Shown in pieces: positions 1 to 41,346 of a stretch of DNA of 41,346 bases; the first letter of the stretch is position 1; every line of letters begins with the position of its first letter. Location of the stretch: assembly GCA_028749475.1 (NCBI GenBank), contig JAQVWN010000015.1, positions 1 through 41,346 of the forward strand. Reading direction: 5' to 3'. The position numbers and the translations under genes were made by a program. The notes beneath the pieces were generated by a model. It saw only the letters and a list, made by a program, of their open reading frames with translations, was not told where the DNA came from and ran no database searches. This DNA is from Thomasclavelia sp. (GTDB taxonomy: Bacteria > Bacillota_I > Bacilli_A > Erysipelotrichales > Coprobacillaceae).

Positions 1-132
1 ATGGCTTATGTTTTCCTCTTTTTCTAAAATAAGAATTGAAATATGTTCATTTAGATATCTGTTGACAACTCTTAATTTTTCATCTATTGAATATTTCTTA
101 TTCTTTCCACCTTTTGGTCTTCCTATACTCAC
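1..132 (-). CDS. IS3-family transposase OrfA, N-terminal part (runs off the left edge)
   Basis: Read on the minus strand, the open frame gives 44 codons beginning M-S-I-G-R-P-K-G-G-K, then a basic stretch and the start of a helix-turn-helix region (K-Y-S-I-D-E-K-L-R-V-V). This is the usual opening of the small DNA-binding OrfA of IS3/IS150-type elements, which with OrfB makes the OrfAB transposase by frameshifting. I chose the GTG at 130-132 as start because a GAGGAG ribosome binding site lies 9 bases upstream; the nearer ATG abuts that site. The gene continues beyond position 1, so neither its full length nor its integrity can be judged. Confidence 0.7.
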   Translation of the reverse strand, partial: MSIGRPKGGKNKKYSIDEKLRVVNRYLNEHISILILEKEENISH

Positions 133-221
133 ATTAATCATCTCCTCAATTTAAGCATAATAAAAAGTAGAAACACTTTAAAGATATTTCATCTTTTTTG
201 TGTGTCTACTTTTATTTTACA
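1..221 (-). mobile_element. IS3-family insertion sequence, 5' end fragment
   Basis: The fragment holds the start of orfA plus about 90 bases of upstream end sequence. On the minus strand the probable terminus begins TG at 221 and continues to a GTAGACACAC-like segment. The element at the right end of the window has a comparable TG...TGGACACTG end. The exact boundary at 221 is inferred from the TG/CA rule for IS3 ends and the weak match between the two ends. The rest of the element lies outside the window. Confidence 0.5.
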
Positions 222-444
222 TCTACAAAAATATCATCCTTTTTTATTTCTATAAATTAATGGATCAAAATAAATGATTTATATGTATGGATCTCAGAGT
301 TTGATAAGAACCTTTTTACTTTTAATTCGTCATAATTATGTAGTCTAAATTAATGGTTTTTTATATTGATAAATCTGTTATTAAAAGGAGGATTATTTAT
401 AGGTTAGATTTAATTTTTAAATTTTATTATGAGGAGGAATAAAC
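222..444. other. Intergenic region between IS end and the dockerin protein gene
   Basis: No convincing gene is present. The region is about 80 percent A+T. It holds the ribosome binding site GAGGAGG at 431-437 for the gene at 445. A second, unused AAGGAGG occurs near 386-392 and is followed by stop codons in all short frames. A partial direct repeat (AAATTAATGG) occurs near 255 and 347. No promoter with two good boxes could be picked. Confidence 0.4.
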
Positions 445-3400
445 ATGATTACAAAACACAAATTATTCAAAGTAATCAAAAAAAGTTTTATCGTTGTTTT
501 GGTATTTGCGATGACATTTGGTTTGATGCAAGTAAATAATGCATCAACAAGTAAAGTAAATGCCGAAGAAACCCCAAGTGCGAAGTCGGGTGGATTAACG
601 TTAGGCAGCATTACTGATATCAATCATCCATCATCAATGACTACATATCAATATGGTAATGCTACTATATCAACTAATCCGGGAGCTATGGAAATATCTG
701 TTGATAATGGAAGCTTCCAGTTAAGTAATATACCTAACAATTTGATGTTGGTAAAAGCAACAACTACGGGTGGAACTGTTGCTAGTAGTTTAAATACATC
801 CACTAAATATACAAAAATCCAAGTTTTTTCTACAAGTACTATTTCTAATGCTCAAACAGTATTAAGAAGTATAACTTTTTATAAAAATGTTGGGACTGTT
901 CAAAATGTATCTGTCAAAATAGATACTAAAACTCTAGGAAATTATGGAGTTTCTTACAATAGTTCTAATGGACATTTGTATAAATATTATAATTCTAAAG
1001 TAAGTTGGGAAACAGCTTATGGTAAAGCTAAAGAAACTCTTGTTTGGGGTAATAAAGGTTACCTAGCAACAATTTCTAATGAATCTGAAAATACATTCTT
1101 AAGAAGTGTAACAACTCAAGGATTCTATATTGGAGGTACAAGAAGACTTTCAACATTTGATGCTGATTCATATAGAATATATTCTACTTTAACTAATGAT
1201 TGGCGCTGGGCTTGTGGACCAGAAGCGGGAAATATGATTTATTCAGGAAGTCCTGCTGCAGGTCAAATTTGGAATTCTAGTCAAGGAACTGGCTATGGTT
1301 ATCGTTATAGAAATTGGTTCCCTAATGGTTACGGCCAAAAAGATGCTAATTACGCTGATTCTATGCGTTATGGTGGAAAGGTTGAAGCTGACAGATATGC
1401 TAGCGGATATCGTAATTGGGATGATGTCTACAATACTTTTGGAATTACTGATGATTTAGGTTACCGTTGTAATGGTTATATGGTTGAATGGAGTGATTAT
1501 AATGGTCACAACTTTAGTTTAAGCCAAGCAACAGGATCTGACACTGGTTCAGCATCAAACACTATTGATGACAGAAGTTCAATTTCTGCTAGTGATGGAT
1601 TTATTACTCAAACGCAAGCAAAAGCATTATCAAGTATGAATGCAATGGCACCATATAATAATGCTTCAGGAAAAGATTCAAATGGAAATATCGTAACTCC
1701 TACTGCTTCTACTTCAAATTGGTCAAGTATCGCAAATGGAGCTGTTGGAAGCTACAATGTTAAATATACGGCTGGAACACAGAGTAAAACAGTAAAACTA
1801 ATAGTCATACCTGATGGAAGTATCATTTCACCAAATAAGGACTTTGCAATATATGCTAAGGATGCAACAATTAAACAAACTGCAGCCATGGCACTTACTA
1901 ATGCAACTCAGTTAATAAATATTCATAGTGCTACAGTTTATAAATTAGATGGAACTACAGCAACACCAAATGTGACAACGAGCCAATGGAGCGATATCAC
2001 AGCTGGTGATGTAACAAAGAGTCCATATTCAGTAAGATTTAGTTATGGAACAGGAACAGACTATACATATAAAGATGTAAGTTTAACACTTGATCCTGAT
2101 TTAAAACATACAATTAATGCCGACAATGGTTTTATTTATCAAAGCCAAGCAAAAGCATTATCAAGCACAACTCAATTAAATGCTTATAATAATGCAAGTG
2201 CAATTACAAATGCCGGATTAAACGTAACACCAATAGCATCAACAACTAGTTGGGCTAGCATTCAAGCTGGTACAATTGGAAGTTATGATGTGACATATAC
2301 ATATGGTAGTGGTGCTACTCAAGGAACTAAAACAGTTAAATTAACTGTAATTCCTGATGGAAGTGTAATATCTAGTGATAAGAAGTTTGCAGTTTATGCA
2401 AAAGATACAATTCTTAAATCTAGTGAAGCAAGAGCAATTGCAAATCAAAACCAATTAGTAAACACACATAGTGCGTTAGTATATATTGCTGACGGAACTA
2501 CTGCAACACCAACTGTAAATGTTGGAACAAATTGGTCATATATTACTTCAGGAACAATTGGAAGTTATGGTATTGAATTCTCTTATACATTAAATACTAT
2601 TACTGCAACTAAAACAGCTAAGTTAACAGTTGTTTCAGATAAAGATATAATTAATCCAGATCGAACTGCAGCTATTCATGCTGAAGATGCAAGTGTTACT
2701 CAATCACAAGCAGCTGCATTAAATGTATATACAGATGTTAATACATATACTAATGCTTATGTAACATTGGCAGATGGAACAAGAACAATTCCTGTAACAA
2801 CAGTTGTTGATTTTACAACAATCAAATCAGGAACTGTAGGAACTTACCCAGTTCAATATGCTTATGGAACAGGAAGTAACGCAATCAATTCATCAGTTAA
2901 CTTAACGGTTACTACTGAACCTAAACATATTATTAACGCTACAAGCGGATGGATTACAGTATCTCAAGCGAAAGCATTATCAAGTGTAAATCAATTAATA
3001 TCTTACAATAGTGCAAGTGTAACAACATTAGGTGGAGTTACTACAACACCAAATGTAAATACAACTTCATGGTCAAGTATTAAGGCTGGAGTAGAAGGTG
3101 TCTATGACGTAACATATAGTTATGGAACTGGATTCCAAGAAGGTATTAAAACAGTTCAATTACATGTAGTACCAGATTCAATTATTATTTCACCTGATGG
3201 AGATTTTGCATTATATGCTGATGGTGGTTATATCTATGCTAGTGATGCAAAGAATTTAACAGGTGTTACGGATTTAATTCCATATAACAATGCTTTTGTA
3301 GAATTGCTTGATTCTTCTACAAGAATTAATCCAAATGTAACATGTAGTTCTTATTCAAGTATTAAAGCAGGTATCGAAGGTGATTACCAAGTTACATATA

Positions 3401-5331
3401 GTTATGGAACTGGAAGTAATGCTATAACTAAAACAGTTAACTTATCAGTAATCCCTGATGGAACCCCAATAGATGGAGACTTTATTATTTCTGCTGATTC
3501 AAGTTTCTTAAAACAAAGTGAAGCTAAAGCTTTAACTGATCCTGCAGATTTAATTCCAATTAATAATGCAACTGTATTATTCTATAAAACTGGAGTAAGA
3601 GTTAATCCATCAATTGCAGTACCAGATTATTCTTCAATTAAAGCTGGAACTATAGGTTCTTACCCAGCAACTTATTCTTATTCTAATCCAACAGGATCTA
3701 GATCAATTGTCGTTCAAGAAGTAGTAGTACCAGATGATTCTGAAATTAGTGATACATTTGCCCTTTATGCTCAAAATGGAGTAATGACACCTGATGAAGC
3801 TAAAAACCTAACAAGTTTAACAGGTTTAATTCCATACAATAAAGCTGTTGTATATTTACTTGATGGAACAACTACAAATCCAACTAGTATTATTGCTAGT
3901 GGATGGTCAAGTATTACGACTGGAGTAGAAGGAAGTTACAATGTAACATATGGTTATGGTAGTGGAGCAAGTGCAAAAAATAAAACTGTTAAATTAATGA
4001 TTACAAAAGGTGTTATACCACCAGACAGAAGTTTTGCATTATATGCTGAAGACGCTATTATTAGCCCAGATGAAGCAAAAGCTTTAACAAGTATAAATGA
4101 TTTAATTCCATTAAATAATGCTAAAGTAACATTCCCAGATGGAACAACTGCAAATCCATATGTATCATCAATGGATTGGTCAGCAATTAAAACTGGTCGT
4201 ACTGGTATTTATAATGTTACATATACTTATGGAACAGGAAGTAACCGAGTAAGTACAACTGTTAAATTAACTATAGCCGATGGTATTGGTACTAATTTCA
4301 AATTAAACGCTAAAAATGCAATGATCACTATTGATGAAGCAAAAGCTTTAACATCAAGAAATGATTTAGTACCTATCAATTCAGCAGTTGTAACATTAAA
4401 AGATGGATCAACAGTAACACCTTCAATAGCTGTAACAAACGCTGATTGGTTATTAATTAGTAATGGTTACACAGGAACATATAATGTAATGTATTCATAT
4501 ACATTAGGAACTGAAACACGTGATAAAACGGTTGTTGTAACTGTATATGATCCTGATGATGGAACTATTTCACCAAATAAAGACTTTGTTATTTATGCAG
4601 ATAACACAATCATTACTCAAACTGAAGCAATGGCTTTAACAGGAATGAGTGATATTAATACTTATACTCATGCTTATGTTGGTAAAGATGATGGAACAAC
4701 TGATACACCAGCTATCAGTGTACCAAGTTATGCTAGCATTAAAGCCGGAACTGTTGGTATTTATAACGTAACATACAATTATGGTACTGGAAGTGATTAT
4801 ACTTATCGTACAGTAAAACTAAGAGTAGTAGATGATGATGCTATCATTTCATTAGATAGAACATATGCTTTATATGCTCTAGATAAAACTATTGATAAAG
4901 AAGCTGCAAAACTACTTACAAATAAAGAAGAATTAATACCTTTAAATAGTGCAACAGTTTACTTATCAGATGGTACTACAGCAGTACCAACTGTAACATC
5001 TTTAGACTTTGCTGATATCCAAGCTGGAAAAGTTGGAAACCACGCAGTTACATATACATATAAAGATGTAAGCAAATCAGTAAGTTTGGCAATTAGTACA
5101 GACTATACAGAAGCGTATCTATTCGATTATAATGGAAATGGAATTATTGATGTAACAGATAAATCAGTATTTAATTACTATTTAGCTAATCCATCAGCTC
5201 AAAATGCCACAATAATCTTAATGGGTGATGCTAATGGGAATGGAACATTAGATATTGCAGATAAAGCATTACTTAATTACTATCTTGCAAATTCTAGCGT
5301 AACTCCTCCAATAGTTCAAATTCCAAACTAG
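445..5331 (+). CDS. Large secreted surface protein: C-type-lectin-like domain, 13 repeats, C-terminal dockerin
   Basis: The 1628-residue protein starts with a basic and hydrophobic signal peptide (cleavage probably after V-N-A near residue 40). Residues about 167-355 look like a C-type-lectin fold (W-E-T-A-Y, G-Y-L-A-T-I-S-N-E-S-E-N, R-N-W, final M-V-E-W). Residues about 379-1552 are 13 copies of an 86-95 residue Ig-like repeat: F-x-L-Y-A-x-D ... E-A-K-A-L-T ... D-G-T-T ... W-S-S-I-K-A-G-T-x-G-x-Y-x-V-T-Y. Residues 1555-1628 form a type I dockerin with two EF-hand-like loops, starting at D1561 (D-Y-N-G-N-G...D) and D1595 (D-A-N-G-N-G...D), each followed by an N-Y-Y-L-A helix. There is no sortase signal or membrane anchor, so attachment is probably through a cohesin partner. 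The ligand is unknown. A strong GAGGAGG site precedes the ATG. It is flanked by an IS end upstream and a long terminator downstream, and looks monocistronic. Confidence 0.85.
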   Translation: MITKHKLFKVIKKSFIVVLVFAMTFGLMQVNNASTSKVNAEETPSAKSGGLTLGSITDINHPSSMTTYQYGNATISTNPGAMEISVDNGSFQLSNIPNNLMLVKATTTGGTVASSLNTSTKYTKIQVFSTSTISNAQTVLRSITFYKNVGTVQNVSVKIDTKTLGNYGVSYNSSNGHLYKYYNSKVSWETAYGKAKETLVWGNKGYLATISNESENTFLRSVTTQGFYIGGTRRLSTFDADSYRIYSTLTNDWRWACGPEAGNMIYSGSPAAGQIWNSSQGTGYGYRYRNWFPNGYGQKDANYADSMRYGGKVEADRYASGYRNWDDVYNTFGITDDLGYRCNGYMVEWSDYNGHNFSLSQATGSDTGSASNTIDDRSSISASDGFITQTQAKALSSMNAMAPYNNASGKDSNGNIVTPTASTSNWSSIANGAVGSYNVKYTAGTQSKTVKLIVIPDGSIISPNKDFAIYAKDATIKQTAAMALTNATQLINIHSATVYKLDGTTATPNVTTSQWSDITAGDVTKSPYSVRFSYGTGTDYTYKDVSLTLDPDLKHTINADNGFIYQSQAKALSSTTQLNAYNNASAITNAGLNVTPIASTTSWASIQAGTIGSYDVTYTYGSGATQGTKTVKLTVIPDGSVISSDKKFAVYAKDTILKSSEARAIANQNQLVNTHSALVYIADGTTATPTVNVGTNWSYITSGTIGSYGIEFSYTLNTITATKTAKLTVVSDKDIINPDRTAAIHAEDASVTQSQAAALNVYTDVNTYTNAYVTLADGTRTIPVTTVVDFTTIKSGTVGTYPVQYAYGTGSNAINSSVNLTVTTEPKHIINATSGWITVSQAKALSSVNQLISYNSASVTTLGGVTTTPNVNTTSWSSIKAGVEGVYDVTYSYGTGFQEGIKTVQLHVVPDSIIISPDGDFALYADGGYIYASDAKNLTGVTDLIPYNNAFVELLDSSTRINPNVTCSSYSSIKAGIEGDYQVTYSYGTGSNAITKTVNLSVIPDGTPIDGDFIISADSSFLKQSEAKALTDPADLIPINNATVLFYKTGVRVNPSIAVPDYSSIKAGTIGSYPATYSYSNPTGSRSIVVQEVVVPDDSEISDTFALYAQNGVMTPDEAKNLTSLTGLIPYNKAVVYLLDGTTTNPTSIIASGWSSITTGVEGSYNVTYGYGSGASAKNKTVKLMITKGVIPPDRSFALYAEDAIISPDEAKALTSINDLIPLNNAKVTFPDGTTANPYVSSMDWSAIKTGRTGIYNVTYTYGTGSNRVSTTVKLTIADGIGTNFKLNAKNAMITIDEAKALTSRNDLVPINSAVVTLKDGSTVTPSIAVTNADWLLISNGYTGTYNVMYSYTLGTETRDKTVVVTVYDPDDGTISPNKDFVIYADNTIITQTEAMALTGMSDINTYTHAYVGKDDGTTDTPAISVPSYASIKAGTVGIYNVTYNYGTGSDYTYRTVKLRVVDDDAIISLDRTYALYALDKTIDKEAAKLLTNKEELIPLNSATVYLSDGTTAVPTVTSLDFADIQAGKVGNHAVTYTYKDVSKSVSLAISTDYTEAYLFDYNGNGIIDVTDKSVFNYYLANPSAQNATIILMGDANGNGTLDIADKALLNYYLANSSVTPPIVQIPN
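1579..5100 (+). repeat. Thirteen in-frame 260-285 bp repeats encoding Ig-like modules
   Basis: The repeats are clear in the protein but diverged in the DNA, so this is an old expansion and not a fresh tandem array. Modules 7, 9, 10 and 13 keep L-I-P as a central motif, while modules 3 and 6 share a K-H-x-I-N-A opening in place of the usual D-x-x-F-A-L-Y-A. This suggests that modules were duplicated in pairs or blocks. Confidence 0.8.
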
Positions 5332-5350
5332 AATTTTAAAATGTATTATA

Positions 5351-5423
5351 AAAACGATGTTATTGAACTTTCGCCAAAAGAATAATCTTTTGGTGAATAG
5401 TTCATAAAGACACCGTTTTTTAT
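5351..5423 (+). terminator. Long imperfect hairpin terminator after the dockerin gene
   Basis: The core CCAAAAG-aataat-CTTTTGG is extended outward by GAACT/AGTTC and AAACG/CGTTT pairing, and is followed by a run of T. It ends the 445-5331 transcript. Confidence 0.8.
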
Positions 5424-5436
5424 TTCCTATAAAATA

Positions 5437-5480
5437 AAAAAGACAATTAGGAAGGTGAACATAATCCTAAAAGTCTTTTC
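5437..5480. terminator. Possible second hairpin terminator between converging genes
   Basis: AAAAGAC and TTAGGA pair with TCCTAA and GTCTTTT across a 12-base loop, with T-rich sequence after the hairpin on the plus strand and A/T-rich sequence on the other side. It may act in either direction. The remaining sequence to 5619 shows no gene. Confidence 0.45.
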
Positions 5481-5619
5481 TTTTAATGAAACCTATTTCT
5501 TAATTGTGAACGTGGTTTAAGGACATTTAGAATGGTTTCAATTTGAGAGCTATTTGGTACTCTCATAATATAGACTATTCTAAAATAAAAAAGTTCCAGT
5601 TGTAATAAAAATAGTTAAA

Positions 5620-6561
5620 TTAGTTTATGCACTTATTTATAAAATCATTACATTCTTTAGTGACACGATCCATCTCTACAAAGTAGCTTAAAGCATGAGA
5701 GGCATTAGGTACTAGAACAAGTTTTTTAGACGCGTTGATTGAACTATAGATTTCTTTACCCATATATGTTGGAACAAAAGTATCATCCTCACCATGGAAC
5801 ACAATAATTGGGTATAAGGATTTCTTAACTGTATCAATTGGACTTTTCTCTTTTAAATCAATATGAAGATTAATCCTAGCTAATAAATTAGTTAAATTCA
5901 TAAAAGGGAACGTAGGTAGATGCATTTGTTCGTTTAAAACATACTTAGTTTCTTCATATGGAGAAGAATAACCACAATCTGAAATAATACCTTTTACATT
6001 CTTCATAGGGGTATCAACTGTCATTAAGACACTTGCACTTCCCATGGAAACTCCATCTAGAATAATAGGCAGATCATTTTTGTTATTAATAAACTTAACC
6101 CAGTCTTTTATATCTTGAGATTCTTTTATTCCAAAAGTAAGGGTTTTACCTTCACTAAATCCATGTCCACGCATATCAATAAGTAAGACGTTATATCCAG
6201 TATTATAGAACTCTTTACCCACATAACCATAATCCAGTTGGGCACGGCCATGAAATCCATGGACACAAATTATATTGACAGTTGCATCTTTTCTACTATA
6301 AAAATAACCTTGCAATCTTAATCCATCAAATGATTTAATATGAACTACTTCATGTTTAGTGTTGTTACAAAAATCTAATCCTTCTTTAAAGTACTGCTCA
6401 TAAGGCTTTAACTGATTGTTAGCTTGATATTCTTCACTGGTAAGGGCAGTTCTTTTACTAGGAGTTATAAAAGCTATTCTAAATAACACTATAGGAATAA
6501 TGATAATTGGTAAAAGGATAATTGATAATATTATTATTAAGATTTTTAGTTTTTCATTCAT
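5620..6561 (-). CDS. Membrane-anchored alpha/beta hydrolase (S33/dienelactone-hydrolase-like)
   Basis: The 313-residue protein starts with a long hydrophobic segment (residues 5-32), so it is probably membrane-anchored with the catalytic domain outside. The hydrolase core is complete: oxyanion region V-H-G-F-H-G near 100-105, R-G-H-G-F-S at 131-136, nucleophile elbow G-V-S-M-G with S172, acid in G-E-D-D near 259-260, and histidine H289 in N-A-S-H. Proteins of this shape are usually annotated as alpha/beta hydrolases of unknown substrate (esterase or peptidase). There is no clear Shine-Dalgarno sequence before the ATG, which is unusual for this window. It is transcribed alone and divergently from the HAD gene at 6639. 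Confidence 0.8.
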   Translation of the reverse strand: MNEKLKILIIILSIILLPIIIIPIVLFRIAFITPSKRTALTSEEYQANNQLKPYEQYFKEGLDFCNNTKHEVVHIKSFDGLRLQGYFYSRKDATVNIICVHGFHGRAQLDYGYVGKEFYNTGYNVLLIDMRGHGFSEGKTLTFGIKESQDIKDWVKFINNKNDLPIILDGVSMGSASVLMTVDTPMKNVKGIISDCGYSSPYEETKYVLNEQMHLPTFPFMNLTNLLARINLHIDLKEKSPIDTVKKSLYPIIVFHGEDDTFVPTYMGKEIYSSINASKKLVLVPNASHALSYFVEMDRVTKECNDFINKCIN

Positions 6562-6592
6562 AAATCAATAATAACACTTTTCAAATATAGAA

Positions 6593-6621
6593 AACACTAG
6601 AGTTTCATTGAGTGATATAAT
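6593..6621 (+). promoter_or_regulatory. Extended -10 promoter for the HAD phosphatase gene
   Basis: TGATATAAT (extended -10, hexamer 6616-6621) sits just upstream of the GGAGG site. The -35 region is poor, as is common for extended -10 promoters. Confidence 0.55.
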
Positions 6622-6638
6622 AATTTGGAGGTGATAAT

Positions 6639-7397
6639 ATGAAAGTTCTAGCTAGTGATTTTGATAACACATTATTTTTTAGAGACAGCCAAGTCTTTTT
6701 TGAGGGTTATATTAAAGATGAAGATAAAGAAGCTATAAAAAGATTTCAAAGAAAGGGTAATTTGTTTGGAATATGTTCAGGTAGACCTTTAGTTGGAATA
6801 ACTAGAGATGTTAAAGATATTCAATTAGATTTTTATATCGTTAGCAGCGGAGCTGCAATCTTTGATAAAGATTTAAAAGTAATATATGAAAATAGAATTA
6901 ATATGGATTTAGTTAAAAAAGTCATTAAAAAATATGGTGATGATAAATCGTATTCTCTTGCTGATGAAAATGATTTTTGTAGTATTAATGGAGAAAAACA
7001 CTTTCATAATAGATTACCAAATTATAATAATGTTGATGACATTGATAAAGAATATGTTGTTCATTTTAGCATTCATTTTGATAATGAAAAAATTTGTCAT
7101 GAATATGCCTTAAAGTTAGAAAAAGATTTTCCGATGTTAGAGGGATATCAAAATATAGAAAGTTTAGATATTGTAGCTAAAGGATGCTCTAAAGGCCAAG
7201 GAATAAAGATTATGGAAGAATACTTAAAAGTAAATTCTAAAGACTTTAGTTGTATTGGAGATAACTATAATGATATTCCAATGTTAGAAATAAGCGATAA
7301 CTCTTACACTTTTAATGGCTCTCCTCAAGGTGTTAAGGATATTGCTGATAAATATGTTGATAGCATTGCTGAGTGCATAAGTGATATAATAGATTAG
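6639..7397 (+). CDS. Cof-type HAD-IIB family sugar-phosphate phosphatase
   Basis: The 252-residue protein has the HAD signature: motif I D-F-D-N-T near residue 7, motif II S-G-R-P near residue 48, and motif IV G-D-N-Y-N-D-I-P-M near residue 206 with a C2 cap between. The layout matches the HAD-IIB/Cof group, cytosolic magnesium-dependent phosphatases that dephosphorylate sugar phosphates, often with loose specificity. A TTGGAGG site supports the ATG. The gene stands 95 bases ahead of an XRE regulator, with a small GCAACC/GGTTGC hairpin in between. The physiological substrate cannot be told from the sequence. Confidence 0.85.
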   Translation: MKVLASDFDNTLFFRDSQVFFEGYIKDEDKEAIKRFQRKGNLFGICSGRPLVGITRDVKDIQLDFYIVSSGAAIFDKDLKVIYENRINMDLVKKVIKKYGDDKSYSLADENDFCSINGEKHFHNRLPNYNNVDDIDKEYVVHFSIHFDNEKICHEYALKLEKDFPMLEGYQNIESLDIVAKGCSKGQGIKIMEEYLKVNSKDFSCIGDNYNDIPMLEISDNSYTFNGSPQGVKDIADKYVDSIAECISDIID

Positions 7398-7402
7398 AAG
7401 TT

Positions 7403-7448
7403 GCAACCTCTGGTTGCTAAAATGAAAAGTAGAATTTGTAGTGCAACC
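7403..7448 (+). promoter_or_regulatory. GCAACC / GGTTGC / GCAACC repeat set upstream of the XRE gene
   Basis: GCAACC at 7403-7408 is followed by its inverse GGTTGC at 7412-7417, and GCAACC recurs at 7443-7448. The middle copy could pair with either outer copy, or the boxes could bind a regulator such as the XRE protein encoded next. No T-tract follows the first hairpin, so a simple terminator is unlikely. Confidence 0.3.
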
Positions 7449-7492
7449 GATAAACTATCCGTATTATATAGTTGTAGGAGGGATATTTAATT

Positions 7493-8251
7493 ATGAATAT
7501 TGAAATAGCGAATCGCTTAGTACAAATGAGAAAAGAAAAAGGATTATCACAAGAAGCTTTAGCTAATGAACTAGGAGTTTCAAGACAAGCAGTATCAAAA
7601 TGGGAAAGGGCTGAATCTTCACCAGATACCGATAACCTAATTACTCTTGCTAAATTGTATGGTGTATCATTAGATGAATTACTAAGTAGTGATCAAAAGA
7701 AATTTGAGTCCGGTGATAAAATGGAAGACTCAAAAGAAGAGCCAAAAAAGAAAGATAAAGTAGATATATCATTTAGAGAAGGAATTCATGTTTCTAGTAA
7801 AGAAGGAGATGAAGTCCATGTTGGATGGAATGGCGTCCATGTTCATGATGCTAAAGAAGGCCATGAAGTTCATGTAGATGGGGATGGGGTCAATGTTGAT
7901 GGAAAAGAATATGACAAAAAAGACTTTATTTCTAAACCACATTTTCCATTAGAAGTTATAATTATTGTCGCTTATATCTTCATTGGTTTTTATTATAATT
8001 TGTGGCATCCAGGATGGTTACTTTTGTTCTTAATTCCAATTCTTGAATCATTTGTTAGTGCGATAAAACATCGCGATCCCACAAAATTTGCATATCCAGT
8101 CTTAGCTGGGTTAATTTTCTTATTTTTAGGATTTGAATATAATTTGTGGCATCCAACTTGGATATTATTTATTACAGTGCCATTATATTATGCATTCTTT
8201 GGATATTTTAAAAAAAGAAAAAAATATAAAGAATCTATTAATAAGGAGTAA
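7493..8251 (+). CDS. XRE-family regulator with histidine-rich linker and duplicated membrane segments
   Basis: Residues about 5-65 are a Cro/C1-type helix-turn-helix (L-S-Q-E-A-L-A, V-S-R-Q-A-V-S-K-W-E). A charged linker follows, then a segment at about 93-143 of short V-H-V / V-N-V strands separated by G-D-G or E-G-D turns, rich in His and Asp. The C-terminal third (about 150-240) is hydrophobic and holds a duplicated motif, Y-N-L-W-H-P-G-W and Y-N-L-W-H-P-T-W, each next to a membrane segment. The protein is therefore probably a membrane-tethered DNA-binding regulator. The beta-like His/Asp segment could sense a ligand or metal, but that is inference. Its target may be its own promoter or the esterase/ATP-grasp unit downstream. 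A GTAGGAGG site precedes the ATG. Confidence 0.8.
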   Translation: MNIEIANRLVQMRKEKGLSQEALANELGVSRQAVSKWERAESSPDTDNLITLAKLYGVSLDELLSSDQKKFESGDKMEDSKEEPKKKDKVDISFREGIHVSSKEGDEVHVGWNGVHVHDAKEGHEVHVDGDGVNVDGKEYDKKDFISKPHFPLEVIIIVAYIFIGFYYNLWHPGWLLLFLIPILESFVSAIKHRDPTKFAYPVLAGLIFLFLGFEYNLWHPTWILFITVPLYYAFFGYFKKRKKYKESINKE

Positions 8252-8276
8252 CTTTAAAAGTTACTCCTTTTCTTTT
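8243..8276 (+). terminator. Hairpin terminator after the XRE gene
   Basis: AAGGAGTAAC pairs perfectly with GTTACTCCTT and is followed by TTTCTTTT. The stem begins inside the last codons of the XRE gene. Confidence 0.9.
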
Positions 8277-8300
8277 ATCATTTATTAATAAATGATAAAA
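8273..8300. promoter_or_regulatory. 28-bp perfect palindrome at the promoter of the esterase/ATP-grasp unit
   Basis: The left arm TTTTATCATTTATT is followed directly by its exact reverse complement. The palindrome starts in the T-tract of the XRE terminator and ends in a -10-like TAAAAT (8296-8301). Position and symmetry suggest an operator for a dimeric repressor; the XRE protein just upstream is the obvious candidate. Confidence 0.5.
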
Positions 8301-8321
8301 TGTACATAAGAGGTGCTTACT

Positions 8322-9071
8322 ATGAATATAAGATACTATAAAGAATACAGTAATGTTCTTAACCGCGATATGGAGTTTAAAATATATGGAGATAAAGGAA
8401 TCCCTATTCTTGCATTCCCTGCTCAAGATGGAAGATTCTATGATTTAGAAAACTTTGGTTTAATTAATAGTATTGAACAATACATTAATGATAATAAAGT
8501 TGTTGTAATTACCTGTGATACTATTGATAAAGAATCATATAGTGATTTAAATGGTGACAAGGCTCATCGTTCATTTATGCTTGAACAATACTACCATTAT
8601 ATCTGCGATGAATTAGTCCCTTTAATTCATAAGATAACTAAAAATAGAAAACTATTATATACAACTGGTGTATCTTTAGGTGGTTCACATGCAGCTAATA
8701 TGTTTTTTAGAAGACCCGATTTATTTAAAGGGTGTATTTCTCTGAGTGGCTATTTTGACAGTGATATATTCTTTGGAGACTACCATGATGATAATGTCTT
8801 CAATAATAGTCCTATTCAATATTTATCATTAATGGATAGTGCTCATAAATATATTAAAATGTATAATAAACGAAATATTATAATATGCTGTGGACGAGGA
8901 GATTGGGAAGATGAAATGCAAAGATCATCTGGAACTCTTCAAGAGATACTAACTAGATTAGGAGTAAATTGTTGGATTGATTATTGGGGCTATGATGTAA
9001 ATCATGATTGGAATTGGTGGAAAAAACAACTTCCATATTATGTAGGCCATATTTTGGAAGGAGAAAAATAA
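8322..9071 (+). CDS. Esterase-family alpha/beta hydrolase (COG4947-like)
   Basis: I place the start at ATG 8322 because AAGAGGTG lies at the right distance before it; the GTG three codons earlier is part of that ribosome binding site. The 249-residue protein has a putative-esterase fold: nucleophile elbow G-V-S-L-G with S118, acid candidate D194 in G-R-G-D-W, and histidine H228 in V-N-H-D-W. It lacks a signal peptide, so it acts in the cytosol. The next gene, an ATP-grasp enzyme, begins one base after the stop, so the two are surely co-transcribed and probably act on the same compound. I infer a peptide or amide ligase plus a hydrolase; the substrate is unknown. Confidence 0.75.
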   Translation: MNIRYYKEYSNVLNRDMEFKIYGDKGIPILAFPAQDGRFYDLENFGLINSIEQYINDNKVVVITCDTIDKESYSDLNGDKAHRSFMLEQYYHYICDELVPLIHKITKNRKLLYTTGVSLGGSHAANMFFRRPDLFKGCISLSGYFDSDIFFGDYHDDNVFNNSPIQYLSLMDSAHKYIKMYNKRNIIICCGRGDWEDEMQRSSGTLQEILTRLGVNCWIDYWGYDVNHDWNWWKKQLPYYVGHILEGEK

Positions 9072-9072
9072 T

Positions 9073-10257
9073 ATGAATGTAATATTTATATCTCCAAATT
9101 TTCCTGACTACTATTATAATTTTGTAGTGGCTTTAAGAAAAAAAGGAGTTAATGTTTTAGGAATAGGTGATGCTCCATATGATTCATTAAATAATGACCT
9201 TAAAGAAAGTATTGGGGAATACTATAAAGTAAACTCTCTAGAAGCATATGATGATGTTTACCGAGCAGTTGGATTCTTTATTGGTAAGTATGGAAGAATT
9301 GATTATATTGAATCACAAAATGAATATTGGTTAGAACTTGAAGCTAAACTTCGTAAAGATTTTAATATTACTTCAGGTCCAAAGCCTAATGATTTAAAAC
9401 CTATGAAGTATAAATCATTGATGAAAGAAGTATATATTCAGAATAATATTAAAGTAGCTCCATATAAGTTAATTAAAGAAGAAAAAGATATTACTTCTTT
9501 TGTTAGAAAAGTGAAATACCCAATTGTGATTAAACCAGACAATGGAGTAGGAGCAGTAAGTACTTATAAACTAAATAAAAGAAAAGATGTAAATAAATTC
9601 TTAGAAACTCATGATTTAAAAGATAGATATATTGTTGAACAATATATTCCTGGATTGGTTGAAACATTTGATGGACTTACAGATAGCAAAAAGAATGTGT
9701 TAATTTGTAGTAATCATGTAATGCTAGATTCTATCATGGATACAGTTAATGATCATATTGATATATCATTTTATAATCATTATGTATCAGATGATATAAA
9801 AGAAATCGGGCTAAAAACAGTTAAAGCATTTAATACTAAGAAAAAATTCTTTCATTTTGAATTTATTAGATTATCAAAAGATGTCCCTAATTTAGGAAAC
9901 AAAGGAGAACTAGTGGCTTTAGAAGTAAATATGCGAGCACCAGGAGCTTTTATTCCAGATATGATTGATTTTGCTTACGATACTTCAATCTATGATTTAT
10001 TTGCTCAGATGTTAGTAGATGATAAGATTGAAGATGAACACACTCAAAAGTATTGTATTGGTTATGCAGGCAGACATTATGATAATAAGTATGCTTATTC
10101 TAACCAACAAATAAAGATGAAGTATAAAGATGAAATTGTTTTAAATCAAAATGTTCCAGAGCCATTAAATCAAGCGATGGGAGATCTTGTATATATTGTA
10201 AAAGCTAAAAATGAAGAAAAAGTAAAAGAAATTATCGAATTTATCTTAGAAAAATAA
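9073..10257 (+). CDS. ATP-grasp domain protein (carbamoyl-phosphate-synthase-like ligase)
   Basis: The 394-residue protein has an N-terminal Rossmann-like lobe (residues 1-100), then an ATP-grasp fold: nucleotide-binding P-I-V-I-K-P-D-N-G-V-G-A near 150-163, V-E-Q-Y-I-P-G near 190, and the metal-binding end L-E-V-N-M-R-A-P-G near 293. Such enzymes form an acyl-phosphate with ATP and couple it to an amine or thiol. The family is often labelled carbamoyl-phosphate synthase large-chain-like, but this is a stand-alone ligase and no CPS partner is present. GAAGGAG precedes the ATG and overlaps the end of the esterase gene. A clear terminator follows, closing a two-gene operon. The acceptor substrate is unknown. 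Confidence 0.8.
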   Translation: MNVIFISPNFPDYYYNFVVALRKKGVNVLGIGDAPYDSLNNDLKESIGEYYKVNSLEAYDDVYRAVGFFIGKYGRIDYIESQNEYWLELEAKLRKDFNITSGPKPNDLKPMKYKSLMKEVYIQNNIKVAPYKLIKEEKDITSFVRKVKYPIVIKPDNGVGAVSTYKLNKRKDVNKFLETHDLKDRYIVEQYIPGLVETFDGLTDSKKNVLICSNHVMLDSIMDTVNDHIDISFYNHYVSDDIKEIGLKTVKAFNTKKKFFHFEFIRLSKDVPNLGNKGELVALEVNMRAPGAFIPDMIDFAYDTSIYDLFAQMLVDDKIEDEHTQKYCIGYAGRHYDNKYAYSNQQIKMKYKDEIVLNQNVPEPLNQAMGDLVYIVKAKNEEKVKEIIEFILEK

Positions 10258-10262
10258 AATAA

Positions 10263-10297
10263 AAGAAGAATCTTTAAAAAAAGATTCTTCTTTTTTA
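10263..10297 (+). terminator. Hairpin terminator after the ATP-grasp gene
   Basis: GAAGAATCTTT pairs with AAGATTCTTC and is followed by TTTTTT. Confidence 0.9.
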
Positions 10298-10525
10298 TCT
10301 GTATATATAGTTTAATACAAATATATTACAACATATACACAAATATTATATGTCTATATAAAATAATTAGTGTATAATTAAAAAGTAAATAAAATATACA
10401 AACAACTTCTATTTAGCAAGAAAATCACAATAGTGTATTAAAAAATACAAGATATAACCAAAAAAATTATACTTGCATTATTATATACTAATTACGGATA
10501 GAAAAGTTGTCGAAAGAGGTAAAAG
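10298..10525 (+). promoter_or_regulatory. AT-rich upstream region of the lactose PTS operon
   Basis: There is no gene in this 228-base stretch. It contains an inverted repeat TGTATT-aaaa-AATACA at 10434-10449 and two similar ACAAATATTTA-like segments 22 bases apart near 10317 and 10339. The sequence TTGCAT...TATACT near 10470-10490 could belong to a promoter but the spacing is poor. No TGGCAC-N5-TTGC sigma-54 promoter is visible. The ribosome binding site for 10526 is AAAGAGG. Confidence 0.35.
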
Positions 10526-13009
10526 ATGACTAACAAAGAAATAGTGTATGAAACACTTTTAGATTACCATGATGACTATGAAAGTACACAGTCCGGATTA
10601 ACAACAACATTTCTATCTTCAAAACTGAATATGCAAAGATCTAATGTATCTGCAATCCTTAATCAATTAGTTAAAGAAGGAAAAGTTATTAAAGGAAAAG
10701 GTCGACCTGTTGAATACTTCATTTCATCTAATTCATTGAATCAAAGAAGTAATCAATCATTCTCTTCTTTAATAGGTTATGATAAATCTTTAAATAATGT
10801 CTTAAAGGTAATTCAAGCAGCGGTTCTATATCCAGATAGTAAACCACTTATCTATATGGTAGGTGAGAGTGGATGTGGATATAATACTTTAGCCAATCTT
10901 ACAAAAGACTTTGCAATTCAAAACAACATTCTAAAAAAAGGAGCTGAAGTTATTGTTCTTGATATTTCTTATTATCAAGAAGGAGAATTAAATAAACAAT
11001 TATTGACCGACAATTATATAAAGAAAGCTGAAAATGGATTATTACTTATCAAGAACGCTAATCTATTATCCAAACAAACTCTCTTAAGACTTATAAATTA
11101 TATTTCTAATACTCCTTATAAAGAAATTGTTATGATTCAATCTAGCGAAAATAACTTAGATGATAATGGAGTAATTAATAATATAGTTTATGTACCAAAT
11201 CTTCCTGACAGAGGATTACAAGAAAGATTTGAATTAATTTGCAAGTTCTTTAAAGAAGAAGCGATAAAGATCAATCTTAAGATAGAAGTTAATTATGGTA
11301 TTATGCAAAGCTTATTATTATTTCCTACAAAGGGAAATCTTCGAGAACTTCAAGGAGTTATCAAGACTGGTATCGCTAATGCATATGCTAAAGATAAAGA
11401 AAGCAAAACTATTGTTCTTGAAATAGGTGATTTATCACCTATTGTTAGAAAAGGTTTACTCTTTGTAAGTGATAATATAGGTAGCTTAAAAGAAGTACTA
11501 GAAAACAATCAAAATTATATCTTTGATAAAGATACTGTTTATCATAATAAGATTAAAAAAGATGAAGATATCTATTCATATATTAACCATAACAAGATTA
11601 CTTCTATTAATCATATTTCAAATGAACTCCAAACCCAAATAAATGATTATCTCCATAATATCTCTAACAATATTAATGATGACATTTTAAGAAAAACAGT
11701 ACCTTCTAAATTAATTACTTTAGTAGATAATTATTTAAATGATTTATCAAGTAAATTAAAAGTAGTTTATCCAAAAGATGTAACTCATGGCTTATGTATT
11801 CATTTAAACAATATTATTAATAATAAATCTCATCGTTTAAGATTTAATAATGATTTTATCTTAGACATGATTGAAAATTATAATGATGAATATATTCAAA
11901 CAAGAAAATTCATTAGAAGTATCGAAAACGAATTTGATGTTCATATTTCTGGTGAAGAAACAGTCTTTATTCTATTAACAACAATTCTTCCCTATCAACA
12001 AGTTAATGTCAATAAAGTTGTAACGCTTGTAGTTACTCATGGTAAAACTACTGCTAGTTCCATAGTAGATACCGCCAAAAACTTACTAGGAACTAATAAT
12101 ATCTATAGTTTCGATTTGAAAATCGAAGATGATATTGATGAATCTTATAATAATTTGAAACAAAAAGTAATAAATATCAATCAAGGAAAAGGAATAATAG
12201 TTATCTATGATATGGGATCTATCAGAGTAATGATGGATTCAATCAGAGAAGAAACTAGTATTGATATTAGAGTATTCGAAATGCCTATAACCCTTTTAGC
12301 AATGTCAGCTAGTAAAATAGCTGATGATGGTAGTAACATCGATACAGTATATAATCACTTATTAGTTGAGTATTCAGATGTTTCATATAAAAGACAAAAA
12401 TCAGATAAGACAGTAATAGTTTTATCTGATAACGAAAATGACTTAAACGAAATGTATAAACAAATTCAATCAATTAATGATAATTATAATCTGGAAAAAG
12501 TACTAGGTGCTAGTAAAGAAGATGTTATTAGTAAGATTAATTCGTTACCTAAAAATGGTAAGATCGTTGGAGTAATTGGGACATATGATCCTGAAATCTT
12601 CGATGTTGAATATATAAACTATGATGATATTGACTTCAATAAAACATTAAACAATATTCTTAAAGAACAAGAGTTTGATATCTTATCTTACTTAGGCGAT
12701 CAGTTTAGTACTTTTAATAAAGAAGATGCTGCCCTTACAATTGTCCCATTAGTAAATAGACTAGAAAAAGTCTTTAAAAAGAAATTTGATGAAGATAACA
12801 AAATAGGAATTTACATTCACATTGGATGTTTAATTGATGGTTTGTTAAAGAAACAAACCCCAACAGTTAACTTCAATGCAACCTCAATAATTAATAATTA
12901 TCCTGAATATATGTCTAAAGTTAAAAAAACAATAAGACCTCTCGAACAATACTATGATATTGAAATCAGTGATGGTGACATCGCAACATTAATATCAATC
13001 ATGCTTTAA
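10526..13009 (+). CDS. LevR/ManR-like PTS-controlled regulator with a degenerate AAA+ domain
   Basis: Domain order in 827 residues: winged helix (1-68, ending L-N-M-Q-R-S-N-V-S ... G-K-G-R-P-V); AAA+-like domain (about 80-310); PRD1 (about 390-480, H421 and H426); EIIA-mannose-like domain (about 490-610, H505 in V-V-T-H-G); EIIB-like domain lacking its Cys (about 630-710); PRD2 (about 715-827, H765 in Y-I-H-I-G). LevR relatives normally activate sigma-54 polymerase. Here the Walker A lysine and Ser/Thr are replaced (G-E-S-G-C-G-Y-N), Walker B D-E is K-N (176-177), and the GAFTGA loop is missing, while the sensor II G-N-L-R-E-L remains. The protein probably controls the operon by its winged helix, with activity set by PTS phosphorylation of the conserved histidines. 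It is first in the operon, 12 bases ahead of lacF. Confidence 0.8.
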   Translation: MTNKEIVYETLLDYHDDYESTQSGLTTTFLSSKLNMQRSNVSAILNQLVKEGKVIKGKGRPVEYFISSNSLNQRSNQSFSSLIGYDKSLNNVLKVIQAAVLYPDSKPLIYMVGESGCGYNTLANLTKDFAIQNNILKKGAEVIVLDISYYQEGELNKQLLTDNYIKKAENGLLLIKNANLLSKQTLLRLINYISNTPYKEIVMIQSSENNLDDNGVINNIVYVPNLPDRGLQERFELICKFFKEEAIKINLKIEVNYGIMQSLLLFPTKGNLRELQGVIKTGIANAYAKDKESKTIVLEIGDLSPIVRKGLLFVSDNIGSLKEVLENNQNYIFDKDTVYHNKIKKDEDIYSYINHNKITSINHISNELQTQINDYLHNISNNINDDILRKTVPSKLITLVDNYLNDLSSKLKVVYPKDVTHGLCIHLNNIINNKSHRLRFNNDFILDMIENYNDEYIQTRKFIRSIENEFDVHISGEETVFILLTTILPYQQVNVNKVVTLVVTHGKTTASSIVDTAKNLLGTNNIYSFDLKIEDDIDESYNNLKQKVININQGKGIIVIYDMGSIRVMMDSIREETSIDIRVFEMPITLLAMSASKIADDGSNIDTVYNHLLVEYSDVSYKRQKSDKTVIVLSDNENDLNEMYKQIQSINDNYNLEKVLGASKEDVISKINSLPKNGKIVGVIGTYDPEIFDVEYINYDDIDFNKTLNNILKEQEFDILSYLGDQFSTFNKEDAALTIVPLVNRLEKVFKKKFDEDNKIGIYIHIGCLIDGLLKKQTPTVNFNATSIINNYPEYMSKVKKTIRPLEQYYDIEISDGDIATLISIML

Positions 13010-13021
13010 AAGGAGAAAACA

Positions 13022-13327
13022 ATGACTAGAGAAGAAGTGACTATGCTAGGATTTGAAATTGTTGCTTATTCTGGTGATGCTAGAAGTAAACTTCTAGTAG
13101 CTCTAGAAAAAGCTAAGAATAAAGAATTCGACAAAGTTGATACTCTTATCGACGAAGCACAAGATGCATTAAATGATGCACATAAAACACAAACAGAATT
13201 ATTACAACAAGAAGCACGTGGTGAAACAAGTGAAATTGGAATCATAATGGTTCATGCACAAGATCACTTAATGACTACAATGCTTTTAAAAGATATTATT
13301 AATACTTTAATCGATGTATATCGTTAA
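13022..13327 (+). CDS. lacF: PTS lactose/cellobiose-family EIIA component
   Basis: This 101-residue protein has the normal size and three-helix pattern of Lac-family EIIA. The phosphorylation site is H78 in M-V-H-A-Q-D-H-L, with the metal-binding D81 beside it. In the cytosol it takes phosphate from HPr and passes it to EIIB, here the C-terminal domain of the next gene. The order EIIA, EIICB, 6-phospho-beta-galactosidase is that of lactose operons, hence the symbol. A strong AAAAGGAG site sits in the 12-base gap after the regulator, and the next gene starts 20 bases on. Confidence 0.88.
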   Translation: MTREEVTMLGFEIVAYSGDARSKLLVALEKAKNKEFDKVDTLIDEAQDALNDAHKTQTELLQQEARGETSEIGIIMVHAQDHLMTTMLLKDIINTLIDVYR

Positions 13328-13347
13328 TAAAAGAGGGGACAAAACTA

Positions 13348-14994
13348 ATGGACACAATTATTAGAACTGTCGAGAAAGGTAAACCTTTCTTCGACAAGCT
13401 TGCTAGAAATAAGTATCTAAAAGCAATTCGTGATGGATTCTTATCAGCAATGCCAATCGTTATATTTTCAAGTATTTTCTTATTAATTGCTTATGTACCA
13501 AATATCTGGGGTTATTCATGGCCTGCAGATATCGAAGCTATCTTAATGAAACCATATAACTATTCTATGGGTATCTTAGGATTAGTTGTTGCAGCTACAA
13601 CTGCAAAGCATTTCACTGATACTTTAAATCGTGATATGCCTGAAGACAATCAATTAAATTCAATTTCAACTATGATTGCTGCTATGGTAGGATTCTTACT
13701 ACTTTCATCAGATGCAATTAAAGATGGATTTGGATCAGGTTTAATGGGTTCTAAAGGATTACTTACAGCCTTTATTTCAGCATTCATTGTTGGGGCTTTT
13801 TATAAATTCTTTGTATCTAGAAACATAACTATCAAAATGCCTGAAGAAGTACCACCAAATATTTCTCAAACATTTAAAGATGTTATTCCATTCTCAGTTG
13901 CAATCGTATTCTTCTGGTTATTTGATTTAGTATTTAGAAATGCCTTTGGATTCTGTTTTGCACAAGGAGTTATCTCAGTATTCCAACCAATATTCTCAGC
14001 TGCTGATGGATATCTTGGTTTAGCTATAATTTATGGAGCTATGTCATTATTCTGGTTTGTAGGTGTTCATGGACCATCAATCGTAGAACCAGCAATCTCT
14101 GCTGCTTTACTACTTGGTATGTCTGAAAACTTATCTGCAGTTCAATCAGGAGCACACGCTACTCATGTATTATCACTTGGTTCTCAATATTTCGTTGTTT
14201 GTCTAGGTGGTACCGGAGCTACTCTAGTAGCCTGCTTTATGTTCGCTTTCTTAGCTAAATCTAAACAATTAAAAGCTATTGGTAAAGCTTCATGTATTCC
14301 AGTTTTATTCAATGTAAATGAACCATTCTTATTTGGTGCACCAATGGTATTAAACCCAGTATTCTTTGTACCATTTGTATTTACACCAATCTTAAACATT
14401 TGGGCATTTAAAATATTTGTTGATTTCCTTGGTATGGATGGATTTATCTATACACTTCCTTGGACTACACCAGGTCCACTTGGAATTATCCTTGCATGTG
14501 GAATTAAATTATTACCAATTATCTTTACAGTCTTTGTTCTTGCTCTAGACTTTGTATGTTACTATCCATTCTTTAAAGTATATGACCAAGAAAAACTAGC
14601 TGAAGAAGCTGAAAACGGATTAGAAGATGTAGATAAAGAAGAAGCAGCAATTGAAATTGATGCTGACACTTTAAAGAGTAAAAGAGTACTTGTATTATGT
14701 GCAGGTGGAGGAACTTCTGGTTTACTTGCTAATGCCCTTAAGAAAGGTGCTAAAGAAAAAGGAATTAATCTAATTGCAGCTGCCGGAAGTTATGGTGCTC
14801 ATATGGATATTATGAAAGATTATGATCTTGTTGTATTAGCTCCACAAGTTGCTAGTCAATATGAAGATCTTAAAAAAGATACTGATCGTTTAGGTATTAA
14901 AGCTGTTGCTTGTGAAGGTAAACAATATATTGAATTAACTCGTGATCCTAAAAAGGCTCTAGAATTTGTATTTAGTGTTTTAGAAGGAGAATAA
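13348..14994 (+). CDS. lacE: PTS lactose-specific EIICB (membrane permease with fused EIIB)
   Basis: The 548-residue protein has a hydrophobic EIIC domain (residues 1 to about 415, around 10 membrane segments, with substrate-region motifs such as F-N-V-N-E-P and G-V-H-G-P), an acidic linker (about 415-442) and an EIIB domain. EIIB shows V-L-C-A-G-G-G-T-S-G with the phosphorylated cysteine C451. Fusion of EIIC and EIIB in one chain is characteristic of the lactose branch; cellobiose systems usually keep them separate. It carries lactose across the membrane and phosphorylates it at the galactose 6-position. The downstream gene lacG starts 3 bases after the stop, showing tight coupling. Confidence 0.88.
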   Translation: MDTIIRTVEKGKPFFDKLARNKYLKAIRDGFLSAMPIVIFSSIFLLIAYVPNIWGYSWPADIEAILMKPYNYSMGILGLVVAATTAKHFTDTLNRDMPEDNQLNSISTMIAAMVGFLLLSSDAIKDGFGSGLMGSKGLLTAFISAFIVGAFYKFFVSRNITIKMPEEVPPNISQTFKDVIPFSVAIVFFWLFDLVFRNAFGFCFAQGVISVFQPIFSAADGYLGLAIIYGAMSLFWFVGVHGPSIVEPAISAALLLGMSENLSAVQSGAHATHVLSLGSQYFVVCLGGTGATLVACFMFAFLAKSKQLKAIGKASCIPVLFNVNEPFLFGAPMVLNPVFFVPFVFTPILNIWAFKIFVDFLGMDGFIYTLPWTTPGPLGIILACGIKLLPIIFTVFVLALDFVCYYPFFKVYDQEKLAEEAENGLEDVDKEEAAIEIDADTLKSKRVLVLCAGGGTSGLLANALKKGAKEKGINLIAAAGSYGAHMDIMKDYDLVVLAPQVASQYEDLKKDTDRLGIKAVACEGKQYIELTRDPKKALEFVFSVLEGE

Positions 14995-14997
14995 GTA

Positions 14998-16398
14998 ATG
15001 AAATTTAAAGACGATTTCATATTTGGAGGGGCTACCGCCGCATATCAATGCGAAGGTAGCACCAAAGAATATGGTAAAGGAAAAGTTGCGTGGGATGATT
15101 TCTTAGATAAAAAAGGTTTATTTAAAGGTGATCCTGCAAGTGATTTTTACCATCAATATCCAGTGGATTTAAAACTATGTCATGATTTCCATATTAATGG
15201 AATCAGAATTTCTATAGCTTGGACTAGAATATTTCCTGATGGAGATGGTAAAATTAATCAAGAAGGTGTTGATTACTATCATCGAGTATTTAAGGAATGT
15301 AGAAAGAATGGGGTCGAACCATTTGTTACATTACATCACTTTGATACTCCCAATAAGTACTACCAAAATGGTGATTTCTTAAATAGAGATACAGTTGATG
15401 CTTTCGTTGAATATGCTAAGTTCTGTTTTGAAGAATATAAAGATGAAGTAACTTATTGGTTTACTTTCAATGAAATATGGGCAGTAGCTACTAACATCTA
15501 TATTGAAGGTCAATGGCCTTGTGGTGATAAGGCTAATATGGATAAAGCATTCCATTGTATGCACAACATGCAAGTTGCACATGCAAGAGCTGTTGTTGCA
15601 TATAAAGAAAAAGGATATAAAGGAAAGATTGGAGTTGTTCAATCTTTAGAAAGTAAATATCCTTATAATGAAAATAGTGAATTAGATATCAAAGCTGCTA
15701 AAAACGAAGATGTTTTAGAAAATCAATTTGTTTTAGATGCAACATTTAATGGAGAATATTCAAAAGAAACATTAGAGATTGTAGATAAACTAGTAGCTTT
15801 AAATGGAGGAACATTTAAAGCTAGTGATGAAGATATTGCCGTAATGAAAAAAGCAGCTAAATTAAATGACTATTTAGGAATGAATTATTATCAAAGTCGT
15901 TTTATTCAACATTATGAAGGAGAAAATCTTCTTAATTTCAACTCAACAGGTGAAAAAGGAAGTTCAAGATTCGCTTTAAAAGGTGTTGGAGAACGAATGG
16001 ATAAAGAAGGAATAGATAAAACTGATTGGGATTGGCTAATCTATCCTGAAGGAATGTATGATATGATTATGCGTATCAAGAAACAATATCCTAACTATCA
16101 TAAAATATATATTACTGAAAATGGTATGGGATATAAAGATGTATTTAAAGATGGAAATATCGATGATACTCCTCGTATTGATTACATTAAAAGACATTTA
16201 GAATGGCTTTTAAAATCTCAAGAAGATGGAGCTTGCATTGGTGGATATTTTGTTTGGTCATTAATGGATCTATTTAGTTGGAATAATGGTTATAACAAAC
16301 GTTATGGTTTATTCTATGTAGATTATAAAACTCAAAAAAGATATCCTAAAAAGTCTGCATACTGGTATAAGGATGTAGCAATAAAAAAGGAGTTATAA
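14998..16398 (+). CDS. lacG: 6-phospho-beta-galactosidase, glycoside hydrolase family 1
   Basis: The 466-residue length matches LacG (about 468). Features shared with LacG are F-I-F-G-G-A-T-A-A-Y-Q at the N terminus, D-F-Y-H-Q-Y-P-V-D, H-H-F-D-T-P, the acid/base E159 in T-F-N-E, the nucleophile E374 in I-T-E-N-G, and the phosphate-binding end K-K-S-A-Y-W-Y-K. It hydrolyses lactose-6-phosphate to glucose and galactose-6-phosphate in the cytosol. GAAGGAG lies in the end of lacE. Compared with the two other GH1 genes in the window, only this one shows the LacG-type N terminus and W-D-W-L-I-Y-P-E-G segment. Confidence 0.9.
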   Translation: MKFKDDFIFGGATAAYQCEGSTKEYGKGKVAWDDFLDKKGLFKGDPASDFYHQYPVDLKLCHDFHINGIRISIAWTRIFPDGDGKINQEGVDYYHRVFKECRKNGVEPFVTLHHFDTPNKYYQNGDFLNRDTVDAFVEYAKFCFEEYKDEVTYWFTFNEIWAVATNIYIEGQWPCGDKANMDKAFHCMHNMQVAHARAVVAYKEKGYKGKIGVVQSLESKYPYNENSELDIKAAKNEDVLENQFVLDATFNGEYSKETLEIVDKLVALNGGTFKASDEDIAVMKKAAKLNDYLGMNYYQSRFIQHYEGENLLNFNSTGEKGSSRFALKGVGERMDKEGIDKTDWDWLIYPEGMYDMIMRIKKQYPNYHKIYITENGMGYKDVFKDGNIDDTPRIDYIKRHLEWLLKSQEDGACIGGYFVWSLMDLFSWNNGYNKRYGLFYVDYKTQKRYPKKSAYWYKDVAIKKEL

Positions 16399-16399
16399 A

Positions 16400-17053
16400 A
16401 TGATAAACAATTTAAAAGGAGTAATATTTGATTTTAATGGGACACTTTTCTTTGATAATGATAAACATGTCAAAGCCTGGGGCGCTATTAGCAATCAAAT
16501 AAGAGGACATGGAATATCACAGAACGAACTTCATAGTAAGTTTAATGGTGTTCCCAATAATGAAATTATTAAGTATATGAAACCTGATGCTACGACAGAA
16601 GATTTAAAAAAGTATTCATCTTTAAAAGAAGAATACTATCGTAAATTTTGTTTTGAAGATAAACCTTCATTTCATTTAGTTAAAGGTAGTGAACAATACT
16701 TTGATAAATTAACTCAAGAAAAAATTCCTTTTACAATTGCTTCTGCTTCCATAAAGCCAAACATTGATTTCTTTATTGAATCATTTAATCTAGATCATTG
16801 GATTAAACCAGAAAATATCATTTATGATGATGGTTCATATGATAATAAAGTTAAAATGTTTAAAGAAGCAGCTAAGGTAATTAATTGTGATTTAAAAGAT
16901 ATTTTAATAATAGAAGATTCAGTTAGCGGTATTAAAAATGCTTATAAGGCTGGATGTCAAAATATTATTGTTGTTGATTCGGCAAATAAAAAAGATGAAT
17001 ATCAAAAATTGCCTGGGGTCATCAAGGTGATTAATGATTTCACTCAAATATAA
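16400..17053 (+). CDS. HAD-superfamily hydrolase, beta-phosphoglucomutase/phosphatase-like
   Basis: The 217-residue protein begins one base after lacG and is the last gene of the lactose operon (AAGGAG site inside lacG). It has HAD subfamily IA layout: motif I F-D-F-N-G-T near 10-15, a helical cap, S-A-S near 113-115, and I-E-D-S-V-S-G-I near 173-180. The second aspartate of the usual D-x-D is Asn here, seen in a subset of sugar-operon HAD proteins. That residue is the general acid in mutases and phosphatases, so turnover may differ from the classical enzymes. Context suggests a sugar-phosphate substrate such as a side product of the lactose route, but this is inference. Confidence 0.75.
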   Translation: MINNLKGVIFDFNGTLFFDNDKHVKAWGAISNQIRGHGISQNELHSKFNGVPNNEIIKYMKPDATTEDLKKYSSLKEEYYRKFCFEDKPSFHLVKGSEQYFDKLTQEKIPFTIASASIKPNIDFFIESFNLDHWIKPENIIYDDGSYDNKVKMFKEAAKVINCDLKDILIIEDSVSGIKNAYKAGCQNIIVVDSANKKDEYQKLPGVIKVINDFTQI

Positions 17054-17054
17054 A

Positions 17055-17098
17055 AAGAACTAGTGATAAGGATAAACCTTATTACTAGTCTTTTTTTT
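17055..17098. terminator. Bidirectional terminator between the lactose operon and the surface protein gene
   Basis: ACTAGTGATAAGG pairs with CCTTATTACTAGT around a 5-base loop, with a single mismatch. A T-run follows on the plus strand and TTCTTTTTAT on the minus strand, so it can stop both converging transcripts. Confidence 0.88.
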
Positions 17099-18464
17099 AG
17101 TTAAACTTTTTTCTTAAGAAAGTAATCATTACTAATGAACTCATTAGTAATGCTGGTAAATAGTTTGAAGCATTATCGCCAGTACTTACTATATCTTTTG
17201 TTTCGTTACTGCTTATAGCATTAGTTGATTCATTACTACTTGAACCATTAACTGTATTATTAATTACTACATTATTTGTATCTTTATCATTTGTAATTTC
17301 ACCAGTAGTGCCAGCGTTTTCTGAAGGTGTTGTTGGTTCAACGTATTTTTCTTCAAAGACAGCTGCAATAACTACATTGTTTTCAATTCTAATTGCTTGA
17401 CCAGCTTTATCAATGATAAATGAAGAAGCTTCAACATTACTGCTTTTCTTATTTAAAGGATAATAATTTGTTTGACCATCTTCATATTCAAAATTATATC
17501 CAACTAAAGTATATTCATAATTAGGTTGAGCTAAACTTGATGGATACTCAACATCAGTAGGTAAATTATCAACATCTAGGTAAACTGCTCCATTATCTGA
17601 TAATACTTCTTTTATTAATGAACCATCAACATTTTGAATAGTTGCTTTATATTCAGGAATAGTTACAACTTTTTCATATACAGGAACAATTGTTACATCA
17701 TCACTAATCTTGATAGTTTCATTTAAATCACTAACAGTTCCATCACTATATTGAACTTCAAAACCTTTAAAGTTATATTCAGTATTATCTTCAGCTTTAT
17801 CAACTGGATAAGCAATTTCGTTTATTGTTGAAGGATCAATTGTAAGAACGCCTTTAACTGATTCAATAGTAGCTACTATATTACCATCAAGGTCTTTAAT
17901 AGTTGCTGTATGTTTATCATCTTCTAATTTAGGAGTGAAAGGTGAAAAAGTAGTTCCTGTTGCATTAACAACTACATAATCAATTTTATTTAATGTACTA
18001 GTTTTGAATGTTACATTATTTGAATAACTATAAGTATTTGAAACTACATCATATTTAACTCCCTTAAGAGAAGCGTTAACATCAGTAATTTTTCCATAAG
18101 TTACATATATTTGAAGGTTTGCAGTTGTTTTACCTGTTTTAGTAAAATAAATTCTAAAACCATAATTACTATAGTTAATAGTATCTAAATAATCATTAAC
18201 ATCTTGACCAATACCAGAAAAGCCATTTCCTCTTGGTGCTGCTGAATCAACAGATCCAGTTCCTGATCTAGAATTGATGTAAGTACGTAGTGCAGATGAT
18301 TCATTAGAATATAAATTATATATTTCATTTGAAACACGAGCACACATATCATATTCTGTGTTATTTCCATTATCTTCTGTAGCCATAACAGAATTGAATG
18401 AGTTAAAACTAAATGCAGTTGCAAGTGCCAACATTGCAACAAATACTTTCATGATTTTTTTCAT
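17097..18464 (-). CDS. Secreted, cell-wall-anchored protein of unknown function
   Basis: The 455-residue protein has a signal peptide (M-K-K-I-M-K-V-F-V-A..., cleavage probably near residue 29 after V-M-A). The middle part contains similar beta-rich segments, each with the pattern Y-x-A-T-I-x-(N/D)-x-D-G followed by a V-D-(K/N)-L/A...Y-P turn, resembling repeat modules of Gram-positive surface proteins. A Ser/Asn/Thr-rich spacer follows, then I-V-S-T-G-D-N-A, a hydrophobic stretch and L-R-K-K-F-N at the end. That tail looks like a sortase signal in which the usual L-P-x-T-G is degenerate (V-S-T-G-D), so a class of sortase other than SrtA is possible. No enzyme motif is recognised. It lies alone between the lactose and galactose loci; GGGGAATC-type leader sequence gives only a weak ribosome binding site. 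Confidence 0.7.
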   Translation of the reverse strand: MKKIMKVFVAMLALATAFSFNSFNSVMATEDNGNNTEYDMCARVSNEIYNLYSNESSALRTYINSRSGTGSVDSAAPRGNGFSGIGQDVNDYLDTINYSNYGFRIYFTKTGKTTANLQIYVTYGKITDVNASLKGVKYDVVSNTYSYSNNVTFKTSTLNKIDYVVVNATGTTFSPFTPKLEDDKHTATIKDLDGNIVATIESVKGVLTIDPSTINEIAYPVDKAEDNTEYNFKGFEVQYSDGTVSDLNETIKISDDVTIVPVYEKVVTIPEYKATIQNVDGSLIKEVLSDNGAVYLDVDNLPTDVEYPSSLAQPNYEYTLVGYNFEYEDGQTNYYPLNKKSSNVEASSFIIDKAGQAIRIENNVVIAAVFEEKYVEPTTPSENAGTTGEITNDKDTNNVVINNTVNGSSSNESTNAISSNETKDIVSTGDNASNYLPALLMSSLVMITFLRKKFN

Positions 18465-18494
18465 TATTGATTCCCCTGTTTATTTTTATTTTTA

Positions 18495-18509
18495 GTAATC
18501 CGTGATTAC
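18495..18509. promoter_or_regulatory. Inverted repeat GTAATC-CGT-GATTAC upstream of the surface protein gene
   Basis: This is a perfect 6-base inverted repeat with a 3-base centre, between the likely promoter and the start codon of the minus-strand surface protein gene. It could be an operator or a small leader hairpin. Confidence 0.35.
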
Positions 18510-18518
18510 ACTTTCAAG

Positions 18519-18547
18519 AATTTAGCACATATATATATTGATTTCAA
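18519..18547 (-). promoter_or_regulatory. Likely promoter of the surface protein gene
   Basis: On the minus strand TTGAAA, 17 bases, TAAATT. An alternative TTGAAT-18-TATATT lies slightly upstream. Confidence 0.4.
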
Positions 18548-18591
18548 GCAATATATTCAAAAAGTGCTGAAAAATTCAACATAATTTGAAT

Positions 18592-18605
18592 TGTAAGCAA
18601 TTACA
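18592..18605 (-). promoter_or_regulatory. cre-like element (CcpA site candidate)
   Basis: TGTAAGCAATTACA matches the catabolite-response consensus TGWNANCGNTNWCA at every fixed position except the central G, and sits inside the perfect inverted repeat TTGTAA-GCAA-TTACAA. It lies about 45 bases upstream of the surface protein promoter. Confidence 0.3.
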
Positions 18606-18608
18606 ACA

Positions 18609-18629
18609 AAAAAAGCCCGAAGGCTTTAT
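18609..18629 (-). terminator. Terminator of the galE-galR transcript
   Basis: On the minus strand AAAGCC-TTC-GGGCTTT is followed by a T-run. The stem overlaps the stop codon of the regulator gene. Confidence 0.8.
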
Positions 18630-19609
18630 TTACAAGATTCTCTTTCCATTAAGGTACATGGAATAATCATTTGAATCGGAATACTACTTTCTTCAAGCAA
18701 TGTATAGACTATTTTGGCAGCATATTCTCCCATTAAATGAGTGGGGGCGTGCATACTTGTAAGAGGTGGATTGGTATAGCTAACATCAGCGATATCATCA
18801 AAAGATATTATTGATATATCTTTTGGAACATTGATATTGTGTTCTTTTAATGCTCGCATAGCTCCAATAGCTATCGGATCTGATGCACAAACAATTGCTG
18901 AAGGTAATCTACCAGTATTAATTAGATCGTTCATCATAGTATAACCAGATTCTCTCGTATAACTATCACTATAGATGTATCCTTTATAATCAATCTTATT
19001 TTCTTTACAATTATTAAGATAAGTAATATATCTTTCATCTTGGTATTCAGTTTCATCACTTAAGAATTCTTTACCACCAAGATAGCCAATAGATTTATGA
19101 CCAAGCTTAATTAAATAATTCATCATATCATTAATAGCTGATTTAAAGTCTAAAGAAATAGTAGAATATTTAATTGGACTATTTTTCATATCCACAAAAA
19201 CAATCCTTTTAGTAATATTTGCTAGTGAATCCATTTCATCATTAGAAAACTTACCAATACATATTAAACCATTTACATCTTTTAATGTTTCTTGGTAATT
19301 ACCATCACTTTTAAATACTCTAATAATATTTATGTTATCTTTAGAACAAAATTTTTCAACACCCATTCTAATAGATAAGTAATAAGGATCATCTAATTCT
19401 TGTTCTAAAGAATACCACTGTAAGATACCAATAGTAAAAAGGGATTTATTCTTTTTGGATTTCTTTATATACCCCAACTTTTTACAGGCTTCATTAATAG
19501 CTTCACGAGTACTATCAGGAAGAGAAAGAGTAGGGTCACCATTTAAAACTCTAGAAACAGTTGTACTAGATACATTAGCTTCATTTGCGACATCTTTTAA
19601 AGTTGCCAA
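18626..19609 (-). CDS. galR: LacI/GalR-family transcriptional repressor of the galactose locus
   Basis: The 327-residue protein has the LacI-family headpiece (A-T-L-K-D-V-A-N-E-A-N-V-S-S-T-T-V-S-R-V-L-N) and hinge near 50-58, followed by a periplasmic-binding-protein-like sensor domain (G-Y-L-G-G, I-V-C-A-S-D-P-I-A-I-G-A, I-S-F-D-D-I). Such proteins bind palindromic operators as dimers and release on binding a sugar. It lies directly downstream of galE on the same strand with a 35-base gap, so the pair is co-transcribed and the likely targets are the boxes between galE and galT. The galR name rests on this context and on similarity to the family; the inducer is presumably galactose. It starts at ATG 19609 after a GGAGGGA site. 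Confidence 0.8.
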   Translation of the reverse strand: MATLKDVANEANVSSTTVSRVLNGDPTLSLPDSTREAINEACKKLGYIKKSKKNKSLFTIGILQWYSLEQELDDPYYLSIRMGVEKFCSKDNINIIRVFKSDGNYQETLKDVNGLICIGKFSNDEMDSLANITKRIVFVDMKNSPIKYSTISLDFKSAINDMMNYLIKLGHKSIGYLGGKEFLSDETEYQDERYITYLNNCKENKIDYKGYIYSDSYTRESGYTMMNDLINTGRLPSAIVCASDPIAIGAMRALKEHNINVPKDISIISFDDIADVSYTNPPLTSMHAPTHLMGEYAAKIVYTLLEESSIPIQMIIPCTLMERESCK

Positions 19610-19644
19610 AATAAATCCCTCCTTTTATTTGTAATTATAACTAA

Positions 19645-20619
19645 TTAATTATTATTTGTATAGAAATTCCAAGCTGTTCTAATAATCTCTTTAACATCAG
19701 TGTACTTAGGTTCCCAACCAAGAACTCGTTGAGCCTTAGAATTATTAGCGATAAGTTTAGCTGGATCACCAGCTCTTCTTGGAGCTATTTCCATTTTGAT
19801 TTCTTTACCAGTTACTTCTCTTGCAGCTTCAATTATTTCTTTAACACTATAACCTTCACCATTACCTAAGTTAAAGGTGTTAGAAGGGTTACCTTCTTTT
19901 AAGTGTTTTAACGCTCTAATATGAGCATCAGCTAAATCACAAACGTGAATGTAATCTCTGATACAAGTTCCATCTTTAGTATCATAATCATCTCCAAAGA
20001 CCATAATCTTTTCTCTAATACCTAAAGGTACTTGTAAAATAAGAGGAATTAAGTGAGTTTCAGGATCATGAAGTTCACCAATCTTACCATTTGGATGAGC
20101 CCCACAAGCATTAAGGTATCTAAGAGCCACAAAACTCATACCATAAGCTACTGAACACCATTTCATCATCTTTTCCATTGTAAGTTTTGTTTCACCATAA
20201 GGATTAGTAGGGACTGTCTCATCTTCTTCACTGATAGGGACTCTTTTAGGTTCTCCATATGTTGCAGCTGTAGAAGAGAAAACAATGTGTTTGACATTAT
20301 GTTTATGCATAACCTCTAATAAACAAATCATTCCATAAACATTGTTGTCATAATATTCTAATGGTTCTTTCATGCTTACTCCAACAAGAGAGTTTGCGCA
20401 AAAATGAATAACACCTTCAATGTTTTCTTTGTCAAAAACATTATTTAGGAATTCTTTATCTCTAACATCACCTTCATAAAACTTTGCTTGAGGATGAATA
20501 AGTCTTTTAAAACCTGTTTGAAGGTTATCGACTATTACTACTTCTTCTCCTCGATTAATTAATTCATAAACCATGTGGCTACCAATATATCCGGCTCCAC
20601 CTAATACTAATATTGCCAT
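19645..20619 (-). CDS. galE: UDP-glucose 4-epimerase
   Basis: The 324-residue short-chain dehydrogenase-type protein has the NAD-binding G-G-A-G-Y-I-G (7-13), the S-S-T-A-A-T-Y segment (115-121) and the catalytic Y141-x-x-x-K145 in Y-G-E-T-K. Length and the D-P-A-K-L-I end region match GalE. It interconverts UDP-galactose and UDP-glucose in the cytosol, completing the Leloir pathway and supplying UDP-galactose for cell-surface glycans. It is divergent from galT and followed by galR. Its promoter is TTGACA-17-TACTAT with a regulator box in the spacer. Confidence 0.93.
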   Translation of the reverse strand: MAILVLGGAGYIGSHMVYELINRGEEVVIVDNLQTGFKRLIHPQAKFYEGDVRDKEFLNNVFDKENIEGVIHFCANSLVGVSMKEPLEYYDNNVYGMICLLEVMHKHNVKHIVFSSTAATYGEPKRVPISEEDETVPTNPYGETKLTMEKMMKWCSVAYGMSFVALRYLNACGAHPNGKIGELHDPETHLIPLILQVPLGIREKIMVFGDDYDTKDGTCIRDYIHVCDLADAHIRALKHLKEGNPSNTFNLGNGEGYSVKEIIEAAREVTGKEIKMEIAPRRAGDPAKLIANNSKAQRVLGWEPKYTDVKEIIRTAWNFYTNNN

Positions 20620-20632
20620 ATTAACACCTTCC

Positions 20633-20730
20633 TTTACTAAAACTATAGTAAATCTTTAGTAAAACTATGTCAATATAATTAGTAAAATAAATTAAAAAGT
20701 TTAGTAAATATATTGACTATGTTTACTAAA
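20633..20730. promoter_or_regulatory. Array of five TTTA(G/C)TAAA boxes at 22-23 bp spacing
   Basis: TTTACTAAA at 20633-20641, TTTAGTAAA at 20655-20663, ATTAGTAAA (one mismatch) at 20678-20686, TTTAGTAAA at 20700-20708 and TTTACTAAA at 20722-20730. Each 9-mer is itself palindromic apart from its central base. Centre-to-centre distances are 22, 23, 22 and 22 bases, close to two helical turns, so all boxes face the same side of the DNA. Boxes 2 and 5 lie in the spacers of the galE and galT promoters; boxes 3 and 4 lie just upstream of their -35 hexamers. Probable GalR operators. Confidence 0.75.
20645..20673 (-). promoter_or_regulatory. galE promoter
   Basis: On the minus strand TTGACA (20668-20673), 17-base spacer, TACTAT (20645-20650). 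A regulator box fills the spacer. Confidence 0.75.
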
Positions 20731-20740
20731 GTAGTATTAT
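20713..20740 (+). promoter_or_regulatory. galT-galM-galK promoter
   Basis: TTGACT (20713-20718), 16-base spacer, TATTAT (20735-20740). A regulator box fills the spacer. The AAGGAG ribosome binding site of galT begins only a few bases after the expected transcription start, so the leader is very short. Confidence 0.75.
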
Positions 20741-20760
20741 AGAAGTAAGGAGAACACACA

Positions 20761-22239
20761 ATGAATAAAAGTATTAATGAATTAATTAAGTTTGGATTAG
20801 ATAAAAATTTAATCACTAAAGATGATGTTATTTATTCAGTAAATTTATTATTAGATTTATTTGGATTAGATGACTTCCACGAGGAAGAAGTAAAACTTAG
20901 AAGTAATAATGAAATCTTAGATGACATGCTAGAGTGGGCAGTAAGTAATAACCTTATTGAAGATAGTATTACTCAAAAAGATTTATTTGATACTAGAATC
21001 ATGAATTGTATCATGCCTCGTCCAAGCGAAGTCATAAAGACATTTAATGATCTATATAATAAGGATAGTAAAGAAGCGACAGATTATTTCTATAATTTAT
21101 CAATTGCTTCTAACTATATTAGAAAAAGTAGAACTGATAAAAACATTAAATTCAATCATTTCTATAAGTATGGTGATATTCAAATATCTATCAACTTATC
21201 AAAACCGGAAAAAGACCCTAAAGAAATCGCAAAAGCTAAAACTATTAAATCAAGTGGTTATCCAAAATGTTTACTATGTAAAGAAAATGTTGGTTTTGCT
21301 GGAAGTCTAAATCATCCAGCTAGACAAACTCATCGTATTATTCCAATTACCTTAAATAATGATCAATATTATTTTCAATATTCACCATATGTTTATTACA
21401 ATGAACATTGCATTATTTTCAATGATGAACATAAACCAATGGTAATTAATGAAGATACATTTAAACACTTATTTAGTTTTATTGATAAATTCCCTCATTA
21501 TATGCTTGGTAGTAATGCTGATTTACCAATTGTTGGTGGTTCAATTCTTACTCATGATCACTATCAAGGAGGTCGTCATCACTTCCCAATTGAAGATGCA
21601 AAAGTAATTAAAACATATAAATTAAATGGTTATAATTGTCAGGTTGACATGGTTGAATGGCCTCTTTCAACAATTAGACTTACTGGTAAGTCTTCTGAGG
21701 AATTAATTAAACTATCTACTAAAATATTAAATAAATGGATTGATTATAGTGATGAAAGCTTAGATATTATTTCACATAGTAATTCTACTAGACATAATAC
21801 CATCACTCCAATAGCTAGAATGAAAGATGGATTATATCAAATTGATTTAGTCTTAAGAAATAATCGAACAAATGATAAGTATCCAGATGGTATCTTCCAT
21901 CCTCACAAGGAAAACCATCATATCAAAAAAGAAAATATTGGCTTAATTGAAGTTATGGGATTAGCTGTTTTACCAGCTCGTCTTAAAGATGAACTTAAAC
22001 TTTTAAAAGATTGTTTATTAGATAAAGATAAATTATCAAATCATGAATGCTTAGAAAAGCATACTGATTGGTTTAATTATTTAAAGTCATTAGATATTAA
22101 TAAGGATAATATTGATGAAGTAATAGAAATAGAAGTAACTAAAAAATTCGTATCAGTCTTAGAAAACGCTGGGGTTTATAAGATGGATGAGAAAGGAAAA
22201 GCAGGCTTTAATAAGTTTGTTGAATCGTTAAATGATTAA
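20761..22239 (+). CDS. galT: Galactose-1-phosphate uridylyltransferase, class II (Firmicutes type)
   Basis: The 492-residue length and the motif G-G-S-I-L-T-H-D-H-Y-Q-G-G (about 259-271) mark the second class of GalT, found in Gram-positives and unlike the 350-residue enterobacterial form. The histidine cluster carries the uridylylated residue. It exchanges UMP between UDP-glucose and galactose-1-phosphate. It heads the operon galT-galM-galK, preceded by AAGGAG, and overlaps galM by 8 bases, indicating translational coupling. Two cysteines in C-L-L-C near 161-164 may be structural. Confidence 0.92.
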   Translation: MNKSINELIKFGLDKNLITKDDVIYSVNLLLDLFGLDDFHEEEVKLRSNNEILDDMLEWAVSNNLIEDSITQKDLFDTRIMNCIMPRPSEVIKTFNDLYNKDSKEATDYFYNLSIASNYIRKSRTDKNIKFNHFYKYGDIQISINLSKPEKDPKEIAKAKTIKSSGYPKCLLCKENVGFAGSLNHPARQTHRIIPITLNNDQYYFQYSPYVYYNEHCIIFNDEHKPMVINEDTFKHLFSFIDKFPHYMLGSNADLPIVGGSILTHDHYQGGRHHFPIEDAKVIKTYKLNGYNCQVDMVEWPLSTIRLTGKSSEELIKLSTKILNKWIDYSDESLDIISHSNSTRHNTITPIARMKDGLYQIDLVLRNNRTNDKYPDGIFHPHKENHHIKKENIGLIEVMGLAVLPARLKDELKLLKDCLLDKDKLSNHECLEKHTDWFNYLKSLDINKDNIDEVIEIEVTKKFVSVLENAGVYKMDEKGKAGFNKFVESLND

Positions 22240-23239
22240 AGTAATTAAAGATATTGATGAAAATATTAAATTAATCTCTTTATCATCAAAAAAGTTAGAA
22301 GTTGTAGTATCCAACTATGGAGCAACCATTGTGAAAGTATTACTAGATGATAAAGATGGAATCAAAAGAGATGTTGTCCTAGGGTATGATGATTTTTCTA
22401 AATATCAAACTTTAGATGCCTGTCTTGGAGCATGTGTTGGTCGAGTAGCTAATCGAATTGGAAAAGCAACCTTTACTCTAGATGGGGTTAAATATGATTT
22501 AGTAGCCAATAATGGTCCTAACTGTATTCATGGGGGAATTAAAGGATTTGCTTATCAAATCTTTGACTATGCAATTGATAATAATCGTTTAATTCTAACT
22601 TATATTTCTAAAGATAATGAAGAAGGTTTCCCTGGAGAAATGGTTTTTAAAGTAATTTATGAAGTTGTAGGTGATACTTTAAGAACTGAATATCTAGCAA
22701 CAAGTACCAAAGATACTTTAATAAATATTACTAATCATTCATATTTCAATTTATCTGGTAAACCAGAAATAATTGATGATCATATTTTAGAAGTAAAAGC
22801 ATCTAAATTTGCTTATGTTGATAATGATGGATTACCTACTGGTGAAATAAAGGATGTAACTAATACTCCTTTTGATTTTAGAAAACCAACTAGAATAGGT
22901 GATCAAATTCATAAGTCTCATCCTCAACTTACTATTGGTAAAGGATTTGATCATCCTTTCATCTTTGATGAAAAAGAAAATCAAGTTACTTTATATAATA
23001 AGGATACGGGAATTGAATTAATCGTTTCTACTTCTTTACCTCAAGCTCAAATATATACAGCTAACTATCTTGATGGTCGGGTAGGAAAGTATAACGATAC
23101 TTATCCAGCAAGAAGTGCAGTTTGTATTGAAACTCAAAACATGCCAGATGACATTCATCTAGCTAATAAACCTAAAACAATATTAAAGAAAGGAAAAGTA
23201 TATAATGAATATACATCATATACTTTTAAAACAAGATAA
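22232..23239 (+). CDS. galM: Aldose 1-epimerase (galactose mutarotase)
   Basis: The 335-residue protein shows the GalM signature: G-A-C-V-G-R-V-A-N-R-I near 68-78, C-I-H-G-G near 94, N-H-S-Y-F-N-L near 169-175 with the catalytic histidine, and the C-terminal C-I-E-T-Q-N-M-P with the catalytic glutamate. It converts beta- to alpha-galactose, the form used by GalK. The start overlaps the end of galT and its stop overlaps the start of galK by one base (TAATG), so the three genes are read as one unit. Confidence 0.92.
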   Translation: MIKVIKDIDENIKLISLSSKKLEVVVSNYGATIVKVLLDDKDGIKRDVVLGYDDFSKYQTLDACLGACVGRVANRIGKATFTLDGVKYDLVANNGPNCIHGGIKGFAYQIFDYAIDNNRLILTYISKDNEEGFPGEMVFKVIYEVVGDTLRTEYLATSTKDTLINITNHSYFNLSGKPEIIDDHILEVKASKFAYVDNDGLPTGEIKDVTNTPFDFRKPTRIGDQIHKSHPQLTIGKGFDHPFIFDEKENQVTLYNKDTGIELIVSTSLPQAQIYTANYLDGRVGKYNDTYPARSAVCIETQNMPDDIHLANKPKTILKKGKVYNEYTSYTFKTR

Positions 23240-24513
23240 TGAAAGCTACTACATTAATAGAAGAATTTAAAAATAAGAAACATGATAAATTATTACAAGA
23301 TTTATATTTAGATGAATCTTTAATTAGTTATCAAAATCAAAGATATATCCAAGCCTTAAATAAATTTATAGAATTATATGGTGATTTAGATATTGAAATG
23401 TATACGACAGCTGGAAGAAGTGAAGTTGGAGGAAACCATACTGATCACCAACATGGTTGTGTCCTTGCTGCTTCAATTAATTTAGATGCAATTGCTGTTG
23501 TTGCACCTCAAAAAGATAAAGTAAAAGTTCTATCAGATGATTTTGATATTAAAGAAATTGATGTTAATAAATTAGATAAAATCAGTGAAGAAGAAGGAAC
23601 TTCTGAAGCTTTAATTAAAGGAGTATTACATAAATTAAAAGAAAATGGTCACAAAGTAGATGGATTTAAAGCCTTTATTACTAGTGATGTTTTAATGGGA
23701 GCTGGTCTTTCATCTTCAGCTGCTTTTGAAGGAATTATTGGGACTATTGAAGATGGTCTTTATAATAATATGGATATCGATATGGTTGAAATAGCTAAGA
23801 TTGGTCAATATGCTGAAAATGTTTATTTTGGAAAACCATGTGGATTAATGGACCAATGTGCATGTGCTGTTGGTGGTTTAATTAGTATTGATTTTAATGA
23901 TCCAACAAAACCAATTGTTAATAGTGTTAATGTTGATTTCTCTAAATTCAATCATTCTTTATGTATTGTTGATACTAAAGGTTCACATGCTGATTTAACT
24001 GGAGAATATGCTGCTGTTCCTAAAGAAATGAAAGATGTTGCTAAATTCTTTAATAAAGAAGTTCTTAGAGAAGTCGATGAAAAAGAATTTTATGATAAAC
24101 TTCCTGAAGTAAGAAAAGCTTTAGGTGATCGTCCAGTTCTTCGAGCAATTCATTTCTTTAATGAAAATAAACGAGTTGGTAAACAAGTTGCTGCTCTTCA
24201 AGCAGGAGACTTTAATAAGTTTAAATCTTTAATCAAAGAATCTGGTGATTCTTCATATAAATATCTTCAAAATGTTTATGCTAACTGTGATGTAAATAAT
24301 CAATCAGTATCAATAGCACTTGCCATGAGTGATGTTATTTTAGGTAGTCATGGAGTTAGTCGTGTTCATGGTGGCGGATTTGCTGGAACTATCCAAGCAT
24401 TTGTAGAAGATGAATATGTAGATACTTACAAAACTCAAATTGAAAAAGTATTTGGTAAAGATTCTTGTCATGTATTAAAAGTAACTGCCCAAGGTGGAAA
24501 GAAAATATTTTAA
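23239..24513 (+). CDS. galK: Galactokinase (GHMP kinase family)
   Basis: The 424-residue protein has the galactokinase motif in the variant form A-G-R-S-E-V-G-G-N-H-T-D-H-Q-H-G (58-73), the ATP-binding L-M-G-A-G-L-S-S-S-A-A near 151-161 and the third GHMP motif H-G-G-G-F-A-G-T near 376-383. It phosphorylates alpha-galactose at carbon 1 using ATP. It is about 30 residues longer than E. coli GalK, typical for this Gram-positive branch with G-G-N-H-T-D in place of G-E-H-T-D. It is the last gene of the operon and is followed by a strong terminator. Confidence 0.92.
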   Translation: MKATTLIEEFKNKKHDKLLQDLYLDESLISYQNQRYIQALNKFIELYGDLDIEMYTTAGRSEVGGNHTDHQHGCVLAASINLDAIAVVAPQKDKVKVLSDDFDIKEIDVNKLDKISEEEGTSEALIKGVLHKLKENGHKVDGFKAFITSDVLMGAGLSSSAAFEGIIGTIEDGLYNNMDIDMVEIAKIGQYAENVYFGKPCGLMDQCACAVGGLISIDFNDPTKPIVNSVNVDFSKFNHSLCIVDTKGSHADLTGEYAAVPKEMKDVAKFFNKEVLREVDEKEFYDKLPEVRKALGDRPVLRAIHFFNENKRVGKQVAALQAGDFNKFKSLIKESGDSSYKYLQNVYANCDVNNQSVSIALAMSDVILGSHGVSRVHGGGFAGTIQAFVEDEYVDTYKTQIEKVFGKDSCHVLKVTAQGGKKIF

Positions 24514-24541
24514 GATTTCTAGTTTCTAGAAATCTTTTTTT
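24513..24541 (+). terminator. Terminator of the galT-galM-galK operon
   Basis: AGATTTCTAG pairs with CTAGAAATCT around a short T loop, then a run of T. Confidence 0.9.
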
Positions 24542-24563
24542 ACATCTATATCTCTTGTATAAT
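24535..24563 (+). promoter_or_regulatory. Likely promoter of the PHP/cutC unit
   Basis: A consensus -10 TATAAT at 24558-24563. The -35 position falls in the T-tract of the galK terminator and matches the consensus poorly. Confidence 0.45.
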
Positions 24564-24583
24564 GATAATATTGGAGGAAGTAT

Positions 24584-25378
24584 ATGAAAAAATATCTGGC
24601 GGATTATCATATGCATACTAGTTTTAGTGTTGATGGTGAAGTACCAATGGAACAAATGGTTACTAAAGCTATTGAACTAGGGTTAAATGAAATAGCGATT
24701 ACGGATCATGTTGATTATGGTATAAAACATGAATCAATATGCGACTATGATAACTATTTTAAAAAGATTGAAGAACTTCAAATAAAATATCAAGATCAAA
24801 TAGTAATAAAAAAAGGAATTGAATTTGGAATTCAAAAGGAAACAATTCCTTTATATGAAAGAGACTTTAATAAGTATGAATTTGATTTTATTATTATGAG
24901 TAATCATGAAGTTGGTGGTTTAGAGTTTTGGAACTATGAGTTCCAAAAGGGTAAAACTCAAAAAGAATACCAAGAAGAATATTACTTGGCTATTTTATAT
25001 TTAGTTCAACATTATAAAGATTATAGTGTTTTAGGTCATTTAGATATGATTAAAAGATATGATCAAGCAGGAGATTATCCTGATGAAAAGATTATGTCCC
25101 TTGTTAAAGAAATCTTTAAAACAGTAATTAAAGATAATAAAGGCATAGAAATAAATTCTTCTTCTTTCCAATATGGTTTAAAAGACTTAACACCTTCTTA
25201 TCAAATTCTTAAAACATACTATGATTTAGGTGGTAGAATCATCACTATTGGTTCTGATAGTCATGAAGCAAAGTATATTAGTTCTCACTTTGATGATATT
25301 AAAACAGTCCTTAAAGAAATAGGCTTTAAACAATACTGTGTATTTACCAAGATGAAACCAACATTTTATGATTTATAA
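24584..25378 (+). CDS. PHP-domain histidinol-phosphatase-like protein
   Basis: The 264-residue protein has the PHP metal-site motifs: D-Y-H-M-H-T (H9, H11), T-D-H (41-42), a central K-G-I-E-F-G glutamate, S-N-H-E, L-G-H-L-D and the C-terminal G-S-D-S-H. This matches the HisJ/HisK group, which dephosphorylates histidinol phosphate in histidine synthesis. No other his genes are in the window, and related PHP proteins act on other phosphate esters, so the substrate is uncertain. TTGGAGG precedes the ATG. cutC follows after 13 bases, so the two form a short operon. Confidence 0.8.
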   Translation: MKKYLADYHMHTSFSVDGEVPMEQMVTKAIELGLNEIAITDHVDYGIKHESICDYDNYFKKIEELQIKYQDQIVIKKGIEFGIQKETIPLYERDFNKYEFDFIIMSNHEVGGLEFWNYEFQKGKTQKEYQEEYYLAILYLVQHYKDYSVLGHLDMIKRYDQAGDYPDEKIMSLVKEIFKTVIKDNKGIEINSSSFQYGLKDLTPSYQILKTYYDLGGRIITIGSDSHEAKYISSHFDDIKTVLKEIGFKQYCVFTKMKPTFYDL

Positions 25379-25391
25379 GAAAGGATAAACT

Positions 25392-26120
25392 ATGCTAGTA
25401 GAAATATGTTGTGGTAGTTATGAAGATGGAATTAATGCTTATAAAGCAGGTGCTAAAAGAATAGAACTTAATAGTGCTTTATTCCTTGGAGGATTAACTC
25501 CTTCCCTCGCTTCTTTAAAGTTACTAAAAAAAGAAACTGATTTAACAATTATTTGTATGGTAAGACCTCGAGGAGGAGGATTCCACTATACTGATAAAGA
25601 AGTAATCCAAATGTTTAACGAAGCCAAAGATTTATTGGATAATGGAGCTGATGGAATTGCTTTTGGTTTTTTAAATGAGGATTTTAGCATTGATCTTGAT
25701 AAAACAAAAAAGATGGTAGAATTAATTCATTCCTATAATAAAAAAGCTGTCTTTCACCGGGCCTTTGATTTATGTATAAACTACAATCAAGCAATTAAAA
25801 CTCTTATTGATTTAAAAATAGATCGAGTTTTAACTAGTGGAACTAAAAATACAGTAATGGAAGGAAAAGAAGTGATTAAAGAGCTAGTAGCTAAATATGG
25901 TAACGATATTGAAATATTAGCGGGATGTGGAGTTAATAAAGATAATGCTAAAGATTTAGTTATCGAAACTAAAGTAAATCAAATTCATTCATCTTGTAAA
26001 ACAAATATTGAGGATTGTACAACTTCTAATAATACTGTCTCATATGCTTATAATGGTAGTGATACTTATGAAGTTGTTAGTAAAGAATTAGTAGAAGGAT
26101 TATTGAAAGTATTTCAATAA
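25392..26120 (+). CDS. cutC: CutC-family protein
   Basis: The 242-residue TIM-barrel protein begins with V-E-I-C-C-G-S-Y-E-D-G and carries the family marks R-I-E-L-N-S-A-L-F-L-G-G-L-T-P-S, M-V-R-P-R-G-G-G-F-H-Y, F-H-R-A-F-D and T-S-G near residue 153. CutC was named for copper homeostasis in E. coli, but its biochemical role is not settled and it is widespread in Firmicutes. It is cytosolic and co-transcribed with the PHP phosphatase gene. The terminator hairpin begins within its last codons. Confidence 0.9.
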   Translation: MLVEICCGSYEDGINAYKAGAKRIELNSALFLGGLTPSLASLKLLKKETDLTIICMVRPRGGGFHYTDKEVIQMFNEAKDLLDNGADGIAFGFLNEDFSIDLDKTKKMVELIHSYNKKAVFHRAFDLCINYNQAIKTLIDLKIDRVLTSGTKNTVMEGKEVIKELVAKYGNDIEILAGCGVNKDNAKDLVIETKVNQIHSSCKTNIEDCTTSNNTVSYAYNGSDTYEVVSKELVEGLLKVFQ

Positions 26121-26130
26121 TCCTTTTTTT
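26095..26130 (+). terminator. Terminator overlapping the 3' end of cutC
   Basis: AAGGATTATTGAAA pairs with ATTTCAATAATCCTT-type sequence and is followed by T7. The left arm is inside the coding sequence and the right arm covers the stop codon. Confidence 0.88.
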
Positions 26131-26158
26131 ATATATACATAAATAATTCTTTTTAAGA

Positions 26159-27636
<1,478 letters not shown>

Positions 27637-27640
27637 AAAT

Positions 27641-27671
27641 AAGGAGGCTAATGCCTCCTTTTAGATTTTTT
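27641..27671 (+). terminator. Terminator after the second GH1 gene
   Basis: AAGGAGGC-taat-GCCTCCTT followed by TTAGATTTTT. Confidence 0.9.
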
Positions 27672-27698
27672 GGTATTTTAGAAGTATTCTAGTATAAT
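27670..27698 (+). promoter_or_regulatory. Promoter of the sugar transferase gene
   Basis: TTGGTA (27670-27675), 17 bases, TATAAT (27693-27698). The -35 hexamer begins in the T-tract of the preceding terminator. Confidence 0.6.
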
Positions 27699-27719
27699 AA
27701 ATACTAGGTGGTGAAAACA

Positions 27720-29087
27720 TTGATTAATCGTAAAATAATGCCATTAATGTTATTTACAATAGAAGTAATAATGTTCTATTTTATATGCTTATATTTTCAT
27801 TTTGATCGATATTTAGTAGTAGGATCAGGTGTCCTTTACTTTCTTTTCTTAACTATTTATGGTCATTATTCTTTAAATACAGTTTTAATATGGAATGAAA
27901 TAAAACAATTAGTTAAATCTAATATTTGTTTTTATATTGCGTTACTAGTCTTAGTTCCAGCCGGATATGGATATGATCGGAGAATGCATTTAACTATTAT
28001 GGTTGTTGCCATGTTTATTATTTGTATTAGCGCAGATAGATTCCTTAGAATCGCTTATCGAGAAATGTTTGCTAGAAAGACATTAGTTATTGGAACTGGT
28101 TATGAAGCAGCCCGACTAGGAAAGATTTCAAACAATAACCGTTTTGCTTTAACCCAGGTCTTAGGATATGTTGATGTTAATGACGCTACAGATTTAGATA
28201 ATATTCATCAAGATAATATTATTCAGTATTCAACTGTCTATCATTACGATGATTTAGATGAAGCAATTAAACTACTTAATATTGATCAAATAATAATTGC
28301 TCTTCCAGAAGCAGATCAAAAACAAGTTGATACAATGATGAAAGATATTTATGGTAAAGTAGAATCAATTAAATATTTACCAGATGTAAATGGAACTATG
28401 ACCTTTTCTTCTGAAGTTCAAGATTTTGATGGTCAACTATTAATTGCTACTAGTGATGATGAAATGTCAACGTTAGATAGATTTTGTAAAAGGTTTATTG
28501 ATATTTTAGCAGGAGTAGTTGGATGTTTACTACTTATCCCTATTACTATTTATGTTAAGGTTAAATATCTATCCAGTGGTGATAATAATCCTATTTTCTT
28601 TACCCAAGATCGAATTGGTAAAGGTGGTAGAAATATTAAAGTATATAAATTTAGATCAATGGTTCCGGATGCTGAAAATGTCTTAGAAGAATTAATGGAA
28701 AAAGATGAGGCTATCAAAAAAGAGTATTTAGAAAATAAAAAACTTAGAAATGACCCTCGTATTACTCCAGTAGGAGCATTTCTTCGTAAAACTTCCCTTG
28801 ATGAATGGCCACAATTTATTAATGTCTTAAGAGGAAATATGTCATTAATTGGACCACGTCCTTATCTTCCTCGGGAACAAAAAGATATGGGCATATATTA
28901 TAATTCCATAATTAAATGTAAACCGGGAATTACTGGTATGTGGCAAGCTAATGGTCGAAGTGATGTCGAGTTTTCTTATCGTTGTAAATTAGATGATTAT
29001 TATTATCATAACTGGTCTATTTGGTTAGATTTTACAATTGTATATAAAACTATAAAAGCTGTTGTTTATGGTAAAGGATCATTATAA
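27720..29087 (+). CDS. Undecaprenyl-phosphate sugar phosphotransferase (WbaP/CpsE-like)
   Basis: I place the start at TTG 27720, 8 bases after the AGGTGG site; the upstream GTG at 27708 lies inside that site. The protein (about 455 residues) has N-terminal membrane segments (residues about 5-100), a nucleotide-sugar-binding-like domain (about 105-235), another membrane helix (about 258-278) and the bacterial sugar transferase domain with Y-K-F-R-S-M, R-K-T-S-L-D-E-W-P-Q and L-I-G-P-R-P. This type moves a sugar-1-phosphate from a nucleotide sugar to undecaprenyl phosphate, the first step of capsule or exopolysaccharide synthesis. It is unusual in standing alone, with no glycosyltransferase, flippase or polymerase genes beside it. 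Confidence 0.85.
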   Translation: MINRKIMPLMLFTIEVIMFYFICLYFHFDRYLVVGSGVLYFLFLTIYGHYSLNTVLIWNEIKQLVKSNICFYIALLVLVPAGYGYDRRMHLTIMVVAMFIICISADRFLRIAYREMFARKTLVIGTGYEAARLGKISNNNRFALTQVLGYVDVNDATDLDNIHQDNIIQYSTVYHYDDLDEAIKLLNIDQIIIALPEADQKQVDTMMKDIYGKVESIKYLPDVNGTMTFSSEVQDFDGQLLIATSDDEMSTLDRFCKRFIDILAGVVGCLLLIPITIYVKVKYLSSGDNNPIFFTQDRIGKGGRNIKVYKFRSMVPDAENVLEELMEKDEAIKKEYLENKKLRNDPRITPVGAFLRKTSLDEWPQFINVLRGNMSLIGPRPYLPREQKDMGIYYNSIIKCKPGITGMWQANGRSDVEFSYRCKLDDYYYHNWSIWLDFTIVYKTIKAVVYGKGSL

Positions 29088-29114
29088 AAAGACTTTGAAT
29101 TTTCAAAGTCTTTT
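29086..29114. terminator. Bidirectional terminator between the sugar transferase and relQ genes
   Basis: AAAAGACTTTGAA-tt-TTCAAAGTCTTTT, with T-runs on both strands. The stem overlaps both stop codons. Confidence 0.88.
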
Positions 29115-29790
29115 ATATTTGATGATTTCCTTTTAGAATAGTATGAATTTCTTCCATTTGTTCATCTAAATCATATATTTTACGAGCACACTCTACTAAA
29201 CGTTCCTTAATATCACTAGGTAATTCGTTTTGATTTTTATAACGAAGTTGATGTTCAAGTGAAGCCCAGAAGTCCATAGCTATTGTTCTAATTTGAACTT
29301 CTACGGGAATAGTTTTGGTTCTGTCTGATAAAAAGATGGGAACTTCAATAACTAAGTGTAACGAAGCATAACCATTAGGCTTTGGATTTTTAATATAATC
29401 CTTTTTTTCAATTACTGTAACGTCATCTTGTTTGGTTAGAAGTTTAGATATTCGGTAGATATCTTTGACATAGTTACAAATTACTCTGATACCAGCAATA
29501 TCATATAGATTATTACTGATATTTTCAGTAGAAAATGAAAGGTTTTTAGCATCTAGTTTTTTCTTAATACTATCAGGTGATTTTAAACGATATTCCATAT
29601 GATGAATAGGATTATGATTATATCTTATATTAAATTCATCATCTAAGATTTCTAATTTTGTTCTAACTTCTTTAATACCAGCTTGATATTGTTGAATCAT
29701 AGTTTGGTATTCTTTAAACAATTCTTTATTATCAAATACAAACTCCATACTCTCTTCTTTTATTTCTTTTTGCATTATTTCTTTTGCCAA
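29113..29790 (-). CDS. relQ: Small alarmone synthetase, (p)ppGpp synthetase domain protein (RelQ/YjbM type)
   Basis: The 225-residue single-domain protein carries the RelA/SpoT synthetase motifs: R-L-K-S-P-D-S-I-K-K-K-L, D-I-A-G-I-R-V, K-P-N-G-Y-A-S-L-H and V-Q-I-R-T-I-A-M-D-F-W-A-S-L-E-H. It has no HD hydrolase or regulatory domains, which marks it as a small alarmone synthetase that makes (p)ppGpp or pGpp from GDP/GTP plus ATP. The C-terminal helix matches RelQ more than RelP, but that distinction needs an alignment. Translation starts at TTG 29790 behind an AGAGGTG site. It is divergent from ispD and convergent with the sugar transferase gene. Confidence 0.87.
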   Translation of the reverse strand: MAKEIMQKEIKEESMEFVFDNKELFKEYQTMIQQYQAGIKEVRTKLEILDDEFNIRYNHNPIHHMEYRLKSPDSIKKKLDAKNLSFSTENISNNLYDIAGIRVICNYVKDIYRISKLLTKQDDVTVIEKKDYIKNPKPNGYASLHLVIEVPIFLSDRTKTIPVEVQIRTIAMDFWASLEHQLRYKNQNELPSDIKERLVECARKIYDLDEQMEEIHTILKGNHQI

Positions 29791-29864
29791 TTCAATTCAC
29801 CTCTTACTTAATTATAAATGCATTAAAGATAAAAAAGAAGTATAATAAATGACGGGGTGGAAAT

Positions 29865-30500
29865 ATGAACTACAGTGTAATTATACTAGCTGCGGGGAGT
29901 GGCAAAAGAACAGGTCTAAATTATAATAAAATGTTTTATAAGATAGGCTTAAAGACAATATATGAGACGACATTAAGCATCTTTAATGATGATTCTCGTT
30001 GTACTCAAATAATTGTAGTAGCTAAAGAAAATGAAATAAGAGCCTTTAAAGAATTAACTTATTCTAATAAAGTAATATTTGTTGAAGGTGGAAAAGAAAG
30101 ACAAGATTCAGTATATAATGGTATTCAAAAAGTAGTTAATGATTATGTTTTAATTCATGATGGAGCAAGACCATATCTAAAGATAGAAGAACTAGATAAT
30201 CTTTTAGATTGTTTAAAACAACATAATGCATGCTTATTAATGGTACCTTGTAAAGATACTGTTAAAGAAGTATTTGAACATAAAGTAGTAAAGACTTTAA
30301 ATCGAAAAAAACTTATGAATGCTCAAACACCACAAGCTTTTAAAACATCTTTAATTAAAGAATGTTTACAAAAAGCTCATGAAGACAATTTCTTAGCTAC
30401 TGATGATACCTCTTTGATAGAAGAGTACGCTCCAGAAGATATATATGTTGTTGAAGGAGATTACTCTAATATTAAAGTTACTACAAAGGAGGATTTGTAA
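29865..30500 (+). CDS. ispD: 2-C-methyl-D-erythritol 4-phosphate cytidylyltransferase
   Basis: The 211-residue protein is slightly shorter than most IspD (about 225-235). It has the nucleotidyltransferase loop I-L-A-A-G-S-G-K-R (8-16), the G-G-K-E-R-Q-D-S-V motif (76-84) and V-L-I-H-D-G-A-R-P near 96-104, all distinctive for IspD. It makes CDP-methylerythritol in the non-mevalonate isoprenoid pathway, showing that the host uses this route. GGGGTGG precedes the ATG. Its stop overlaps the start of the GH3 gene (TAATG), so the two are translationally coupled although their functions are not obviously linked. Confidence 0.9.
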   Translation: MNYSVIILAAGSGKRTGLNYNKMFYKIGLKTIYETTLSIFNDDSRCTQIIVVAKENEIRAFKELTYSNKVIFVEGGKERQDSVYNGIQKVVNDYVLIHDGARPYLKIEELDNLLDCLKQHNACLLMVPCKDTVKEVFEHKVVKTLNRKKLMNAQTPQAFKTSLIKECLQKAHEDNFLATDDTSLIEEYAPEDIYVVEGDYSNIKVTTKEDL

Positions 30501-31888
30501 TGAAGGGGAGACACTCCAAATCATCTAAACATAGTGGAATAAAGATAATTATTAGTATTATTGTAGTGGCAGTAATTATTGCTGGTTGCTACTTTGTTTT
30601 AAAACCTAAAGATAATAATACGGTTACGATTCCTAATGATACTAAAACTCTAACTGGTCAAATAGTTACAACTGGTGATCAAGTAGTAAGAGTAAGACTA
30701 GATAATAATAAGGAATACTTGTTATCAACATCGTCTATTAAACTTGGTAAAAAGAAACTACTAGCTGGTAATACTATTAAGGTAACTTATACAGGTAAAT
30801 TAGATAATAGTAATAATGATATCCAAAGTATCAAATTATATAAATTAAGTACTTCTTCAATCTTGTTATCAAATGTTGGTTCAAACAAAAAAGTAACTCA
30901 AGCACTTTCAGATACTTTAAAAGATATGTCTTTGGAAGAAAAAGTAGCCCAATTAATGATGGTTAGATGTCCAGACAATGATCAAACCCAGTTTGTAGTA
31001 GATAATCAACCAGGTGGTTATATCCTTTTTGGTCAAGACTTTGAAGATAAAAGTGAAGATGAGGTAATAAGTAATATTAGTTCATATCAAACCAAATCTA
31101 AAATAAAGATGTTTATTGGAACAGATGAAGAGGGAGGAAGTGTCGATCGATTAAAGAGTCTTTATCCTCGGACTTTCAAATCTCCTCAAACCATTTATAA
31201 TAACGGAGGAATGGAAGCTATTATAAATGATACTAAAAATAAAGCTGAAGTCTTAAAAAGACTAGGTTTAAATATTAACTTTGCACCTGTGTGTGATGTT
31301 TCAACAAGTACAAATGACTTTATTAATTCTAGATCATTTGGGAAGGGTGCTAGCGAAACTAGTGAATACGTTAAAAATGTTGTTTCGACAAACAATCAAA
31401 ATAAGATGGGATCAGTTTTAAAACATTTTCCAGGTTATGGTAGTAATGGTGATAGTCATACTAGTGTTATCAAAGATGCTAAAGCTTTATCTGAATTTGA
31501 ATCAACTGATTTTGTTCCATTTAAAGCTGGAATTAAAGCGGGAGCTAATATGGTTTTAGTAGCTCATAATATTATGGAAGCAGTAGATTCTACTAACCCA
31601 GCATCATTATCTTCTAAAGTTCATGACATCTTAAGAAATGAAATGAATTATAATGGAATTATCATCACTGATGATTTAATGATGGAAGGTGTTAGGGCTT
31701 TAGATAGTGATGCTAATAATGCTGTTAAAGCTATTCAAGCTGGTAATGATATGATTCTAGCTAGCAACGCGAAAGTCCAAATGCAAGCTATTATTGATGC
31801 TTGTAATAATGGAAGTATTTCTATAAATCAAATAGATAAATCAGTTCTTAGAATTTTATCTTATAAAACATATTTAGGAATAATTTAA
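30500..31888 (+). CDS. nagZ: Glycoside hydrolase family 3 beta-N-acetylhexosaminidase-like protein, membrane-linked
   Basis: The 462-residue protein begins with a basic tail and a hydrophobic segment (15-36) ending I-I-A-G-C, so it is a lipoprotein or signal-anchored protein acting outside the membrane. Residues about 48-120 form a small beta-rich domain of uncertain type. The GH3 domain follows: G-T-D-E-E-G-G-S-V near 211, K-H-F-P-G-Y-G near 306, the Asp-His dyad D318/H320 and I-T-D-D-L-M-M with nucleophile candidate D391. The dyad and K-H-F-P-G motif mark the NagZ branch, which removes N-acetylglucosamine from peptidoglycan fragments. It is coupled to ispD by a one-base overlap. Confidence 0.85.
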   Translation: MKGRHSKSSKHSGIKIIISIIVVAVIIAGCYFVLKPKDNNTVTIPNDTKTLTGQIVTTGDQVVRVRLDNNKEYLLSTSSIKLGKKKLLAGNTIKVTYTGKLDNSNNDIQSIKLYKLSTSSILLSNVGSNKKVTQALSDTLKDMSLEEKVAQLMMVRCPDNDQTQFVVDNQPGGYILFGQDFEDKSEDEVISNISSYQTKSKIKMFIGTDEEGGSVDRLKSLYPRTFKSPQTIYNNGGMEAIINDTKNKAEVLKRLGLNINFAPVCDVSTSTNDFINSRSFGKGASETSEYVKNVVSTNNQNKMGSVLKHFPGYGSNGDSHTSVIKDAKALSEFESTDFVPFKAGIKAGANMVLVAHNIMEAVDSTNPASLSSKVHDILRNEMNYNGIIITDDLMMEGVRALDSDANNAVKAIQAGNDMILASNAKVQMQAIIDACNNGSISINQIDKSVLRILSYKTYLGII

Positions 31889-31892
31889 AAGA

Positions 31893-31926
31893 CAAGAGGC
31901 CTACCATTTGGCCTCTTGCTTTTATT
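31893..31926 (+). terminator. Terminator after the ispD-nagZ pair
   Basis: CAAGAGGCC pairs with GGCCTCTTG across a 7-base loop, then CTTTTATTT. Confidence 0.88.
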
Positions 31927-31943
31927 TAAAGTTTTGTTATAAT
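31916..31943 (+). promoter_or_regulatory. Promoter of the rpsF-ssb-rpsR operon
   Basis: TTGCTT (31916-31921), 16-base spacer, TATAAT (31938-31943) with an extended TGT in front. The -35 overlaps the right arm of the preceding terminator. Confidence 0.6.
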
Positions 31944-31972
31944 AACGTAGCATGTAAAAAAATATATTTACA

Positions 31973-32012
31973 GCCTGTTTATTTCAAGAAAATAAACCGT
32001 TAAGACCATAGG
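31973..32012 (+). promoter_or_regulatory. rpsF leader hairpin, candidate S6:S18 autoregulatory element
   Basis: GTTTATTT pairs with AAATAAAC, directly followed by CCG and then GACC before the GGAGG site. Many bacterial rpsF leaders carry a hairpin with a conserved CCG that binds the S6:S18 complex and represses translation. The position and CCG fit that model, but I could not run a covariance search. Confidence 0.4.
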
Positions 32013-32021
32013 AGGTATAAA

Positions 32022-32303
32022 ATGAACAAGTATGAAATCATGTTTATTGTAAAACCTGATGTTGAAGAAGATGCAAGAAACAAACTTATTGAAAGTTTTA
32101 AAGGTATCTTAACTGCAAACAACGGGACAGTAGACAATGTAAACGAATGGGGAATCCGTGATTTCGCATACGAAGTTGATGATCTTACTAAAGGTTATTA
32201 TGTTGTAGTTGATGCAACTTGTAATCCTGATGACATCAAAGAATTTGAACGTTTATCAAGAATCAATGAATCAATGTTACGTCATTTAACTATTAGAAAA
32301 TAG
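32022..32303 (+). CDS. rpsF: 30S ribosomal protein S6
   Basis: The 93-residue protein has the S6 features Y-E-I-M-F-I-V-K-P-D, W-G-I-R-D-F-A-Y-E-V and a short R-H-L-T-I-R-K end. It binds S18 in the platform of the small subunit. The gene starts the conserved operon rpsF-ssb-rpsR, has a strong TAGGAGG site and a structured leader that probably mediates feedback control. The gap to ssb is 12 bases. Confidence 0.95.
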   Translation: MNKYEIMFIVKPDVEEDARNKLIESFKGILTANNGTVDNVNEWGIRDFAYEVDDLTKGYYVVVDATCNPDDIKEFERLSRINESMLRHLTIRK

Positions 32304-32315
32304 GAGGAACTAACA

Positions 32316-32774
32316 ATGATGAATAGATCTGTACTAGTTGGAAGAATGACTAGAGATCCAGAACTTAGAAGAACACAAAGTGGAAATGCAGTTACATCAT
32401 TCACTTTAGCACTTAACCGTAATTATAATAGTGCTAATGGTCAAACTGCTGACTTTATCCCAGTTGTATGCTGGAATAAAGCTGCTGAAAATGTTGCTAA
32501 GTATTGTAGCAAAGGTAGCTTAGTTGGTGTAGACGGACGTTTACAATCAAGAAGTTATGATAATGCTCAAGGAAATAAAGTATATGTTGTAGAAGTAGTT
32601 GCTGACTCAGTTCAATTCTTAGAGAGTAAATCTCAAAGAGAACAAAACCAACCACAAACTTCACAACCAAACATGAATACATCAAATAATGATATTGAAA
32701 CTGTTAAATTAGAAGATGATTTTGATAATTCTGATAATAGCTTAGATATTATGGAAGACGATATTCAATTCTAA
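32316..32774 (+). CDS. ssb: Single-stranded DNA-binding protein
   Basis: The 152-residue protein has an N-terminal OB fold ([29 protein letters not shown] near 44-55) and a Gln/Asn-rich linker leading to the acidic tip M-E-D-D-I-Q-F that recruits repair and replication proteins. It works as a tetramer at replication forks. Two ATG codons are adjacent; I keep the first because the AGGAGG spacing suits it. It lies between rpsF and rpsR as in most Firmicutes. Confidence 0.95.
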
Positions 32775-32789
32775 TAGGAGGAAAGAATA

Positions 32790-33017
32790 ATGGCTTTTAG
32801 AAGACAAAGACCTAGAAAAAAGGTTTGTTATTTCACAAAAAACAAAATTACTTACATCGATTATAAAGATGTTGAATTATTAAAGAGATTTATCTCAGCT
32901 AATGGTAAGATTATTCCAAGACGTGTTACTGGAACATCTGCTAAATACCAAAGAATGTTAGCTGTAGCTATTAAAAGAGCTAGACAAATGGCTCTATTAC
33001 CATACGTTGGTGAATAA
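32790..33017 (+). CDS. rpsR: 30S ribosomal protein S18
   Basis: The 75-residue basic protein has the S18 core ([37 protein letters not shown]). The cysteine near residue 13 (V-C-Y-F) is single, so this is not the zinc-binding paralogue. It is the last gene of the operon, preceded by AGGAGG and followed by a terminator. Confidence 0.95.
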
Positions 33018-33022
33018 TGTTT

Positions 33023-33050
33023 AACTCTCAAGAAATTGAGAGTTTTATTA
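33023..33050 (+). terminator. Terminator of the rpsF-ssb-rpsR operon
   Basis: AACTCTCAA-gaaa-TTGAGAGTT followed by TTATTA. Confidence 0.8.
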
Positions 33051-33066
33051 TGCTTAAATACAACTA

Positions 33067-33088
33067 AATATAGATAAATATCTATATT
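33067..33088. promoter_or_regulatory. 22-bp near-continuous palindrome at the FAD dehydrogenase promoter
   Basis: AATATAGATA, two A bases, then the exact reverse complement TATCTATATT. It covers the -35 region and much of the spacer of the promoter at 33096. This is a good operator candidate for an unidentified regulator. Confidence 0.5.
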
Positions 33089-33092
33089 ATTA

Positions 33093-33101
33093 TGATATAA
33101 T
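33093..33101 (+). promoter_or_regulatory. Extended -10 promoter of the FAD dehydrogenase gene
   Basis: TGATATAAT, hexamer at 33096-33101, the same extended form as at 6616. The start codon follows after a very short leader. Confidence 0.55.
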
Positions 33102-33117
33102 TACTCAGGTGATAAAA

Positions 33118-34533
33118 ATGAAAGAAAAATATGATGTAATAGTAGTTGGAGCTGGTCCAGCTGGAATAATGACTTGCTACGAACTACATATAAAAAATGA
33201 AGATTTAAAAGTACTACTAGTTGATAAAGGATTAGATGTAACTAAAAGACATTGTCCGATTAAAGACAAACAAATAACTCAATGTCCAATTATTAATGGG
33301 CAATCTGGTTGTAAACCAGCTTGTTCAATTACTGATGGATTTGGAGGAGCGGGTGCTTATTCAGATGGAAAGTTTAACATCACAAGTGAATTCGGTGGGT
33401 GGTTAACTGATTATTTAAATCCTGATGAAGTTGAAGATGTTATTAGTTATGTTGATGATTTATATCTTAAACATGGAGCTACTAAAGAAATAACTGATCC
33501 TACAACTGACAAAGTAAAAGAAATTGAACATCGTGGTTATGCCGTTGGTTTAAAACTTTTAAGAGCGAAGGTAAGACATTTAGGTACTGAAGAAAATCTT
33601 AAAATAATGACTAAGATGCAATTAGAATTACAACAATACATTGATATGGCTTTTGCCACAGCTGTAAAAGATATTGTTGTTGAAGATAATACAGTCAAAG
33701 GTATTGTTTTAAATGATGATACAGTAATTAAGGCGCCTAAAGTTGTACTATGTCCAGGAAGAGATGGAGCTAGTTGGCTTGGTAAAATATTAAAAGATAA
33801 AGGGCTAGAACTTTATAATAACCAAGTTGATATCGGTGTTAGGGTAGAAACAAGTAATATTGTTATGGATGAAATCAATCGTAGTTTATATGAAGGTAAG
33901 TTTATTTATAATACAACGGTAGGAACTACAGTTAGAACTTTTTGTTCTAACCCTAGTGGTCATGTTGTAATAGAAAATCATAGTGGAACAATGTTAGCTA
34001 ATGGACATGCCTATCACGATCCTAAACTAGGAAGTAAAAATACTAACTTCGCCTTACTTGTATCGCATACATTCTCTGATCCATTTAATGAACCAAATGA
34101 ATTCGCAATGGAAATAGGTAAACTTGCAAATAAATTATCCAATGGATCAGTAATAGTTCAAAGATATGGGGATATTAAAAGAGGGAGAAGGACTACTTAT
34201 AAACGACTTAAAGAAGGTTATACTGAACCAACTTTAAAAGAAGCAGTTCCAGGAGATCTTGGTTTAGTATTACCTTATAATACAATGAAATCAATCATTG
34301 AAATGATTGAAGCATTAGATAATGTTACACCTGGTATCGCTAATGAACATACTTTATTATATGGTGTAGAAGCTAAGTTTTATTCAGCTAGGCCTAAAAT
34401 CAAAGAAGGATTTCAAACAGAAATTAATAATCTTTATGTAGCCGGTGATGGGGCTGGACTTACAAGAGGCTTAGCACAAGCTGGAGCTAATGGAGTATTA
34501 GTAGCTAGAGATATTATTAGTAAAATAAAATAA
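33118..34533 (+). CDS. FAD-dependent dehydrogenase of the COG2509 type
   Basis: I place the start at ATG 33118, which follows the AGGTGAT site; the GTG at 33109 lies inside that site. The 471-residue protein has the dinucleotide-binding V-V-G-A-G-P-A-G near 9-16, a cysteine-rich stretch with about five cysteines (C-P-I-K ... C-P-I-I ... C-K-P-A-C) near 47-71, G-F-G-G-A-G-A-Y-S-D-G-K-F and a C-terminal V-A-G-D-G-A-G-L-T-R-G that completes the FAD site. Proteins of this group are conserved in Firmicutes but have no agreed substrate. The cysteines could bind a metal cluster or take part in redox chemistry; this is inference. It is monocistronic. Confidence 0.82.
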   Translation: MKEKYDVIVVGAGPAGIMTCYELHIKNEDLKVLLVDKGLDVTKRHCPIKDKQITQCPIINGQSGCKPACSITDGFGGAGAYSDGKFNITSEFGGWLTDYLNPDEVEDVISYVDDLYLKHGATKEITDPTTDKVKEIEHRGYAVGLKLLRAKVRHLGTEENLKIMTKMQLELQQYIDMAFATAVKDIVVEDNTVKGIVLNDDTVIKAPKVVLCPGRDGASWLGKILKDKGLELYNNQVDIGVRVETSNIVMDEINRSLYEGKFIYNTTVGTTVRTFCSNPSGHVVIENHSGTMLANGHAYHDPKLGSKNTNFALLVSHTFSDPFNEPNEFAMEIGKLANKLSNGSVIVQRYGDIKRGRRTTYKRLKEGYTEPTLKEAVPGDLGLVLPYNTMKSIIEMIEALDNVTPGIANEHTLLYGVEAKFYSARPKIKEGFQTEINNLYVAGDGAGLTRGLAQAGANGVLVARDIISKIK

Positions 34534-34539
34534 CATTAT

Positions 34540-34568
34540 TTGAATTACCTAGATTATTACACTATAAT
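34540..34568 (+). promoter_or_regulatory. folD promoter embedded in the preceding terminator
   Basis: TTGAAT (34540-34545), 17 bases, TATAAT (34563-34568). The -10 lies in the loop and right arm of the terminator hairpin. Confidence 0.55.
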
Positions 34569-34585
34569 CTAGGTAATAATTTTAT
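34544..34585 (+). terminator. Terminator after the FAD dehydrogenase gene
   Basis: ATTACCTAGATTA pairs with TAATCTAGGTAAT across an 8-base loop, then AATTTTAT. Confidence 0.75.
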
Positions 34586-34599
34586 CTGGGGGAGTAATA

Positions 34600-35445
34600 A
34601 TGATAATTAGTGGTAAAGATATATCAAAAAAAATAAAAGATGAATTAAAAGAGGAAGTTGAAGTAATAAAAACCAAATATAATCGTCTACCAAAGTTAGC
34701 TGTTATTTTAGTGGGAGATAATCAAGCAAGTCAAACATATGTTCGTAATAAAGAAAGAGGATGTCAGTATATCGGAATTGAATCTTTAATGCTTACACAT
34801 GATGAGAATTTTTCTGAAGAAGATTTACTTAAAGAAATTGATGACTTAAATAATGATGAAAGCGTTGATGGAATACTTGTTCAACTTCCATTACCAAAAC
34901 ATATTGATGATAATAAGGTTTTAGAAGCTATCAACCCTGAAAAGGATGTTGATGGATTCCATCCTGAAAATGTCGCAAAACTATTTTTAGGTCAACATTC
35001 ATTAGTACCATGCACACCTAAAGGTATGATGGTAATGTTAGATGAAATAGGTTACGATCTTACTGGTAAAGAAGTAGTTGTAGTTGGTAGAAGTAATATT
35101 GTTGGTAAACCAGTAGCTCTTCTTGCGTTAAACAAGAATGCGACAGTTACTATTGCTCATTCAAGAACTAAGAATCTTAAAGAGGTTTGTAAAAGAGCCG
35201 ACGTTTTAATTGCAGCAATCGGGAAACCAAAATTCTTTAATCATGAATATATCAAAGATGGAGCAGTTGTCTTAGATGTTGGTATGGATAGAGATGAAAA
35301 CAATAAGTTATGTGGAGATGTGGACTATGATGATGTAGTTGATAAGGCTTACGCTATTACTCCAGTACCAGGTGGAGTTGGTCCAATGACTATCACAATG
35401 CTTTTAAAGAATACTTTAGAAGCTTTCTATAATCATAATAAATAG
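34600..35445 (+). CDS. folD: Bifunctional methylene-tetrahydrofolate dehydrogenase/methenyl-tetrahydrofolate cyclohydrolase
   Basis: The 281-residue protein has Y47-x-x-x-K51 (Y-V-R-N-K), the Q-L-P-L-P-K-H substrate motif, D-V-D-G-F-H, P-C-T-P-K-G and the nucleotide-binding G-R-S-N-I-V-G-K-P. Length matches FolD. It supplies formyl-tetrahydrofolate for purine and initiator tRNA synthesis. GGGGGAG precedes the ATG. The small DUF951 gene follows after 11 bases. Confidence 0.93.
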   Translation: MIISGKDISKKIKDELKEEVEVIKTKYNRLPKLAVILVGDNQASQTYVRNKERGCQYIGIESLMLTHDENFSEEDLLKEIDDLNNDESVDGILVQLPLPKHIDDNKVLEAINPEKDVDGFHPENVAKLFLGQHSLVPCTPKGMMVMLDEIGYDLTGKEVVVVGRSNIVGKPVALLALNKNATVTIAHSRTKNLKEVCKRADVLIAAIGKPKFFNHEYIKDGAVVLDVGMDRDENNKLCGDVDYDDVVDKAYAITPVPGGVGPMTITMLLKNTLEAFYNHNK

Positions 35446-35456
35446 GAGATTATTCT

Positions 35457-35645
35457 ATGGAATATAAATTAAACGATATAGTTGAGATGAAAAAAGAACA
35501 TCCTTGTCATAAATCAAAACAGTTCCAAATCATTCGAATGGGAGCTGATATTAAAATTAAATGTCTTGGCTGTGGAGCTGTAGTTATGTTCTCTAGAAGA
35601 GACTTTGAAAAAAGACTTAAAAAAGTAATCAGTAGTGATAAATAA
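35457..35645 (+). CDS. DUF951 family small protein (YyzM-like)
   Basis: The 62-residue protein reads Y-K-L-N-D-I-V-E-M-K-K-E-H-P-C ... D-I-K-I-K-C-L-G-C-G ... F-E-K-R-L-K-K, the typical DUF951 pattern with three conserved cysteines (C17, C36 and C39) and His16/His18, probably a small zinc-binding or nucleic-acid-binding fold. The function is unknown. It is co-transcribed with folD (TAGGAG site) and its last codons form the left arm of the terminator. Confidence 0.88.
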   Translation: MEYKLNDIVEMKKEHPCHKSKQFQIIRMGADIKIKCLGCGAVVMFSRRDFEKRLKKVISSDK

Positions 35646-35662
35646 TCACTACTGATTTTTTA
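35627..35662 (+). terminator. Terminator of the folD-DUF951 unit
   Basis: AATCAGTAGTGAT-aaat-AATCACTACTGATT followed by TTTT. It overlaps the stop codon. Confidence 0.88.
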
Positions 35663-35669
35663 TAAACTT

Positions 35670-35698
35670 AAAACAAGACTAAGTTAGTCTTGTTTTTG
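35670..35698 (-). terminator. Terminator of the MazG/helicase operon
   Basis: AAAACAAGACTAA pairs with TTAGTCTTGTTTT, with T-runs on both strands; it overlaps the helicase stop codon. Confidence 0.8.
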
Positions 35699-37426
35699 AG
35701 TTTCGATAAATTGTTCAAAGTACTTCCTTAATTCATCATCACAAACATAAATATAAGTACCTTTTATACCTCTAGTTAAAATGATTTTATATATATTAAT
35801 AATATACTCTAGTAACTCATTGTCATCTTTGATACTAACTTTTCCTTTTGTATCATAATATTCATCTTTATTTACGATAAACTTATTATTTTTAAAGTCA
35901 TAAGATAAATCATTACCTATGATTAAACCAGTATAATTTAAGTCATATCCTTGGACTTTGTGAATACATCCAATTTCATCAATTGCATGTTTACTATTTA
36001 TCCAATCATTCTCTGTATTCCAAAAGTACTTATGTCCTTGGATTTCAATATCATACAAATTATTAGTAGTAATCTCTTTATAACTTTTACCTTTTGTTTT
36101 CCAAGGCCAAGAATAGCCGGCTATATTACGACATAAATCTAATTCTTTATCTTTCTTTTTAATATCTTTAATCATTTGATCAACATCATTATACAATTTA
36201 AAATCATAGTCTTTAAAAGACATTTTCTTATTAGTCTTTAATTTATTAGAGAATAAATTATTTATAAATTGAATATATTCATTACCACCTGCAACCCTCA
36301 TTTGGGTAGTAAGTGAATATGAATTAGATAATTCAATTAAATCTTCAAAACTTTTCTTATCGATATCAGCTGGTCTAATAGATTGTTTTTTGTCATAAAA
36401 CAATATTTGATACTTACTGCATTTCATTACCCAATCAAGTTGAGTCCCACTGTTATCAAACCCAAGTGATCTATTAATATCATCAAATGCTTTATAGTTG
36501 GTAATTCCTTTACGGGAAGTTAAGCGATGAGCTTCATCAACAATTAAAAGATCATATTTTTTCTTACACACATCATTAGGACCAATAATTATTGAACTAG
36601 GATTAACAGCATCTTTACTTGGCTTTTTAATTCCTCTTAATACTTTTTTTAAAGTGTTTCTTAAAGATACCATCGGAACTACAAATCCAATAGAAATTGG
36701 TTTACCATTATTATATGTTTTTAGTTTTTCAATAGATTTAATTATTCCATTATCATCATCATTTTCTTCCAAATCAGAAGCATCAACATTTCGATATAAA
36801 CCTTCATAGATAGTTTTGATTAAATACATTGCTAGAATTGTTTTACCAGTACCAGCAGAACCATTTACAATAAAACTTCTACGTTCATTATTCTTAGCAC
36901 ATTTTGCAATATCATTAATAATATCGTTAGCAGTTGTATATTGATCAGGAGTTAATGATTTATAAGGTGAATATTTAAAGAGATCAGAGTTCTCTAATTG
37001 CGCTAGCTTGGATATTACAAGTTGTTTATCAGCAAGTAATTTCCATATTTTTGGAACCTCATTAATATACTTTTGTCTTTGATAGTAATCATGACTTTGA
37101 GATTGACCTGAATTACCATTTTGAAGCTTATATTTATTATCTGCTCCAAAATATTGAATTAATAAAGATTCAATGTCTAGAATTGCTGATTTGTTAAAAC
37201 TATCATTATGAATAATATTAACTTTTTTTAACTTTTTTCTCTCCGCATTATCTAGATGGTTTTTCATTCGATTATAGGCGTTTTGACTTTCACCAATATA
37301 AGCTTCTTTATCATTATTAATTACATACACAATGGGCCAGTTTTGACCATATTTTTTGAAAAGAAGCTCATTTAAATCATCTTTGTTAAAATCAAAAGTA
37401 TCTATTTTTGATTTATAATTTGTCAT
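35684..37426 (-). CDS. GIY-YIG nuclease fused to a Schlafen-group-3 (DUF2075) DNA/RNA helicase
   Basis: In 580 residues, the N-terminal domain (about 28-105) is a GIY-YIG nuclease with Y34, Y43-I-G45, R53 in Y-N-R-M and catalytic glutamate E86 in I-E-S-L-L-I. A linker follows, then a superfamily 1-like helicase domain: Walker A G-S-A-G-T-G-K-T (189-196), Walker B L-I-V-D-E-A-H (294-300), T-Q-M-R near 375, H-K-V-Q-G near 495 and L-T-R-G near 550. The DUF2075 family is now placed in Schlafen group 3, often found in phage-defence settings. All key nuclease and ATPase residues are present, so it is probably active. Its ATG lies inside the end of the upstream MazG-like gene (14-base overlap). Confidence 0.82.
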   Translation of the reverse strand: MTNYKSKIDTFDFNKDDLNELLFKKYGQNWPIVYVINNDKEAYIGESQNAYNRMKNHLDNAERKKLKKVNIIHNDSFNKSAILDIESLLIQYFGADNKYKLQNGNSGQSQSHDYYQRQKYINEVPKIWKLLADKQLVISKLAQLENSDLFKYSPYKSLTPDQYTTANDIINDIAKCAKNNERRSFIVNGSAGTGKTILAMYLIKTIYEGLYRNVDASDLEENDDDNGIIKSIEKLKTYNNGKPISIGFVVPMVSLRNTLKKVLRGIKKPSKDAVNPSSIIIGPNDVCKKKYDLLIVDEAHRLTSRKGITNYKAFDDINRSLGFDNSGTQLDWVMKCSKYQILFYDKKQSIRPADIDKKSFEDLIELSNSYSLTTQMRVAGGNEYIQFINNLFSNKLKTNKKMSFKDYDFKLYNDVDQMIKDIKKKDKELDLCRNIAGYSWPWKTKGKSYKEITTNNLYDIEIQGHKYFWNTENDWINSKHAIDEIGCIHKVQGYDLNYTGLIIGNDLSYDFKNNKFIVNKDEYYDTKGKVSIKDDNELLEYIINIYKIILTRGIKGTYIYVCDDELRKYFEQFIETQKQD

Positions 37427-37727
37427 ACTTAGTGCTAACTCCTTTAGCTTTATCGATAGGATATTTCTTTTTACTTACTTCAAGTTTACTTAAAATAATT
37501 TCCTTCAAATCTACATCTAGTTTATCAGCCATTAAAATACAATAGTTAACTACATCAGCTAATTCTTCACATACATCATCTTTATTATATTCATTATTCC
37601 ATTGAAAACATTCAAGAAGTTCTCCAGCTTCAATGGAAATACTTTTAGCTAAGTTTTCAGGACTATGAAATTGATCCCAATCTCTTTCTTTATTGAATTC
37701 AATAATTTTATTTTTAAGTTCATCCAT
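37413..37727 (-). CDS. MazG-like nucleotide pyrophosphohydrolase (dCTPase/RS21-C6 type)
   Basis: The 104-residue all-alpha protein has R-D-W-D-Q-F-H-S-P-E-N-L (15-26), then E33-x-x-E36 in S-I-E-A-G-E-L-L-E and E55-x-x-D58 in E-E-L-A-D-V, the metal-binding acids of MazG-type enzymes. The W-x-Q-F-H-x-P-x-N-L segment is typical of the dCTP pyrophosphatase branch. It would cleave nucleoside triphosphates, probably dNTPs, to monophosphates. It is the first gene of a two-gene operon overlapping the helicase gene, with AAGGTGG as ribosome binding site. Single-domain MazG proteins act in housecleaning; the overlap with a nuclease-helicase points to a role in defence or DNA damage response. Confidence 0.85.
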   Translation of the reverse strand: MDELKNKIIEFNKERDWDQFHSPENLAKSISIEAGELLECFQWNNEYNKDDVCEELADVVNYCILMADKLDVDLKEIILSKLEVSKKKYPIDKAKGVSTKYDKL

Positions 37728-37959
37728 ATAAATACCACCTTTTTTTATATTGTAGCATTAATAATCTTTATTTTTAAATAACTATATTAATTATTGCTAC
37801 TTGCGTTATTTTTACTAAAAACTAATTTATATATATCTAGTTTACTGCTTATTTCAAATTATCTTGATTCTAACGATATTTTTTGTCGTTTAAAAAGCCA
37901 AAAATCTTTTAACAGATACTCAAATATGTTAGAATGAAACACGGAGAAAGGAAGATAAT

Positions 37960-38385
37960 ATGACAATTGCAGGGAAGATAGCTTATATTTCTAATCAGAA
38001 TAATAAGTATATCAATAGTAAGTTAAAGGGTAAAGGTGTGACTTATTCCGAAGCAAAAATTATTAGAGTTGTGTATAATAATCCAGGATGTACACAAGAT
38101 TTTCTGGTTAAACAAATGGTTGTTGATAAAGCGGTTGTGGCTAGATCGCTAAAATCAATGCAAGACAAAGGATTTGTAAAAAGGATTATGCACGAAGATG
38201 ATAAGCGCAAAAAAATTATCAAACTTACTAAAAAAGGTTATGATATTCAACCAAGCATTGAGTACTTATTCAAACAAGCGAATAAACGCTTAATTGCTAC
38301 AATGAATGTTGATACAAAAAAAGATTTGAATCGGTTATTAAATACTTTATTAAGTAATTCAAAAACTGAAACTCAAGAATTATAG
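37960..38385 (+). CDS. MarR-family transcriptional regulator
   Basis: The 141-residue protein is a winged helix of MarR type: helix-turn-helix region about 35-75 (T-Q-D-F-L-V-K-Q-M-V-V-D-K-A-V-V-A-R-S-L) and the wing with D-D-K-R-K-K-I-I-K-L-T-K-K-G (about 80-93), matching the conserved D-x-R of MarR. It would bind palindromic DNA as a dimer. It lies 146 bases upstream of a GH1 gene on the same strand but has its own terminator. The inverted repeats at 38416-38465 are candidate sites. AAAGGAAG precedes the ATG. Confidence 0.8.
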   Translation: MTIAGKIAYISNQNNKYINSKLKGKGVTYSEAKIIRVVYNNPGCTQDFLVKQMVVDKAVVARSLKSMQDKGFVKRIMHEDDKRKKIIKLTKKGYDIQPSIEYLFKQANKRLIATMNVDTKKDLNRLLNTLLSNSKTETQEL

Positions 38386-38404
38386 AATCCTATAATTCTT
38401 TTTT
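38375..38404 (+). terminator. Terminator after the MarR gene
   Basis: AAGAATTATAG-aatc-CTATAATTCTT followed by TTTT. The left arm contains the last codons and the stop. Confidence 0.85.
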
Positions 38405-38415
38405 GTTTGAAAATT

Positions 38416-38465
38416 AGTTTCATTATACTATTAAATAATCAATATCTATGAAACTTTGATATTGA
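38416..38465. promoter_or_regulatory. Two interleaved inverted repeats upstream of the third GH1 gene
   Basis: AGTTTCAT (38416-38423) with ATGAAACT (38448-38455), and TCAATATC (38439-38446) with GATATTGA (38458-38465). A -10-like TATACT lies at 38424-38429 between the arms. Likely operator region, with the MarR protein as first candidate. Confidence 0.45.
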
Positions 38466-38531
38466 GTTTTTTAATAAGTTTATTTTTTAAAATTAGTTAG
38501 ATAAAATAAATCTATAGGAGGAATTAGATAT

Positions 38532-39890
38532 ATGATGCAAAAAGGATTTTTATGGGGAGGAGCAGTAACTGCTCACCAAAGTGAAGGCGCTTACACTGCC
38601 TGTGGTAAATCTCCAGCTGTTTGTGATTTGTTTCCAAAACCAGAACATAGTGATTTCAAAGATGGGATAGATGAATTCCATCGTTATGATGAAGATTTTT
38701 CTTTATTTGAAGAAATGGGATTTACTAGTTATCGTTTTTCTATTGACTGGTCAAGAGTATGCCCTGATGGGGTGAACTTTTCAGAAGAAGGAATGCAATT
38801 TTATGATGACTTTATTGATTCAATGATTGCTCATGGAATGGAACCAATGTGTTCTTTATACCATTTTGAAATGCCTCAATCATTAATGAATGAATACAAC
38901 GGATTCTATTCAAGAAAAGTCGTAGATATGTTTGTAACTTATGCTAATAAGATGATTGATCGTTATGGTGATCGAGTAAAGAAATGGATTTCTTTTAATG
39001 AACAAAACGCTATTGGTATTCCTGGAAGTAAAAAGGTTGCTTATGGAGCTGTATGTCCTAAGGATGTTCCAGAGAATAAGTTTATTGCTCAATTAGTTCA
39101 TAATACTTTTATAGCTCATGCAAAAGTAGTAGAAAAAGTTCATACTATTAAAGATGCTATTATTTTAGGAATGAATATTTATATTCCAACCTATGGTGCT
39201 ACATGTAATCCATTAGATATTGAAGAAGCTATGAATCAAATGGCTATCAATGATATGTACTTTGAAATGTTTACTTATGGTAAATATTCTTCTTATATGT
39301 GGTCTAAGTATAAAAAAGAAAACTGTGTACCAGAAATGGAAGAAGGGGATTTAAAACTTCTAGAAAATAATAAATGTGATTGGCTATCATTATCTTACTA
39401 TTTTTCAACAGTTGCTTCTGCAGGAAAACAATCTGTTAGTATGGATGGTAATGCCAAAGCTACAATAAATCCATATTTAAAGAGTAGTGAATGGGGATGG
39501 CAAATTGATCCAATCTCATTAAGACTAGGATTAAGAGATATTTATGCTAAGTATCGTTTACCAGTCATGGTAGTAGAAAATGGATTTGGTATGCGTGATA
39601 AACTTGTAAATAATACAGTTGAAGATAATGAACGTATTAATTATATGAGAGACCATATAGATCAAATATCTCAGGCCATTGATGAAGGTGTTGACTGTCG
39701 TGGCTATCTAATGTGGGGACCTATTGATATACTTTCTAGCCAAGGAGAAATGGGTAAACGTTATGGTACTATTTATGTCAATCGTGATGATAAAGATTTA
39801 AAGGATATGAAGCGTTATAAAAAGAAATCATTCAACTGGTATAAGAAAGTAATTTCTACTAACGGAAAAGATACAAAAAATGAGGATTAA
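38532..39890 (+). CDS. 6-phospho-beta-glucosidase-like glycoside hydrolase family 1 enzyme
   Basis: The 452-residue enzyme starts F-L-W-G-G-A-V-T-A-H-Q, with acid/base E157 in S-F-N-E-Q-N and nucleophile E349 in V-V-E-N-G. Sequence and order of motifs resemble the second GH1 gene at 26194 ([25 protein letters not shown] at the end), so it belongs to the same phospho-beta-glucosidase branch but is shorter. The C-terminal lysine/tyrosine region fits a phosphorylated substrate. An AGGAGG site stands 10 bases before the first of two ATG codons. No PTS gene is adjacent. Confidence 0.85.
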   Translation: MMQKGFLWGGAVTAHQSEGAYTACGKSPAVCDLFPKPEHSDFKDGIDEFHRYDEDFSLFEEMGFTSYRFSIDWSRVCPDGVNFSEEGMQFYDDFIDSMIAHGMEPMCSLYHFEMPQSLMNEYNGFYSRKVVDMFVTYANKMIDRYGDRVKKWISFNEQNAIGIPGSKKVAYGAVCPKDVPENKFIAQLVHNTFIAHAKVVEKVHTIKDAIILGMNIYIPTYGATCNPLDIEEAMNQMAINDMYFEMFTYGKYSSYMWSKYKKENCVPEMEEGDLKLLENNKCDWLSLSYYFSTVASAGKQSVSMDGNAKATINPYLKSSEWGWQIDPISLRLGLRDIYAKYRLPVMVVENGFGMRDKLVNNTVEDNERINYMRDHIDQISQAIDEGVDCRGYLMWGPIDILSSQGEMGKRYGTIYVNRDDKDLKDMKRYKKKSFNWYKKVISTNGKDTKNED

Positions 39891-39908
39891 TAATCCTCAT
39901 TTTTATTT
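39876..39908 (+). terminator. Terminator after the third GH1 gene
   Basis: AAATGAGGAT-taata-ATCCTCATTT then TTATTT; it overlaps the stop codon. Confidence 0.85.
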
Positions 39909-39919
39909 ACTTTGTTTTG

Positions 39920-39952
<33 letters not shown>

Positions 39953-39957
39953 ATCGT

Positions 39958-39963
39958 TATAAT
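39958..39963 (+). promoter_or_regulatory. -10 element (TATAAT) of the N/Q-rich membrane protein gene
   Basis: Consensus -10. The -35 position falls within the (TA)14 tract; better -35-like sequences TTGTTT (39912) and TTGCTA (39917) lie on the far side of the tract. Confidence 0.5.
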
Positions 39964-40029
39964 GCTTTTGAAGGAAAAAATCAAAAATGGAATTGTGCGG
40001 CATTTTTGACAGTGTGAAGGAGAAAATTT

Positions 40030-41124
40030 ATGGATAACAATAATCCAAACAACAATGGGAATGGTTTTAATAACCAATCTGGGCAAAGCCCTAATGTAAA
40101 TGGACAAAATGTGCCAACTCAAAATGGTAATGGAGGATATAACACTCAATGCAATAATCAAAGCCAAGGAAACTATAATCAACCAAATAGTACTAATCCA
40201 AATCAAGGTAATTTTTATCAACAAAATGGGTATACTCAAGGTAATAACCAATTTAATCAAATGGGTCAAAATCCTAATCAACAATATCCAGGAGGAATGA
40301 ACAATCAAAATCCAAATGGATTTGGTGCTAAATTTAAACAATTCATTTCTACTACAAAAGGGAAAGTAATTAGTATAGTTGTAGTAGCTGCGCTTGTGAT
40401 TGGAACAGTTATAATAGTAACAAATCCTTTTCAAAAGGATACTGATATTGATTTAGCTACTGATGCTTATTGCACTTTTACTGGAATAAATGGTAAAGGG
40501 GAAGTTAATGAAGAATTATTAAACGTTAATAATAGTTACGAATATTCTAAAAATAACGATGATAAAGATATTAATGCCTTCTTAGATACAGTTACATATA
40601 CTATGGATAAGAAATCTGGGCTATCTAATGGTGATACCATAACAGTAACTGCTAACTATGATGAAGAGAAAGCTGATGATTTACATTTAAATATTACTAA
40701 TGATAAATGTACTCTTAAAGTTAAAGATTTAGAAGTTTTATATCAAAGTTCTGATAAGGTAACATCAGATATAGTTACTAAAGTTAAAACTGTAATGGAT
40801 ACAAGTGCTAACCAAGCTTTAAAAAACACTATTGATGGAGATGCATCAATTAGTGGAGCAACAATAGAATATCAATCAATGTATTTTGGCTTTAATAATT
40901 CTACAGATGATCCATCAAATATGATGGTTGGTATTTATAAACTTTCATTATCTGGACATCATTATTATATTTATTGGTATTTAAAGGATGTAACTGATCA
41001 AGGAGTATCACTTATGATTCCTGAAATGAAAGAATTAACAGATAGTTTTGATGGAAGTATTGATACAGCTGTAAACTCAGTTAAAACTGATTTTTCTAGT
41101 TATTCATTTACAGAAGTAAAATAA
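40030..41124 (+). CDS. Single-pass membrane protein with N/Q-rich cytosolic tail and extracellular domain
   Basis: In 364 residues, the first 100 hold about 33 Asn and 18 Gln with Gly, Pro and Tyr and almost no charged residues, a prion-like low-complexity composition. A basic stretch (K-F-K-Q-F-I-S-T-T-K-G-K) and a hydrophobic helix (113-131) follow, so the tail should be cytosolic and residues 135-364 outside. The outer part contains T-F-T-G-I-N-G-K-G and L-S-N-G-D-T-I-T-V-T, a pattern seen in Firmicutes membrane proteins that have a zinc ribbon in place of the N/Q tail. The function is unknown. GAAGGAG precedes the ATG. The gene runs up to the IS element, which appears to have cut its terminator. 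Confidence 0.78.
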   Translation: MDNNNPNNNGNGFNNQSGQSPNVNGQNVPTQNGNGGYNTQCNNQSQGNYNQPNSTNPNQGNFYQQNGYTQGNNQFNQMGQNPNQQYPGGMNNQNPNGFGAKFKQFISTTKGKVISIVVVAALVIGTVIIVTNPFQKDTDIDLATDAYCTFTGINGKGEVNEELLNVNNSYEYSKNNDDKDINAFLDTVTYTMDKKSGLSNGDTITVTANYDEEKADDLHLNITNDKCTLKVKDLEVLYQSSDKVTSDIVTKVKTVMDTSANQALKNTIDGDASISGATIEYQSMYFGFNNSTDDPSNMMVGIYKLSLSGHHYYIYWYLKDVTDQGVSLMIPEMKELTDSFDGSIDTAVNSVKTDFSSYSFTEVK

Positions 41125-41139
41125 AAAGAGCTTATGAAG
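41125..41139 (+). terminator. Remnant of a terminator hairpin (left arm only)
   Basis: AAAAAGAGCTTATGA directly after the stop codon looks like the rising arm of a terminator, but the matching arm is absent because the IS3 element begins here. Confidence 0.35.
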
Positions 41140-41346
41140 TGAACCCAATTTATTGGACACTGGTTTAATTATTTAATTTGTTCAACTAATAAGGATTGAT
41201 TCCTGTATTGTACAGGAGTTAATCCTTTTAATTTTGTTGTAATTCTTTCAGTATTGTAATAATTGATATAATCCTCAATTGCTTTCTTTAATTCTTCTAA
41301 CGACTCAAAAGAATATTCATATCCATAAAACATTTCTTTCTTCATT
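41140..41346 (-). mobile_element. IS3-family insertion sequence, 3' end fragment
   Basis: The probable terminal repeat TGAACCCAATTTATTGGACAC starts at 41140 (read on the plus strand) and is typical of the IS150 group. It is followed by the end of orfB. The rest of the element lies beyond the window. Confidence 0.65.
41169..41346 (-). CDS. IS3-family transposase OrfB, C-terminal part (runs off the right edge)
   Basis: The minus-strand frame gives the last 58 residues of an IS3 OrfB integrase: a Y-I-N-Y-Y-N-T-E-R-I segment followed by K-L-K-G-L-T-P-V-Q-Y-R. These are the standard C-terminal marks of DDE integrases of IS3/IS150 elements. The catalytic triad would lie upstream, outside the window. 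The stop is TAA at 41169-41171. Confidence 0.85.
   Translation of the reverse strand, partial: MKKEMFYGYEYSFESLEELKKAIEDYINYYNTERITTKLKGLTPVQYRNQSLLVEQIK

What the first reader, a model, noticed from the sequence alone, without database searches (positions are those of the whole stretch)
20633..20730. Five regulator boxes on one face of the DNA across the galE/galT divergent promoter
Five copies of TTTA(G/C)TAAA (one with a single mismatch) are spaced 22, 23, 22 and 22 bases centre to centre. One box lies in each promoter spacer, one just upstream of each -35, and one at the galE start region. LacI-family repressors normally use one or two operators; a regular ladder of short palindromes at two-turn spacing suggests cooperative or filament-like binding that shuts both promoters together.
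Basis: partly seen in the sequence, partly recalled or inferred. Interest (0 to 1): 0.72.

Follow-up and report, generated by a model that had tools for sequence, protein, structure and literature searches.

The report
Phased GalR operators between divergent galactose promoters
Between two back-to-back galactose-use promoters lie five copies of a known sugar-regulator binding site spaced two DNA turns apart; relatives keep the same spacing, so it is a real cooperative control array, built from known parts but unusually long.

Summary
Five TTTASTAAA boxes (four exact, one with a single mismatch) stand 22, 23, 22 and 22 bp apart between galE and galT. In 20,000 shuffles of the region none gave more than two exact boxes or a ladder longer than two. 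The box is not new: it is the published odd-length operator of "EbgR-like" LacI-family regulators (streptococcal GalR, lactobacillar LacR/GalR). The regulator at 18626-19609 belongs to that subfamily and is the only such protein found in its genome. Paired boxes occur in 17 of 49 relatives with an orthologue and 0 of 49 without. Across 316 genomes of the order, three-rung ladders occur in 8, all at gal promoters. At 25 gal promoters the boxes fall mainly at -54, -32, -10 and +13 from the -35 hexamer; boxes around galR genes recur every ~11.2 bp. Most likely GalR dimers bind side by side, cooperatively, and control both promoters together. Cooperative LacI-family pairs at 22 bp and groups of up to four sites were already published; five is one more. 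Nothing shows a filament, and repression versus activation is undecided.

The parts
20633..20641 (.). box 1, TTTACTAAA, at the expected galE transcription start, just upstream of its ribosome-binding site; not seen in the relatives compared
20644..20652 (.). one-mismatch box TATAGTAAA overlapping the galE -10, 11 bp from boxes 1 and 2; may be only the -10 element
20655..20663 (.). box 2, TTTAGTAAA, in the galE promoter spacer; an exact box in all 7 divergent regions compared
20645..20673 (-). galE promoter: -35 TTGACA (20673-20668), -10 TACTAT (20650-20645)
20678..20686 (.). box 3, ATTAGTAAA (one mismatch), just upstream of the galE -35
20700..20708 (.). box 4, TTTAGTAAA, just upstream of the galT -35; register kept in 19 of 25 gal promoters
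20713..20740 (+). galT promoter: -35 TTGACT (20713-20718), -10 TATTAT (20735-20740)
20722..20730 (.). box 5, TTTACTAAA, in the galT promoter spacer; register kept in 11 of 25 gal promoters
19645..20619 (-). galE, UDP-glucose 4-epimerase
   Evidence: TIGR01179, 437 bits, cutoff 262
18626..19609 (-). galR, EbgR-like LacI-family regulator, downstream of galE
20761..22239 (+). galT, hexose-1-phosphate uridylyltransferase
22232..23239 (+). galM, aldose 1-epimerase
23239..24513 (+). galK, galactokinase-like (below NCBIfam cutoffs; both Pfam galactokinase/GHMP models pass)

Best explanation
The boxes are operators of the linked EbgR-like GalR. Each TTTASTAAA is one odd-length palindrome that holds one GalR dimer. 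The ladder is two copies of a promoter module (box, -35, box in the spacer) set back to back with a gap that is itself 22 bp, plus one extra box at the galE start. Dimers two turns apart touch their neighbours and bind cooperatively, so galE-galR and galT-galM-galK are switched together and galR regulates itself. Because boxes lie in both spacers and at the galE start, the main output here is probably repression without galactose, relieved by galactose or a derivative. Shown: the boxes, spacing, promoters, subfamily of the regulator, conservation of register, co-occurrence with the regulator. Inferred: that this protein binds them, cooperativity, direction of control, inducer.
For: Published operators of EbgR-like regulators are TTTASTAAA with a single central G/C, coinciding with loss of the hinge Ala/Leu (PMC2329647). 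This protein has the subfamily insertion and no hinge Leu and its best NCBIfam model is EbgR (235 bits, below the 330 cutoff); the other three LacI-family proteins found in the genome have ordinary hinges (AARSLR, FAQSLK, IARGLA). Paired boxes in 17/49 relatives with an orthologue and 0/49 without, Fisher p 2.8e-6. Three-rung ladders in 8 of 316 genomes of the order, none with the reversed control pattern, all at gal promoters. Relatives with the same gene order keep the register: 23,23,22; 22,21,23; 22,22. Boxes are 91% identical between these regions, the central gap 46%. Distances between boxes in homology-found loci peak near 11, 22, 34, 44 and 56 bp; best period 11.2, R 0.65, versus 0.25 for the control motif. 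Ladders also precede galT where no divergent gene lies upstream (G018, G005), so back-to-back promoters are not the cause of the phase.
Against: No binding or expression data. Many relatives have only one or two boxes, so the full array is not essential. The spacer box, the classic repressor position, is missing at several galT promoters. Relatives are not independent, and promoter geometry may favour some positions.
Confidence: 0.74

Rival explanations
1. Activation array: GalR dimers upstream of each -35 (about -46, -68, -90 from the start) help RNA polymerase when galactose is present, and the spacer and start boxes only give negative feedback.
For: The rung just upstream of the -35 is the most conserved (19 of 25; spacer rung 11 of 25) and in G018, G005, G021, G004 and G035 the rungs at the galT promoter all lie upstream of the -35. 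Pneumococcal GalR is titled an activator of galKT (reference) and S. thermophilus GalR is described as activator and autoregulator.
Against: In the window boxes fill both spacers and the galE start, positions that block polymerase. Most LacI-family regulators repress. Both -35 and -10 hexamers are near consensus (10 of 12 matches each), so the promoters need little help.
Confidence: 0.17
2. Independent operators: each promoter simply has a box on either side of its -35, and the regular ladder follows from promoter geometry, without contacts between dimers.
For: The -10 and +13 positions are fixed relative to the -35; dimers at separate sites could each block polymerase.
Against: The 22-bp step also holds where no -35 lies between boxes (-32 to -10, and -54 to -32 upstream of one-way galT promoters), and distances elsewhere follow an 11-bp period.
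Confidence: 0.07
3. The boxes serve a different regulator, or are an AT-rich coincidence.
For: Direct binding is untested; AT-rich DNA contains many near-matches.
Against: Shuffle test, co-occurrence with the GalR orthologue, restriction of ladders to gal promoters, and published operators of the subfamily.
Confidence: 0.02

Closest known systems
GalR operators of Streptococcus mutans and S. thermophilus, LacR operators O1/O2 of Lactobacillus delbrueckii (EbgR-like LacI-family regulators; Francke et al. 2008, PMC2329647)
   Same: Same 9-bp odd palindrome TTTASTAAA, same regulator subfamily lacking the hinge Leu, same gal/lac targets; two operators listed for S. mutans GalR and L. delbrueckii LacR
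   Different: Two operators listed there, five here; spacing of those operators was not checked here
Tandem LacI-family sites at 13, 22 and 32 bp (Ravcheev et al. 2014, PMC4052901)
   Same: 22-bp pairs read as cooperative binding of two dimers; groups of three (116 operons) and four (5 operons) sites reported; GalR, LacR and EbgR named as odd palindromes
   Different: Five sites here, and the same register kept over two divergent promoters in several genera; the common period here is nearer 11.2 bp
E. coli EbgR / ebgR-ebgA
   Same: Same subfamily (32% identity to the window protein); two exact TTTASTAAA boxes upstream of ebgA
   Different: Only two, one turn (12 bp) apart
E. coli GalR/GalS at the gal operon
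   Same: LacI-family control of the gal genes, cooperative over several operators (background knowledge; review PMC4693257 found, not read)
   Different: E. coli GalR uses even palindromes with a central CG and distant operators joined by a loop (background knowledge); here adjacent odd boxes
NrdR paired boxes
   Same: Repression depends on helix phase between two boxes (PMC12051234)
   Different: Unrelated protein family; box spacing 15-16 or 25-26 bp

Membership tests
LacI/GalR family | N-terminal LacI helix-turn-helix and periplasmic-binding-protein-like core | tested here: met
   PF00356 51.8 bits and PF13377 125 bits, both above cutoff; full-length profile match to PurR, CcpA and LacI structures
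EbgR-like LacI subfamily (Francke 2008) | No conserved Ala/Leu in the hinge helix; insertion before helix 3 | tested here: met
   Sequence GDPTLSLPDSTR and hinge YIKKSKKNKSLF; shared by orthologues and aligned with E. coli EbgR; published criterion
EbgR-like LacI subfamily (Francke 2008) | Operator TTTASTAAA with a single central G/C | tested here: met
   Four exact copies and one with a mismatch; operators listed. Binding itself not tested
NCBIfam EbgR equivalog | Score above the curated cutoff | tested here: not met
   235 bits, cutoff 330: not EbgR itself, only its subfamily
Cooperative tandem LacI-family operators | Sites spaced by whole helical turns, conserved in relatives | tested here: met
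Cooperative tandem LacI-family operators | Cooperative binding shown with protein | not testable with these tools
   Needs footprints or titrations
LacI-type DNA-looping tetramer | C-terminal tetramerisation helix | tested here: not met
   The profile aligns to LacI 5-329 of 360 residues and the protein ends there

The most novel reading that the evidence does not exclude
GalR forms a short contiguous protein array over about 100 bp that occupies both promoters as one unit, giving a very steep joint switch, with the same array activating or repressing depending on galactose.
Probability: 0.15. Interest if true: 0.55.

Novelty: new member of a known kind. Interest (0 to 1): 0.34.

Why it matters
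It gives a natural series (one to five rungs, half and full turns, with and without spacer boxes, across genera) in which to measure how cooperativity and operator position set the response of a sugar switch in gut Firmicutes. The mean period of about 11.2 bp also bears on the helical repeat that matters inside cells. The parts themselves (box, regulator subfamily, 22-bp pairs) were known.

Tried and rejected
Two- and one-mismatch pair searches of the genome for more GalR targets: two-mismatch hits are no more frequent than with the reversed control pattern, so no wider regulon is claimed. The pair in G085 lies inside a coding ORF and the three-rung hit in G591 sits in a short tandem repeat: treated as chance. 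Strong RNA folding of the intergenic (z -5.9) reflects the mirror-like divergent promoters, not an RNA element. A coincidence of two promoters facing apart was rejected because ladders also precede galT with no divergent gene. Loci found by the pair pattern were left out of the period test, as they would bias it. No paper on spacing of the streptococcal operators was read. A pfam call on two relatives' loci failed because the coordinates contained stops.

Full report
Observation. The intergenic between galE (19645-20619, minus) and galT (20761-22239, plus) holds TTTASTAAA at 20633, 20655, 20700 and 20722 and ATTAGTAAA at 20678, steps 22, 23, 22, 22. A sixth near-copy (20644) overlaps the galE -10. 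Both promoters are near consensus: galE TTGACA-17-TACTAT, galT TTGACT-16-TATTAT. One box is in each spacer, one just upstream of each -35, and box 1 sits at the expected galE start. Single near-matches are as frequent in the window as expected by chance, but in 20,000 shuffles of the 141-bp region none had more than two exact boxes or a ladder longer than two. It is the only exact or one-mismatch pair found in the genome.

Identity of the box and regulator. The protein at 18626-19609 is a LacI-family regulator of the EbgR-like subfamily: it has the subfamily insertion and lacks the hinge Ala/Leu. Francke et al. 2008 (PMC2329647) defined this subfamily and listed its operators: TTTASTAAA, with a single central G or C instead of CG, for S. 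thermophilus and S. mutans GalR and L. delbrueckii LacR. The other three LacI-family proteins found in this genome have ordinary hinges. E. coli has two exact boxes 12 bp apart between ebgR and ebgA. So the site type was already known.

Co-occurrence. In 98 relatives, exact pairs with N12-14 occur in 17 of the 49 with a GalR orthologue (E at most 1e-60) and in none of the 49 without (Fisher p 2.8e-6). Most pairs lie next to galR or gal genes; one (G085) is inside a coding ORF and probably chance. Three-rung ladders were sought in 316 genomes of the order: 8 genomes match, the reversed control pattern none, and all 8 sit at gal promoters (contexts). An even sample of 392 genomes of the phylum added one hit, a tandem repeat.

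Register. Relatives with the same galE/galT divergence keep the rungs: G065 23,23,22; G011 22,21,23 (plus an extra box between); G035 and G004 22,22. In 7 such regions the three boxes from the galE spacer to just upstream of the galT -35 are 91% identical while the central gap is 46%. Measured from the -35 of 25 gal promoters, window included, boxes cluster at -54 (12), -32 (13), -10 (19) and +13 (11), with half-step positions at -44 (7) and -21 (6). In 70 loci found by homology, not by the pattern, distances between boxes have a best period of 11.2 bp (R 0.65; control motif 0.25). The same 11 or 22 bp steps appear beside EbgR-like regulators in other families of the class. G018 and G005 keep three rungs upstream of galT with no divergent gene, so the phase is not a by-product of facing promoters.

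Mechanism. The most likely reading is cooperative binding of neighbouring GalR dimers, one per box, coordinating galE-galR and galT-galM-galK. The protein lacks LacI's C-terminal tetramerisation helix, so contacts between adjacent dimers are more likely than LacI-type looping. Repression fits the window best (boxes in both spacers and at the galE start), but the most conserved rung lies just upstream of the -35, and streptococcal GalR proteins are reported as activators too, so activation or a dual role remains open. 'One face of the DNA' is true only at about 11.1 bp per turn, close to the period measured across relatives.

Novelty. Ravcheev et al. 2014 (PMC4052901) already reported LacI-family inter-site peaks at 13, 22 and 32 bp, read the latter two as cooperative binding of two dimers, and counted groups of three (116 operons) and four (5 operons). 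The window adds a five-site case and a register conserved across genera: a long member of a known kind.

Limits. All evidence is sequence. Relatives are not independent, orthology was set by an E-value cut, promoters were called by consensus, and the galE start is inferred.

Noticed in passing
window 10526-17053: A DagR-like PTS-type regulator, lactose/cellobiose PTS EIICB, 6-phospho-beta-galactosidase and a HAD hydrolase lie upstream of the gal cluster on the + strand: a lactose PTS route next to the Leloir route.
   Followed up: partly
window 17097-18464 (-): A 455-aa ORF downstream of galR has no match in Pfam or NCBIfam; one exact TTTAGTAAA (18138) lies inside it.
   Followed up: no
window 37811-37819: A lone exact TTTACTAAA in the intergenic 37728-37959, without a partner or clear promoter; probably chance.
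   Followed up: partly
L189 4213-4265, L190 4162-4214, L191 (ladder near 4084): Three-rung ladders wholly upstream of the galT -35 and without a spacer box (G018, G005, G021), a layout that would suit activation as well as repression.
   Followed up: yes
L203, L208, L209, L210, L214 near 1500 or 2500: In other families of the class the boxes beside EbgR-like regulators are often 11 bp apart (one turn) rather than 22.
   Followed up: partly
L034/L035/L037/L040/L041 1501-1531: Upstream of galR in several genera, two exact boxes 22 bp apart, suggesting autoregulation with the same spacing even where galR is not next to galE.
   Followed up: partly
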